Source: Candidatus Baldrarchaeum yapensis
GTDB taxonomy: Archaea > Asgardarchaeota > Baldrarchaeia > Baldrarchaeales > Baldrarchaeaceae
Length of the DNA stretch: 45,494 bases
Reading direction: 5' to 3'
Assembly (NCBI GenBank): GCA_016840465.1
Contig: JAEOSH010000014.1
Coordinates: 1-45,494 of the forward strand
Part shown: piece after piece, positions 1-45,494 of the stretch
Numbering within the stretch: the stretch's first letter is position 1
How the letters are laid out: the number at the start of each line of letters is the position of its first letter
Translations under genes and position numbers: made by a program
Notes under the pieces: generated by a model
Told to the model about the DNA's origin: nothing
Database searches by the model: none
Seen by the model: only the letters and a program-made list of their open reading frames with translations

Positions 1-663
1 CTTTACGAAGATGATAAAGACATAAGAGTGGTTGTCTTCAAGGGAGCGGGAGATAGGGCGTTCTCCGCGGGAGCGGATGTCACCGCGTTCAGGTTCCAGC
101 CGCCAGCGTTTAACACCGCAGTGTTCACATTCAAGATGCACAGGCTCACCCAGAAGATAGAGTGGTACCCGAAGATAGTGATCGCCGCAATCAACGGGTA
201 CGCCCTCGGGGGCGGACTGGAGCTCGCGATGGCCTGTGACCTCAGAATTGCGAGCGACAAGTCCCAGCTCGGACAGCCCGAGGTGAACCTCGGAATAATT
301 CCCGGATGGGGCGGAACCCAGAGGCTTTCCAGAATAGTGGGCCCCGCCAAGGCCAAGGAGCTCTGCCTCCTTGGCGAGAGAATCCCGGCGGAGGAGGCTT
401 ACAAGTTAGGGCTCGTCAACAAGGTCGTCCCGGCGGAAAAGTTCGACGAGGAAGTGAGGAACTTCGCGATGAGGATAGCTGAGGGGGCGCCGCTCGCCCA
501 GCGCGCGATAAAGTACGCGGTGAACTTCGGATGGCAGGCGCCCATAACCACGGGCCTCATGCTTGAGGCAATGGGCCTGGCCCTGGCGGCGAACACGAAG
601 GACGCGATAGAAGGAGTCACAGCATTCCTCCAGAAGAGAAAGCCGAAGTTCAAGGGAGAATAA
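1..663 (+). CDS. Enoyl-CoA hydratase/isomerase family protein (5' partial)
   Basis: The reading frame is open from the first base, so the N-terminus (roughly 35-45 residues) lies outside the window. It is a crotonase-fold protein that would hydrate or isomerise an acyl-CoA double bond in the cytoplasm. Visible crotonase signatures are the oxyanion-hole segment AFSAGADV, the block NGYALGGGLELAMACDLRIAS, and GQPEVNLGIIPGWGGTQRL. The last carries the Glu (in QPEVNLGI) that acts in catalysis in hydratases, and the C-terminal helix region ends KRKPKFKGE. The second catalytic Glu position of true hydratases falls in the segment after GWGGTQRLSRIVG, where I did not verify it. The substrate cannot be told from sequence. 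The next gene is convergent, with only 11 bp between stop codons. Confidence 0.9.
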   Translation, partial: LYEDDKDIRVVVFKGAGDRAFSAGADVTAFRFQPPAFNTAVFTFKMHRLTQKIEWYPKIVIAAINGYALGGGLELAMACDLRIASDKSQLGQPEVNLGIIPGWGGTQRLSRIVGPAKAKELCLLGERIPAEEAYKLGLVNKVVPAEKFDEEVRNFAMRIAEGAPLAQRAIKYAVNFGWQAPITTGLMLEAMGLALAANTKDAIEGVTAFLQKRKPKFKGE

Positions 664-674
664 GAACTAGAAGG

Positions 675-2093
675 TTATACGTTCAGGTACGTGTATATCT
701 CCACTGGAGTCGTGTACATTTCTATTTTTCTGCACTCTTCCCTTTTCACTTCGATGTACGTTTCTAAGAGTTCCTTGTTCATGACGGGCTTCAGGAACTC
801 GTTATCGCACTCCAACTCGTCGAGCGCATCCCACAGGGTTCTGGGGAGTTCCTTTATTCCGAGCTGTCTTCGCTTAGATGCGGGCATCAGGTAGATGTTC
901 TCGTCCACGGGGTCTCCTGGATCTATCTCTTTCTTTATTCCATCCAGACCTGCGGCAAGTATTGCAGCGAATGCCAAGTACGGGTTCGTTGCAGGGTCTG
1001 GGGGTCTGTATTCAATCCTTTTGTCTCTGGGATCTCCCCTGTGGTACACGGGAACTCTCACTATTGCGCTTCTGTTACCTTTGCTCCATGCAATGTAAAC
1101 GGGAGCCTCGTACCCAGGTACCAGTCTCTTGTAGCTGTTAGTCGTGGGTGAAACTATTGCACTCAATGCCCGCGCGTGCTCCATCAATCCTCCGATGAAG
1201 TACCTTCCGAGTTGGCTCAACTCCGCATACCCGTCATTTGGGTCGTAGAACAGGTTTGCTGTCACGTTTCTATTCCACAAACTCACATGAGTGTGCATTC
1301 CACTTCCGTTATCTCCGTAGATGGGTTTCGGCATGAATGTAATGGTGTGATCGTACTTTTTCGCAATGTTCCATGCAACATACTTGAAAGTTACAACTCT
1401 ATCGGCCGTCTCGACAAGTCCCCCGTGCCTGAAGGTTATCTCCCCTTGCCCCGCAGTCGCAACCTCATGGTGGTAGGCTTCGATGGAGAATCCGAAGTGG
1501 TCCTCGAGGGTCTCCGCGATTTCTTTCCTTATTGTGAGGACTATGTCGAAGGGGGACGTTACGTGGTATCCGTGCTTGCAATCGATAACCCCGCCGTTGC
1601 AGCTCCATGGGGCCTCATCGCTCTCTATGATGTAGGACTGCTTGTATCGTGGGTCGGAGAGGTCGACTTTCACCCTCCTAAATATGAAGAACTCGATTTC
1701 GGGGCCCCAAAAGCTAATATATCCGTTGTTGAGGGCATACTCTTCTGCTTTTTCGGCGCATTGACGTGGATCCTTTTCGAACCTGCCCATACCATAGCTT
1801 CTGTAAACCTTACAAAGAAATCGCGCCGTTTTTCCTTTGCCATTGCTCTCCCAAGGAACTATTGCGAAAGTTTCCTCCACAGGCACCAGTACCATGTCGC
1901 TCTCGTGGATTTCCACGAACCCCACGACGCTACTTCCGTCAAGCTTCCCGATACCATCCTCAAAGACCTTCCTACTTATGTTTGATGAGGAAACGGTGAC
2001 CTGATGTAACCTTCCGATAAGATCCACGTATTGGAAGTGTATCCACCTGATCGCATTCTCGGATATCATTTTCAAAATTTGTTCAACTTCCAT
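675..2093 (-). CDS. glnA: Glutamine synthetase, type I
   Basis: 472 residues, normal for GSI. The enzyme makes glutamine from glutamate, ammonia and ATP as a cytoplasmic dodecamer. Signatures in order: the N-terminal beta-grasp with DGSSVVGF (52-59), metal ligands in PEIEFF (131-136), the ATP/metal region [11 protein letters not shown] (208-218), NGSGMHTH (262-269), [13 protein letters not shown] (319-331) and [14 protein letters not shown] (359-372). The NLYDLPPEE-like adenylylation segment of GSI-beta is replaced by ENIYLMP, so control by adenylylation is unlikely. The ATG is preceded by GGTGATGG, a good ribosome site, and by a TATA-like stretch at about 2133-2149. An inverted repeat lies further upstream. 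Some GS-like paralogues use other amines; the intact active-site blocks favour a true GS. Confidence 0.88.
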
Positions 2094-2132
2094 GCCATCA
2101 CCGTTTAACTTTCACAAACACTCGAAGAAAAC

Positions 2133-2205
2133 CGCATTAATATTTTTAAGCATAACGCTCATATTGTCAAGTAATGTTCAATTTGTCATAAATACTCTTT
2201 GAACA
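2133..2205 (-). promoter_or_regulatory. Promoter region of the glutamine synthetase gene with inverted repeat
   Basis: Reading the minus strand, a TATA-like GCTTAAAAATATTAATG sits about 45 bp before the ATG at 2093. Upstream of it, TGTTCAA (2175-2181) and TTGAACA (2199-2205) form a perfect 7-bp inverted repeat with a 17-bp spacer, in the place expected for an activator or upstream operator. No regulator is identified, and it does not look like the euryarchaeal NrpR operator GGAA-N6-TTCC. Confidence 0.4.
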
Positions 2206-2335
2206 ATATTCAGCAGATTTAATAATGTGGGTAAAACTACTTAACCACGCGTTTCGGATGGGACGGAAGGACGGGAAGGGTGATATTAATGTAACGGGAT
2301 TTCTGAGAGTAGGGGCATCCAAATCCACATGATCT

Positions 2336-3004
2336 TTATTTCAGGCTCTTTATCCGGTAATACTTCTCGCCCCGTATCTCAGTTACGAACTCCACGTTCT
2401 CATATTCGAGTGATAAGTTGAGCAATCCGACCTCCTCAGCGACTCTTCCACCGTATCTCGCACAGAGGTTTATCAGGGCCTGTGAGATCCTCCTCGCCCA
2501 TCCCTCAAACTTTCCCTCATCCATCGATTTCAACTTTACACGTAACTCCTCCTCGGCCCACTTTCTTCTCTCCCCCGCCGTTCTGGCAATAGTTGCGGCC
2601 GCAAGAGCGATAACCGCGAGCCACGCAATTGTGATCACGTAGAGTACTAGGGTTTGTAACTCACCCAGAAGATGTGACGTTACGATTATTATGACGGGTG
2701 CGGAAAGCATGGTGGCCACCAGCAAGGAAACGTCCCTCAGCGTCAACCCGAACTCTATCCTTCTAAGAGTCTCAAATAGATTGTCGAGATCCTCTCCTGC
2801 CTCCTCAACTGCGTGCCGCAACTCGTCATCGAACTCGGATAGTTCCATCAGCCCGTAGTATATCTCATCTGCGATGCTACCGGTCGCCCACACAAGATTA
2901 TCATACTTACCCGCGGCGAGTGAGTCAAATAGCAGGATGAGGTCACCTCGGAACAGCAACCTAAGCATCTGATGCGGTGGTGGGGGTTTCCGTCTCGTGC
3001 TCAT
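2336..3004 (-). CDS. Uncharacterised membrane protein with two transmembrane segments
   Basis: About 222 residues, not recognised as a known family. The N-terminal half is acidic and helical (FDDELRHAVEEAGEDLDNLFETL). It is followed by two adjacent hydrophobic segments (LLVATMLSAPVIIIVTSHLL and LVLYVITIAWLAVIALAAA), a basic charged stretch (RTAGERRKWAEEELRVK), and a soluble tail of about 60 residues. This predicts a hairpin-anchored protein with both ends on the same side, probably cytoplasmic. I prefer the ATG at 3004; an upstream in-frame GTG at 3019 is also possible and would add five residues. It is divergent from the radical SAM gene, with about 100 bp between starts. Confidence 0.6.
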   Translation of the reverse strand: MSTRRKPPPPHQMLRLLFRGDLILLFDSLAAGKYDNLVWATGSIADEIYYGLMELSEFDDELRHAVEEAGEDLDNLFETLRRIEFGLTLRDVSLLVATMLSAPVIIIVTSHLLGELQTLVLYVITIAWLAVIALAAATIARTAGERRKWAEEELRVKLKSMDEGKFEGWARRISQALINLCARYGGRVAEEVGLLNLSLEYENVEFVTEIRGEKYYRIKSLK

Positions 3005-3112
3005 GGACAGTTTCACCACTCCCTACGAGGATCTCCTCCACACCATTAATTAATTCTTCGGTTCTCTCGTCTATTATGGATAGCACGTGTGGAGGTTGTC
3101 GGTGTCGCGGCC

Positions 3113-4324
3113 ATGGAAGTGACGTTTGAGGAAAAGAGGGCACGGGACCTCATACACCCGATAGACCGCACTTGGGAGATCTGGAGGTACTGCCCCCATA
3201 GGTTTGCGGCGAACATATACTTGGGGTGCTCCCACTCCTGTGCCTATTGCTTCGCCCGATCCATGAGGGTTGACTACAACACCAGGATAATAGTAAGGGT
3301 TAACGCACCGGAACTCGCGCGCAGGGAACTCTCACGGATGAAGGGGAGGATCCAACCGGTGGACTTGGGGTCGGCATCCGACCCCTATCAGCCAGCGGAG
3401 CGAAAGTATATGCTTACGAGGAGAGTGCTTGAGGTCTTCAACGAAATGAACGCACCGTGTTTCATAGTGACAAAATCGGACCTCGTGCTTAGGGATGTAG
3501 ACCTGATATCCGAAATGCACGAAAAGGGGCTATGCACCGTCGCAGTGACGATCACAACGCTGAACAGGGGGATAAAGAGGTTAATCGAGCCGTACTCTTC
3601 CACAACGGACGCAAGACTTAAGGCAATAGAGGAACTGAAAGACGCCGGTGTGAAGGTTCCGGTTAAAATCCAGCCCATACTTCCATTCTTGACCGACGAC
3701 GAGGACGAACTGAGAGAACTGGTGGACGCTGTTGCTGATGCGGGGGCCGTACACGTCACATCGATGGTCCTTAAGGTCTCCGATACCGTGTGGAGCAACA
3801 TGAGATCTATCTTTGAGCGGAAGTTTCCCGACCTCCTACCAAAGTATGAGGACCTTTACTTCAAGAGAGGGGAGGAGGATCTTTCGGGGTATAGAAGGGC
3901 GCCTGCCAATTACAGAAGGCGAGTTCTCGAAATCGTGGCCGACCAGTGTAAAAAGCGGGGATTGACATTTGGAACATGCAAGGAGGGATTCTTTGACCTG
4001 CACACGGACGTGAGGTGTAGTGGCATTCACCTGAAGGGAAGATACGTTCCGACCATTGAGAACTACTGGAGGGAACTCACATTAAGGGGCGTGCTGAGGA
4101 TCGAGGACGCGGAGGAAATTGCAAAGGGATATAAGGTTCACAAGAAATACCTCCAAGAATTAAAGCGGATATGGATGAGCGGAAAATTGTTCTCGGGAGT
4201 CCCCGGCGTTCTTGTGGAGAGAGCAGATGGGGAAGTCGTTTATAGGTTGTGTGAATCAGCCCTCCGTGGCTCGTCATCCCAACAGGTCTGTGCTGGTGGC
4301 AGTCATCATCTTCAGCAGGTATGA
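3113..4324 (+). CDS. Radical SAM protein, SPL/Rv2578c-like family
   Basis: 403 residues. The 4Fe-4S/SAM motif C-x3-C-x2-C is present at Cys39, Cys43 and Cys46 in LGCSHSCAYCFAR. It is followed by a TIM-barrel-like order of strands including LGSASDPYQPAE, which matches the SPL-like archaeal/bacterial radical SAM family. Two more cysteines, in TFGTCKEGF and VRCSGIHLKG, could serve a second cluster or substrate binding. The substrate is unknown; the family is named for resemblance to spore photoproduct lyase and is not proof of DNA repair. The start at 3113 (MEVTFEEKRA) fits the family better than the in-frame ATG at 3089. The C-terminal 25 residues are low-complexity (SSSQQ, SHHLQQ) and may be unstructured. 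Confidence 0.75.
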   Translation: MEVTFEEKRARDLIHPIDRTWEIWRYCPHRFAANIYLGCSHSCAYCFARSMRVDYNTRIIVRVNAPELARRELSRMKGRIQPVDLGSASDPYQPAERKYMLTRRVLEVFNEMNAPCFIVTKSDLVLRDVDLISEMHEKGLCTVAVTITTLNRGIKRLIEPYSSTTDARLKAIEELKDAGVKVPVKIQPILPFLTDDEDELRELVDAVADAGAVHVTSMVLKVSDTVWSNMRSIFERKFPDLLPKYEDLYFKRGEEDLSGYRRAPANYRRRVLEIVADQCKKRGLTFGTCKEGFFDLHTDVRCSGIHLKGRYVPTIENYWRELTLRGVLRIEDAEEIAKGYKVHKKYLQELKRIWMSGKLFSGVPGVLVERADGEVVYRLCESALRGSSSQQVCAGGSHHLQQV

Positions 4325-4441
4325 TCCTGCTCTCACAACCATCTCTCCTGACAAATTTCATAAACTATTCGGAAGTGTTTACGGTGGACAGAATACCAAT
4401 TGCCGTTATTAGTACCCGTCCGGTTTTTCGGAGCAGCCCCA

Positions 4442-5575
4442 TTACAGTGCACGCATCTTTACTTCCCTCTCGAAGTCGGGCCTCAGCGCAACTCTTCTGA
4501 TGACCGGATCCGCTATCTTGTACCTATCGTCGACCTTCTTCATTAACCCGCGTTCAAGAAGGTATTTGAGATACGTGATCGCGGTGCTCGGAACCTTACC
4601 AATTATGCGTGCCGCTTCCGACACGGAAATTTCCCCCATTTCGGCCGCGTATCTCAGAATTCGCAAATACGAGGATATTCTCCTCCTTCCGTACAGTGCG
4701 CGAGCAACTTCCCCGTATATCATCGCCGCGGCCTCTTCTTCCATCTTGCCGATAACATGATCAAGGGTGGTATCCTCGCCCCTGAGGCGCATCAGAACGT
4801 ATGTCCTACCAAAGTGGGTGAGCCACCCCGGGAAGCCTCCGAGCCTCAGTGCAGCATCCTCTATTATTTCCCGAGAAACGGACACTCCGCACTCATCAAA
4901 GCCCGCTTCGAGCATCTTAATAGACGTGCGCTCATCAAACGGCTTAAGGACTATTTCCTCCCCAATTCTGCCGTATAGTGGAAAGGACTCGTGGCGCTCC
5001 AGTACTCGTTTAAGCGATGCTATTGAGCCCAGAAACACCACTGACATCCGTGGTGCTAGGATGTCGTGAAGGGCTGCTAGGTACCTGAATGCCTCAGGGT
5101 ACTTGAGCAACTCTTGCACCTCATCCAATATGAGCACCACCCTATTCCTCCTGCACAGAGTTTTTAACGCCTCAGTCATGCTTATGCGGGCCTTTCTCTT
5201 CATCTCGACCGTCACGCCCAGAAAGGAAATCTTCTCTATCATGTTTAGAACTCTGCGTATTCCACGGCGCTCCGTGACGGATGCCACCGCGTTTTTGAGC
5301 ATCTCGAAATACACGTCTAAGGAGAGGTTCTCGATGGGGGCCTCCCACATATTTACGTATATCGGAATCAAATCCAGAGATTCCGCGATCGACCTCACAA
5401 GCGTGGTCTTCCCCGTCCTACGCAGACCCGATACCACAAACCACTCCCCACTCCTCATTAAAAACTCTATCGCCCTTTTTTCTCGCTCAAAATTGAACAC
5501 TGATGAAAGGGGTTTCACAGTGGTCCGCGCAAATATTCCCTTCTCAAGGCAGGGAGGAAGTGTCATGGGCTCCAC
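4442..5575 (-). CDS. Archaeal AAA ATPase (pfam01637-type) with C-terminal winged helix
   Basis: 377 residues from a GTG at 5575; an ATG at 5566 would remove three residues. Walker A is GLRRTGKTT (50-58), Walker B is VVLILDEVQEL, and a sensor-like FLGSIAS follows. The C-terminal part (SYLRILRYAAEMGEISVSEAARIIGKVPSTAITYLKYLLERG region) is a helix-turn-helix that could bind DNA. This family is common in archaea as orphan STAND-like ATPases, often next to toxin, transport or mobile genes, and its cellular role is mostly unknown. It is divergent from the glycosyltransferase gene and shares with it a TATA element and the tandem palindromes at 5581-5614, which lie near its predicted transcription start. 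Self-regulation through its own HTH is possible but not shown. Confidence 0.82.
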   Translation of the reverse strand: MEPMTLPPCLEKGIFARTTVKPLSSVFNFEREKRAIEFLMRSGEWFVVSGLRRTGKTTLVRSIAESLDLIPIYVNMWEAPIENLSLDVYFEMLKNAVASVTERRGIRRVLNMIEKISFLGVTVEMKRKARISMTEALKTLCRRNRVVLILDEVQELLKYPEAFRYLAALHDILAPRMSVVFLGSIASLKRVLERHESFPLYGRIGEEIVLKPFDERTSIKMLEAGFDECGVSVSREIIEDAALRLGGFPGWLTHFGRTYVLMRLRGEDTTLDHVIGKMEEEAAAMIYGEVARALYGRRRISSYLRILRYAAEMGEISVSEAARIIGKVPSTAITYLKYLLERGLMKKVDDRYKIADPVIRRVALRPDFEREVKMRAL

Positions 5576-5580
5576 ATACC

Positions 5581-5614
5581 ATTCGAGTTATTCGAATATT
5601 CGAGTTACTCGAAT
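5581..5614. promoter_or_regulatory. Tandem 17-bp palindromic operator between divergent genes
   Basis: Two directly adjacent 17-bp units occupy 5581-5597 and 5598-5614 and differ at one base. The second, ATTCGAGTTACTCGAAT, is a perfect 8-1-8 palindrome; the first has one mismatch. A TATA-like ACTATATATC at 5614-5623 adjoins them and reads as a TATA box on both strands. The units therefore sit where the ATPase transcript would begin and immediately upstream of the glycosyltransferase TATA. Such an arrangement fits binding of two dimers of a repressor or autoregulator. Confidence 0.6.
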
Positions 5615-5667
5615 ACTATATATCTCATGTCATCGACATCATCGTGACGCCGCATGTGGTGAGGATC

Positions 5668-6354
5668 ATGAGCGTCAGCGTCATAATTCCGACTTACAAA
5701 ACAGATCCGACACTTCTAGAAAAGACGCTAAGATCCATTCCAAGGAAGGTCGGCGATGCGGAGGTCGAAATAGTAATTGCGACAGAAAAAGATGATAGAA
5801 ATGCGTTCAGCATCGCTGAAAAATTTCGAGTGAGGGCGATTGCTCCGGAAAGACGGCTAGGAAAGGGTCATGCTATGGAAACAGCGTTCAACGAGTGCGA
5901 AGGAGAGTTGATAGTGTTCTTCGATGCCGACATAAAGAATGTAAACGAGGACATGATGAGATCCCTGATCATCCCCCTCATTGAGGGAGCGGAGGTCACA
6001 AGAGCAAAATACGAATATCAAGGAAACATGAACTTCGACCCTGTTAGCGAACTCGTTGCCCGTCCACTCTTATCGCTGTTCTTCCCCGAAATCAGGGTTA
6101 AGCAACCCCTCACCGGACTATCGGGTTATAAGAGATATGTGCTCGAGAGGTGCCTGCCCTTCGAGAAAGGATGGGGCGTCGATGTGGGCCTGCTGATAGA
6201 TGTAACGATGAAGGCCTGTGAGATTGTGGAGGTGGATATAGGGGTCATTGAACACGAGTTCAAGCCTTGGGAGGAGCAGTTCAAGGTTGCACACGAGGTC
6301 GCTAGGACAATCCTGAGAAAGGCGGTAGCGTACGCAAGAATATACTTCATATGA
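5668..6354 (+). CDS. Glycosyltransferase family 2/81, glucosyl-3-phosphoglycerate synthase-like
   Basis: 228 residues. It opens with the GT-A fold motif VSVIIPTYKTD and has a DxD metal-binding motif in FFDADIKN (86-88). The second half closely follows the GpgS pattern as I know it: ELVARPLLSLFFPE, then PLTGLSGYKR, then GWGVDVGLLIDV and EVDIGVIEHEF. GpgS transfers glucose from an NDP-sugar to 3-phosphoglycerate, the first step to the compatible solute glucosylglycerate; mannosyl-type or lipid-directed relatives are the alternative. The ATG at 5668 follows GGTGAGG. The longer reading frame back to 5503 would run through the operator and the neighbouring gene, so it is rejected. No phosphatase gene (gpgP) is adjacent. 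Confidence 0.72.
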   Translation: MSVSVIIPTYKTDPTLLEKTLRSIPRKVGDAEVEIVIATEKDDRNAFSIAEKFRVRAIAPERRLGKGHAMETAFNECEGELIVFFDADIKNVNEDMMRSLIIPLIEGAEVTRAKYEYQGNMNFDPVSELVARPLLSLFFPEIRVKQPLTGLSGYKRYVLERCLPFEKGWGVDVGLLIDVTMKACEIVEVDIGVIEHEFKPWEEQFKVAHEVARTILRKAVAYARIYFI

Positions 6355-6688
6355 AGGCAAAGGCGTATAGCAGCATGTCGGCAAACTCTCTGTCCATCAC
6401 GAGCCAAATCTGTAGCAAGGGGTCATACTTCGCCTCCTTGATCATCGGAATTCTGAAATCGGAGAAAAAAGATGGAAGAAAAGCCTGATGGATCACAACA
6501 GTATCGCTATTCCTCCCGCTCCATGAGACTCTTCCTGACCGGAGATGCCTCAATGTGAGGTCGTACAGTATGCAGTCCCTCATGGAAACGTGGACGCCAA
6601 TTTCGTTCCTGAATGCACATATTCTCAGCAACCCTCTCTTGATGACATCGAAAATATCGAAAATGAAGGTGTGCAGAGCGTCTTGCAA
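6347..6688 (-). CDS. Possible small protein, no recognised family
   Basis: An open frame of 113 residues lies between the glycosyltransferase end and the adenine deaminase end. I recognise no domain. The C-terminal part (SDFRIPMIKEAKYDPLLQIWLVMDREFADMLLYA) looks protein-like, but the N-terminal part does not, and there is no clear ribosome site or TATA box. It could be a decayed gene downstream of the deaminase gene or a chance frame. The rest of 6355-6785 shows nothing else that I can support. Confidence 0.25.
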   Translation of the reverse strand: MQDALHTFIFDIFDVIKRGLLRICAFRNEIGVHVSMRDCILYDLTLRHLRSGRVSWSGRNSDTVVIHQAFLPSFFSDFRIPMIKEAKYDPLLQIWLVMDREFADMLLYAFAFI

Positions 6689-6785
6689 ATATTACGAACC
6701 GGGGCCGCAATATTGTTCTTTATAGACGTACTACTACAACTTCCGCCAACTCGGCACAAAATTAAAATTAATATGAGTGCGTGAG

Positions 6786-8576
6786 TCACTCGGCAATAAC
6801 ATTTATCCTTCTAAACTTCACGGTATCGATGAGCCCCTTGTCCGTGATCCTCAACTCCGGTAAAACGGAAAGTGCCAAGAGCGACATCGTCATGAACGGT
6901 GAAATTAACTCGCAACCCAGAGCCCGCCACGCCCTCTCCAGACCCTCCACCTCCTCACAAACCTCTTCCAGACTCTTATCTGACATGAGTCCGGCGATCG
7001 GCAATTCCACCAGTCCCAGAACCTCCTGATTTCGTACGGCGATCATTCCACCCCCCGCCTCTATCAACTTACGCGCGGCGAACGCCATGTCTTTCTCGTT
7101 CATGCCAACCACGAGGAGGTTGTGACTATCATGCGCAACCGTTGACGCAACAGCCCCCTCCTTAAAACCAAACCCTTTAACAAATCCAACACCGATATTC
7201 CCGGTCGCCCTGTGCCTCTCTATCACCGCAACCCTCGCAACGTCCTTCTCAACACTCGGCATGACAACGCCGTTGACCACGGGAAGCTCTTCTATCAGGT
7301 GCTTGGTGACGACCTTCCCCTCCACCACGCCTATGACGTGAACCTTCACCTTCTCCCTATCCGGAGAAGTCCTAACTAGGAAGTCCTCCGGCTCGGGAAC
7401 CCTTTTCACTCTTATCGTCTTCTTTGCATCCTCCGGGTACTCCATCTTCTCTATCTTGACAACTAACTTTCCATCCCTGGCAACGACCTCGCCGTCCGCA
7501 ATTACGGTATTCACCTTGACCTTCGTCAAACTGTCAAGTATCAGCATGTCCGCAAACCTTCCCGGTGCAATTCCCCCCACATCTCTCTCAACGCCGAAAT
7601 GCTCCGCAGTGTTCAGTGTCGCCATCTGGATCGCCCTCACCGGATCCACTCCCTCCTCTATCGCTCTCCTCACGACAAAGTCCATGTGACCCTCCCTAAC
7701 TATATCCTCCGGGTGCCTGTCATCCGTGACGAGAATAAGCCTCCTGCTGTCGATCTTGCCCTCCGTGTAGCACTTTATCACTTCCGCAAGATCCCTCCAC
7801 GCCGACCCCTCCCTTATCATTGCGTACATCCCCAACCTCACCCTCTGGATTCCGTCTATCTTCCTAGTAGACTCGTGACACGAAGTTATCCCAGCGGCGG
7901 CATACGCCGCAAGTTGCTCATCTAGGATCCCATCCGAGTGTCCCTCCACAACCTTGCCCGCCCTCAGCGTTGCATTTATCTCCCCGAAGACCTTCTCATC
8001 TCCTGCTAGAACCCCAGGGTAGTTCATCATCTCCCCCAGTGCAACAACCTCCTCCCACTTCATCATCTCCTCCACGTCCTTTGGCCCTATCTCCGCGCCC
8101 GCCGTTTCAAACTCCGGAAAAGATGCAGGGACGCATGAAGGCACACATACGAAGACCTTCAGCGGAACCCTCTTTGCCTCCTCTATCATGAGTTTTATGC
8201 CGTAAACCCCCAAAACGTTGGCTATCTCGTGAGGGTCTATGAAAACTCCGGTCGTCCCCCTCGGTAAAACCCCACGCGCAAACTCGGCCACCGTGACCAT
8301 GCTACTCTCTATGTGAACGTGACCATCCAGAAAACCGGGGCACAGATATCTCCCCTCCGCGTCTATCACCTTCGTTTTATCCCCGATCGTGTGGTCCGCT
8401 TTGCCAACTAACGCTATCCGATCGCCCTTCACTGCAACATCTATTCCCTCTAGGATCTCCCCACTGTAGACGTTAACAAGAGTCGCATTCTTGACAACAA
8501 GATCGGCTTTCTCTTTCCCGAGTGCGGTAAATACCAGTAGCCTGTTAACTTCCTCCAAGCGGCTCCGCCTTCGCAC
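6786..8576 (-). CDS. ade: Adenine deaminase
   Basis: About 596 residues, the usual length for the Ade amidohydrolase. It converts adenine to hypoxanthine in purine salvage. Metal ligands are visible in GHVHIESSM (HxH near residues 86-88), followed by the family hallmark PRGTTGVFIDPHEIANVLG, then VEGHSDG, TSCHEST and VTDDRHPED. The C-terminal block GNIGVGFVKGFGF with VAHDSHNLLVVG is also diagnostic. The frame extends to an ATG at 8627. I prefer the GTG at 8576, preceded by GGTGGT, because family members begin just before the LALG-EKADLVIKNA segment (here LGKEKADLVVKNA). It stands apart from the purine operon but feeds the same nucleotide pool. Confidence 0.93.
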   Translation of the reverse strand: MRRRSRLEEVNRLLVFTALGKEKADLVVKNATLVNVYSGEILEGIDVAVKGDRIALVGKADHTIGDKTKVIDAEGRYLCPGFLDGHVHIESSMVTVAEFARGVLPRGTTGVFIDPHEIANVLGVYGIKLMIEEAKRVPLKVFVCVPSCVPASFPEFETAGAEIGPKDVEEMMKWEEVVALGEMMNYPGVLAGDEKVFGEINATLRAGKVVEGHSDGILDEQLAAYAAAGITSCHESTRKIDGIQRVRLGMYAMIREGSAWRDLAEVIKCYTEGKIDSRRLILVTDDRHPEDIVREGHMDFVVRRAIEEGVDPVRAIQMATLNTAEHFGVERDVGGIAPGRFADMLILDSLTKVKVNTVIADGEVVARDGKLVVKIEKMEYPEDAKKTIRVKRVPEPEDFLVRTSPDREKVKVHVIGVVEGKVVTKHLIEELPVVNGVVMPSVEKDVARVAVIERHRATGNIGVGFVKGFGFKEGAVASTVAHDSHNLLVVGMNEKDMAFAARKLIEAGGGMIAVRNQEVLGLVELPIAGLMSDKSLEEVCEEVEGLERAWRALGCELISPFMTMSLLALSVLPELRITDKGLIDTVKFRRINVIAE

Positions 8577-8690
8577 ATTACCACCCCAATGCAGTAGAGG
8601 TGCACTAAAAGAGGCCGCATCATGCATAAGAATCCCCAGTAATACTAATTAACTGTTCCGACACCACCTCAACGCTTCCACACATATGTG

Positions 8691-8720
8691 ATTACTTTAG
8701 GCATATGATTCCCATATGAT
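8691..8720. promoter_or_regulatory. Palindrome and CATATGAT direct repeats upstream of ade
   Basis: CACATATGTG (8691-8700) is a perfect 10-bp palindrome. CATATGAT then occurs twice, at 8702-8709 and 8713-8720, one helical turn apart. All three sit in the 200-bp gap upstream of the adenine deaminase start, so they are candidates for a purine-responsive operator. They are short and AT-rich, so chance is not excluded. Confidence 0.3.
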
Positions 8721-8832
8721 AAACACATTTGTGGGAAATTACGTGACCGCGAGCACCCATCATCCACCTAGATTCGCTGTAAACGGAAAACAAAGAACCC
8801 TCAGCGGAGAAAAATCCTCAGAAAAATGGATG

Positions 8833-9309
8833 TCAATCCAGAAGGGGATCAACTTGTACCCTTACCGGAATTCCAGCGCGCACACTCTCGGTAACCGTGC
8901 AGTACTTCTCAAAGATACCAATGCACCTCTCAAGCTTGTGCCTATATTTCTCCTTAATCCTCGGTCTTAGAGTGACGTTCACCTCCTTCACCCTAAGAAA
9001 GCCCTCCTCGTTCCGTGCAACCGTGCCCGAAACCTCTGCACTTATGTCCTCGATCTCAACCCGATGTATCATGAGACAGTAGGCGAGGGAAGCAATCAGA
9101 CAACCGGCAATCGACGCCGCAAGGAGCCTTGTCGCGTTTACTCCTGCTCCTTCACTTAGCGGATGATGGGGCGGCTCATCCATGTGCAGTTCGTGCCCGG
9201 TGTCAAACTCAACCTTAAATTTCAGCTTCCCGGCCCACTTTATCGAAAAGGTGAAAACGCCTCCCTCATACCGATGCCGGATCCGTCCAGATGATCCGTC
9301 CGCTCGCAT
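8833..9309 (-). CDS. OsmC-family protein
   Basis: 158 residues. OsmC/Ohr proteins are thiol peroxidases, but many archaeal members have unknown roles. The two family cysteines are visible, Cys70 in LLAASIAGCLIASL and Cys137 in FEKYCTVTESV, with the family's central helix between. The usual HPLSEG-type segment before the first cysteine is present (PPHHPLSEGAGVNATRLL). The frame is open to 9372, but translation from there would start inside the TATA region of the divergent ridA. The ATG at 9309 has a TATA-like CATATTT about 30 bp upstream and gives a normal family length, so it is preferred. Confidence 0.82.
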   Translation of the reverse strand: MRADGSSGRIRHRYEGGVFTFSIKWAGKLKFKVEFDTGHELHMDEPPHHPLSEGAGVNATRLLAASIAGCLIASLAYCLMIHRVEIEDISAEVSGTVARNEEGFLRVKEVNVTLRPRIKEKYRHKLERCIGIFEKYCTVTESVRAGIPVRVQVDPLLD

Positions 9310-9391
9310 ATTATATCGAATGACCGGAAGACTTTTCAAATATGCCCTCTGGCATGACGTTATAATGTGCAATCGTTAGTGGTGTATCAAA

Positions 9392-9853
9392 ATGGGTGCG
9401 GAAGAAAAACTGGCAAAATTGGGAATAAGGCTCCCTGAGCCGCCAAAACCAGTTGCGGCATACGTTCCCGCTGTAAGAGTTGGAAACCTGATCTTTGTAT
9501 CCGGGCAGATCCCCATGGAGCAAGGAGAACTAAAGTTTAAGGGGAAAGTCGGAAAGGACCTGAACGTAGAGCAGGGTTATGAGGCGGCGAGGCTCTGCGC
9601 AATAAACGCGCTTAGCATAATAAAGGGGTTGGTAGGATCCCTAAATAAGGTCAAGAGGGTCGTCAGAGTGACCGGCTACGTCAACAGCGCCGATGGGTTC
9701 TCCGAACAACACAAGGTGCTGAACGGGGCATCCGAATTCCTCAGAGAAATTTTCGGGGAAAAGGGATTGCATTCCAGAGTTGCAGTCGGCGTCAGCGGAC
9801 TCCCACTGGATGCGGCAGTCGAGGTGGAAATGATAGTCGAGGTCGAGGATTAA
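9392..9853 (+). CDS. RidA/YjgF/UK114 family protein
   Basis: 153 residues, slightly longer than the usual 125-130 because of an N-terminal extension of about 25 residues (EEKLAKLGIRLPEPPKPVA). RidA deaminates reactive enamine/imine intermediates. Family features are VRVGNLIFVSGQIP, the central VKRVVRVTGYVNSADGF and the C-terminal SRVAVGVSGLPLDAAVEVEMIV. The catalytic Arg of the RidA subgroup is normally in an SR-x-x-V segment; SRVAVGV fits. The N-terminal LAKLG-LP-PKP pattern resembles the YjgF subgroup fused to atzA-like operons, so the subgroup is uncertain. A TATA-like GTTATAATG at about 9359 places the start site just before the ATG. Confidence 0.88.
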   Translation: MGAEEKLAKLGIRLPEPPKPVAAYVPAVRVGNLIFVSGQIPMEQGELKFKGKVGKDLNVEQGYEAARLCAINALSIIKGLVGSLNKVKRVVRVTGYVNSADGFSEQHKVLNGASEFLREIFGEKGLHSRVAVGVSGLPLDAAVEVEMIVEVED

Positions 9854-9886
9854 CCCATTTTATTATATGTGAGCTCGCCGTTTGTC

Positions 9887-10050
9887 CCTACCGTCTCATT
9901 TTATTTAAGACCGTATCGATTTGCATCGACGGTAGGAATTTTCTCCCTACACTGGTGGCACGGCCGTCTCTCCGGACTAGGGTCACTGGGCATCGGAGCG
10001 AACGGCACGCGTCTCCGTGGAGGGGCTTTTCTCCGATGCAAAAAGACGCG
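9887..10050 (+). ncRNA. Candidate structured RNA with a possible H-type pseudoknot
   Basis: The 303-bp gap between ridA and the acyl-CoA synthetase gene carries several perfect complementarities. CCTACCGTC (9887-9895) pairs with GACGGTAGG (9928-9936). GCATCGGAG (9990-9998) pairs with CTCCGATGC (10031-10039). Inside that second loop, CGCGTCT (10008-10014) can pair with AGACGCG (10044-10050) downstream, which is the geometry of an H-type pseudoknot. An alternative hairpin GTAGG...CCTAC (from 9932) competes with the first stem. TATA-like sequences lie before it (9856-9868) and after it (10059-10069). It could be a stand-alone RNA, a leader of the gene at 10157, or DNA-level inverted repeats. I do not recognise it as a known riboswitch, tRNA, or H/ACA RNA. 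Confidence 0.5.
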
Positions 10051-10156
10051 GTTTGGAGTATTTAAACGTTTCTGCCCTGGGGCGCCGGGTTGCCGTAGAG
10101 AGATATATTAAGGAGGAGGGGTGATTTTTATCATAAAAACCAAGGGATAGAGCGAA

Positions 10157-11584
10157 ATGGAGAGGAAGATTCGTATTTTAAATTGTTTGGACAAATTGTT
10201 TAATCCGAAGTCTGTGGCGGTTATTGGAGTTTCAGAGGAGCCGAGAAAACTCGGGTACCAATGCCTTAAGGCTCTCCTCATGGATGGTTATGAAGGGAGG
10301 ATCTATCCCGTTCATCCACGCCTCAAGCAGCTGATGGGACTAAGAGTTTATAACAGTTTGGACGAGATAGAGGATGAAATAGATCTTGCGGTAATAGCCG
10401 TATCTGCCCCTAATGTGCCCGATGCGCTCATGAGTTGTGCGAGGAAAAAGATAAAGTGCGCCATTGTGATATCATCCGGGTTTAAGGAAATAGGGGGCAT
10501 GGGCGAGGATCTCGAAAGAAAAATCAAAGAGATCGCCGAAAAACATAAAATATGCATAGTGGGACCAAATTGCTTCGGAGCAGCCAATTTGAAGGCAAAA
10601 TTAAATGCCACATTTGGTCCGGGAGTTCTTAAACTGAAACCCGGAAACATCTCGATAATAAGTCAAAGTGGGGGCATGACGGGGGCTATTCTTTACCATG
10701 CACTCGATCTGGATGCCGGAATCGCGAAATTCGTGAGTGTAGGAAACAGGTGCAACTTGGACTTTGCAGACTACATAGAGTATTTTTACCATGACCCGGA
10801 CACCAAGGTGATAGCTATCTTTCTAGAGGGAACCGAGGACGCGAGAAGATTCATCGAAGTGGCAAAACGTGTAACGAAATCGAAGCCCATACTTGTGTAT
10901 AAGGCAGGAAAAACAAAAACGGGAACGGTTGGTGTAAAAAGCCATACCGGATCTCTTGCTGGGAAACCTGAACTTTACAGTGCTGCATTTAAGCAGGCGG
11001 GGATAATAGAAGTTCAATCGATAAGGGAACTCATCGAGGGAGCAAAGGTGCTCTCGATAATGAAACATCCACCACGTGGTAACCGCGTGGCGGTAGTGAC
11101 CCACACGGCTGGCCCCAGCATTGTAGTGAGTGATATACTTGAGTCTAGAGGATGTACCATCGCGAATCTCTCGGATAAAACAATAGAAGAGATACGAAAG
11201 CTTCTCCCCTTCCCGATTCCGATATCAAATCCCGTAGACCTTTTAGGATTTGGGTATGCACTTCCTGAACTTTATGGAGAGACCGTAAAGAGAGTGCTGG
11301 CAGATGAGAATGTCGATCTACTGATAACAATTTATACACCCTCATTCCAGCCCGAGATTAGAGTTCCCGCGAAGGAAATGGTCGAAGCGGTCAGGGAGTA
11401 TCAAAAACCACTAATTGCGGTGCTAATTGCGCCACTCAGCATGAAACCAGAGGAAGTAGAATACCTAGAAAATGCTGGAATTCCCGTGTTCTTCGACCCA
11501 GAAAGTGGAGCAAGAGCCGCCACCATTGCAATACATTACTACACTAGGATTTTGAAGCGTAGTGGCGTTGTTAACGGTACCTAA
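10157..11584 (+). CDS. acdA: ADP-forming acyl/acetyl-CoA synthetase, alpha subunit
   Basis: 475 residues, the size of separate archaeal alpha subunits. The enzyme makes ATP from acyl-CoA, ADP and phosphate in the cytoplasm, and conserves energy in archaeal fermentation of sugars and amino acids. Domain order is an N-terminal CoA-binding Rossmann domain (LFNPKSVAVIGVSEEP), a ligase domain with GPNCFGAANLKA and ISQSGGMTGA (167-176), then a phosphohistidine domain with SHTGSLAG, in which His263 is the expected phosphorylated residue. The beta (ATP-grasp) subunit needed for activity is not adjacent and must be elsewhere. The acyl substrate cannot be read from sequence. A TATA-like AGATATATTAAGG lies at about 10099-10111, and the structured segment is upstream. 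Confidence 0.88.
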   Translation: MERKIRILNCLDKLFNPKSVAVIGVSEEPRKLGYQCLKALLMDGYEGRIYPVHPRLKQLMGLRVYNSLDEIEDEIDLAVIAVSAPNVPDALMSCARKKIKCAIVISSGFKEIGGMGEDLERKIKEIAEKHKICIVGPNCFGAANLKAKLNATFGPGVLKLKPGNISIISQSGGMTGAILYHALDLDAGIAKFVSVGNRCNLDFADYIEYFYHDPDTKVIAIFLEGTEDARRFIEVAKRVTKSKPILVYKAGKTKTGTVGVKSHTGSLAGKPELYSAAFKQAGIIEVQSIRELIEGAKVLSIMKHPPRGNRVAVVTHTAGPSIVVSDILESRGCTIANLSDKTIEEIRKLLPFPIPISNPVDLLGFGYALPELYGETVKRVLADENVDLLITIYTPSFQPEIRVPAKEMVEAVREYQKPLIAVLIAPLSMKPEEVEYLENAGIPVFFDPESGARAATIAIHYYTRILKRSGVVNGT

Positions 11585-11954
11585 TGCAAATATTCTTATT
11601 CTGTCAAAAGAGCCGTTAAAACGAGACGCTAAGAGAGTTGGAATCATCATACAGAGCATTTAGAACTTTTTTCCGTAATGGTTTTCATACTACTATCAAA
11701 ATATATTTCTAGCGGAGGGATTAAGACGTGCGCTTTGGAAAATATTGACGTAATATAGTACTTCTGAAACTTTCTGAAGAATGAACGTTTCTCATCTATT
11801 CTTCATTCCCATCATCTCCGTACATAGTGAAACGTGCACCGGCGAACCTCTCAATGAATCTTTCGCCTTCTCCGAGAAGAAGTTTCAGGAGTACTAATAA
11901 GGAATCAAATATTTACGTGAGTAGGAGAATGAAGTTGGTAAAAATCAACAGTGG
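11585..11954. other. Convergent intergenic gap with one inverted repeat
   Basis: This 370-bp gap lies between two converging genes. The only structure I see is GAATGAA (11779-11785) with TTCATTC (11802-11808), a 7-bp inverted repeat flanked by further partial matches, which may be a terminator or 3' UTR hairpin. No gene is supported here. Confidence 0.35.
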
Positions 11955-12782
11955 TCAGTCGTTGGTGGGCTTTGAGGGGAATCTTATTTCAGCGGCGGGC
12001 ATATGGTACATCATTCCCTCTTCGTACTTGCCCTCGATCACTATTCCCTTGCTCTTAAGTTTTTTTAGTATGGCGATGGCCTCGTCCACCGTTTTGAACA
12101 TGTGGGGCAATCTTATCATGATGTCGGTCGGCGTGAGCCTCCCTCCCATTTCATAGAAGAGGCGAACAACCTCCAGCTCCTTGGTTGAGAGTTCCAGCCC
12201 AGGGGAGACGTAGAGATTATCCCCTATCTTCTTCAAATAGCCTCGCTTCACGAGTTTCTTTAGCACGAGGTTTATGTCGTCAGATGTCACCAGTTTCCCG
12301 TCTATTTCACCGATGTCAACCAGTATCCTTCCAGGGGAGATGACATTCCCATACCTGTACGCCAGCTCCAAGATCCTCTGTTCAAGGAGGGTGTAGAATC
12401 GCTTCTTGAGCCTTCTACCCTCCAATATCCTGCGCAGAAGCCCCATTTTCTTACTATTCTCCTCTGTGGACACCTGCACTTTGGGCATTTCCTTCGCTTC
12501 CTTCTCCAATTTTACCTCTTCGCGCCTCTCCACTTCAGTAGGCTTTTCTTCCTCACTCTCTCTCATTCTCTCTTCACTTGTGCCCTCCTTTGGTATTTGG
12601 AACGCTGGCGGCTGTATTAGCGGTGGTAAAACGTGAGGAATTGGCGGTTGTTGCATATAAGGCCATCTATGGTGTTGCCATCTGAACCATAGAGGTGGTG
12701 GCAACCATCGAGGCGGTGGGAAAGCGCGCCTGCGCGTCTTTCCTCTACGGAACCTAAACCTGCGCCACATGGGGTTCACCAT
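11955..12782 (-). CDS. Proline/aromatic-rich N-terminus fused to a winged-helix region
   Basis: 275 residues; I do not recognise it as a named family. It has three parts. Residues 1-65 are basic, then rich in Pro, Trp and His (WRRFRFRRGKTRRR, PPPRWLPPPLW, PPIPHVLPPL). Residues 65-115 are a charged, probably disordered or coiled linker (EERMRESEEEKPTEVERREE). The rest is alpha/beta with two winged-helix-like units (LEQRILELAYRYGNVISPGRILVDIGEIDG and STKELEVVRLFYEMGGRLTPTDIMIRL, each followed by a basic LKKLVKRGYL-type or LKKLKSKGIV-type recognition and wing). It is likely a DNA-binding or chromatin-associated protein. A TATA box CTTATAAAG lies about 25-30 bp before the ATG at 12782, so the gene looks leaderless. 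This decides the start against the upstream ATG at 12800. Confidence 0.65.
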   Translation of the reverse strand: MVNPMWRRFRFRRGKTRRRAFPPPRWLPPPLWFRWQHHRWPYMQQPPIPHVLPPLIQPPAFQIPKEGTSEERMRESEEEKPTEVERREEVKLEKEAKEMPKVQVSTEENSKKMGLLRRILEGRRLKKRFYTLLEQRILELAYRYGNVISPGRILVDIGEIDGKLVTSDDINLVLKKLVKRGYLKKIGDNLYVSPGLELSTKELEVVRLFYEMGGRLTPTDIMIRLPHMFKTVDEAIAILKKLKSKGIVIEGKYEEGMMYHMPAAEIRFPSKPTND

Positions 12783-13029
12783 TTTTGAGATATTGCACAA
12801 AATATCTTTATAAGTTTTCGATTACGTGATGATGAGGGTCATGCATCTACTGACATATTACGTATTTTGGTACAAAAAATTGTATATGCGAATTATTCGG
12901 TTGCATCTTTGTGAATTTTCGTAAAATGGATGTTTTGAGGCGTTTGCATCCGGTCACTTGACAAACGTGAGAAACGTTGAGAACAATCACGCAACTTCCG
13001 ATAAATTTGGAGATTCCCTGTATTCATGC

Positions 13030-13145
13030 TTTACAGATCCTTCGGATGTGGCTCGGGGGTTGCCCCGAAAGGGGGCGAGCCCGGAAAGGGTGATGTGCCC
13101 CAAGGCGGATGTTTGCTCACTAATGCGGGCATCCGCTGAACCCCT
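13030..13145 (+). ncRNA. Candidate GC-rich structured RNA
   Basis: Inside an otherwise AT-rich 400-bp gap there is a dense block of hairpins. GGCTCG (13050-13055) pairs with CGAGCC (13076-13081) and encloses CCCC-GAAA-GGGG with a GNRA-type tetraloop. ATCC-TTC-GGAT precedes it. GCGGATG (13105-13111) pairs with CATCCGC (13130-13136). The 3' part reads GGGTGATG...CTGAACCC (13088-13143), which resembles box C, box D and a terminal stem about 50 nt apart, as in archaeal C/D sRNAs. An AT-rich GATAAATTTGG (about 13003) is placed to act as a TATA box. The strand is inferred from that element. It matches no RNA class that I can name with confidence. Confidence 0.5.
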
Positions 13146-13190
13146 CAATTCAGATAATGCATGAGTAATCTCGCAGTCTGGGATCCGAAA

Positions 13191-13553
13191 TTAAAGTTTA
13201 GTTTCTTCCTCTTCGCCCTCCTCCTCTTTCAAGAAGTACCTAACTTCTCTTCTGATCCTTTTCTTCGTGACCTTACCCATTCTGAAGAGTTCATTAAGAA
13301 TTCCGGAAGCGTGGCTTCGAGAGATTTGAAGCCTCTGTGCGAGTTCCCTTGCGGTTACGCCCTCAGGAATGTTCTTTAACTCCTTCAGCGCCAGTGAGAG
13401 TAGGGACTCGACGTCAGCCCTTCCTCCACGGATTACCATCAACTCCTCTCTTCTCTCTATCCTTTCCCTCATTAGGCTACACAGTTCCTCCAGCGTGGAT
13501 TTCAACTCCTCCAAGATCCTCTCTATCCGCTCAAGCCTTTCCTCGACGGACAT
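13191..13553 (-). CDS. Small winged-helix transcriptional regulator with coiled-coil N-terminus
   Basis: About 120 residues from the ATG at 13553, which follows GGTGATG. Earlier in-frame starts extend to 13643 but have a poor, unlike sequence. Residues 1-45 are heptad-like (EERLERIERILEELKSTLEELCSLMRERIERREE), probably a dimerising coiled coil. The C-terminal half is a helix-turn-helix, VTARELAQRLQISRSHASGILNELFRMGKVTKKRI, with the recognition helix around SRSHASGILNEL and a basic wing, ending in an acidic tail EEEGEEEETKL. It resembles archaeal MarR/ArsR-like regulators. The target is unknown. Confidence 0.7.
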   Translation of the reverse strand: MSVEERLERIERILEELKSTLEELCSLMRERIERREELMVIRGGRADVESLLSLALKELKNIPEGVTARELAQRLQISRSHASGILNELFRMGKVTKKRIRREVRYFLKEEEGEEEETKL

Positions 13554-13670
13554 CGCCATCACCATTTCTTCGACACCGACAACATCAAATAGAAGGACAT
13601 CCTGAGGGATATAAAATTTTCTGATGATCATCAGAAACAACAATCTGACAGTCTGCTCCCGCGGGTTCTG

Positions 13671-13901
13671 TCATGTTTTCAGTCTTTCCATCAGCAGGTC
13701 AACGTACCGCTCCGGTTGTGCCTCCCTTTCTATTATTAAAACTCCGAATAAGTCCCCGAACCTCGCATGAGGATCTTGGGGTCCTCGGTCTCTATAAGGA
13801 ACGTCCTCTCGGCAGGCACTGCTCACGATGCTTATGAGGGAGGAGAGAAACTCGGGCGTTACTACAAGTAAAAAGTAAGGAATTGGACTGGTTACGTGCA
13901 T
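13671..13901 (-). CDS. Possible small protein overlapping the Lrp-type gene
   Basis: 76 residues, no recognised domain. The ATG overlaps the last 10 bases of the upstream Lrp-type gene (stop at 13892), a spacing common in translationally coupled archaeal pairs. The C-terminal part FGDLFGVLIIEREAQPERYVDLLMERL looks like a real beta-alpha unit, while the middle (SACREDVPYRDRGPQDPHAR) is unusual. No ribosome site is evident. It may be a real coupled gene or the remnant of one. Confidence 0.35.
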   Translation of the reverse strand: MHVTSPIPYFLLVVTPEFLSSLISIVSSACREDVPYRDRGPQDPHARFGDLFGVLIIEREAQPERYVDLLMERLKT

Positions 13902-14131
13902 ATTAGCGTTTCAGTGTGCTCTATCCCGTCGATTCGCCTGATCGCCGTGACCACCTTGTCAAGCTCCTGCATGCTCTGCACCTTTATTTTCACGATCATG
14001 TCCCAGGAGCCGTAGGTGACCCTCACCTCCTCTACGCCCCTCATGCTCTTTATTTTCTCTCTGACGTCGTGCTCCATCCCTATCGACACTATGACCAGCA
14101 CGTACGCCTCTATTTCCTCACTCAAAACCAT
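13892..14131 (-). CDS. Stand-alone Lrp/AsnC ligand-binding (RAM) domain protein
   Basis: 79 residues from the ATG at 14131, which has GGGGGT just upstream; a longer frame back to 14158 lacks this. The sequence has the beta-alpha-beta-beta-alpha-beta pattern of the RAM domain: AYVLVIVSIGMEHDVREKIKSM, then VEEVRVTYGSWDMIVKIKV, then ELDKVVTAIRRIDGIEHTETL. The GSWDMIV segment corresponds to the G-x-x-D motif at the effector-binding interface. No HTH is present, as in the archaeal stand-alone RAM proteins that bind amino acids or modulate other Lrp proteins. The ligand is not deducible. Confidence 0.82.
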   Translation of the reverse strand: MVLSEEIEAYVLVIVSIGMEHDVREKIKSMRGVEEVRVTYGSWDMIVKIKVQSMQELDKVVTAIRRIDGIEHTETLICT

Positions 14132-14403
14132 ACCCCCATATTGCAGTCCGACCATCAATTAGTACCTTATAATTAAAAACTTCCGGATGACGGCGCCTTT
14201 CGAGCATCTCCATTCGCGTTGCGGCAGTTCATGCTGAAGGTATGAGAATTGCAGTGCATGGGCCTCGGAGAACTGAAGCCGAAGCCACGTGATCCCTCAG
14301 CCTCTCCGGCCTCTAAAAAGATAAAGGGTCTTCCGATAAGTAAAGGTATAAATGTCTCCCCCTTTAATGGCACAGACCCGCGTGGAAACAAGGGAGTAGG
14401 AAT

Positions 14404-15609
14404 ATGAAGTACGACGACGTTCTGCTCAGAGTGATGAGGCGGGAAGAAAGTAGGGAGATCGAGGCAAGGGAGAGAGCGAGGAAAATCGAGGAGTTTGCGG
14501 AGAGTTTGGGACTCAACGGGTTTGTTAGGGAAATGCGGAAAAATCGCACGATCCTCACAACCTACGTACAGGATTACGATGTTCAGAGGAGGCTCTACGC
14601 CTCATCTGCGCGCGACGCTAGGGGTTCAAAGGAGGGGGATGAGGAGAATCTCGCTCTCTTCAGGGATGTGCTGATGCTCCTGATGGGAGAGCAGGAACAA
14701 ATTCACCCGGAGGCCGCGGAGAGGTTCAGATGGCGCCCTCCTGAGTTCTTCATAAGAAGGATGTCGTACGACGATGCCTACGTGGTAGTGATGAGGGACG
14801 AGGACTCCCCCTTCTACATATTCTCGGTGCTTCGCGCGGGTGAAACCCTCGCAACCGGGGTTCTTGATCAGGCAGATGCGTACCTGATCTTCTGGAACAG
14901 GGTTCCGCCGGAGGTCGTAATCGCATCCGCATACATCCATGTGAGGTCGCTGGTGACCGAATTGCTGGATGCAATGCCACGGGAACTTCTCACGGCCACG
15001 GGGATAAGGTCGATAGAGGTCCGTGAACACATGAAGTTTCCATACCTGAGAGTTCACTTCTCCGATGGGAAGAGCGTTGATATTGGAATAAACCTAGAGG
15101 ATCTATCCTTACTGCTGAATGGAATGAGAAGAAGCGTGGCGCAGGAAATAGTATGTCGAGCGGTGACGGAGCGAGGACATGTGGAGGTTAAGGGACAAAA
15201 CTATAGGGTGGAATTCAAAAGGCGGGATCATGGCTGGCTTGTTCTCCTAACGATGCCGGGAAGGTCCGTAGAGGGAGTCTTGAACTGTAAATTCATAGAC
15301 GGGGATCTGCTGTTCTCCGCAAGTAGGGGGCTGGAGGACCTCGCGTTAGACCTAGTAGATCTACTACTAAGGGTGGGGGGAGTGATTCAGGCAACCGACG
15401 GCACCGAAATAGAGGTGGACATTTCCGCACATGTACCCTGGTGCTTCATCAGGTTGGACATCGGCGGGATGATGCTCGAATACAAGGCCGTGGCATCGGG
15501 TTTTGGGAGAAAGAACGTAATGAACGTGCTGAAAGAAATACTGCTCGGAAACATCACAAGATCTTCCATCCCGAAGATACTCTCGAGCCGCGGTTTTTCA
15601 AGAACCTGA
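14404..15609 (+). CDS. Uncharacterised 401-residue protein
   Basis: I do not recognise this protein. The first 50 residues are charged and helical (MRREESREIEARERARKIEEFAESLG). The middle is mixed alpha/beta (SYDDAYVVVMRDEDSPFYIFSVLR, then an acidic segment). The C-terminal half alternates hydrophobic strands and short helices (VSIEVREHMKFPYLRVHFSDG-like, GHVEVKGQNYRVEFKRRDHGWLVLLTMPG). No transmembrane segment and no catalytic motif stand out. A TATA-like AGGTATAAATG near 14343 and AGGGAGT just before the ATG support expression. It is followed by a separately promoted ATPase gene. It is intact and codon-like, so likely real. Confidence 0.7.
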   Translation: MKYDDVLLRVMRREESREIEARERARKIEEFAESLGLNGFVREMRKNRTILTTYVQDYDVQRRLYASSARDARGSKEGDEENLALFRDVLMLLMGEQEQIHPEAAERFRWRPPEFFIRRMSYDDAYVVVMRDEDSPFYIFSVLRAGETLATGVLDQADAYLIFWNRVPPEVVIASAYIHVRSLVTELLDAMPRELLTATGIRSIEVREHMKFPYLRVHFSDGKSVDIGINLEDLSLLLNGMRRSVAQEIVCRAVTERGHVEVKGQNYRVEFKRRDHGWLVLLTMPGRSVEGVLNCKFIDGDLLFSASRGLEDLALDLVDLLLRVGGVIQATDGTEIEVDISAHVPWCFIRLDIGGMMLEYKAVASGFGRKNVMNVLKEILLGNITRSSIPKILSSRGFSRT

Positions 15610-15694
15610 ACCGGAGTTCTTAGGGAGCGCCGCCGCTACACTTATGTCAATAATCATGTCACATATATCATAGCGTAACTGAAGGTGTCATCTC

Positions 15695-17083
15695 ATGAGA
15701 CGAAATATATTTGTGAACAGAAGACGCGAACTGGAACTTCTAGAAAACCTCTGGCGGGGCCGGAACTTCTCACTTGTCATAATTTACGGGAGAAGGCGTG
15801 TCGGAAAAACGAGATTAATATTGGAGTTCGCAAGGGGGAAGAAATGTATCTTTTATGTGGCAGTGGAGTCATCCTATGATGCAATATGCAGGGAGTTCTC
15901 GGAATGCGCTAGAAGGACGCTGGGATTTCCAGTCTCAGGAGATATTATCGAAGTACTTGATGCGGCTCCCAACTTGACAGGGGAAAAACTGCTCGTGGTG
16001 CTCGACGAGTTCCAGTACATAGTGGAGGCGGATCCAAGCTTCCCATCGCGCCTTCAGAGACTGATAGACTCCAAACTGTCGAGACAGCAGATGATGATAA
16101 TCCTGTGCGGCTCGGCTGTGTCATTCTTCGAAGAAAAACTTCTAGGATACAAAAGTCCACTCTTCGGAAGAAGAGAAGCCTCTCTAAAACTGAGCCCGCT
16201 CAGGTTCTTCCAAATACGTGAGTTCTTCCCGAATTACCGAATCGATGAGCTAATAACAGTATATGGAGCAGTAGGCGGAACCCCCGCGTACCTCCTAAAA
16301 CTGGACCCCTCCAAGAGCGTCACCGACAACATACGCTCCATAATAACTCCCGGAAGCTACCTATACGACGAGGCTCTGAACATACTACGGCAGGAGGTGA
16401 GAGAGCCAAGAACATACCTGAGCATACTGGCCGCTATCGCGGAAGGAAAAAACTCTCCCGGCGAGGTCGCGTCCGCGGCGCACGTCGACGTGAGGACAAT
16501 TACAAAGTACATCTATCTGCTGGAGGAACTCGACATCATCGAAAGGGTGCGCCCACTCGGCTCCAAAAAGCCCGTAAAGCTACGTTTTAGGGACAACTAC
16601 TTCAGGTTCTGGTTCAGATACGTTTACAAATTGAGATCGTTGCTGGAGACGGGCCTCGTCGAGGAAGCCCTCTCCCACATAACGGAGTCCCTCAACCAAT
16701 ACCTCTCACAGGTATTTGAGGGCGTGGTCGCCGAACTAGTGCCGCTCATGTACAAGGTGGGAGCCCTGAAGACGAGACCCGTAGAGGTCGGAACCTGGTG
16801 GTACAAGGACATGGAGATAGACCTGATCGCCCGAGACCCCGGAAAATCTTCAACATTTGTCGAGGTAAAGTGGCGTGAAATGGACCTCAAAAGCGCTATT
16901 GGCACGCTAAAGGATCTAGAACGGAAGGCCGCGCGTAGCGGACTTTCATCCCCGGAAAACGAGTACGTGCTCGTAATCAGAAGGTTAAAAGGTGAAGAAA
17001 CACCAACCGAGCCGGATGAGCACCGCAGGATCCTAGATCTACAAGCAATAGAGAGAATTATCGAGGACAATAGAAGAAAATGA
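15695..17083 (+). CDS. Archaeal AAA ATPase with DUF234-type C-terminus
   Basis: 462 residues, the usual size of this family. Walker A is GRRRVGKT (32-39), Walker B is LLVVLDEFQYI (99-109), and a sensor IILCGSAVS follows. The middle FPNYRIDELITVYGAVGGTPAYLLKLD is the family marker. The C-terminal half contains a winged-helix-like GEVASAAHVDVRTITKYIYLLEELDIIERV and an endonuclease-like end (MEIDLIARDPGKSSTFVEVKWRE, with an E/D-x-D-EVK arrangement typical of restriction-type nuclease folds). The DUF234 domain is widespread in archaea and may cleave or bind nucleic acid. The role is unknown. A TATA-like CATATATC lies near 15662. Confidence 0.85.
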   Translation: MRRNIFVNRRRELELLENLWRGRNFSLVIIYGRRRVGKTRLILEFARGKKCIFYVAVESSYDAICREFSECARRTLGFPVSGDIIEVLDAAPNLTGEKLLVVLDEFQYIVEADPSFPSRLQRLIDSKLSRQQMMIILCGSAVSFFEEKLLGYKSPLFGRREASLKLSPLRFFQIREFFPNYRIDELITVYGAVGGTPAYLLKLDPSKSVTDNIRSIITPGSYLYDEALNILRQEVREPRTYLSILAAIAEGKNSPGEVASAAHVDVRTITKYIYLLEELDIIERVRPLGSKKPVKLRFRDNYFRFWFRYVYKLRSLLETGLVEEALSHITESLNQYLSQVFEGVVAELVPLMYKVGALKTRPVEVGTWWYKDMEIDLIARDPGKSSTFVEVKWREMDLKSAIGTLKDLERKAARSGLSSPENEYVLVIRRLKGEETPTEPDEHRRILDLQAIERIIEDNRRK

Positions 17084-17094
17084 GAGAAAGGTAC

Positions 17095-18198
17095 CTAGGT
17101 AACCACGCTGCCGAGCGCCTCTTTCTCTATAGCCTCCCGTATCTCTATCGCTATCCTCCGCCCCATGCTGATCGGCTCACCAAAGTAAAACTTGCTGTAC
17201 TGACTGCCAACGCCCGCGTAGATGTTGGTGCCCCCACCGATCCGAAACGCCACGTCCACAACGTAGATCTTCAAATCGGAAGTAACTATCGATTGAAGGG
17301 TAAACGGACCAATTATCCCGGGAGGATACAACTCCTTAGCCGCCCTCACAAACGCATCCCCCATCTCGAAAACCTTCTGGAGTTGCGACTCCCTTATCGT
17401 CGCCGGCATGTGCCCTATCTCCACATTACGCACAACCACGTCCAAGTCCATCTGGATGAACGCTGGCAACCTGACGAGCCCGTGAACGTTCGTCTGCAAC
17501 CTCCTATCTATCCCGTGAAACTCAACATCGCCTCTCACAACCGAGTGGAAATAATTGAAGTTGAAATCGACACCCACCACAAACTCCTCTATCGACGCCC
17601 TCCTCAACTCCTCCTCTTCCAGTAAACCCCTCTCCATGAAGTCCCTCGCCTTCCTCCAGAAGTCCTTCGAATTCCTCGCAATGAAGAACGCCCTCTCCAC
17701 AGAACCGGCCGCCATGGCCTTCACGATGACCGGTCTGTCTATCTCATCGGGAGACTTGAAGGTCTTGGGCCTGAGAATTCCGGCAGCATCAAGTATCTTG
17801 TAGTAGTTGACTTCCCCGTACCTCTCCTCCGCCCTCAATAACTGACGAGACCCGAAAATCGGAACGTAGAACTCCTCCTCTATGCTCTCGTACCCGACGT
17901 ACACAGAAAAACTTCTGTTCGGAACGAAAATCGTGTTCAGCTTCCTCAACTTGTCCTGAACGTTCTCCCTTATAATGTCCCGGAACCTCTCCAAAACTAT
18001 GACCTCGTCCGCAAGCCTCCTAAACCTGAGGTACGGAAGCTCCCTCCCCTTCTGGCAAATAACAACAGTCTTGAAACCCTCGTCCTTCGCTCCGTCCAGA
18101 ACGTCGAGCGCCGAGTGGCTTCCCAGCACCCCTATGTGTATGTTCTCCCAATCGTATTCCTTCTCCACAAGGGCCGCCATCTCACGGGGGGAAATCAT
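17095..18198 (-). CDS. purP: PurP-family FAICAR synthetase paralogue 2, atypical ATP loop
   Basis: 367 residues. PurP is an ATP-grasp ligase that converts AICAR plus formate and ATP to FAICAR in archaea lacking PurH transformylase. The family pattern is clear: GSHSALDVLDGAKDEGFKT at the N-terminus, FVPNRSFSVYVG, VPIFGSRQLL, RVIVKAM-like strand (DRPVIVKAM), a FVVGVDFNFNYFHS segment, and PPGIIGPFTLQ. It is unusual in that the ATP-grasp glycine loop, HGAKGGRGYF in the sister gene, is here MAAGSVERAFF, losing most glycines. C-terminal FRIGGGTN is kept. This could be an inactive, differently used or partner subunit. The ATG follows GGTGG and lies 9 bp after the upstream paralogue's stop, so the two are one transcript. 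Confidence 0.85.
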   Translation of the reverse strand: MISPREMAALVEKEYDWENIHIGVLGSHSALDVLDGAKDEGFKTVVICQKGRELPYLRFRRLADEVIVLERFRDIIRENVQDKLRKLNTIFVPNRSFSVYVGYESIEEEFYVPIFGSRQLLRAEERYGEVNYYKILDAAGILRPKTFKSPDEIDRPVIVKAMAAGSVERAFFIARNSKDFWRKARDFMERGLLEEEELRRASIEEFVVGVDFNFNYFHSVVRGDVEFHGIDRRLQTNVHGLVRLPAFIQMDLDVVVRNVEIGHMPATIRESQLQKVFEMGDAFVRAAKELYPPGIIGPFTLQSIVTSDLKIYVVDVAFRIGGGTNIYAGVGSQYSKFYFGEPISMGRRIAIEIREAIEKEALGSVVT

Positions 18199-18207
18199 AA
18201 AACCACC

Positions 18208-19227
18208 TCACGTGAGCACCTTATCGAGCATCCCATGCTCCTCCGCCATCCTTATCTCGCGCGCAATCCTCCGGCCCATGCTCATCGGCTCATCAAAATA
18301 CAGCCAACTGTAGGGGGAACCGTTGATATAAAGGTTGGTGCCCGCAACTATCCTGCCTGAAAACTCAAAAATAACAATTTCGAGATCGCTCCGGCATACT
18401 CCCTCCAGACAGAAGGGACCAATAACGCCCGGCGGCACAAGTTCCTCTGCTGCCCTTACAAATCCTTCGCCGTACTCGAACACCTTTACGAGGAGGGACT
18501 CCCGAACGACAAGAGGTATGTTTCCGACAACCGTAAAGGTGGGCTCACTCAAACTATCGGCATACGGAACGGGCACCCTTCTCAGCCCATCCACATCACT
18601 CTCATACCTTATATCGCACCCTAAAAGCTCTAGGCGTTTCATAACAACCGAGTTAAAGTACTGAAAATACATGGGCGTGCCAATCACAAACTCCTGAATT
18701 ATGCACTCATCCGGCGAAATGCCAAGACTTTTGCACTTCGAAATAACCTCCTCCGGAGACCTCGCAAGAAAGTATCCTCGCCCACCTTTCGCCCCGTGCA
18801 TCTTAACAATTACGAGCCGGTCCACCTCCTCCGGAGACCTAAAAACCCTGGGCACCTTCACACCAGATCGCTCCAGCATTCTCATCTTGAGAAACTGATC
18901 CGCCTCCCAAATCATAAGCCGCCTGTTACCGAAGATCGGAACATCCAACCTCTCAAGACCTTCAACACCAATGTACTCAACAAAACTGCCATGCGGAACT
19001 ATAACTGCGCCCTCCTCGTTTAACCTCCTGATGGCCTCATCGCTGCAAACGTCCCCCATCCCATCAATCAACACAATATCGTCAATGAAGTTCAAAAATC
19101 GAGAATACAGCGAAACTCTATCCCTAGGACACAAAACTATGGTCTTAAAGCCCTCACTCTTCGCACCCCTCAGTATCTGCAATGCACTGTGGCTCGCAAT
19201 CGTCGCAATACTCCGCACTTCCCGCAT
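18208..19227 (-). CDS. purP: PurP FAICAR synthetase, canonical paralogue 1
   Basis: 339 residues, close to the family length. It catalyses formate-dependent formylation of AICAR, the step before IMP. The N-terminal ASHSALQILRGAKSEGFKTI carries the substrate-binding segment. The ATP-grasp loop HGAKGGRGYFLA is intact, followed by IIQEFVIGTPMYFQYFNSVV, the substrate-binding VDGLRRVPVPY, PPGVIGPFCLEGVC and the metal-binding EFSGRIVAGTN. It is the first gene of a minus-strand pair divergent from the purine operon. The ATG is preceded by AAGGTG and a TATA-like TTTAAATTT about 35 bp upstream (19261-19270). No IMP cyclohydrolase gene (purO) is nearby. Confidence 0.92.
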   Translation of the reverse strand: MREVRSIATIASHSALQILRGAKSEGFKTIVLCPRDRVSLYSRFLNFIDDIVLIDGMGDVCSDEAIRRLNEEGAVIVPHGSFVEYIGVEGLERLDVPIFGNRRLMIWEADQFLKMRMLERSGVKVPRVFRSPEEVDRLVIVKMHGAKGGRGYFLARSPEEVISKCKSLGISPDECIIQEFVIGTPMYFQYFNSVVMKRLELLGCDIRYESDVDGLRRVPVPYADSLSEPTFTVVGNIPLVVRESLLVKVFEYGEGFVRAAEELVPPGVIGPFCLEGVCRSDLEIVIFEFSGRIVAGTNLYINGSPYSWLYFDEPMSMGRRIAREIRMAEEHGMLDKVLT

Positions 19228-19759
19228 AACTTACACCTTTTTCTTATTGCCACCGCACGCAAATTTAAACTTTTGTGATAACATACGCTCAATAACAACA
19301 CGAAAGTTGCTAAAATTATGCGTAAAAAGAAGAACACCCTTATCCTCTTTATCCTCACCTCACGACCACAGTGCCAAAAACAACAAAAGTATTGTTTCGA
19401 TGCTGATAAACAATCTCCAAAGCTATTTGTCGAAAAATTGATAATTTTGAATTTTCATGCGTAATACCACTTCCAAGAAGAAATAAATAAATAGATAATC
19501 GATTCTGTCACTTTTTATCACACTCCCAGCGTTAAAGAATTTCATCAGCACACTTGCGAAGATAAACAGTCCATATGTAATGATGTACCGCCTTAAATAT
19601 TATCTAGATCATTAGCACTTAACAACGGAATTTTTCGTCAAAAATTATTAGAATAAATGAAATTGTCAAACACGTCTTCAACAAATATATGCTAAATTTA
19701 TCACATATTGGTCCCTCATTTTTTATACTTTTATGTGTACTGGTTCTAGGGTGTGAGCA
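19228..19759. promoter_or_regulatory. Long divergent control region between purP and purC
   Basis: This 530-bp AT-rich gap has two divergent promoters. The purP TATA is at about 19261-19270; the purC TATA TTTTTTATACTTTTATG is at about 19718-19733. Between them are inverted repeats that could be operators: ATTGTTT (19391-19397) with AAACAAT (19408-19414), and AATTTTT (19629-19635) with AAAAATT (19640-19646). No protein-coding gene or RNA is supported. Such length is much more than promoters need, and suggests upstream regulation of the purine genes. Confidence 0.5.
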
Positions 19760-20518
19760 GTGCGCCCGAAAGTATTACAGTTGATAACTGAAGGCAAGAC
19801 CAAAAAGGTGTGGGAAACCGAAAATCCCGATCTTGTCATCTTGGAATTCAAAGACGATATCACTGCGTTTGATGGAGCAAAGCATGATGTCATCAGCGGA
19901 AAAGGCGCAATAAACGCCGCAATTTCAGCCAAAATTTTCGAACATCTGAACAAAAACGGAATTCCAACACATTTTGTCGAGTTTGTGGCACCCCGCTACC
20001 ACGTCGTAAGACGACTAGAAATGATACCACTCGAGGTGGTATGCCGAAACATAGCCACCGGGCACCTCGTGAAAAGACTACCCATGATAAAGGACGGAAC
20101 GCGCCTCGAGTTCCCGGTACTGGAGTTCTACCTCAAAGATGACAAACTCCACGACCCCCTCATAAACGACCACCACGTCGTCCTGCTAAAGCTGGCATCT
20201 TGGAAGGAAATAGAAGAAATGAAAAAGATAACACTCCGGGTAAATGAAGTGTTGCGCACGTTCTTCGAGGAAAGAGGGCTTATTCTCGTAGACTTCAAAC
20301 TCGAGTTCGGAAGAGACCGCAATGGAAAACTCCTCGTGGGCGACGAACTGAACGGAGATGCAATGCGGATCTGGGACATGTACACCGGGAAGATACTCGA
20401 TAAGGACGTGTACCGGAAGGGATACCCCCTCGACGAAGTGCTCGTGCGATACCGCGAATTTTACAGGAGAGTGGTGGGCGCAGACTTTCCGGGGGAGGAA
20501 GTATGCCTCGCTACATAG
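19760..20518 (+). CDS. purC: SAICAR synthetase
   Basis: 252 residues, full length. It joins CAIR and aspartate with ATP to give SAICAR. The N-terminal LITEGKTKKVWETENPDLVILEFKDDITAFDGAKHDVISGKGAINAA is the family nucleotide-binding signature, followed by EMIPLEVVCRNIATGHLVKR, the second signature, and LVDFKLEFGRDRNGKLLVGDELNGDAMRIWD at the catalytic/metal site. It is the first gene of the operon and starts with GTG at 19760, with AGGGTG upstream. The next gene overlaps by 16 bp. Confidence 0.95.
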   Translation: MRPKVLQLITEGKTKKVWETENPDLVILEFKDDITAFDGAKHDVISGKGAINAAISAKIFEHLNKNGIPTHFVEFVAPRYHVVRRLEMIPLEVVCRNIATGHLVKRLPMIKDGTRLEFPVLEFYLKDDKLHDPLINDHHVVLLKLASWKEIEEMKKITLRVNEVLRTFFEERGLILVDFKLEFGRDRNGKLLVGDELNGDAMRIWDMYTGKILDKDVYRKGYPLDEVLVRYREFYRRVVGADFPGEEVCLAT

Positions 20519-20769
20519 TCGAGGTCCTCATTGAAAACAAGAAGACAATACGGGATCCCGAGGGCGAAACCATCTGCCGGGAACTCATCAATAAGGGAGG
20601 ATACGACAGCATAAAGTCCGTAAGGGTCGGCAAACTCCTGAGGATGGAAGTCGAGGGATCCAGCGAGGAGGAAGTGAAGGAACTCGTGACCAGAATGTGC
20701 AACGACCTCAGAATCTACAACCCCGTCGTCCACTCCTATAGGGTGGAAATCAGAGGGATCACACGGTGA
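20503..20769 (+). CDS. purS: FGAM synthetase small subunit PurS
   Basis: 88 residues, normal for PurS. It is a structural subunit that holds PurQ and PurL together and helps channel ammonia. It starts MPRYIVEVLIENKK and has the family patterns DPEGETICRELINKGGYDSIKSVRVGKLLRMEVEG and VTRMCNDLRIYNPVVHSYRVEI. It overlaps purC and, by 4 bp (GTGA), purQ. Confidence 0.92.
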   Translation: MPRYIVEVLIENKKTIRDPEGETICRELINKGGYDSIKSVRVGKLLRMEVEGSSEEEVKELVTRMCNDLRIYNPVVHSYRVEIRGITR

Positions 20770-21470
20770 GAGTCGCCGTTATCCGGTTTCCCGGATCAAA
20801 CTGCGACCTGGACACAGTATTCGTCCTCAGGAAGGTAATAGGCGTGAAAGCCGACCTCGTGTGGCACAAGAACTTCAAAGGAGACTACGACGCAGTGATA
20901 CTGCCAGGCGGTTTCTCGTACGGGGATTACCTGCGTGCGGGAATCATCGCGGCCCACAGCCCCGCAATGAAGTACGTCAAGGAAATGGCGCGTGAGGGAC
21001 TACCGGTTCTGGGCATCTGCAATGGATTCCAAATACTGATAGAGGCGGGACTTCTCCCGGGAGCGCTGATAAGAAACACGACACTGAAGTTCATATGCAA
21101 ATGGGTTTTCCTGAAGGTCAAAACCACGCGCACCGCCTTCTCCAACCTCATGAAAAGAGAGCAGGTTCTGAAGATGCCGATCGCGCACAACGAGGGGAGG
21201 TACTTCATAGACGAGAAGGGGCTGAGGGAACTCATGGAGAACGACCAGATAGTCTTCACATACGTTGATGGGGAGGGCAACGAGACCCCGAACGCGAACC
21301 CCAACGGTTCCGTTGCAAACATCGCCGGGGTCTGCAATCTAGAGGGAAACGTCGTAGGGCTGATGCCACACCCCGAAAGGGCCTCGGAAGCCATCCTGAG
21401 CCCCTACGGAAGCGACGACGGAAAACTTCTGTTCCTTTCCATGAAAAACTTTCTCGAGAGGTGGATGTGA
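20766..21470 (+). CDS. purQ: FGAM synthetase glutaminase subunit PurQ
   Basis: 234 residues. It is a class I glutamine amidotransferase that frees ammonia from glutamine for PurL. The nucleophile elbow is GICNGFQIL with Cys85, and the catalytic pair is in LMPHPE (His202, Glu204). It begins with GTG as RVAVIRFPGSNCDLDT. It is intact, unlike the glutaminase domain in the second purF of this operon. The stop codon overlaps the purL ATG. Confidence 0.95.
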   Translation: MRVAVIRFPGSNCDLDTVFVLRKVIGVKADLVWHKNFKGDYDAVILPGGFSYGDYLRAGIIAAHSPAMKYVKEMAREGLPVLGICNGFQILIEAGLLPGALIRNTTLKFICKWVFLKVKTTRTAFSNLMKREQVLKMPIAHNEGRYFIDEKGLRELMENDQIVFTYVDGEGNETPNANPNGSVANIAGVCNLEGNVVGLMPHPERASEAILSPYGSDDGKLLFLSMKNFLERWM

Positions 21471-23710
21471 TGATAGTAGAGCGGCCCGACATGCAGGTTA
21501 AGGTCAACCTCACAAGGGAGGAGCTGGAAAAGGCAAAAGAGATGCTCGGGCGGGAACCCAACATTGTCGAACTCGGAATGATAGACATCATGTGGAGCGA
21601 ACACTGCTCCTACAAGTCCTCCCGGGAAGTCCTGAAAATCCTGCCTAGGGAGGGGGAACACGTAATCATAGGGCCGGGACAGGACGCCGGCGTCGTGGAT
21701 ATAGGAAACGGGCTCGCGGTAGTTTTCAAGATAGAATCTCACAACCACCCCTCTGCGGTGGACCCCTACAACGGAGCCGCAACCGGAGTTGGAGGAATAA
21801 TAAGGGACATCCTCTGCATGGGCGCCCGCCCCATCGCCCTCGTCGACTCCCTCAGGTTCGGATTCCCCTCCAGCCCCCACGCCAGGTGGCTGTTCAGATA
21901 CGTCGTTAAGGGAATCGCAGATTACGGAAACTGCACCGGGATTCCAACGGTAGCAGGTCAGGTGGAGTTTGACCCCTCCTTCGAGAGAAATTGCCTTGTC
22001 AACGTCGGCTGCGTGGGAATTGCAAGGAAAGACAGAATAATGCCAAGCGTTGCCTCAAACCCTGGGGACGTCCTCGTCCTCGTCGGGGGCTCCACCGGAA
22101 GAGATGGAATCCACGGCGTCACCTTCGCATCCAAAACCCTCAGCGAAAAATCCGAGGAGGAGAGGTCCTCCGTACAAATAGGAGATCCCTTCATGAAAAA
22201 ACTGGTGATCGAGGCGACGCTGGAGGCCGTGGAGACGGGATATGTAAGGGGACTGAAGGATCTGGGAGGCGGAGGACTGACGTGCGCAACTTCCGAGATG
22301 GCCGCAAAGGGCGGAACCGGGGTGGAAATAGAACTTTCTAAGGTCCACCTCAGAGAGGAGGGAATGACCCCCTACGAGATAATGCTGAGCGAGTCGCAGG
22401 AGCGCATGCTCTTCGTTGTAGATCCAAAAGGTCTCGATAAAGTACTGTCGGTGTTCGAAAAGTACGAGATTCCGTACTCAATAATAGGAAGAGTCACCGA
22501 CACCAGAGAGGTCGTCGTCAAACTGAACGGAAAAGTGGTGGCGCGGGTTCCGGCAAAGCTACTTGCCGAAGCCCCCCTTGCAAAGCGCACATCTAAAAAG
22601 CCAGCATACGTCGAGAAGTTGCGTGACATACCACCTCCGCCAATGCCGGAAAACCTCGAAGAAACCCTTCCTCAACTCCTCTCATCACCTAACATTGCAA
22701 GTAAGGAGTGGGTATACCAGCAGTACGACCACGAGGTCGGAATAAGAACCGTAGTAAAGCCGGGACAGGCAGATGCAGCCGTCCTCAGAATCATAGAGGA
22801 AGATGGAGGAAACAGGGGAATCGCAATAAAGGCTGACTGCAACTCGAGGCATATGTATCTGGATCCGTTCAACGGCGCCGCCGGTGCTCTGGCAGAATGC
22901 TGCAGGAATATAGTTGCAGTTGGAGGAAAACCACTGGCCTTTGTCGACTGCGCAAACTTTGGCAACCCCGAAAAACCCGAAATATTCTGGCAGTTCGAAA
23001 TGGCAATCAAGGGTCTCGCATACATGGCCCGAGGTCTGGGAATACCATGCGTGGGCGGAAATGTCAGCTTCTACAATGAAGATGAAACCACAGGGAGGGC
23101 GGTGAAACCGAGCACCGAGGTCCTAGCAATCGGGCTGGTTGAGGACCTCAAACACGTGACAACAATGGCATTCAAATCTGCGGGAGACGTAATCGTCGTG
23201 GTGGGTAAGACCTTCAGAGAGGTGGGCGGATCGGAATACTACTACATAGTCCACGGGATAGAGGGAGGAAAAGTACCCGCTGCCGATCCGAATAGGGAGA
23301 AGTCCTCCATGAACGCCGTTTTGGAGGGAATAAGGCGCGGATACGTCACCGCTGCTCATGACATTTCGAGAGGGGGATTTGCGGTCGCGCTCGCAGAAAT
23401 GGCAATCCAAGGAGGAAGAGGAGCGGAGGTCTTCTTGGACAATATGCCGCGGGAACCCATGCGCATCGACGAACTCCTCTACTCGGAGAGCAACGCAAGA
23501 TTCATCATCACGGTCGAGGAAAAAAACCTCGATAACTTCATATCACTATGCCGCAACACCGGCGCACCCTTCGGGATAATTGGAAGGGTTTCGAGAAGTA
23601 ACAGGCTCATTCTCAGGTACGAGAGCCTTGTTCTCGAGTATGATGTCCACCACCTGGAGAAAGCTTGGAAGATGCCAATATGGGAGTACATGGAGGGGCT
23701 GCGCTCGTGA
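21470..23710 (+). CDS. purL: FGAM synthetase large subunit PurL
   Basis: 746 residues, the small archaeal/Gram-positive form that works with PurS and PurQ. It converts FGAR, ATP and ammonia to FGAM. Marks are WSEHCSYKSS (42-51), the catalytic ESHNHPS (89-95), DPYNGAATGVGGIIRD, then the second half with DCNSRHMYLDPFNGAAGALAECCRNI and GGNVSFYNE. The ATG at 21470 sits in TGATG with the purQ stop and follows GAGAGGTGG, so I prefer it to the in-frame GTG at 21461. No frame damage is seen. Confidence 0.95.
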   Translation: MIVERPDMQVKVNLTREELEKAKEMLGREPNIVELGMIDIMWSEHCSYKSSREVLKILPREGEHVIIGPGQDAGVVDIGNGLAVVFKIESHNHPSAVDPYNGAATGVGGIIRDILCMGARPIALVDSLRFGFPSSPHARWLFRYVVKGIADYGNCTGIPTVAGQVEFDPSFERNCLVNVGCVGIARKDRIMPSVASNPGDVLVLVGGSTGRDGIHGVTFASKTLSEKSEEERSSVQIGDPFMKKLVIEATLEAVETGYVRGLKDLGGGGLTCATSEMAAKGGTGVEIELSKVHLREEGMTPYEIMLSESQERMLFVVDPKGLDKVLSVFEKYEIPYSIIGRVTDTREVVVKLNGKVVARVPAKLLAEAPLAKRTSKKPAYVEKLRDIPPPPMPENLEETLPQLLSSPNIASKEWVYQQYDHEVGIRTVVKPGQADAAVLRIIEEDGGNRGIAIKADCNSRHMYLDPFNGAAGALAECCRNIVAVGGKPLAFVDCANFGNPEKPEIFWQFEMAIKGLAYMARGLGIPCVGGNVSFYNEDETTGRAVKPSTEVLAIGLVEDLKHVTTMAFKSAGDVIVVVGKTFREVGGSEYYYIVHGIEGGKVPAADPNREKSSMNAVLEGIRRGYVTAAHDISRGGFAVALAEMAIQGGRGAEVFLDNMPREPMRIDELLYSESNARFIITVEEKNLDNFISLCRNTGAPFGIIGRVSRSNRLILRYESLVLEYDVHHLEKAWKMPIWEYMEGLRS

Positions 23711-25140
23711 TTTCTAAATGCATGGAGAAATGCGGCGTCATAGGAGTATATTCTAGGAACGCCGGAGACTCTCAGTGTGCCAGGAGAATATATGAGGGGC
23801 TCGTCGCACTGCAACATAGGGGGCAGGAGAGCGCGGGAATCTACATGTTTAGCGGAGATGGGAGGATAGCGGGGATCAAGGGATCGGGGCTCGTCACGGA
23901 GGTATTCAGCGCCAAGAGCCTAGAGTTGCTAAAGGGATCAGTGGGAATAGGACACGTCAGATATAGCACAACGGGTACCGGAACCACCGATGAAATCCAA
24001 CCGTTCTTCGTGAGAGAGGGAAGGTTCTCATTCGCCCTCGCGTTCAACGGGACGATTACGAACTTTGCAGAAGTGCGGAAGTGGCTCAGAAATCAAGGAT
24101 TTTACTTCAAAACCAACACGGACACCGAGGTGCTTGCAAAAACAATAGCGTTCTATCTCTCCGAAGAGGGCTATGACTACTTCGCGGCACTCGAAAGAAC
24201 CATGGAGGCGCTGGACGGGGCTTTCTCGGTAGTGCTTATCAACGAGAAGGGAGAGATGCTGGGGATGAGAGATCCCAGGGGATTCAAACCTCTGTGCCTC
24301 GGAGCAACATCGGATCCAGAAATGTACATCTTAGCTTCCGAGAGCGTCGCAATAGACGCCCTGCATGGTTTCCTCCTCGGCGACGTCTACCCAGGTGAGA
24401 TTATCAGAATATCGGACGGCGTTGTCGAACGAAAAGTTGCGTGCAAGTCAGAAAAACACTCCCACTGCATGTTCGAGTACGTCTACTTTGCAAGGGAAGA
24501 CTCCATAATCGAGGGGATCCATGTATACAATGTCAGGTGGAGACTAGGAGCTATACTCTCAGAACTGTATCCCACCGACGCAGACTACGTAATACCCGTT
24601 CCGGACACGGGAATAGTCCCCGCCATAGGATTCTCCCAAGCCTCAGGAATTCCGCTGGCTTACGGCCTCGTGAGGAACAAGTACGTTGGGCGCACGTTCA
24701 TAATGCCACAGCAACAGATGAGGGAGGGAGCGGTCCGGGTAAAACTCGGGGTCATAAGATCAGTGGTTTCGGGGAAAAGGATGGTGGTCGTCGATGACAG
24801 CATCGTCAGGGGAACCACCTCCAAGTTCATCGTAGAACTCCTGAAAAGCTTCAACGCGGCAAAGGTGCACCTCAGAATCTGCTGCCCGCCCATAGTCTCC
24901 CCGTGCTACATGGGAATAGACTTCCCATCCCATAAGGAACTCATAGCATCCAAGATGGACGTGGAAGGTGTCAGGAGGTTCATAGGAGCCGATTCCCTTG
25001 GCTACATGACAATAGACGGGCTTGTCCGCGGAATCGGACTTCCAAAGGGAGAGTTGTGTTTGGCGTGCCTCACCGGGGAATACCCGCTAAAGCGCCCGGA
25101 GGATGTCGACAAGCTGGAGGAGATATTCAAGAGGGGGTGA
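23707..25140 (+). CDS. purF: Amidophosphoribosyltransferase, canonical
   Basis: 477 residues. It is the committed step, PRPP plus glutamine to phosphoribosylamine. It starts from the GTG at 23707 in the GTGA overlap with purL, with GGAGGGG 8 bp upstream. This yields an 8-residue leader before Cys9 in EKCGVIGVYS, the Ntn nucleophile freed by propeptide removal. The other glutaminase residues are visible: HVRYSTTG (Arg), LAFNGTITN (Asn-Gly) and NTDTEV (Asp). The PRPP loop is VVVDDSIVRGTT. Four cysteines in HCMFEY, SPCYMG and LCLAC fit the Bacillus-type 4Fe-4S site, which senses oxygen. ATG 23722 is an alternative start but lacks a ribosome site. Confidence 0.93.
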   Translation: MISKCMEKCGVIGVYSRNAGDSQCARRIYEGLVALQHRGQESAGIYMFSGDGRIAGIKGSGLVTEVFSAKSLELLKGSVGIGHVRYSTTGTGTTDEIQPFFVREGRFSFALAFNGTITNFAEVRKWLRNQGFYFKTNTDTEVLAKTIAFYLSEEGYDYFAALERTMEALDGAFSVVLINEKGEMLGMRDPRGFKPLCLGATSDPEMYILASESVAIDALHGFLLGDVYPGEIIRISDGVVERKVACKSEKHSHCMFEYVYFAREDSIIEGIHVYNVRWRLGAILSELYPTDADYVIPVPDTGIVPAIGFSQASGIPLAYGLVRNKYVGRTFIMPQQQMREGAVRVKLGVIRSVVSGKRMVVVDDSIVRGTTSKFIVELLKSFNAAKVHLRICCPPIVSPCYMGIDFPSHKELIASKMDVEGVRRFIGADSLGYMTIDGLVRGIGLPKGELCLACLTGEYPLKRPEDVDKLEEIFKRG

Positions 25141-25144
25141 TGTT

Positions 25145-26479
25145 TTGAGCGGGATTTTCGGAATTTTCGCGTTTGATGAGATATGGCGCGTTTCCAAATT
25201 CGTATATTACGGACTCCTGGCCCTCCAAACAAGAGGCCAGGAGGTTTGTGGAATAGCGTGTGGAGGATCGGACGGAATAGTAACATGTGCAAAGAGGGGC
25301 TACGTCGATCAATCCTTCAAGGAGAATGAGTTAGAAGGAATAGGCGGATGGTACGGCATCGGCTACGTGGGCGCGGACCCCCAAAATGTACAACCCGTGA
25401 CGGTCCGCCATAACGGCATCACCGTTTCCGTCTGCTATTCCGGGAGAATATTTAACCTGCGGGAGCTCACGAAAAGGTACAATCTCCCGGAAAAGGAAAA
25501 CGAAAGCATACTGTTTGCGAAGATTCTGGCATCGGAAGTTAGAAAGAGTGGTCCCATGAACGCCGCCGCGCTTCTGATGGAAGAACTTGAGGGTGTGTAC
25601 ACGGTGCTGGCAATAACAGACCAAAAGGAGATGGTTGCCTTCAGAGATTCACATGGCGTGAAGCCGCTGACAATCGGGAGTTATGGATTCGATTATGGAG
25701 CAATAGCATCCGAAAGCGCAGGACTAGAAGTCATAGGCGCCGACTACAAGTCCGACATCATGCCAGGCGAGATATACCTCTTTACAAGCTACAGCATAGA
25801 AAGAGAGCAGGTGAGAGCTCCACAACCGAAATACTGCGCATTCGAGTACGTGTACTACGCCCGCCCCGACTCCATAATAAACGAGAAGTCGGTGTACGAT
25901 GTAAGGGTGAAAATAGGCGAGTACCTCGCAAAGGAGAGCCCCGTTGACGTGGATGTTGTCGTAGGTGTGCCTGAAACGGCAATACCCTTCGCAATGGCGT
26001 ATTCAAATGCCACCGGAACACCCATAGCCATGGGATTCATGAGAACGGGGCGCCACACAAGAACCGCAATAAAGCCCACGTACTTCGAGAGACTCGTGGG
26101 GGTGCAGCTGAAGCTTAACCCCATAAAGAGCGTGTTCTCCGGCAAAAGGGTCCTGATAATCGACGACAGCGTCGTGAGGGGAACCACAATGAAGAACGTA
26201 ATACACCTTCTCAGAAACAAGATGGGGGCCAAGGAGGTGCATGTGAGGATCGGTAGCCCCCGACTCGTGAACCCCTGCCCCTACGGAACCGAGGTCCCCA
26301 CCCGCGACGAACTGATAGCCGCAAACCTGAGCGAGGAGGAGGTCGCAATAGTCACCGGCGCGGACTCCTTCAAGTGGCTCTCGATAGACTCCCTCATCAA
26401 AGCGATCGGATTTCCACGCGAGTACCTCTGCCTTAGGTGTTTTGGAGGTGATGGGGATGAAGGTCCTACTCATAGGTAG
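25145..26479 (+). CDS. PurF paralogue with degenerate glutaminase site
   Basis: 444 residues. It starts from the TTG at 25145, 5 bp after the purF stop, with GAGGGGGTGAT just upstream. It aligns along its full length with the preceding PurF, but the glutaminase residues are lost. The nucleophile Cys is Ser2 (MSGIFGIFAF); HVRYSTTG is YVGADPQN; AFNGTI is CYSGRI; and the Asp segment NTDTEV is ENESIL. The phosphoribosyltransferase PRPP motif LIIDDSVVRGTT and the four Fe-S-type cysteines (YCAFEY, NPCPYG, LCLRC) are kept. It may use free or delivered ammonia, act on another amine, or regulate PurF. Ser as an Ntn nucleophile is known in other families, but the missing Arg and Asn argue against glutaminase activity here. 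Confidence 0.88.
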   Translation: MSGIFGIFAFDEIWRVSKFVYYGLLALQTRGQEVCGIACGGSDGIVTCAKRGYVDQSFKENELEGIGGWYGIGYVGADPQNVQPVTVRHNGITVSVCYSGRIFNLRELTKRYNLPEKENESILFAKILASEVRKSGPMNAAALLMEELEGVYTVLAITDQKEMVAFRDSHGVKPLTIGSYGFDYGAIASESAGLEVIGADYKSDIMPGEIYLFTSYSIEREQVRAPQPKYCAFEYVYYARPDSIINEKSVYDVRVKIGEYLAKESPVDVDVVVGVPETAIPFAMAYSNATGTPIAMGFMRTGRHTRTAIKPTYFERLVGVQLKLNPIKSVFSGKRVLIIDDSVVRGTTMKNVIHLLRNKMGAKEVHVRIGSPRLVNPCPYGTEVPTRDELIAANLSEEEVAIVTGADSFKWLSIDSLIKAIGFPREYLCLRCFGGDGDEGPTHR

Positions 26480-27932
26480 TGGATCACGTGAGCACGCAAT
26501 TGCGGACGCCCTTGCCAGAAGCGTGCATGAGCCGAAGATTTTCGCAGTAATGTCAAATAGAAATCCCGGCATTATCAGGATCTGTGAGAGCACGGGAGGA
26601 GAGTACTTCATCGGAAAGATCACAGACCCCCAATTTGTCAGAGAAATAGGAGAAAGAGTATCCCCCGACTTCGCGTTCATCGGACCGGAAGAACCCCAGT
26701 TCCATGGAGTATCCGATGCACTTGAGGAGGCGGGCATTCCGTGTGTCGGCGCAAGGGAGAAACTTAGTGAGATAGAGAGGTCGAAGGCATTCATGAGGAG
26801 GCTCATGTGGAAGTACAGGATACCCGGAAGGCTAAGGTTCAAAGCATTCAAGAACGTGGAGGAGGCGATCGCCTACATCAAGGAGTACGCCGAAAGCATC
26901 GCACTAAAGCCGGCAAGGCAGGCGGGAGGCAAGGGAGTCAAGGTGATCGCGGACATACAGGCGTACCTCAGGAGGGAGAGGACCGAGGTCAAGGAGAAGC
27001 ATGCAAAGAAGATCTACGAGGAGCACATGAAACCGTACGACGACATAGAGGACAAAATACTGATAGAGGAGAAGGTCGACGGGCCGGAGTACACCCTCCA
27101 GTGCTTCACCGATGGAAGGACGGTGCTCCCCCTGCCCCTGGTCCAAGACAATAAGAACGCCTTCGAGATGGACATAGGGCCGGAAACCGGCGGGATGGGG
27201 TCGATATCGGGGAAGGGCTTTCTACTACCATTCATTGAGGAGGATGAGTTCCGAGAGTCAGTGAAAATAGTGGAATCCGTGGTGAGGGCCCTAGAGAAGG
27301 AGTTCGGCATGAGATATCACGGCGTGATCTCCGGTCAGATGATGCTCACCGCCCTCTGGGGACCCACGATCATAGAATTCTATTCCCGGTTCGGAGACCC
27401 CGAGGGCGTGAACGTCCTCCCGATACTCAAAACCGACCTCGTCGAAATATCCGAGGCAGTAATCTCGGAGAAACTCCACAAGATGAAGATAGAGGTGGAG
27501 GAGAAGGCAACCGTCGTCAAGGCAATAGCCCCTCAGGGATACCCCAACAGGAGAGATCTCGCAAAGGGGCACCCGATAGCCGTGGACGAAAGGGCAATAG
27601 AGGAGCAGGGAGCAAGGGTCTTCTACGGCTCCGTGAACGTCGATAACGGAAGGTTGATAACTGGTGGCTCACGCGCCGTGGAGATATTCGCATGCGCCGA
27701 AACAATAGAGGAGGCGAGCAAGATCGTGGATAAATGCGTTAAGTACGTTAGATGCCTGGACGGATGGGGGCTCTTCTACAGAAGTGACATAGGCTCGAGC
27801 ACCCTCCTGCACAGGAGAATGGAACTCGCAGAGCTGGTGAGGAACGTCTACCGCTACAGGAGGTCCAAGGGCATCATCGGGATCAAGATAGACTGGATTC
27901 CCGGAGTTGGAAAAATAGTGTACGAGAGCTGA
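26457..27932 (+). CDS. purD: Phosphoribosylamine-glycine ligase (GAR synthetase)
   Basis: 491 residues, the longer archaeal form. It makes GAR from phosphoribosylamine, glycine and ATP. It begins MKVLLIGSGSREHAIADALA, then has the ATP-grasp elements KPARQAGGKGVKV, DGPEYTLQCFTDG, ETGGMGSISG and EFYSRFGDPEGVNVLP. The ATG at 26457 follows GGAGGTGAT by a few bases and lies inside the end of the previous gene; the in-frame TTG at 26442 is less likely. The region between 175 and 210 (RRERTEVKEKHAKKIYEEHMKPYDD) is an insertion seen in archaeal PurD. Confidence 0.93.
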   Translation: MKVLLIGSGSREHAIADALARSVHEPKIFAVMSNRNPGIIRICESTGGEYFIGKITDPQFVREIGERVSPDFAFIGPEEPQFHGVSDALEEAGIPCVGAREKLSEIERSKAFMRRLMWKYRIPGRLRFKAFKNVEEAIAYIKEYAESIALKPARQAGGKGVKVIADIQAYLRRERTEVKEKHAKKIYEEHMKPYDDIEDKILIEEKVDGPEYTLQCFTDGRTVLPLPLVQDNKNAFEMDIGPETGGMGSISGKGFLLPFIEEDEFRESVKIVESVVRALEKEFGMRYHGVISGQMMLTALWGPTIIEFYSRFGDPEGVNVLPILKTDLVEISEAVISEKLHKMKIEVEEKATVVKAIAPQGYPNRRDLAKGHPIAVDERAIEEQGARVFYGSVNVDNGRLITGGSRAVEIFACAETIEEASKIVDKCVKYVRCLDGWGLFYRSDIGSSTLLHRRMELAELVRNVYRYRRSKGIIGIKIDWIPGVGKIVYES

Positions 27933-27943
27933 GGTGCGTGGCA

Positions 27944-29026
27944 ATGGCTAAGGATAGGGTTAGGGTTGCAGCGATCCAGATATACATGCACGGGGTCCCG
28001 AGCGAGGAGAGGTGGAGAAAGCACATCCACTGGATGAATGAGGCGGTGAGGCTCGGTGCGGACCTCATATGCACGACGGAGTTTTTCCTGGGAGGCGAAA
28101 CTTACTGGAGAAAGGAGAGAATAGAGTTCTTCAGGAACTTCTGCAAAGAGAATGGGGTGTACGTCGCGGCGCACTCCTACCAGAGGGTCAAGTTGGATGG
28201 AGACAAGCGGGTGACCAAGAGCAGAATAATATTCTTCGCCCCCGGTGGCGAAATCATCGGAACCTTCGACAAAGTGCATCTCTACCCCACCGATGTCCAC
28301 TTGGCACGCGCGACGCAGGGTACCGACTTCCCGGTGTTCGACACCAAAATTGGAAAAATAGGGTTTGGGGTCTGCGAAGACCTCATGATCCCGGAACACA
28401 TACGATGCCTCAGGTCAAGAGGCGCCGAAATAGTGATAATCCCGAGCAGAATGCCGGGGAACTATCTCGTCTGCTGGAAGGATGTCGCAGTTGTGAGGGC
28501 AATAGAGAGCTGCGTCTACATAGTGACAATAGGGGAGGCGGGAATGCACGCGGTGGGGACCCTCGCGGTGAGCCCGCGCCTCGATAATCCAATAGTTGCC
28601 GAAATGGGTCCCCACGAGGGCGTGATGATCGCAGACCTGGATCTCGCATGGCTCAGGTCCGAGCGCAATCGGAAACCAGTACTCGATCAACTCAGGAAAA
28701 AGGAGGATGTCGAGGAACTTTCCGTGAAGACGAAGGTCCACGACTTCGTTTTTAGGCTTGAGGACTGGCAACCTGAGCTGTACATTCCGGTGTACGCGGC
28801 GGCAAGCATCGACAAGAGGGTCAGGATGTTTTCGGAGAAGGGGATATGGGTCGAAAGGGAGGTTGTGGAGAGGTTGCTGGACACCTACAGCCGACTGATG
28901 ACTGTGGTAGCCCAAATAGAGGAGATCGCTGACGAGAACCTCAAGGTGCGGCTGCCATCGATCGCGGTAATAAAAAGCGATTTTGAATTCTTAAAACGCC
29001 TCTTAGAGGTGCTGAAGGGTGAGTGA
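27944..29026 (+). CDS. Nitrilase-superfamily amidohydrolase within the purine operon
   Basis: 360 residues, longer than the typical 260-300 because of a C-terminal extension of about 90 residues. The carbon-nitrogen hydrolase triad is visible as Glu46 (TTEFFLGG), Lys110 ([10 protein letters not shown]) and Cys144 ([12 protein letters not shown]). These enzymes hydrolyse amides, nitriles or carbamoyl groups, and some are glutaminases for partner enzymes, as in glutamine-dependent NAD synthetase. The substrate is unknown. It starts at ATG 27944 with GAGGTG 7 bp before, 11 bp after purD, and overlaps purE by 8 bp, so it is clearly a member of the operon. The C-terminal segment ([39 protein letters not shown] region) is helical and not part of the core fold. 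Confidence 0.85.
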
Positions 29027-29465
29027 GGAGATAGAAGTCGCAATAGTAATGGGAAGTAAAAGTGATGAGCACGTTGCCAAAAAGGCGGCTGACGCCCTTT
29101 CTGAGTTGGGGATAAAGTACGAAGTTAAGATCCTTTCCGCCCACAGAAACCCCGATGAACTGCGTGAATACATCAGAAAATGCAAAGCTAAGGTTTTCAT
29201 CGCAATAGCCGGGCTTTCGGCACACCTTCCCGGATTCATAGCATCACACACCGATAAACCGGTGATAGGAGTCCCCGTTAACGTACAACTCGGCGGACTC
29301 GATGCCCTTCTTTCCATGGTCCAGATGCCCCCGGGTGTGCCAGTAGCGACCGTGGGAATAGACAATGGCAGAAACGCCGCACTTCTCGCCGCAAGAATAC
29401 TCGCATTGTTCGATGAAAGGATAAAGAGAAAGTTGGAGGAGGCGAAAAGTGAGAGGAGAGGGTAG
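29019..29465 (+). CDS. purE: N5-carboxyaminoimidazole ribonucleotide mutase PurE
   Basis: 148 residues. It supplies CAIR for PurC. It has the nucleotide motif VMGSKSD (10-16), SAHRNPDE (40-47) and the active-site His69 in [16 protein letters not shown], with [25 protein letters not shown] as the typical C-terminal block. It starts with GTG in GGGTGAGTGAGGAG. No purK was seen, so it may act as the class II AIR carboxylase or a distant purK exists; the sequence does not decide. It overlaps purM by 17 bp. Confidence 0.92.
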
Positions 29466-30531
29466 CGGGTGGACGTACGCAAAAGCGGGTGTCGATGAAG
29501 GGAAGGTTTCCAAAGCCTTATCCGGAGTTTGGAAGATGCTCATAGAGACCTTTGATTTTAGAAAGGGAAGAAAAGCTCACCCCTTGAACGTGATAGGGCA
29601 CTACGCTGGACTATTAGATGTGGGAACGGACGTCCTGCTGGCATTGCACGTAGACGGAGTGGGCTCAAAGGTTCTAGTGGCGCAAATGCTGAACAAATAC
29701 GACACGGTGGGTATAGACCTCGTGGCGATGCACGCAAACGACCTCATATCGATAGGGGCCGAGCCGGTGGCACTCGTAGATTACCTAGCTGTTAAGGAAC
29801 CCGACGAGCAACTCATCCAAGAAGTCATGAAGGGAGTCGTGGAAGGGGCAAAGATCGCGAGAATGTGCGTGATAGGAGGAGAAACGGCGGTATTGCCAGA
29901 CGTAATCACCGGATACGAGAGCGGCAAGCCATTTGACCTTTCGGGGATGAGCCTGGGCGTCGTTGAGAGGGATAAGGTCATACTGGGAGATAAGGTCGAG
30001 GTGGGAGACGCCGTGATAGGGCTCGCGAGCAGTGGGATCCACTCCAACGGTCTCACACTTGCAAGGAGGGTTCTCTTCGAGGAGGCGAAAATACCACCCT
30101 CCGCGTACATTGAGGAGTTGAGGAAAACACTAGGGGAGGAGTTACTCACTCCCACGAGGATATACGTTGACGAGGTGCTGAGCATTTTAGAAAGCGGAAT
30201 AGAAGTTCACGGGCTGGCGCACATAACGGGTGGCGCGTTCACAAAGCTGAAGAGGATCTCGAGAGGAAGGGTCAGGATAAGGCTGGATAAGATGCCGGAG
30301 CCTCAGCCGATATTTAAGATGATACAGCGCCTGGGAAATGTCGAAACGGAGGAAATGTACAGGACGTTCAATATGGGAATCGGATTCGTAATAGTGGCGC
30401 CGCGGCGGGAGATTGAGAACATATCATCGGTACTGGAGGAAAAGAGAACTACATACTACGTCCTTGGCCGAGTTGAAAGCGGATCCGACATCGTCATAAG
30501 AGCGTATGATGGAACCCTCATTGTTTTCTGA
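29449..30531 (+). CDS. purM: Phosphoribosylformylglycinamidine cyclo-ligase (AIR synthetase)
   Basis: 360 residues, full length. It cyclises FGAM to AIR with ATP. Marks are the N-terminal [12 protein letters not shown], then [47 protein letters not shown], and [18 protein letters not shown], with [16 protein letters not shown] and the [10 protein letters not shown] end. It is the last gene of the operon and begins with GTG inside purE. The inverted repeat at 30561-30587 is a likely terminator. Confidence 0.94.
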
Positions 30532-30560
30532 CAATCCTCCAATATCCTCTTTATTTGCTT

Positions 30561-30587
30561 TTTACAAATAATTCGCCTTTTTGTAAA
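30561..30587. terminator. Possible terminator after purM
   Basis: TTTACAAA (30561-30568) pairs with TTTGTAAA (30580-30587), and both arms are next to T- or A-rich tracts (CTTTTTA, GAAAAG). It sits between purM and the converging minus-strand membrane genes and could serve both. Archaeal termination mainly needs T-runs, so the hairpin may be incidental. Confidence 0.45.
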
Positions 30588-30636
30588 TGAGAAAAGAAAT
30601 GAATGGAAGTTTTGCTAAGCAGCTCCCAATCTGTTT

Positions 30637-30825
30637 TTACCAGAATAATGGGTACACCGCTATTCCCGCTAGGATTATGAACACCACTATGACCGTTGCC
30701 GCCGCAAGTATTCTCTTCCTTCCCTTAAACGCGCTCAGGAAGCCCTGCATCCAATAAAGCAGTATGAGGAGGATGCCGCTGCACACCATCAAGATCCATA
30801 GAGCGATGCACAGCACCAGATGCAT
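30637..30825 (-). CDS. Small membrane protein, two transmembrane segments
   Basis: 62 residues with two hydrophobic stretches, LVLCIALWILMVCSGILLILL and ILAAATVIVVFIILAGIAVYP, separated by the basic SAFKGRKR. It is not in a recognised family. It begins 15 bp after the stop of the large membrane protein upstream and has GGTAGG before the ATG, so the two are probably co-expressed and may interact. Confidence 0.6.
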   Translation of the reverse strand: MHLVLCIALWILMVCSGILLILLYWMQGFLSAFKGRKRILAAATVIVVFIILAGIAVYPLFW

Positions 30826-30840
30826 CCTACCACGCCTCTA

Positions 30841-32832
30841 TCAAATCTCGATGTTGGTATTGTTGAACTCCACGATCGCCCAGCGGTCCTCGACCTTGAT
30901 CGCTACTAGGTGCACCTTATCTCCCGGTTTCGTCAGCAGCAACTCGTACCACTGGGTGACGTTCAGATCCTGAGCGGTGGCTTCCACAAAGTACGTTTCG
31001 GTGCCGCTCACGTTTTTCACGTAGAGAACCACATGCGTCTCCCCATCGCTGATGTAGCTTGTGACATTGAGCACCTCGAAGTCTCCCTCTATCCTGTTCT
31101 GATATCCCACCCCGACGGCCCTCGCTAGGACCCTCTTGTAGCCCTCTACAACCCTCGCCACGAAGTCACTGCCGTGCTCGTTCTCCTCAATTTCCGCCCA
31201 GTAGAAGTAGCTTATATTGTGCGCGTTTATCAAAACCAGCCCCTTCAGGAGGATCGTCGCCTCCTTTCTCCAGTAAATCGGAACGTACCACGTCCACACG
31301 GTCTCGTTCGTTATCGGATGCTTAACGGGGTACAGCATCCCCATGGTTGCAAAGTACTCGCCAACCGCCGGCTTCGGGAACAGAGACTCAGCGTAGTCGT
31401 GAGCAACCCTTCCACTTATGAGACCAAGCCTGCGGAAGTCGTGGAACACGATACCCTCCTTGCTGATCCTGAAGATCCCCGCAAGCGTCCTATCATTCCC
31501 CAAGGGGTGCACGTGTATGAACGCCTCGACCCTCATGGTGTCCGGGTTTATTATGTACCTCGTGTCCTCGGACATCTCGAGGCGGTCCATCGACGCCGGA
31601 ATCGTGAGGAATCCCCGGGCGAAGAAGTCTATCGTCCCGTTCCTGTAATACTGCCCGATGTTGGAGACTATCGACTCTATCAGGTCCTCATCGCATATCT
31701 GGGGGATCCAGTCGGGCGCATCCGCTGGCTCGTATCTCCCAACAATCCTCCCCTCACTGTCAAATACGAGAATCTCCCCGGGAACGTCATACAGGTAAGG
31801 CGTCACCTCCACCCTCATCAGGACAAGCACAATCTCCCCCTTGTCGTCAAAGGTGAAGTACGCCCTCGACGCGGTTATGCTCGTGTCCTCGAGGAAACTC
31901 TTCAGGAAAACCTCTCTCCCTCCTAGCAAAACGTTGCCCACGTAGAACCTCTTCTTTATGAGATCTGGAGGCCTGAGAGGGTCATTTGCATGCACGACTA
32001 TAAAGCCGAGTATGTAGTTCTCCGCAAAGAGGTTCGCCGGATACACCGGCGCGATCCATACGAGTTCTCCGTTCCACACAGTTATGTGAGGATCACCCAG
32101 CTTGGCGTTGGATCCAAACTCCGAAAGATACCTGCTCATGGTGGACGCCGCGAGACCCTCGTCCACAAGCCTAACCATCGACGGCGGAACCTCGGATTTA
32201 AAGGGAGGCTCTTCCGTAACCTTCACGTAGCTGTTGAAGTGCTCCGCCTGCCAATAGGGGGGCAGTATCGAGATGCACGAGAGACAGATGACCAGCAGGA
32301 AGATCGGCGCTATGACGGTCCTTCTTCCGCCGAAGGGAATCTTAAAGAATACGTCGGGCGCGAAGAGAATCCTAAGGAATATGACAAGATAGTAGTAGAT
32401 GTAGAGGGGAAGCAGCAGTAGCATTCCAATGAGCATCGCCAGTATCGCGAATATTGCAACCCCGATCGCGCCCCATATTGTGAACTCGTCCACTGCCCTC
32501 CTTTCCATCCTGAGATACCTGAGACCCTCCTCAGCGTAGCTCTGCAAAGTGTAATATCGATTGAACGTGAACCTCATCAGCGAGAGTCCGAGAAACAATA
32601 AGAATATCGTTCTCACCAGAAGCTCCGGGTTCCCGGGAGGGGCTTCCGGCCAGAGGTACAAGGGTAGCAAAAATGCATTGATTATTCCCTCGGCAACGAG
32701 GAATAGCACAAAGAAGACCCTGCGCCATAGCTTCTCCGCGCCTGGTGGGATACCGAAAACCCTAGGAAAAGCCATGGGCAAAATGAACATGAGCACCGCA
32801 AGGTGCGCCGCCGTGATCATAACAGTCGGCAT
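30841..32832 (-). CDS. Large membrane protein with N-terminal transmembrane bundle and big soluble domain
   Basis: About 663 residues; I recognise no named family. The first 200 residues contain about six hydrophobic segments (from MITAAHLAVLMFILPMAF to VIAPIFLLVICLSCISILPPYW). The rest is a soluble, probably extracytoplasmic domain of 450 residues rich in aromatic beta-strand patterns (ELVWIAPVYPANLF, AFIHVHPLGNDRTL, LVWTWYVPIYWRKE-type segments) with N-glycosylation-like sequons. The start at 32832 follows GGGGGT; the open frame back to 32976 is basic and unlike the rest. The domain pattern suggests a surface or cell-envelope protein. The small membrane protein downstream shares the transcript. 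Confidence 0.7.
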   Translation of the reverse strand: MPTVMITAAHLAVLMFILPMAFPRVFGIPPGAEKLWRRVFFVLFLVAEGIINAFLLPLYLWPEAPPGNPELLVRTIFLLFLGLSLMRFTFNRYYTLQSYAEEGLRYLRMERRAVDEFTIWGAIGVAIFAILAMLIGMLLLLPLYIYYYLVIFLRILFAPDVFFKIPFGGRRTVIAPIFLLVICLSCISILPPYWQAEHFNSYVKVTEEPPFKSEVPPSMVRLVDEGLAASTMSRYLSEFGSNAKLGDPHITVWNGELVWIAPVYPANLFAENYILGFIVVHANDPLRPPDLIKKRFYVGNVLLGGREVFLKSFLEDTSITASRAYFTFDDKGEIVLVLMRVEVTPYLYDVPGEILVFDSEGRIVGRYEPADAPDWIPQICDEDLIESIVSNIGQYYRNGTIDFFARGFLTIPASMDRLEMSEDTRYIINPDTMRVEAFIHVHPLGNDRTLAGIFRISKEGIVFHDFRRLGLISGRVAHDYAESLFPKPAVGEYFATMGMLYPVKHPITNETVWTWYVPIYWRKEATILLKGLVLINAHNISYFYWAEIEENEHGSDFVARVVEGYKRVLARAVGVGYQNRIEGDFEVLNVTSYISDGETHVVLYVKNVSGTETYFVEATAQDLNVTQWYELLLTKPGDKVHLVAIKVEDRWAIVEFNNTNIEI

Positions 32833-32950
32833 GCCGACCCCCACCCAAAACCTGATAGCAATAACTATTAACGCTTTCCATTCGCGTCCACAACCCACCA
32901 CTACGCCGATAGTAACACTTACATCCTTCCGAGTATCAACAACGGCCCGA

Positions 32951-33897
32951 TCAACACTTGCAGAGCAGATCCACAACCTCAGAAACCGTCCTTACTTTCT
33001 CTAGGTTCTCTATGGTCCTTATGACCTCCCTCACCCTTTCATTCCCCAACACGCCGGATGCCTCCCTCGAAAACCTCTCCTCCGCGGGATAAGGATTCCC
33101 TGCCGCACCCACCGGAACCTCACACTCGGCCGACAGCACCTCACCGTTCCTCAGTTTCACCTTCACCCTCGCGCCGAACGGCATCTTAAGCGTTGATAGC
33201 AACAAGCCCGGCATCAACTCCACCCTCACCTTCTCCATAAGCATCCAAACATCGGAGTCAAGGGCTCTCTCAACCGTAAGATCCTGAGGACTGACCGATC
33301 CACGAAGCAGCGCAACCGCAACGTTGAACGGTGTGTAAAAGTTCAGAGCAACGGACGACCGAAATCTCTTCACCCATTCTGGATTTGCAAAGAGACGGGC
33401 AAGGTCATCCATAAGGAGGGTCATGAAGTGAACGTAAACAACGATCTCCTCCACCTCCTTCGGCTTTATCTTCCTCTTACGGGAGATTTCAGTCGCGCAG
33501 TCTATCACGGCGCTCACATACGCGCACCCCGGGTGCACCTTTATCGAGAGGGTGTCCGTAACCTAAGCTTCCCCTAAATCGTTGCTCAACATCGAGACAA
33601 TTGCTCCATCCGCCACCAGATTGCAGAAGCCTATAGGATGCCCCAGAACGTCGGGAGCCGCCGTGAAACCCCCTCGGCAAGTCTGGCTGCCATTACCCCC
33701 AGCATCGCCGGAACCGCCAACGTCAAAACCTTAGTATGAGGGCCCATGAAACCCCTGATCGCTATGAACGTCGCCTGGTACGCCGCAATACCTATGGCGT
33801 TCCTAATCCTCTCTTTGTCCAATCCCAGGAGCCGAGAAGCCGCACACGCCGACCCTATCAGGTGAACGTAGTTCCAAAGCTGACCGTTGTGTACCCC
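32951..33897 (-). pseudogene. MmgE/PrpD family (2-methylcitrate dehydratase-like) pseudogene
   Basis: The gene is broken three ways. It begins abruptly at NGQLWNYVHLIGSACAASRLLGLDKERIR (33890s), so about 150 N-terminal residues are missing. Within a G-run near 33669 one G is lacking, which shifts the frame (AEGVSRRL for expected AEGFTAAPDVL). An in-frame TAG lies at 33563-33565 between NDLGEA and VTDTLSIKVHPGCAY. The remaining C-terminal part is 195 clean residues starting at the HPGCAY motif. PrpD-like proteins dehydrate 2-methylcitrate or related hydroxy-acids, and a methylisocitrate lyase-like gene lies 1 kb away. Because other damage is present, the TAG is not read as pyrrolysine. Confidence 0.8.
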
Positions 33898-34136
33898 TTC
33901 TCAAGATCCAAGAGAGCACCTAATCGAACTCATAATCACGTATAAAGCACGGGAATTCTCTCGCGACCATCAACATGCTTAAATATAACACCGTTGTACA
34001 GTATTTCGGTTACTTATCTGTGTGTTTCTAACTTTTTGTGGTCATGTCGGATTTTCATGCTGTTAAGTGCCGGCAAACTGTCCCATAAACCTCTACGTCC
34101 CTGAAGGAAAATTTCAGAAGTAAGAAGTACTATTTT

Positions 34137-34734
34137 ATGAGTGGTGACAGCGTTGAGACCTCTGAGAGTCTTGATTCAAATAATAGACTTCGAGGAGTTC
34201 CATTCGGGGCGCCTCTCGAGGAATGCAGATACGTTGAGGCGAGAGCACTAGTAGATACGGGTGCCCTTTACATGTTTGTCCCGGAGAATGTCTTAAAGGT
34301 TGACAATGGAAGCCTGACGTTCTCAAGGAGGGTTGCCGAAAATCGGCCTCCTGAGTCCTTAATAAGAGCAACTATGGGCGGAACTCTTCCGTATCCCCTT
34401 GTAGAACTGGTAGTTTCCATGCGCGTGGGGGAGAAGGCGGTTGCCGGAACTGCGACCGCGGTCATCGCGCCAGCGGATCTGGGGAATTGGCTATTCATCG
34501 ACAACTTCAGGAGGGCGGTACAATTATGGGGGAGGGAGCGGGGCATGGATTACGGGGAGGCGGTTCAGGAGTTGTGTAGAAAGTACGAGGAGACAATAAA
34601 TAAATGTGTTGCGCAAGATGGGAATAGACTGCATAATAGGTCTGAGCACACTGGACTCTCTAGGATTAACGGTTTCCGAGGGAGAATTAAACTCTCCACC
34701 GGGGCTTTATTCTATTGTAGTGCTACATAAGTAA
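34137..34734 (+). pseudogene. Retropepsin-like aspartic protease, frameshifted
   Basis: The frame at 34137 encodes YVEARALVDTGALYMFVPENVL, the DTG active-site element of single-domain clan AA aspartic proteases, and AVAGTATAVIAPADLG. The expected C-terminal block reads only in the +1 frame, KMGIDCIIGLSTLDSLGLTVSEGEL, from about 34606 to 34734. Upstream of the DTG, another frame gives RVLIQIIDFEEFHSGRLS, which looks like the normal N-terminal strand. Two frame changes are therefore needed for the full protein. If not a pseudogene, the 197-residue product from 34137 would lack the usual C-terminus. Confidence 0.5.
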
Positions 34735-34937
34735 GAGCACTGACACACGCCAGCGCGTAACACTGACATTTCGTCATATGGTTCTGGACAATGCGGATCC
34801 TCCCACGTTCTAACTTAATTTTTCAAAGAGTGCAGATGCGGGATAGAGTGAGTATTACAACCGCGCCCCTCCCCAGCATTCTTGCCAAAAATTTGTAAAC
34901 TTCTGATGTGACACTCCTCAAACCCTACTTACCCTAC

Positions 34938-35924
34938 TTAATATTTATTTTTATTTTTCTCTGTTTTCTCCTCCTCGGGCATCAGGCCGAACGACTTCTC
35001 GTATTTAAGCATCACTTCCTCCTTGGGCAGGTACTCCTTTTCGTACTCTAAGAACTTGGAAAGACCCCCGACCTCGAACAATTTCACAAGCGTTCCCAAC
35101 GGATGCTCCTTAATTTTCTCCTCGATCTCTATCTGCGCCTGGGTACCCTTCTTTATCAACTCCTGATAGAAGTTCCAGACCGCAACTGCCTCGACCTGCA
35201 GTGGAGTTATCGGGAACACCACGGAAACTACGCCCAGCTTCTTGCACTCCTCTATAGACAGCCTAGGCGATAAGCCGGTCGGGTGATAAGCAACGGGCGC
35301 CTTCACCTCTTTTACAACCCTTCTGATCTCCTCCTTGCTGAGGAGAACATCCGAGCAGACGACATCTGCACCGGCGGCGACGTACGCCTTCAGCCTCTTT
35401 ATCACCTCTTCAAGCCCTCCCCCTACTGCGTTCCTCGCATCGGTCCTCGCAACCAGAATTATGTTGTCATCCTCCTCCTTTATCACCCTCTTCGCCGCCT
35501 TTATCTTCCCCACCATCTCCTCTATCGATATCAGCATCTTGCCCTTGAGATGACCACACCTTTTGGGTTGCACCTGATCCTCTATATGCAGAGCGGCAAC
35601 TCCCGCGCGTATGTACTCCCTGACGGTCCGCATCACGTTTATTGCGTTTCCATATCCCGTCTCTGCATCTGCAATCACCGGAAGCTTTGTGGCGGCGGTG
35701 ATGCACCTTACGTTCTCCACCATTTCGGTAGCGGTGATGAGCCCAATATCTGGGAGCCCATACCTCTCCAGGGATGTGCACGCGCCCGAAACGTAGACCG
35801 CCTTGAACCCCGCCATCTCCGCCAGCTTTGCAAAGAGGGCATTGTGAGCGCCGACCACTATTAATGGGTTATGTTCACGATCTTCCAGAAGTTTTCGGAG
35901 CCTAGCACTGGGGGACAGGCGCAT
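34938..35924 (-). CDS. Isocitrate lyase/PEP mutase family protein, methylisocitrate lyase-like
   Basis: 328 residues. These lyases split C-C bonds in 2-hydroxy or 2-methyl acids (PrpB splits 2-methylisocitrate to pyruvate and succinate). Signatures are NALFAKLAEMAGFKAVYVSGA, IADAETGYGN with metal-binding Asp86, HIEDQVQPKRCGHLKGK with the catalytic Cys123, and ILVARTDAR. The C-terminal extension (residues 275-328, KEYLPKEEVMLKYEKSFGLMPEEEKTEKNKNK) is longer than usual. The ATG follows GGTGGTGGC. A broken prpD-like gene is 1.1 kb away on the same strand, which hints at a former methylcitrate-type pathway. Other substrates, such as dimethylmalate or oxaloacetate, are possible. Confidence 0.85.
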   Translation of the reverse strand: MRLSPSARLRKLLEDREHNPLIVVGAHNALFAKLAEMAGFKAVYVSGACTSLERYGLPDIGLITATEMVENVRCITAATKLPVIADAETGYGNAINVMRTVREYIRAGVAALHIEDQVQPKRCGHLKGKMLISIEEMVGKIKAAKRVIKEEDDNIILVARTDARNAVGGGLEEVIKRLKAYVAAGADVVCSDVLLSKEEIRRVVKEVKAPVAYHPTGLSPRLSIEECKKLGVVSVVFPITPLQVEAVAVWNFYQELIKKGTQAQIEIEEKIKEHPLGTLVKLFEVGGLSKFLEYEKEYLPKEEVMLKYEKSFGLMPEEEKTEKNKNKY

Positions 35925-36018
35925 GCCACCACCTCGGCAATTATCAAAAATATGAGCGAGCCGTCTTATAAGGCTTTAATGGAGTTCTCATCGCCGAAAC
36001 CCGCGCCACGAATTTCCC

Positions 36019-37431
36019 TCATTTTCGCCCTCGCAGTTCCTCAGATGGCATTTTGTGAATCTTCTCTATGACGTCTATGTACATTTTCGTGAGCGGCACC
36101 AGTTCCTCATCTGCAACCTTGTCAGGAGTGTCACACTTGTGGAACAGGTATAGAGGTCCGCTTATCAGACTGGAGATCGTTAGCCCGGCCCTCCAGAAGT
36201 CCCCCGCGTCCGTCGGAACTCCCAGAGGCGTGTTCGTCGGCAGTAATAGTATCCTCTTTATGTTGTACTTCTGCACGGCCTCCTTGAACAGGGAAACGAG
36301 GGCGGGAACGTCGCTGATGAACATTCCACGCGGCTCGACGCGCCCAGTGGGCACGGCCTTCCCCTCCTTTACGAGGTATTCCTTTGCTATGTGTTCTATT
36401 GCTATGTCCACGACTATTTTCGGAAACAGATCTTCTTTGTGCATTTCTATGAACTTCTTCTGCCCGATGCCCCCGTAAAAGTGCCCCTCCGTGAACAGGA
36501 ATATCATTGTCTTCTCCCTCTTATCCTCAGGGATGCTCGCAAAGTACTTCGCAAGCGCGAGTACAAGTGCGCACCCGGATGCATCCTCAACGGCGCTTCC
36601 AAAGGGCCCGTCATGATGAGAATGCACCAAGATGATGTCATCGCTCTTTCCGGGAAGAACCCCGTAAATGTTGTGCCCAACGGAGGAGCGCACATCTGCC
36701 TCCAGAACCATCTTCGTGAACACCCGCCCCTTCTTCAATTCCTCCTTTATCCTATCCCCCGCATCCCTTGGAATCCACATCCCCGGCAGACGCTTAAAAC
36801 TGCCGTCATACGGCGCGTAGTATGAGAACTCCTCGCCCTCGAACTCGGGATAGTCCATCAGAACCCCTATGAACCCCACCGCCCCTCCATCTCTCGCGTT
36901 CACGTAGGGCTCCGGTATCAGCGCACTGTAGTCCACCTCGGTTATCGAAGGATTCGTGATTATCCAAACCGCGGGATGCCCGGACTCCGGGGTTAGTGTT
37001 CCCTCCGGGTCGTTCACAAAGTACGCTAGAGGGGCAATCGCCGAGGGTACCAGAAAGAGAAAACGGACATCCGCCATCACAATCTTGTCCTCGACATCAA
37101 CGCCCCTGAAGTCCTTCTTCCTGCCCTCACCAACGTAGACGATCTCCGCCTCTACTCCCTCTTTCCCCGTGGGCCTCGTGTACGGCATGTAAAAGCAGGG
37201 AACCGAGAAGGAAGCGCCCGATTCGGTGCGAACCTCTAGAGACCAGCGCCGCGCCTCCCACAGCATCAAATCAATCGGGTCGCTCCTAACGTCCTCTATC
37301 CCGAACTCCTTGAGCCTCTCCTTTATGTACTCCTCGGTTTTGCGATCCCCCTCGGACCCGGGAATTCTGGGCCCGAAGGAGAACATGTCCTCGATCCACT
37401 TCATAATCTCCTCCTTCGTGGGGACGCTCAT
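36019..37431 (-). CDS. M28-family metallopeptidase (aminopeptidase)
   Basis: 470 residues. It is a zinc peptidase with the M28 metal-site pattern, HSHHDGP (His and Asp), VEDASGCALVLALAKYF, the catalytic/bridging TEGHFYGG, and HKCDTPDKV near the end. N-terminal PRIPGSEGDRKTEEYIKERLKEFG is also typical. No signal peptide is seen, so it is probably cytoplasmic. There is a central insertion (residues about 95-190, with GEGRKKDFRGVDVEDKIVMADVRFLF) that corresponds to a PA-type domain. ATG 37431 has GGTGATTGGTG upstream; GTG 37443 is possible. It is transcribed alone. Confidence 0.85.
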   Translation of the reverse strand: MSVPTKEEIMKWIEDMFSFGPRIPGSEGDRKTEEYIKERLKEFGIEDVRSDPIDLMLWEARRWSLEVRTESGASFSVPCFYMPYTRPTGKEGVEAEIVYVGEGRKKDFRGVDVEDKIVMADVRFLFLVPSAIAPLAYFVNDPEGTLTPESGHPAVWIITNPSITEVDYSALIPEPYVNARDGGAVGFIGVLMDYPEFEGEEFSYYAPYDGSFKRLPGMWIPRDAGDRIKEELKKGRVFTKMVLEADVRSSVGHNIYGVLPGKSDDIILVHSHHDGPFGSAVEDASGCALVLALAKYFASIPEDKREKTMIFLFTEGHFYGGIGQKKFIEMHKEDLFPKIVVDIAIEHIAKEYLVKEGKAVPTGRVEPRGMFISDVPALVSLFKEAVQKYNIKRILLLPTNTPLGVPTDAGDFWRAGLTISSLISGPLYLFHKCDTPDKVADEELVPLTKMYIDVIEKIHKMPSEELRGRK

Positions 37432-37718
37432 CGCAAACACCAATCACCATTTGAGTTTTAAGGGCTCGACATGTTTTATCGGATCCCCATTATTTATACG
37501 TTCTGCAGAACTGTTTCTTCAATTTGGAAACTGTCACGCTGAAAAGGTATAGTGTGCGATCCTAAAGGCGATCTCCGCAACCGATAGACTAAGAATGCTC
37601 TCCCTAAGCAGGAAAATTGATTGCAGGGCATCCAAATCATGGTATCGAATAAAGCCGTATATTCACCAGAGTTACCATTATATGATCAATTTACGTGGAA
37701 ATATGTGGGTGTATGTGC

Positions 37719-38000
37719 ATGCACGTGAATTTCACCATCAGGATTCCCCGTGATCTGTACGAGAGGATGAAAAGGCATCGTGAGATACGGTGGAGCGAGG
37801 TCATAAGAAGGGCGATCGAGGAGTATCTCGAAAAAATAGAGGAGATCGATATGGAGGAGGGAGAGTCGATAATCCGAAGGCTGGGCATCGATCCCGCGGA
37901 CCTTGAGGTAGAACCCCCACAGGGTGAGGACGCCTATCAGAGGGAGATGAGGGAGAGGGAATGGAGAAGGCTCGAAGGCTCTACGACACGAGCGCAATAA
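37719..38000 (+). CDS. vapB: VapB-type antitoxin, ribbon-helix-helix
   Basis: About 93 residues. The N-terminal strand and helices HVNFTIRIPRDLYERMKRHREIRWSEVIRRAIEEYLEKIEEID are typical of CopG/RHH antitoxins, followed by a flexible acidic toxin-binding tail. A TATA-like CATTATATG lies about 35-40 bp upstream, near 37676. The gene overlaps the PIN toxin by 40 bp, so the pair is co-translated and probably autoregulated. Confidence 0.8.
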   Translation: MHVNFTIRIPRDLYERMKRHREIRWSEVIRRAIEEYLEKIEEIDMEEGESIIRRLGIDPADLEVEPPQGEDAYQREMREREWRRLEGSTTRAQ

Positions 38001-38305
38001 TAGAGCTCACGAGGAGGAGTACACGCAGGCTCGACGGCTATACTACAATATTGAACGTGATCGAGTACCCTCCCGCGCTAAATACTGGGCTCATCGTCAT
38101 ATACCCCAAAAGATCCGATTACGACCGCGCGCTTCTCCTCCAGTTGAAATTAAGAAAAAGAGGAAAGCCCATACCTGCTGTGGATCTCGTGGTGGCGGCG
38201 GTTGCACTGAACCGCAATCTCACCCTAGTGTCCTCAAACACACATTTCAGCTGGGTTAAGGAAATAGAGCCCGACTTTTCGTTCATGCCATTAGACGAGA
38301 CATAA
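37961..38305 (+). CDS. vapC: VapC-type PIN-domain toxin, short
   Basis: 114 residues, shorter than the usual 130-140, with the middle helices trimmed. The PIN acidic residues are Asp9 (LYDTSAIIEL), Glu35 (LNVIEYP) and Asp75 (PAVDLVVAA). The fourth position, usually Asp in a TRDKHF-type motif, is Asn93 in SSNTHF. The family cleaves tRNA or other RNA to stop growth. The short length and Asn may weaken activity. It overlaps its antitoxin gene. Confidence 0.78.
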   Translation: MEKARRLYDTSAIIELTRRSTRRLDGYTTILNVIEYPPALNTGLIVIYPKRSDYDRALLLQLKLRKRGKPIPAVDLVVAAVALNRNLTLVSSNTHFSWVKEIEPDFSFMPLDET

Positions 38306-38410
38306 ATGCGAGTTCTTTATATCATATGGACATAATATACCTTTATTGGCAGAGTTTTCGACCAATCGGGAACATAATGGATTGCGCCAAAATGGGAGGA
38401 ATAATGTCAC

Positions 38411-39246
38411 ATGGAATCGGCGCAGGAGGTCGTCGTCCCTCTCTGGCTGGAGGCACTGGGCGCGCTCCTGATAATAATTCTTAGCTACATCGCTGCGAAG
38501 GCGATCACCAGATGGAAGTTCTCCGGTATATGGACATACGTGCAAAAATACGGTCACATGGTTGCAGATATCCGGAGAAGAAAGACGTACGACATGCACT
38601 CCGCCGTCAAGTCCACCACAACGGTCGTGATGTTCCTCTGCATGACTATCTTCTCCCTTGCATATATATCTTCGTCCTAGTCGCCCTATATCCCGAGGCA
38701 CAGGTCTACACCGTATCGTTCATCAGCGCGCTCCTTGTAATCCTGTCACCAGTGGTCCTAATCGCCGCGGCCATCCATCATGCCTATCTCTACGGCAACC
38801 CGATGTTTGCGATGTGGTGGCGCGAGTTCTTAGAAAGGGCGCTTCACAACTTAAATGTGAGATTCGAGGAAACCGGGGTCGTAAACATGCTGAGAGTTGC
38901 GTGGGAGCACGCAGAATACGTAATATGCGAATCCGGCAATCCATCGGAAAATCCAATCCTTATAAGGATAGTTCTCGTCTCCAGAGGAACCACCGTCAGA
39001 AGCTTCACGTATACGCTCCCTTACCCGCAAATAGAGGAAATCGCGGGAAGAGAAGGGCTTCTGATACGGTATCGCGGAATGTACGTAACCGCGTGCAGCA
39101 TCTCATCGGAGCGGGACCTCATCAGAGCCGAGGTCTCCATCTACGTCTACGCGGAGAAAGGAATCTCGGATGAGGAAACGTGCGGCAGGGCACTCATGCT
39201 CGCTGCCGAGTTTTCAAATCTCGCCCTGAAGATGGCGAGAGCATGA
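38411..39246 (+). pseudogene. Membrane protein interrupted by a frameshift in an AT repeat
   Basis: The first frame (38411-38680) gives LEALGALLIIILSYIAAKAITR and a second hydrophobic segment ending TIFSLAYISSS and stop. The continuation LVALYPEAQVYTVSFISALLVILSPVVLIAAAIHHAYLYG and a soluble tail of about 150 residues lies in another frame to 39246. The split falls at (AT)4, positions 38662-38669. Removing one AT gives the smooth reading SLAYIFVLVALYPEA, so a 2-bp slip is likely. The tail (FEETGVVNMLRVAWEHAEYVICE, RSFTYTLPYPQIEEIAGREG) is unrecognised. It could be a pseudogene, a phase-variable gene, or an assembly error. Confidence 0.55.
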
Positions 39247-39275
39247 GGATCAAAATCCTGATGGAACACGGTAAA

Positions 39276-39765
39276 TCATAGCCCGAAAAACTCTCTTGCT
39301 TCTCTTATCGCATTCGTTATTGCCATCTCCACCGACTGGGGTCTAAAATCGGGATATGCCAGCGCAAGCGCCAGCGAAACAACTTTTGCATTGTGCGCCG
39401 ACAGAGTTCTGATTACGAAACTGCACGGCAGAGGGGCTCTTTGCGGGCTCCAGTACAGCCCCTTCGAGATCTTCCGTAGCGAGGCATATTCTCAAGTGCA
39501 CGTCTTCAATAACGACATAGGCGTCTCCGGTCACAAGATCCAGCAAAAACTCTCGCCCATCTTTCCTGCTCGTGATCTTGGCATAAATTCGGGAAAAATA
39601 ACTCTATCGCCAAGGAGCATCTTCAGGAGCCCCTTCAACCAGTCGATATGTTCGCTCGTGAAAATCCCAAGTTGTGCAATTTCTCCGGAAAAACCACAGG
39701 TGACAATTTCCCCTCAAGAACCTCCAGCACGCATTTGATGAGGGAATCCATATCCGGCCCGTAAA
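39276..39765 (-). pseudogene. Degraded gene of unknown family
   Basis: Protein-like segments on the minus strand can be joined only by several frame changes: MDSLIKCVLEVLEGKLSPVVF, then GEIAQLGIFTSEHIDWLKGL, then TSRKDGREFLLDLVTGDAYVVIEDVHL, then VIRTLSAHNAKVVSLALALA followed by PDFRPQSVEMAITNAIREAREFF and a stop at 39276. The last segment looks like an intact C-terminus. I do not recognise the family. It overlaps the end of the methyltransferase remnant at 39714. Confidence 0.5.
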
Positions 39766-40235
39766 ATTTCCTCTTCTGACCCCCTACCCTCAATTTCCTC
39801 CTCTTTTATCGCCGTCAGGACAAGCAATGCGGAGAAAAGTAGCGTCACCACAATTGACAGTGCACTACTCCACCACAGGGAAAAGCCCACGTACATTAGG
39901 GATGATGCCCAAGTATCCGGGGTGTCTGATCTTGGAGTAGATCCCCGTCGTCACTATCTCCTCTATCTCGTCCGTAGTGGAGTGCGCCCCCTTGTGGTGA
40001 ACGTGGGAAATTCCATGAATCACGATCCCCGAGGCAAATAGATGACGCCGACAACGATGAGCCACGGCGAAAGGGGAATCACAAGTATCGAGAAGAGGTA
40101 CCCGCATATACTGGTGACCATGAGAACTGCCCACTCAAACGCTCCCCTGATGTCCGGCTTCATCAGCAGATATCTCTCGAGAAGCTTCCGACCCACGCTC
40201 CTCACCCAGAAACTAATGGTAAGACTCCGGTAAAA
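39714..40235 (-). pseudogene. Isoprenylcysteine/phospholipid methyltransferase-like pseudogene
   Basis: Three minus-strand frames together give the pattern of a small integral membrane methyltransferase of the ICMT/PEMT superfamily: two hydrophobic segments (FEWAVLMVTSICGYLFSILVIPL), the hallmark EEIVTTGIYSKIRHPGYLG, another hydrophobic hairpin (FSLWWSSALSIVVTLLFSALLVL), and a KEEEIEGRGSEEEI end. Frame changes lie near 40040 and 39896. No single frame encodes the whole protein, so it is probably inactive. Confidence 0.7.
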
Positions 40236-40480
40236 GCGTTGCTGAGACTTCTAACCTGAAGATAATGACGTAAGCGAACAGATGTGGTTCCCTGTTGCAA
40301 TCGTTGTAAAGGAGTTTTCAGGATTTGCAATGAGCGCTTTATCTCCTACCACCTAGAACATAAAACTCCAATATTAAACTCCAAATATTAATTTTAGGGT
40401 ATAATTTATCATAATGTGAGAATTTCGCCCCATAAGTAGCGCAGACGAGTGGGAGTTCATGACTCCTGTGGTAAAGGGAG

Positions 40481-41453
40481 TTGGACATAGAGGAGTTTCG
40501 CGGGATCAGGAAGACGGCAGAACCTCTAAAATTCACGAAGTTCAACGTGCTGATCGGGCGGAACAATACTGGGAAGACTTCCATTCTCGAAGCGTTGTAT
40601 TTATTGGCGAATCCTTGGAGCGATTATCTGGCACCACTGATTGGCCGTGGAAGGCCCAATTTTATCGCGGATCTTCACGGCGGTAAGAAATCTCTGGTAT
40701 ACGGGTATACAGGTAGGTGCAAATTGACATATAAGGTTTTGGAACTCACAGTAACGATGGAACTCGACCAGAACTGGGTCACTGAAGTTAAGGTGAACGG
40801 GACCCGGAAGAACAGTTACAAGGAGTATTCTGAAGAATTGGCGAGATGCTTAAGGGTCGACGTGGAGTACGTACACAATTTGACCTTTTATATTCCCGGC
40901 AGTTCGTCCTTTCTCAAAACCCTATGGGGCTCCCTAATGAACGTCTGGGACTCGATAGTAAAGATGGGGATTCACAAAAGGATCGTAAAGGAGCTGATTG
41001 TGCCCACCGTTTACGATAGGTTCACGGAGATACTCATAGAGAGGGGATCCTTGAAGCTCCGCAAGGAGGTGGATGAGGAGTTAGGGCCGCTATACATCGA
41101 CATTGCGGACATCGGGGACGGTATTAAGAGGATAATCACGGCGGTGCTGGCACTCGAATACGTTAAGCCGAAGCTTGTGCTCTGGGACGACATCGAAATT
41201 GCCGCGCACCCCGGGCTCCTCGAAGCGGTACTATCCTGGTTGTCGTCAAAAGACTGGCAGGTGTTCATAGCAACGCATAGCATAGACGTTCTGACGAGTT
41301 GCCTCATATCGCCTCTAGGGACGGGCAGGTCATAGTGCTGAGGAAGACCCGTGACGATGTTTTGCATTACAAGATCCTGTACATGGACGATCTGGAAGAT
41401 TTTATCGATAGAAGCGTGGACCCTAGGAAGATAATGGACATGTTGGAGTCATG
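40481..41453 (+). pseudogene. RecF/SMC-like AAA ATPase with C-terminal frameshift
   Basis: The first 280 residues read in one frame from TTG 40481: DIEEFRGIRK, Walker A IGRNNTGKTSI (25-35), a middle part, signature-like DIADIGDGIKRIITA, Walker B LVLWDDIEIAAHP and FIATHSIDVL. The frame then ends at GTGRS. The expected end, DGQVIVLRKTRDDVLHYKILYMDDLEDFIDR, is in another frame, and one extra G near 41296 (ACGAG to ACGGAG) would join them. The TTG has no spaced ribosome site, so the true start is uncertain. The family is the archaeal OLD/AAA_21 type, usually paired with a TOPRIM- or DUF-type partner. The ATG overlapping the stop, at 41451, yields only about 30 codons, so a partner gene seems to be lost. 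Confidence 0.65.
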
Positions 41454-41724
41454 AAAATTGTAAGGGAAGAGGAGCGAGGAAACCGGCCAATTTCGAGACT
41501 TATTATGAAGTATCCTACTCAGAGATGTGATAAAGAATGTAAATAAAGGTCGTTTCCCCGAAAATGCGATTATATGTGATCTTTAACCTAGAACTCCCCG
41601 TTAATGAACGTCTAATGCAAGTTTATAGGGTTGGAAATTTCACAGGCCACTGTCTTCTGAGCCTTCAAAGACATATTTTTATTGCATAATGCTCCTATTA
41701 GTAGTGCGAGAGGAGGGTGGGACG

Positions 41725-41970
41725 ATGGTTGTGAGTGTTCCGGTTGCGACCGCGGTGCCAGAGATCACGAAAACTTATGGGCGTGTGGTGAAGATCAGGG
41801 ACATATTGGAAGTCGAGGCGCCGGAACTTCTGAAGGCGATACGGGAGAAACGCATGCTGATCGCGATAAAGACGGTCAGCGGGGAGGTAAGGAGGGCGTT
41901 TCTGGAGGACGAGATAGACATCGACACGATAGACAGCATACTGGTCGTCCCGGTGGCAATTGGGGGATAA
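41725..41970 (+). CDS. Small ubiquitin-like/MoaD-like protein ending in Gly-Gly
   Basis: 81 residues from the ATG at 41725, which follows GGAGGGTGGG; the frame is open back to 41689 but without a ribosome site. It ends ...LVVPVAIGG, so the last two residues are Gly-Gly. The secondary-structure pattern is VSVPVATAVPEI strand, VVKIRDILEVEAPELLKAIREKRMLIAIKTVSGEV helix-strands, then IDIDTIDSILVVPV. This suggests a beta-grasp fold as in MoaD, ThiS, SAMP or phage tail protein I. The diglycine end is what E1-like enzymes adenylate. No E1 or JAMM gene is nearby, so function as sulfur carrier or protein modifier is inference. Confidence 0.55.
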   Translation: MVVSVPVATAVPEITKTYGRVVKIRDILEVEAPELLKAIREKRMLIAIKTVSGEVRRAFLEDEIDIDTIDSILVVPVAIGG

Positions 41971-42094
41971 ATCAGTAAATTAATAAAATCTCCAAATCTC
42001 ACAACCCATTTTTCCTATTTTTTGGTGCAAAAGCTTGTTAGACCCCTTGAGCACGCTAAAAGTGCACAGAAGATAATGATGGAAAAACTTTACT

Positions 42095-42172
42095 GCGGAT
42101 TTCTAAGACTCCAAAAAGAGATTTTCTCCTCTTGCGAACTCTTGCCGTAAATGGTCACGGCAGTAAATCCGC
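42095..42172 (-). terminator. Nested hairpin just beyond the coiled-coil gene
   Basis: GCGGATTT (42095-42102) pairs with AAATCCGC (42165-42172) and encloses TGCCGT (42143-42148) with ACGGCA (42157-42162). The outer arm abuts the stop codon of the minus-strand gene at 42173. Its transcript would continue into T-rich GTAAAGTTTTTCC. A terminator or 3' UTR structure is most likely; an RNA gene is less likely. Confidence 0.4.
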
Positions 42173-42484
42173 TTATGACTCCTCGTTCTCCTCCAGTATT
42201 TCTTTCAATATCCTTATCCTTTCGTCCACGTCTCTGAGCATCTCGCAGAGTGCGCAATACGTTGCCCAGTCCGCTTCTAATTGCGGATTGATGCCACTTG
42301 ATGAAAACACGTCCTCGAGGGACTCAACATCTGTGCCGTACTTCCTAGCAAGTTCGGCGAGCCCCTCAAAAAGTCCCATCCTCTCCCTCTCCAGCCTCAC
42401 AATCTCGTTCCTCAGGGATTTCAGGATTTCGGCCTTTGCACGCTCCGGGTCCACACTCCCAACTTTAAGAACAATTGCAGACAT
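42173..42484 (-). CDS. Small coiled-coil protein of unknown function
   Basis: About 103 residues from the ATG at 42484, after GGTGATGG; the open frame back to 42622 has no ribosome site of its own. The sequence is mainly helical: AEILKSLRNEIVRLERERMGLFEGLAELARKYG and CEMLRDVDERIRILKEILEENEE are two coiled-coil segments, separated by a short acidic link with two cysteines (YCALCEM). It starts MSAIVLKVGSVDPERA. It resembles a small structural or regulatory protein. I do not recognise the family. Confidence 0.6.
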   Translation of the reverse strand: MSAIVLKVGSVDPERAKAEILKSLRNEIVRLERERMGLFEGLAELARKYGTDVESLEDVFSSSGINPQLEADWATYCALCEMLRDVDERIRILKEILEENEES

Positions 42485-42754
42485 TCCATCACCACTTTTC
42501 CCAGCATGCCTCGGCACATCGAGCAATTTTAAAGATACGGCATCTCGGTGACCTGAGAAACACCTAGCAATCTTCGATATTAAGTTTGCGGGCGTTTGGC
42601 TGTCGAGAATTTCTCCCGCCACGTTCTAGAATTAAAAAGTACATGAAAGTGGAATTGTAGCATTGTGTTATGTTGAATTTATTCATGGAATAACTTCTCC
42701 AGTTTGCCATATTTTATAAATTCAGGCAAAAGGTATATAATTGGGTGTATAGGT

Positions 42755-43018
42755 ATGAGAGTGGCAAAAAGTAACGTTATAGTCAAAAAGATCGATGGGG
42801 CGGGAAGGGTCCAAATACCAGCGGAGTGGAGGAAGGACTGGGGTGAGAGAGTCATCTTATTCAGAATGGACGATGATACTGTCCTCATACGGCCACTTCG
42901 CAAAAGAATTTCATTATGTGACCTTTTCGATAGCATAGAGGTGGACATTCCACCGGAGAACTTCGAAGATGTGCATGAACTTCGGAGGAGGTTGCATGAG
43001 GAGGTTTCTGGACTCTAA
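42755..43018 (+). CDS. vapB: VapB-type antitoxin, AbrB/SpoVT-like
   Basis: 87 residues from ATG 42755. The N-terminal NVIVKKIDGAGRVQIPAEWRKDWGERVILFRMDDDTVLIRPL is a swapped-hairpin AbrB domain, which binds DNA as a dimer. The tail DVHELRRRLHEEVSG would cap the toxin. A TATA-like TTTTATAAATTC lies at about 42709-42720. It overlaps the toxin gene by 23 bp. It differs in fold from the RHH antitoxin at 37719. Confidence 0.85.
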   Translation: MRVAKSNVIVKKIDGAGRVQIPAEWRKDWGERVILFRMDDDTVLIRPLRKRISLCDLFDSIEVDIPPENFEDVHELRRRLHEEVSGL

Positions 43019-43418
43019 TGTCTTCCTGTACGCGTATCTTAAGCCACGCAGAAAACCTCCGCAACGCGTCCTTGAAATGAAGAAGCATGCAAAGGAGATA
43101 ATTAAGAGAGTGGAAAGTGGGGAAGAAGTCGTAACCTCGGTGGTTCATCTCTCCGAAATCCTGAATATCTTAGAATCACACCTTGGACTCCAGATATCCT
43201 TACAGTTCCTAGAAACTATGCTCTCGATGAAAAACATGGAAATCGCCGAAGTTGGACGAAAAGACTACGAAGACGCCCTTATTTTGTGCAATAAGTTCAA
43301 TATAAGTGCAAATGACGGAATAGCAGTGAAAATAATGCGTTCCTTGGGAATAAACGAGATTTACTCGTTCGACTCCCACTTTGATAACGTGCCCGGAATA
43401 AAGAGGATCACCAGATAG
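42996..43418 (+). CDS. vapC: VapC-type PIN-domain toxin, complete
   Basis: 140 residues, the normal length. The four PIN acidic residues are all present: Asp6 in RRFLDSNVFLY, the Glu in VVHLSEILNIL, the Asp in SANDGIAVKIM and the Asp in SFDSHFDNV. It likely cleaves RNA and is held inactive by the AbrB-type partner. It starts at ATG 42996 with GGAGG upstream, inside the antitoxin gene. Confidence 0.88.
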   Translation: MRRFLDSNVFLYAYLKPRRKPPQRVLEMKKHAKEIIKRVESGEEVVTSVVHLSEILNILESHLGLQISLQFLETMLSMKNMEIAEVGRKDYEDALILCNKFNISANDGIAVKIMRSLGINEIYSFDSHFDNVPGIKRITR

Positions 43419-43612
43419 ATCCTAAGTAAAACATGAACAAGAACGTGTATAAAAATTCCATTTTCCTGAAGATTAATCCTTAATCGTCGTCAATATTTCA
43501 TGATCTCCTTCTTGACGAAAAAAGATTTCCCCGCTGAAAAACAATAAAGAGTTTCAATGCCCTACATGGAAGTTACGAAAGCCTTTTAAGCCCCCTATTC
43601 AGTTTCACCAAT

Positions 43613-44839
43613 ATGTTCGCGATAAAGGCAAACCTCCTGTATGATGGCATCGGTAAGAAGGAAAACGTGTACATCGTCGTTGACGGAAACAAGATAAAGG
43701 ACGTGACCTCCGAGAAACCAGACGCTGAGGTGCTATACGAGGGTGTCGTCACTCCGGCGTTCATTGATGGGCACAGCCACATAGGAATGATGAGACATGG
43801 GGAACCTAGTACGGAGGAGGAGACAAACGAGGTTGCTGACATCTTTCTTCCAACACTTGATCCCTTAGACAGCATCTACTTTGACGACAAATACTTTCAG
43901 GACTCCGTGGAGTTCGGAGTTCTCTACTCGTGTGTAACCCCTGGAAGTGGAAACCTTATCGGCGGAAAGGCGGTCATCATCAGGAACTTCGCCAAGCTGC
44001 GTGATGAGGCTGTGGTTAGGGACTACGGGTACAAGATGGCTCTGGGGTTTAACCCGAGGTCGACGTGGGCGGAGTGGAAGGGTAAGCGGTACAAGACGAG
44101 GATGGGAGTGTACGCCCTGCTGAGGGACGAACTAACGAAGATACGCAGGAAGGTCAGGAAACTGGAGTTGGAGAAGAGGGAGAAGGTCAGGGAGTTGAGG
44201 AGGAAGCTAGAGAAGGGGGAGATAACAAAGGAGGAGTACGAGGAGATTTTAAAGGAACTCGATGAGAAGACGGAACTGGAGTTGGAGCTTCACGAGAAGG
44301 CGTTGCTCGAGGTGCTGGAGGGGAAGAAGGTTCTGAAGACGCACGTGCACAAGGAGGACGACGCCGTCTTCCTGATAAGCTTCGTCAGGGAGTTCAACGT
44401 CAAGGCAACCGCAGACCACTTGGGAGATGTTCACAGGGTAGAAACCTTCAGAAAGCTGAAGGATGCGGGGATCCCCATAGTGTACGGGCCCATAGACTCC
44501 TTCGCGTACAAGACCGAACTCAAGCATGACACCTACAAGAACGTCAAGGTGCTCATGGAGTCCGGGGCGAAGTTCACCCTCATGACCGACCACCCGGTGG
44601 TCCTGGCCCGGAACCTCTTCCTACAGCTGCGCTACTTCCTGATGTTCGGGATGAGTAAGGAGAGGGCAATATCCATAATAACGAAGGAGGCGGCGGAGAT
44701 ACTCAGAATAGATGACATCCTCGGAACTGTGGAGCCCGGGAAACTCGCCAGCATCGTCGTGTGGGATGACGACCCCTTTCACCTATGGTCCAAGCCCATA
44801 GCCGTAATCGCGGAGGGGAACGTCGTATTCAAGCGCTAA
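43613..44839 (+). CDS. Metal-dependent amidohydrolase with a charged coiled-coil insertion
   Basis: 408 residues. The N-terminal ATPAFIDGHSHIGM-type segment (TPAFIDGHSHIG) has the HxH metal site. THVHKEDDAVFL and ADHLGDVH give the next metal ligands, and TDHPV the distal Asp. DDILGTVEPGKLASIVVWDDDP is the usual C-terminal strand. This is the imidazolonepropionase/adenosine-deaminase-like amidohydrolase group; the substrate is unknown. Residues about 165-235 form a long charged coiled coil (TKIRRKVRKLELEKREKVRELRR, LEKGEITKEEYEEILKELDEKT) inserted in the barrel, which is unusual. A TATA-like CCTTTTAAG lies 31 bp before the ATG at 43613, so the message may be leaderless. Confidence 0.8.
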   Translation: MFAIKANLLYDGIGKKENVYIVVDGNKIKDVTSEKPDAEVLYEGVVTPAFIDGHSHIGMMRHGEPSTEEETNEVADIFLPTLDPLDSIYFDDKYFQDSVEFGVLYSCVTPGSGNLIGGKAVIIRNFAKLRDEAVVRDYGYKMALGFNPRSTWAEWKGKRYKTRMGVYALLRDELTKIRRKVRKLELEKREKVRELRRKLEKGEITKEEYEEILKELDEKTELELELHEKALLEVLEGKKVLKTHVHKEDDAVFLISFVREFNVKATADHLGDVHRVETFRKLKDAGIPIVYGPIDSFAYKTELKHDTYKNVKVLMESGAKFTLMTDHPVVLARNLFLQLRYFLMFGMSKERAISIITKEAAEILRIDDILGTVEPGKLASIVVWDDDPFHLWSKPIAVIAEGNVVFKR

Positions 44840-44978
44840 ACCTTCCTCCTTATTTATTACGCATCGGTAATCGCGTATAAGTACGGCAATCCGCGCTCAC
44901 GTAAGACAAAATAATAAGGTGAAGGTTTGACACTACATTACATGGTCTCTTGTTCAAGTAGTCACCGAGGGAAACCCT

Positions 44979-45494
44979 GTGAGGATATTCCGTTTTGAGG
45001 TCAAGGTCACCGCATTGGAGAGGGGTGTGCTCAACCCGTTCACCGGCCCGCAAATACAGGCCCTCCTTCTCAACATGATACGTCAGGAGGATCCATCGAC
45101 CGCGGAACGCCTCCATGAGGAGAAAGGAATAAAACCGTATGCTGTGCGTCCGCTTAGACCGTTATCTGGGAGAAAGAACGTTGTGGACGATAAGTGGTTG
45201 ATAGAGGAGGGACGGAACTATTCGTTCTCCTTCTCGGCGCTGATCGAGGAGTTAGGGAAGACGCTGACCACCGCCCTCACCAAAAATCTGGAGGTGACAA
45301 TCGGGAGGATAAGGTTCGCGGTCAACGAAATATCGGTGGAGAGCACCTCCATCGATGATCTCCTGAGGGACGCAACACCAGCTCGCAGAGTCCTCCTCAA
45401 GTTCCTAACACCCACCCACTTCAGAATAAGGAGCACTGGCGCCTACATGCCCTTCCCCCTCCCCCACCTCATGTACACGAACCTCGCAAACGTT
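44979..45494 (+). CDS. cas6: CRISPR-associated endoribonuclease Cas6 (3' partial)
   Basis: The first 172 residues are present and the frame runs off the edge. Cas6 cuts CRISPR repeats in pre-crRNA. The order of segments matches the family: VRIFRFEVKVTA at the start, LNPFTGPQIQALLLNMI, LHEEKGIKPYAVRPLR, the strand FSFSALIEELGKTL, EISVESTSIDDLLRDATP, and the diagnostic LKFLTPTHFRIR. The GTG start at 44979 has GAGGG about 7 bp upstream. This indicates a CRISPR-Cas locus to the right. No CRISPR array is inside the window. Confidence 0.85.
   Translation, partial: MRIFRFEVKVTALERGVLNPFTGPQIQALLLNMIRQEDPSTAERLHEEKGIKPYAVRPLRPLSGRKNVVDDKWLIEEGRNYSFSFSALIEELGKTLTTALTKNLEVTIGRIRFAVNEISVESTSIDDLLRDATPARRVLLKFLTPTHFRIRSTGAYMPFPLPHLMYTNLANV

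Follow-up and report, generated by a model that had tools for sequence, protein, structure and literature searches.

A second PurF without a glutaminase site in an Asgard archaeon and its pairing with an extended PurD

The purine operon and its second PurF

The window (the whole stretch analysed, 45,494 nucleotides of a contig of Candidatus Baldrarchaeum yapensis) carries a purine operon of the order purC-S-Q-L-F-F'-D-(nitrilase-like)-E-M. Its genes and the features discussed below are the following:

19760..23710, plus strand: purC, purS, purQ and purL, the upstream operon genes
23722..25140, plus strand: purF, canonical amidophosphoribosyltransferase with Cys1, HVRYST, FNG and DDSIVRGTT
25145..26479, plus strand: purF', full-length, apparently glutaminase-dead PurF paralogue with a TTG start
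25148..25150, plus strand: Ser codon of purF' at the Cys1 position (after removal of the start residue)
25370..25372, plus strand: Gly codon of purF' at the position of the glutaminase Arg (HVRYST to YVGADP)
25439..25441, plus strand: Ser codon of purF' at the position of the glutaminase Asn (FNG to YSG)
25835..25837, plus strand: putative Fe-S ligand Cys (equivalent of B. subtilis C236), invariant in the alignment
26033..26125, plus strand: PurF'-specific flexible loop GFMRTGRHTRTAIKPTYFERLVGVQLKLNPI, a conserved stretch specific to the family
26162..26188, plus strand: PRPP loop DDSVVRGTT, kept in purF'
26276..26278, plus strand: putative Fe-S ligand Cys (equivalent of B. subtilis C382), invariant in the alignment
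26429..26440, plus strand: C-terminal CxxC, putative Fe-S ligands according to the purF' alignment
26457..27932, plus strand: extended purD (491 aa), overlapping the end of purF'; 376 bits against TIGR00877
26961..27029, plus strand: helix 169-191 of the PurD ATP-grasp domain, longer than in ordinary PurD (predicted structure)
27798..27929, plus strand: C-terminal extension of PurD (helix 448-470 and a hairpin), past the end of all PDB PurD matches
29019..30531, plus strand: purE and purM, the downstream operon genes

The product of purF scores 457 bits against TIGR01134 (cut-off 350) and begins with MEKCGV...; translation might alternatively start at GTG 23707. The TTG start of purF' lies 4 nt 3' of the purF stop codon and is closely preceded by the ribosome-binding-like sequence GGGGGTGAT. 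The in-frame stretch from ATG 25103 to this TTG, STSWRRYSRGGDV, is open and contains no Cys nucleophile, and a mis-called start is thereby ruled out.

The two PurF proteins align end to end, as the earlier note had stated (36% identity over 450 columns, E 2e-78). The replacements that it described in the second protein are all seen: Cys1 has become Ser, HVRYSTTG has become YVGADPQN with loss of the Arg, FNG has become YSG with loss of the Asn, and the Asp127 segment is absent, so that nothing remains of the TIGR01134-type glutaminase set (Cys1, Arg, Asn, Asp). The motif IDDSVVRGTT and all four Fe-S-type cysteines of the B. subtilis pattern, which were said to be kept, are indeed present as sequence motifs. 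The structure of PurF' predicted by AlphaFold2 is a confident PurF fold (pLDDT 92) and matches PurF structures with TM values, by query length, of 0.90 (6LBP) and 0.86 (1AO0). PurF' thus resembles canonical PurF (TIGR01134; B. subtilis 1GPH/1AO0, E. coli 1ECB/1ECF, A. thaliana 6LBP) in its full-length fold, its PRPP loop and its four Fe-S cysteines, but differs from it in the missing glutaminase residues, in the flexible loop and in a score of 317.7 bits, below the family cut-off of 350.

The neighbouring PurD has the whole fold of GAR synthetase (TIGR00877; 2YW2, 2IP4, 1GSO) with TM up to 0.92 (by target length). It differs from every PDB PurD matched by the extra length of the ATP-grasp helix and by about 40 extra C-terminal residues, among which the hairpin following helix 448-470 is predicted with lower confidence.

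The gene between purD and purE (27938-29026) belongs to the nitrilase (CN hydrolase) superfamily. No similar gene was found in the other loci fetched; as it occurs only in the window genome among these loci, it was rejected as a supplier of ammonia in general. At 17095-18198 and 18208-19227 (minus strand) two PurP-like genes (formate-AICAR ligase) lie next to each other and score under the equivalog cut-offs; duplicated PurP is a known archaeal puzzle. Genes for glutamine synthetase (675-2093, minus strand) and adenine deaminase (6786-8627, minus strand) are located in the window as well.

The PurF' family and the constraint on its sites

A second cluster of PurF proteins, designated PurF', was described beside PurF in every Crenarchaeon studied by Brown et al. 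(2011, Biol Direct 6:63, PMC3261824). According to the passages of that paper on PurF', these proteins have no N-terminal Cys and are encoded near purF and other purine genes, with one of each per genome; an ammonia-dependent activity was suggested for them and left as a proposal. The window protein likewise lacks the glutaminase nucleophile, falls into a distinct cluster and adjoins purF. A tree of 82 PurF proteins places the 33 PurF' copies, those of Sulfolobales and of the window included, together on one side of a single branch (support 100). By its sequence the window gene is therefore a member of the known PurF' family and is new as an Asgard member, the published set being crenarchaeal in those passages. 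The tandem arrangement noted earlier is real, but it does not stem from a recent local duplication, as the second copy belongs to one ancient clade.

The gene was found in 14 Asgard genomes including that of the window (Jordarchaeia, Njordarchaeota, Sifarchaeum and Wukongarchaeum are among them) in the order purF-purF'-purD, with purL 5' of purF wherever the contig extends that far; a fifteenth Asgard genome has the same tandem PurF gene pair. When the family-specific loop was used to scan 84,980 species genomes, the matches listed included Bathyarchaeota, Nezhaarchaeota, Nitrososphaeria, Brockarchaeota, Methanomethylicia, Desulfurococcales, Sulfolobales, Theionarchaea and Methanofastidiosia. 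Overall purF' is conserved in at least about 80 loci. Where the contig leaves room, it comes directly after purF in 69 of 77 loci, and purD is the very next gene in 71 of 75.

Selection on the two proteins was compared by site entropy in the same 70 genomes having both genes. The glutaminase site is almost invariant in PurF and dispersed in PurF' (0.01 and 1.84 bits, respectively). The opposite holds for the PPi loop (0.57 in PurF' vs 1.13 in PurF), the flexible loop (0.84 vs 1.82) and the PRPP loop (0.29 vs 0.41). Mean pairwise identity of the phosphoribosyltransferase half is 62% in PurF' and 49% in PurF, and that of the other half is about equal (39% and 38%). The phosphoribosyltransferase half is thus retained, as had been proposed, and on these measures its site is under stronger selection in PurF' than in PurF itself. 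The glutaminase, its site being destroyed family-wide, is most probably inactivated.

The earlier expectation that the Ser/Gly/Ser states would be conserved in relatives did not hold; what is conserved is the loss itself. Among 81 aligned PurF' proteins position 1 varies (Ala, Pro, Thr, Ser, Cys, Gly or Val), which rules out Ser as a conserved substitute nucleophile, and the position of the glutaminase Asn is occupied by Asp in 61. Cys1 is kept in nine of the 81, all from the Jordarchaeia group, and is absent from the other lineages. These nine proteins (loci L037, L078, L079, L081-L083, L087, L094 and L095) retain Cys1 and YNG and have lost the glutaminase Arg, which distinguishes them from the crenarchaeal PurF' as characterized in the passages cited above; their state is probably an intermediate one in glutaminase loss. 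Since the losses are common to relatives, they are neither chance nor sequencing error.

Within the flexible loop three residues are replaced throughout the family (L303F, R307G and F313A; the numbers are those of B. subtilis in the alignment used), and the less divergent members have GVQLKLN almost without exception. The Arg of the PRPP loop is Thr or Ser in Sulfolobales and in the more divergent crenarchaeal PurF', and the C-terminal CxxC persists in the divergent crenarchaeal copies checked. Such a PRPP loop indicates that PRPP chemistry may differ in some crenarchaea; loss of the glutaminase with retention of the phosphoribosyltransferase site is general, and the exact chemistry may vary by lineage.

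Pairing of PurF' with extended PurD

PurD encoded in the PurF' loci has about 475-510 residues, with the longer ATP-grasp helix and about 40 extra C-terminal residues, while Asgard loci without PurF' encode an ordinary PurD. The co-occurrence was counted in 523 genomes of three archaeal phyla (Asgard 224, Thermoproteota 200, Methanobacteriota 99). PurF' accompanies 88 of the 89 extended PurDs, the remaining one being cut by a contig end, and was found with none of the 277 ordinary ones (in Thermoproteota mostly at a strict threshold).

In Asgard archaea the two PurD classes are well separated by score (668-1101 bits for extended, 327 bits or less for ordinary); all 11 extended PurDs occur in PurF' genomes, and 134 ordinary ones occur without PurF'. 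Methanobacteriota show the same picture: six of six extended PurDs with PurF' and 78 of 78 ordinary ones without it, the same six genomes being involved, one of them split between two contigs. Thermoproteota contain 72 extended PurDs, 71 of them with PurF', and 65 ordinary ones with no strong PurF' match. Every one of the 47 genomes with a strong PurF' match has the extended PurD. Among the other 25 extended cases, 24 have a second PurF-like gene, and those fetched score as PurF'; in the last one, undecidable, the contig end cuts the locus and no PurF was found. A loose search of ten controls (ordinary PurD or a PurD fragment) returned zero or one PurF-like match each, the remaining ordinary-PurD genomes of this phylum having been searched at the strict threshold.

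The pairing recurs along the PurF tree. There are at least six well-supported changes of PurF' state, and PurD type agrees in six of six (p 0.03); on the best PurF tree all 12 changes are matched by PurD type, the trees behind these contrasts being quick searches. The co-occurrence may reflect shared vertical history, only six contrasts being well supported. The genomes G325 and G367 retain the pairing even though their purF, purF' and purD, on one contig, are separated by more than 250 kb. When Asgard archaea with and without PurF' are compared, the similarity of purL, purQ and purF is about unchanged, whereas the identity of PurD jumps from 61-71% to 37-40% with PurF' status. This pattern, together with the scattered genes of G325 and G367, disfavours transfer of the whole operon as the cause of the pairing.

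Distances between PurF' proteins correlate with those between PurDs (0.87), and the partial correlation given PurF is 0.78, with none of 2000 permutations as high. The corresponding value for PurF and PurD given PurF' is 0.03. With PurL, PurQ, PurE or PurM as the control the PurF'-PurD value is 0.72-0.81 and stays the highest, and within one PurL type it is 0.62. PurF' divergence thus tracks PurD better than PurF, PurL, PurQ, PurE or PurM do, on identity distances, whose correlation would also rise with faithful vertical inheritance of the two genes. The strict pairing points to PurD as a partner of PurF'. A link to PurD does not form part of the passages on PurF' in PMC3261824, and the pairing appears to be unreported in the open-access literature searched; the same literature yielded no later functional work on PurF'.

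The composition of PurF leans to thermophily (IVYWREL 0.436 vs 0.409, p 1e-4, phylogeny uncontrolled). As many thermophiles are not known to carry PurF', thermophily was set aside as the driver.

Possible roles of PurF'

Phosphoribosylamine (PRA) is very short-lived, and its route to PurD has been a question since the 1990s. As presented in PMC3261824, PurF is considered to deliver PRA to PurD by transient contact, and the Aquifex pair of PurF and PurD coupled too poorly in vitro, so that another factor may be needed. A glutaminase-dead PurF paired only with a special PurD is a concrete candidate partner for this step. We consider the chances about even that PurF, PurF' and PurD form a unit which passes on the labile PRA. 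Canonical PurF would hydrolyse glutamine and produce PRA, PurF' would bind PRPP or PRA in its conserved site, and PurF' together with the extra elements of PurD would hand the short-lived product to PurD. The more specific proposal, in which PurF' docks on the extended PurD as a dedicated relay subunit and PRA goes via PurF' rather than from PurF to PurD directly, is tentative; it would imply a channelling unit not described before and present in many archaea. Most sampled Methanobacteriota manage with PurF and an ordinary PurD, so that such a unit is not needed in general.

The reading of 2011, a free-standing ammonia-dependent PRPP aminotransferase making PRA from free NH3, agrees with the PRPP and PPi loops being intact in most lineages, and Cys1 mutants of E. 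coli PurF are reported as active with ammonia in the part of PMC3261824 dealing with this question. This reading is nevertheless doubtful: throughout the family the flexible loop has other residues at positions that PurF conserves, a PurF with an intact glutaminase is present as well in nearly all cases, and a special PurD would not be expected from ammonia use alone. As an added activity it is compatible with the PurF-PurF'-PurD unit. The tandem, apparently co-transcribed layout and the retained fold with its predicted nucleotide-binding site could suggest a regulatory pseudo-subunit of PurF, analogous to HisZ with short HisG, whose role would be the sensing of PRPP or nucleotides. This is unlikely, as the swap of PurD would have no explanation and the divergence of PurF' follows PurD, not PurF. 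The earlier description of the protein as simply ammonia-using or regulatory therefore leaves the strict pairing with a special PurD unaccounted for; PurF' may nonetheless use ammonia or form a hetero-oligomer.

A recent duplicate decaying at random, or a mis-called N-terminus, would fit the missing glutaminase site of the window copy, but is extremely improbable: the gene is kept in the relatives as one old clade, the relatives share the losses, the phosphoribosyltransferase half is more constrained than in PurF, and no Cys is hidden upstream. Random decay can be ruled out on these grounds. A full division of labour, with the partner PurF losing its phosphoribosyltransferase site, is likewise unsupported by the partner motifs, as the loops of the partner vary in TACK lineages but its PRPP loop is largely intact. 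The strict pairing, the supported contrasts and the divergence tracking PurD favour the PRA-passing unit over a purely regulatory subunit or a free-standing ammonia-using enzyme. It offers a functional hypothesis for a family which is present in such common organisms as the relatives of Sulfolobus and which has had no explanation since 2011; the family now reaches into the Asgard archaea.

Other variants of PurF were observed in Asgard genomes. A second, separate glutaminase-dead paralogue (MGGLFGV..., EDSIVRGTQ; L060 4304-5701, plus strand, also in L061, L063, L069, L071 and L072) adjoins purF in several genomes without PurF'; it scores 195 bits against TIGR01134 and falls outside the PurF' clade. 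An additional PurF is encoded in the purSQL cluster of L065 (8883-10340), L066 (2006-3454), L067 (8645-10105) and L068 (5995-7410); in L065-L067 it has a shortened flexible loop and an altered HVRYST motif (HVCYGT, HVCSRG and HVAYGS).
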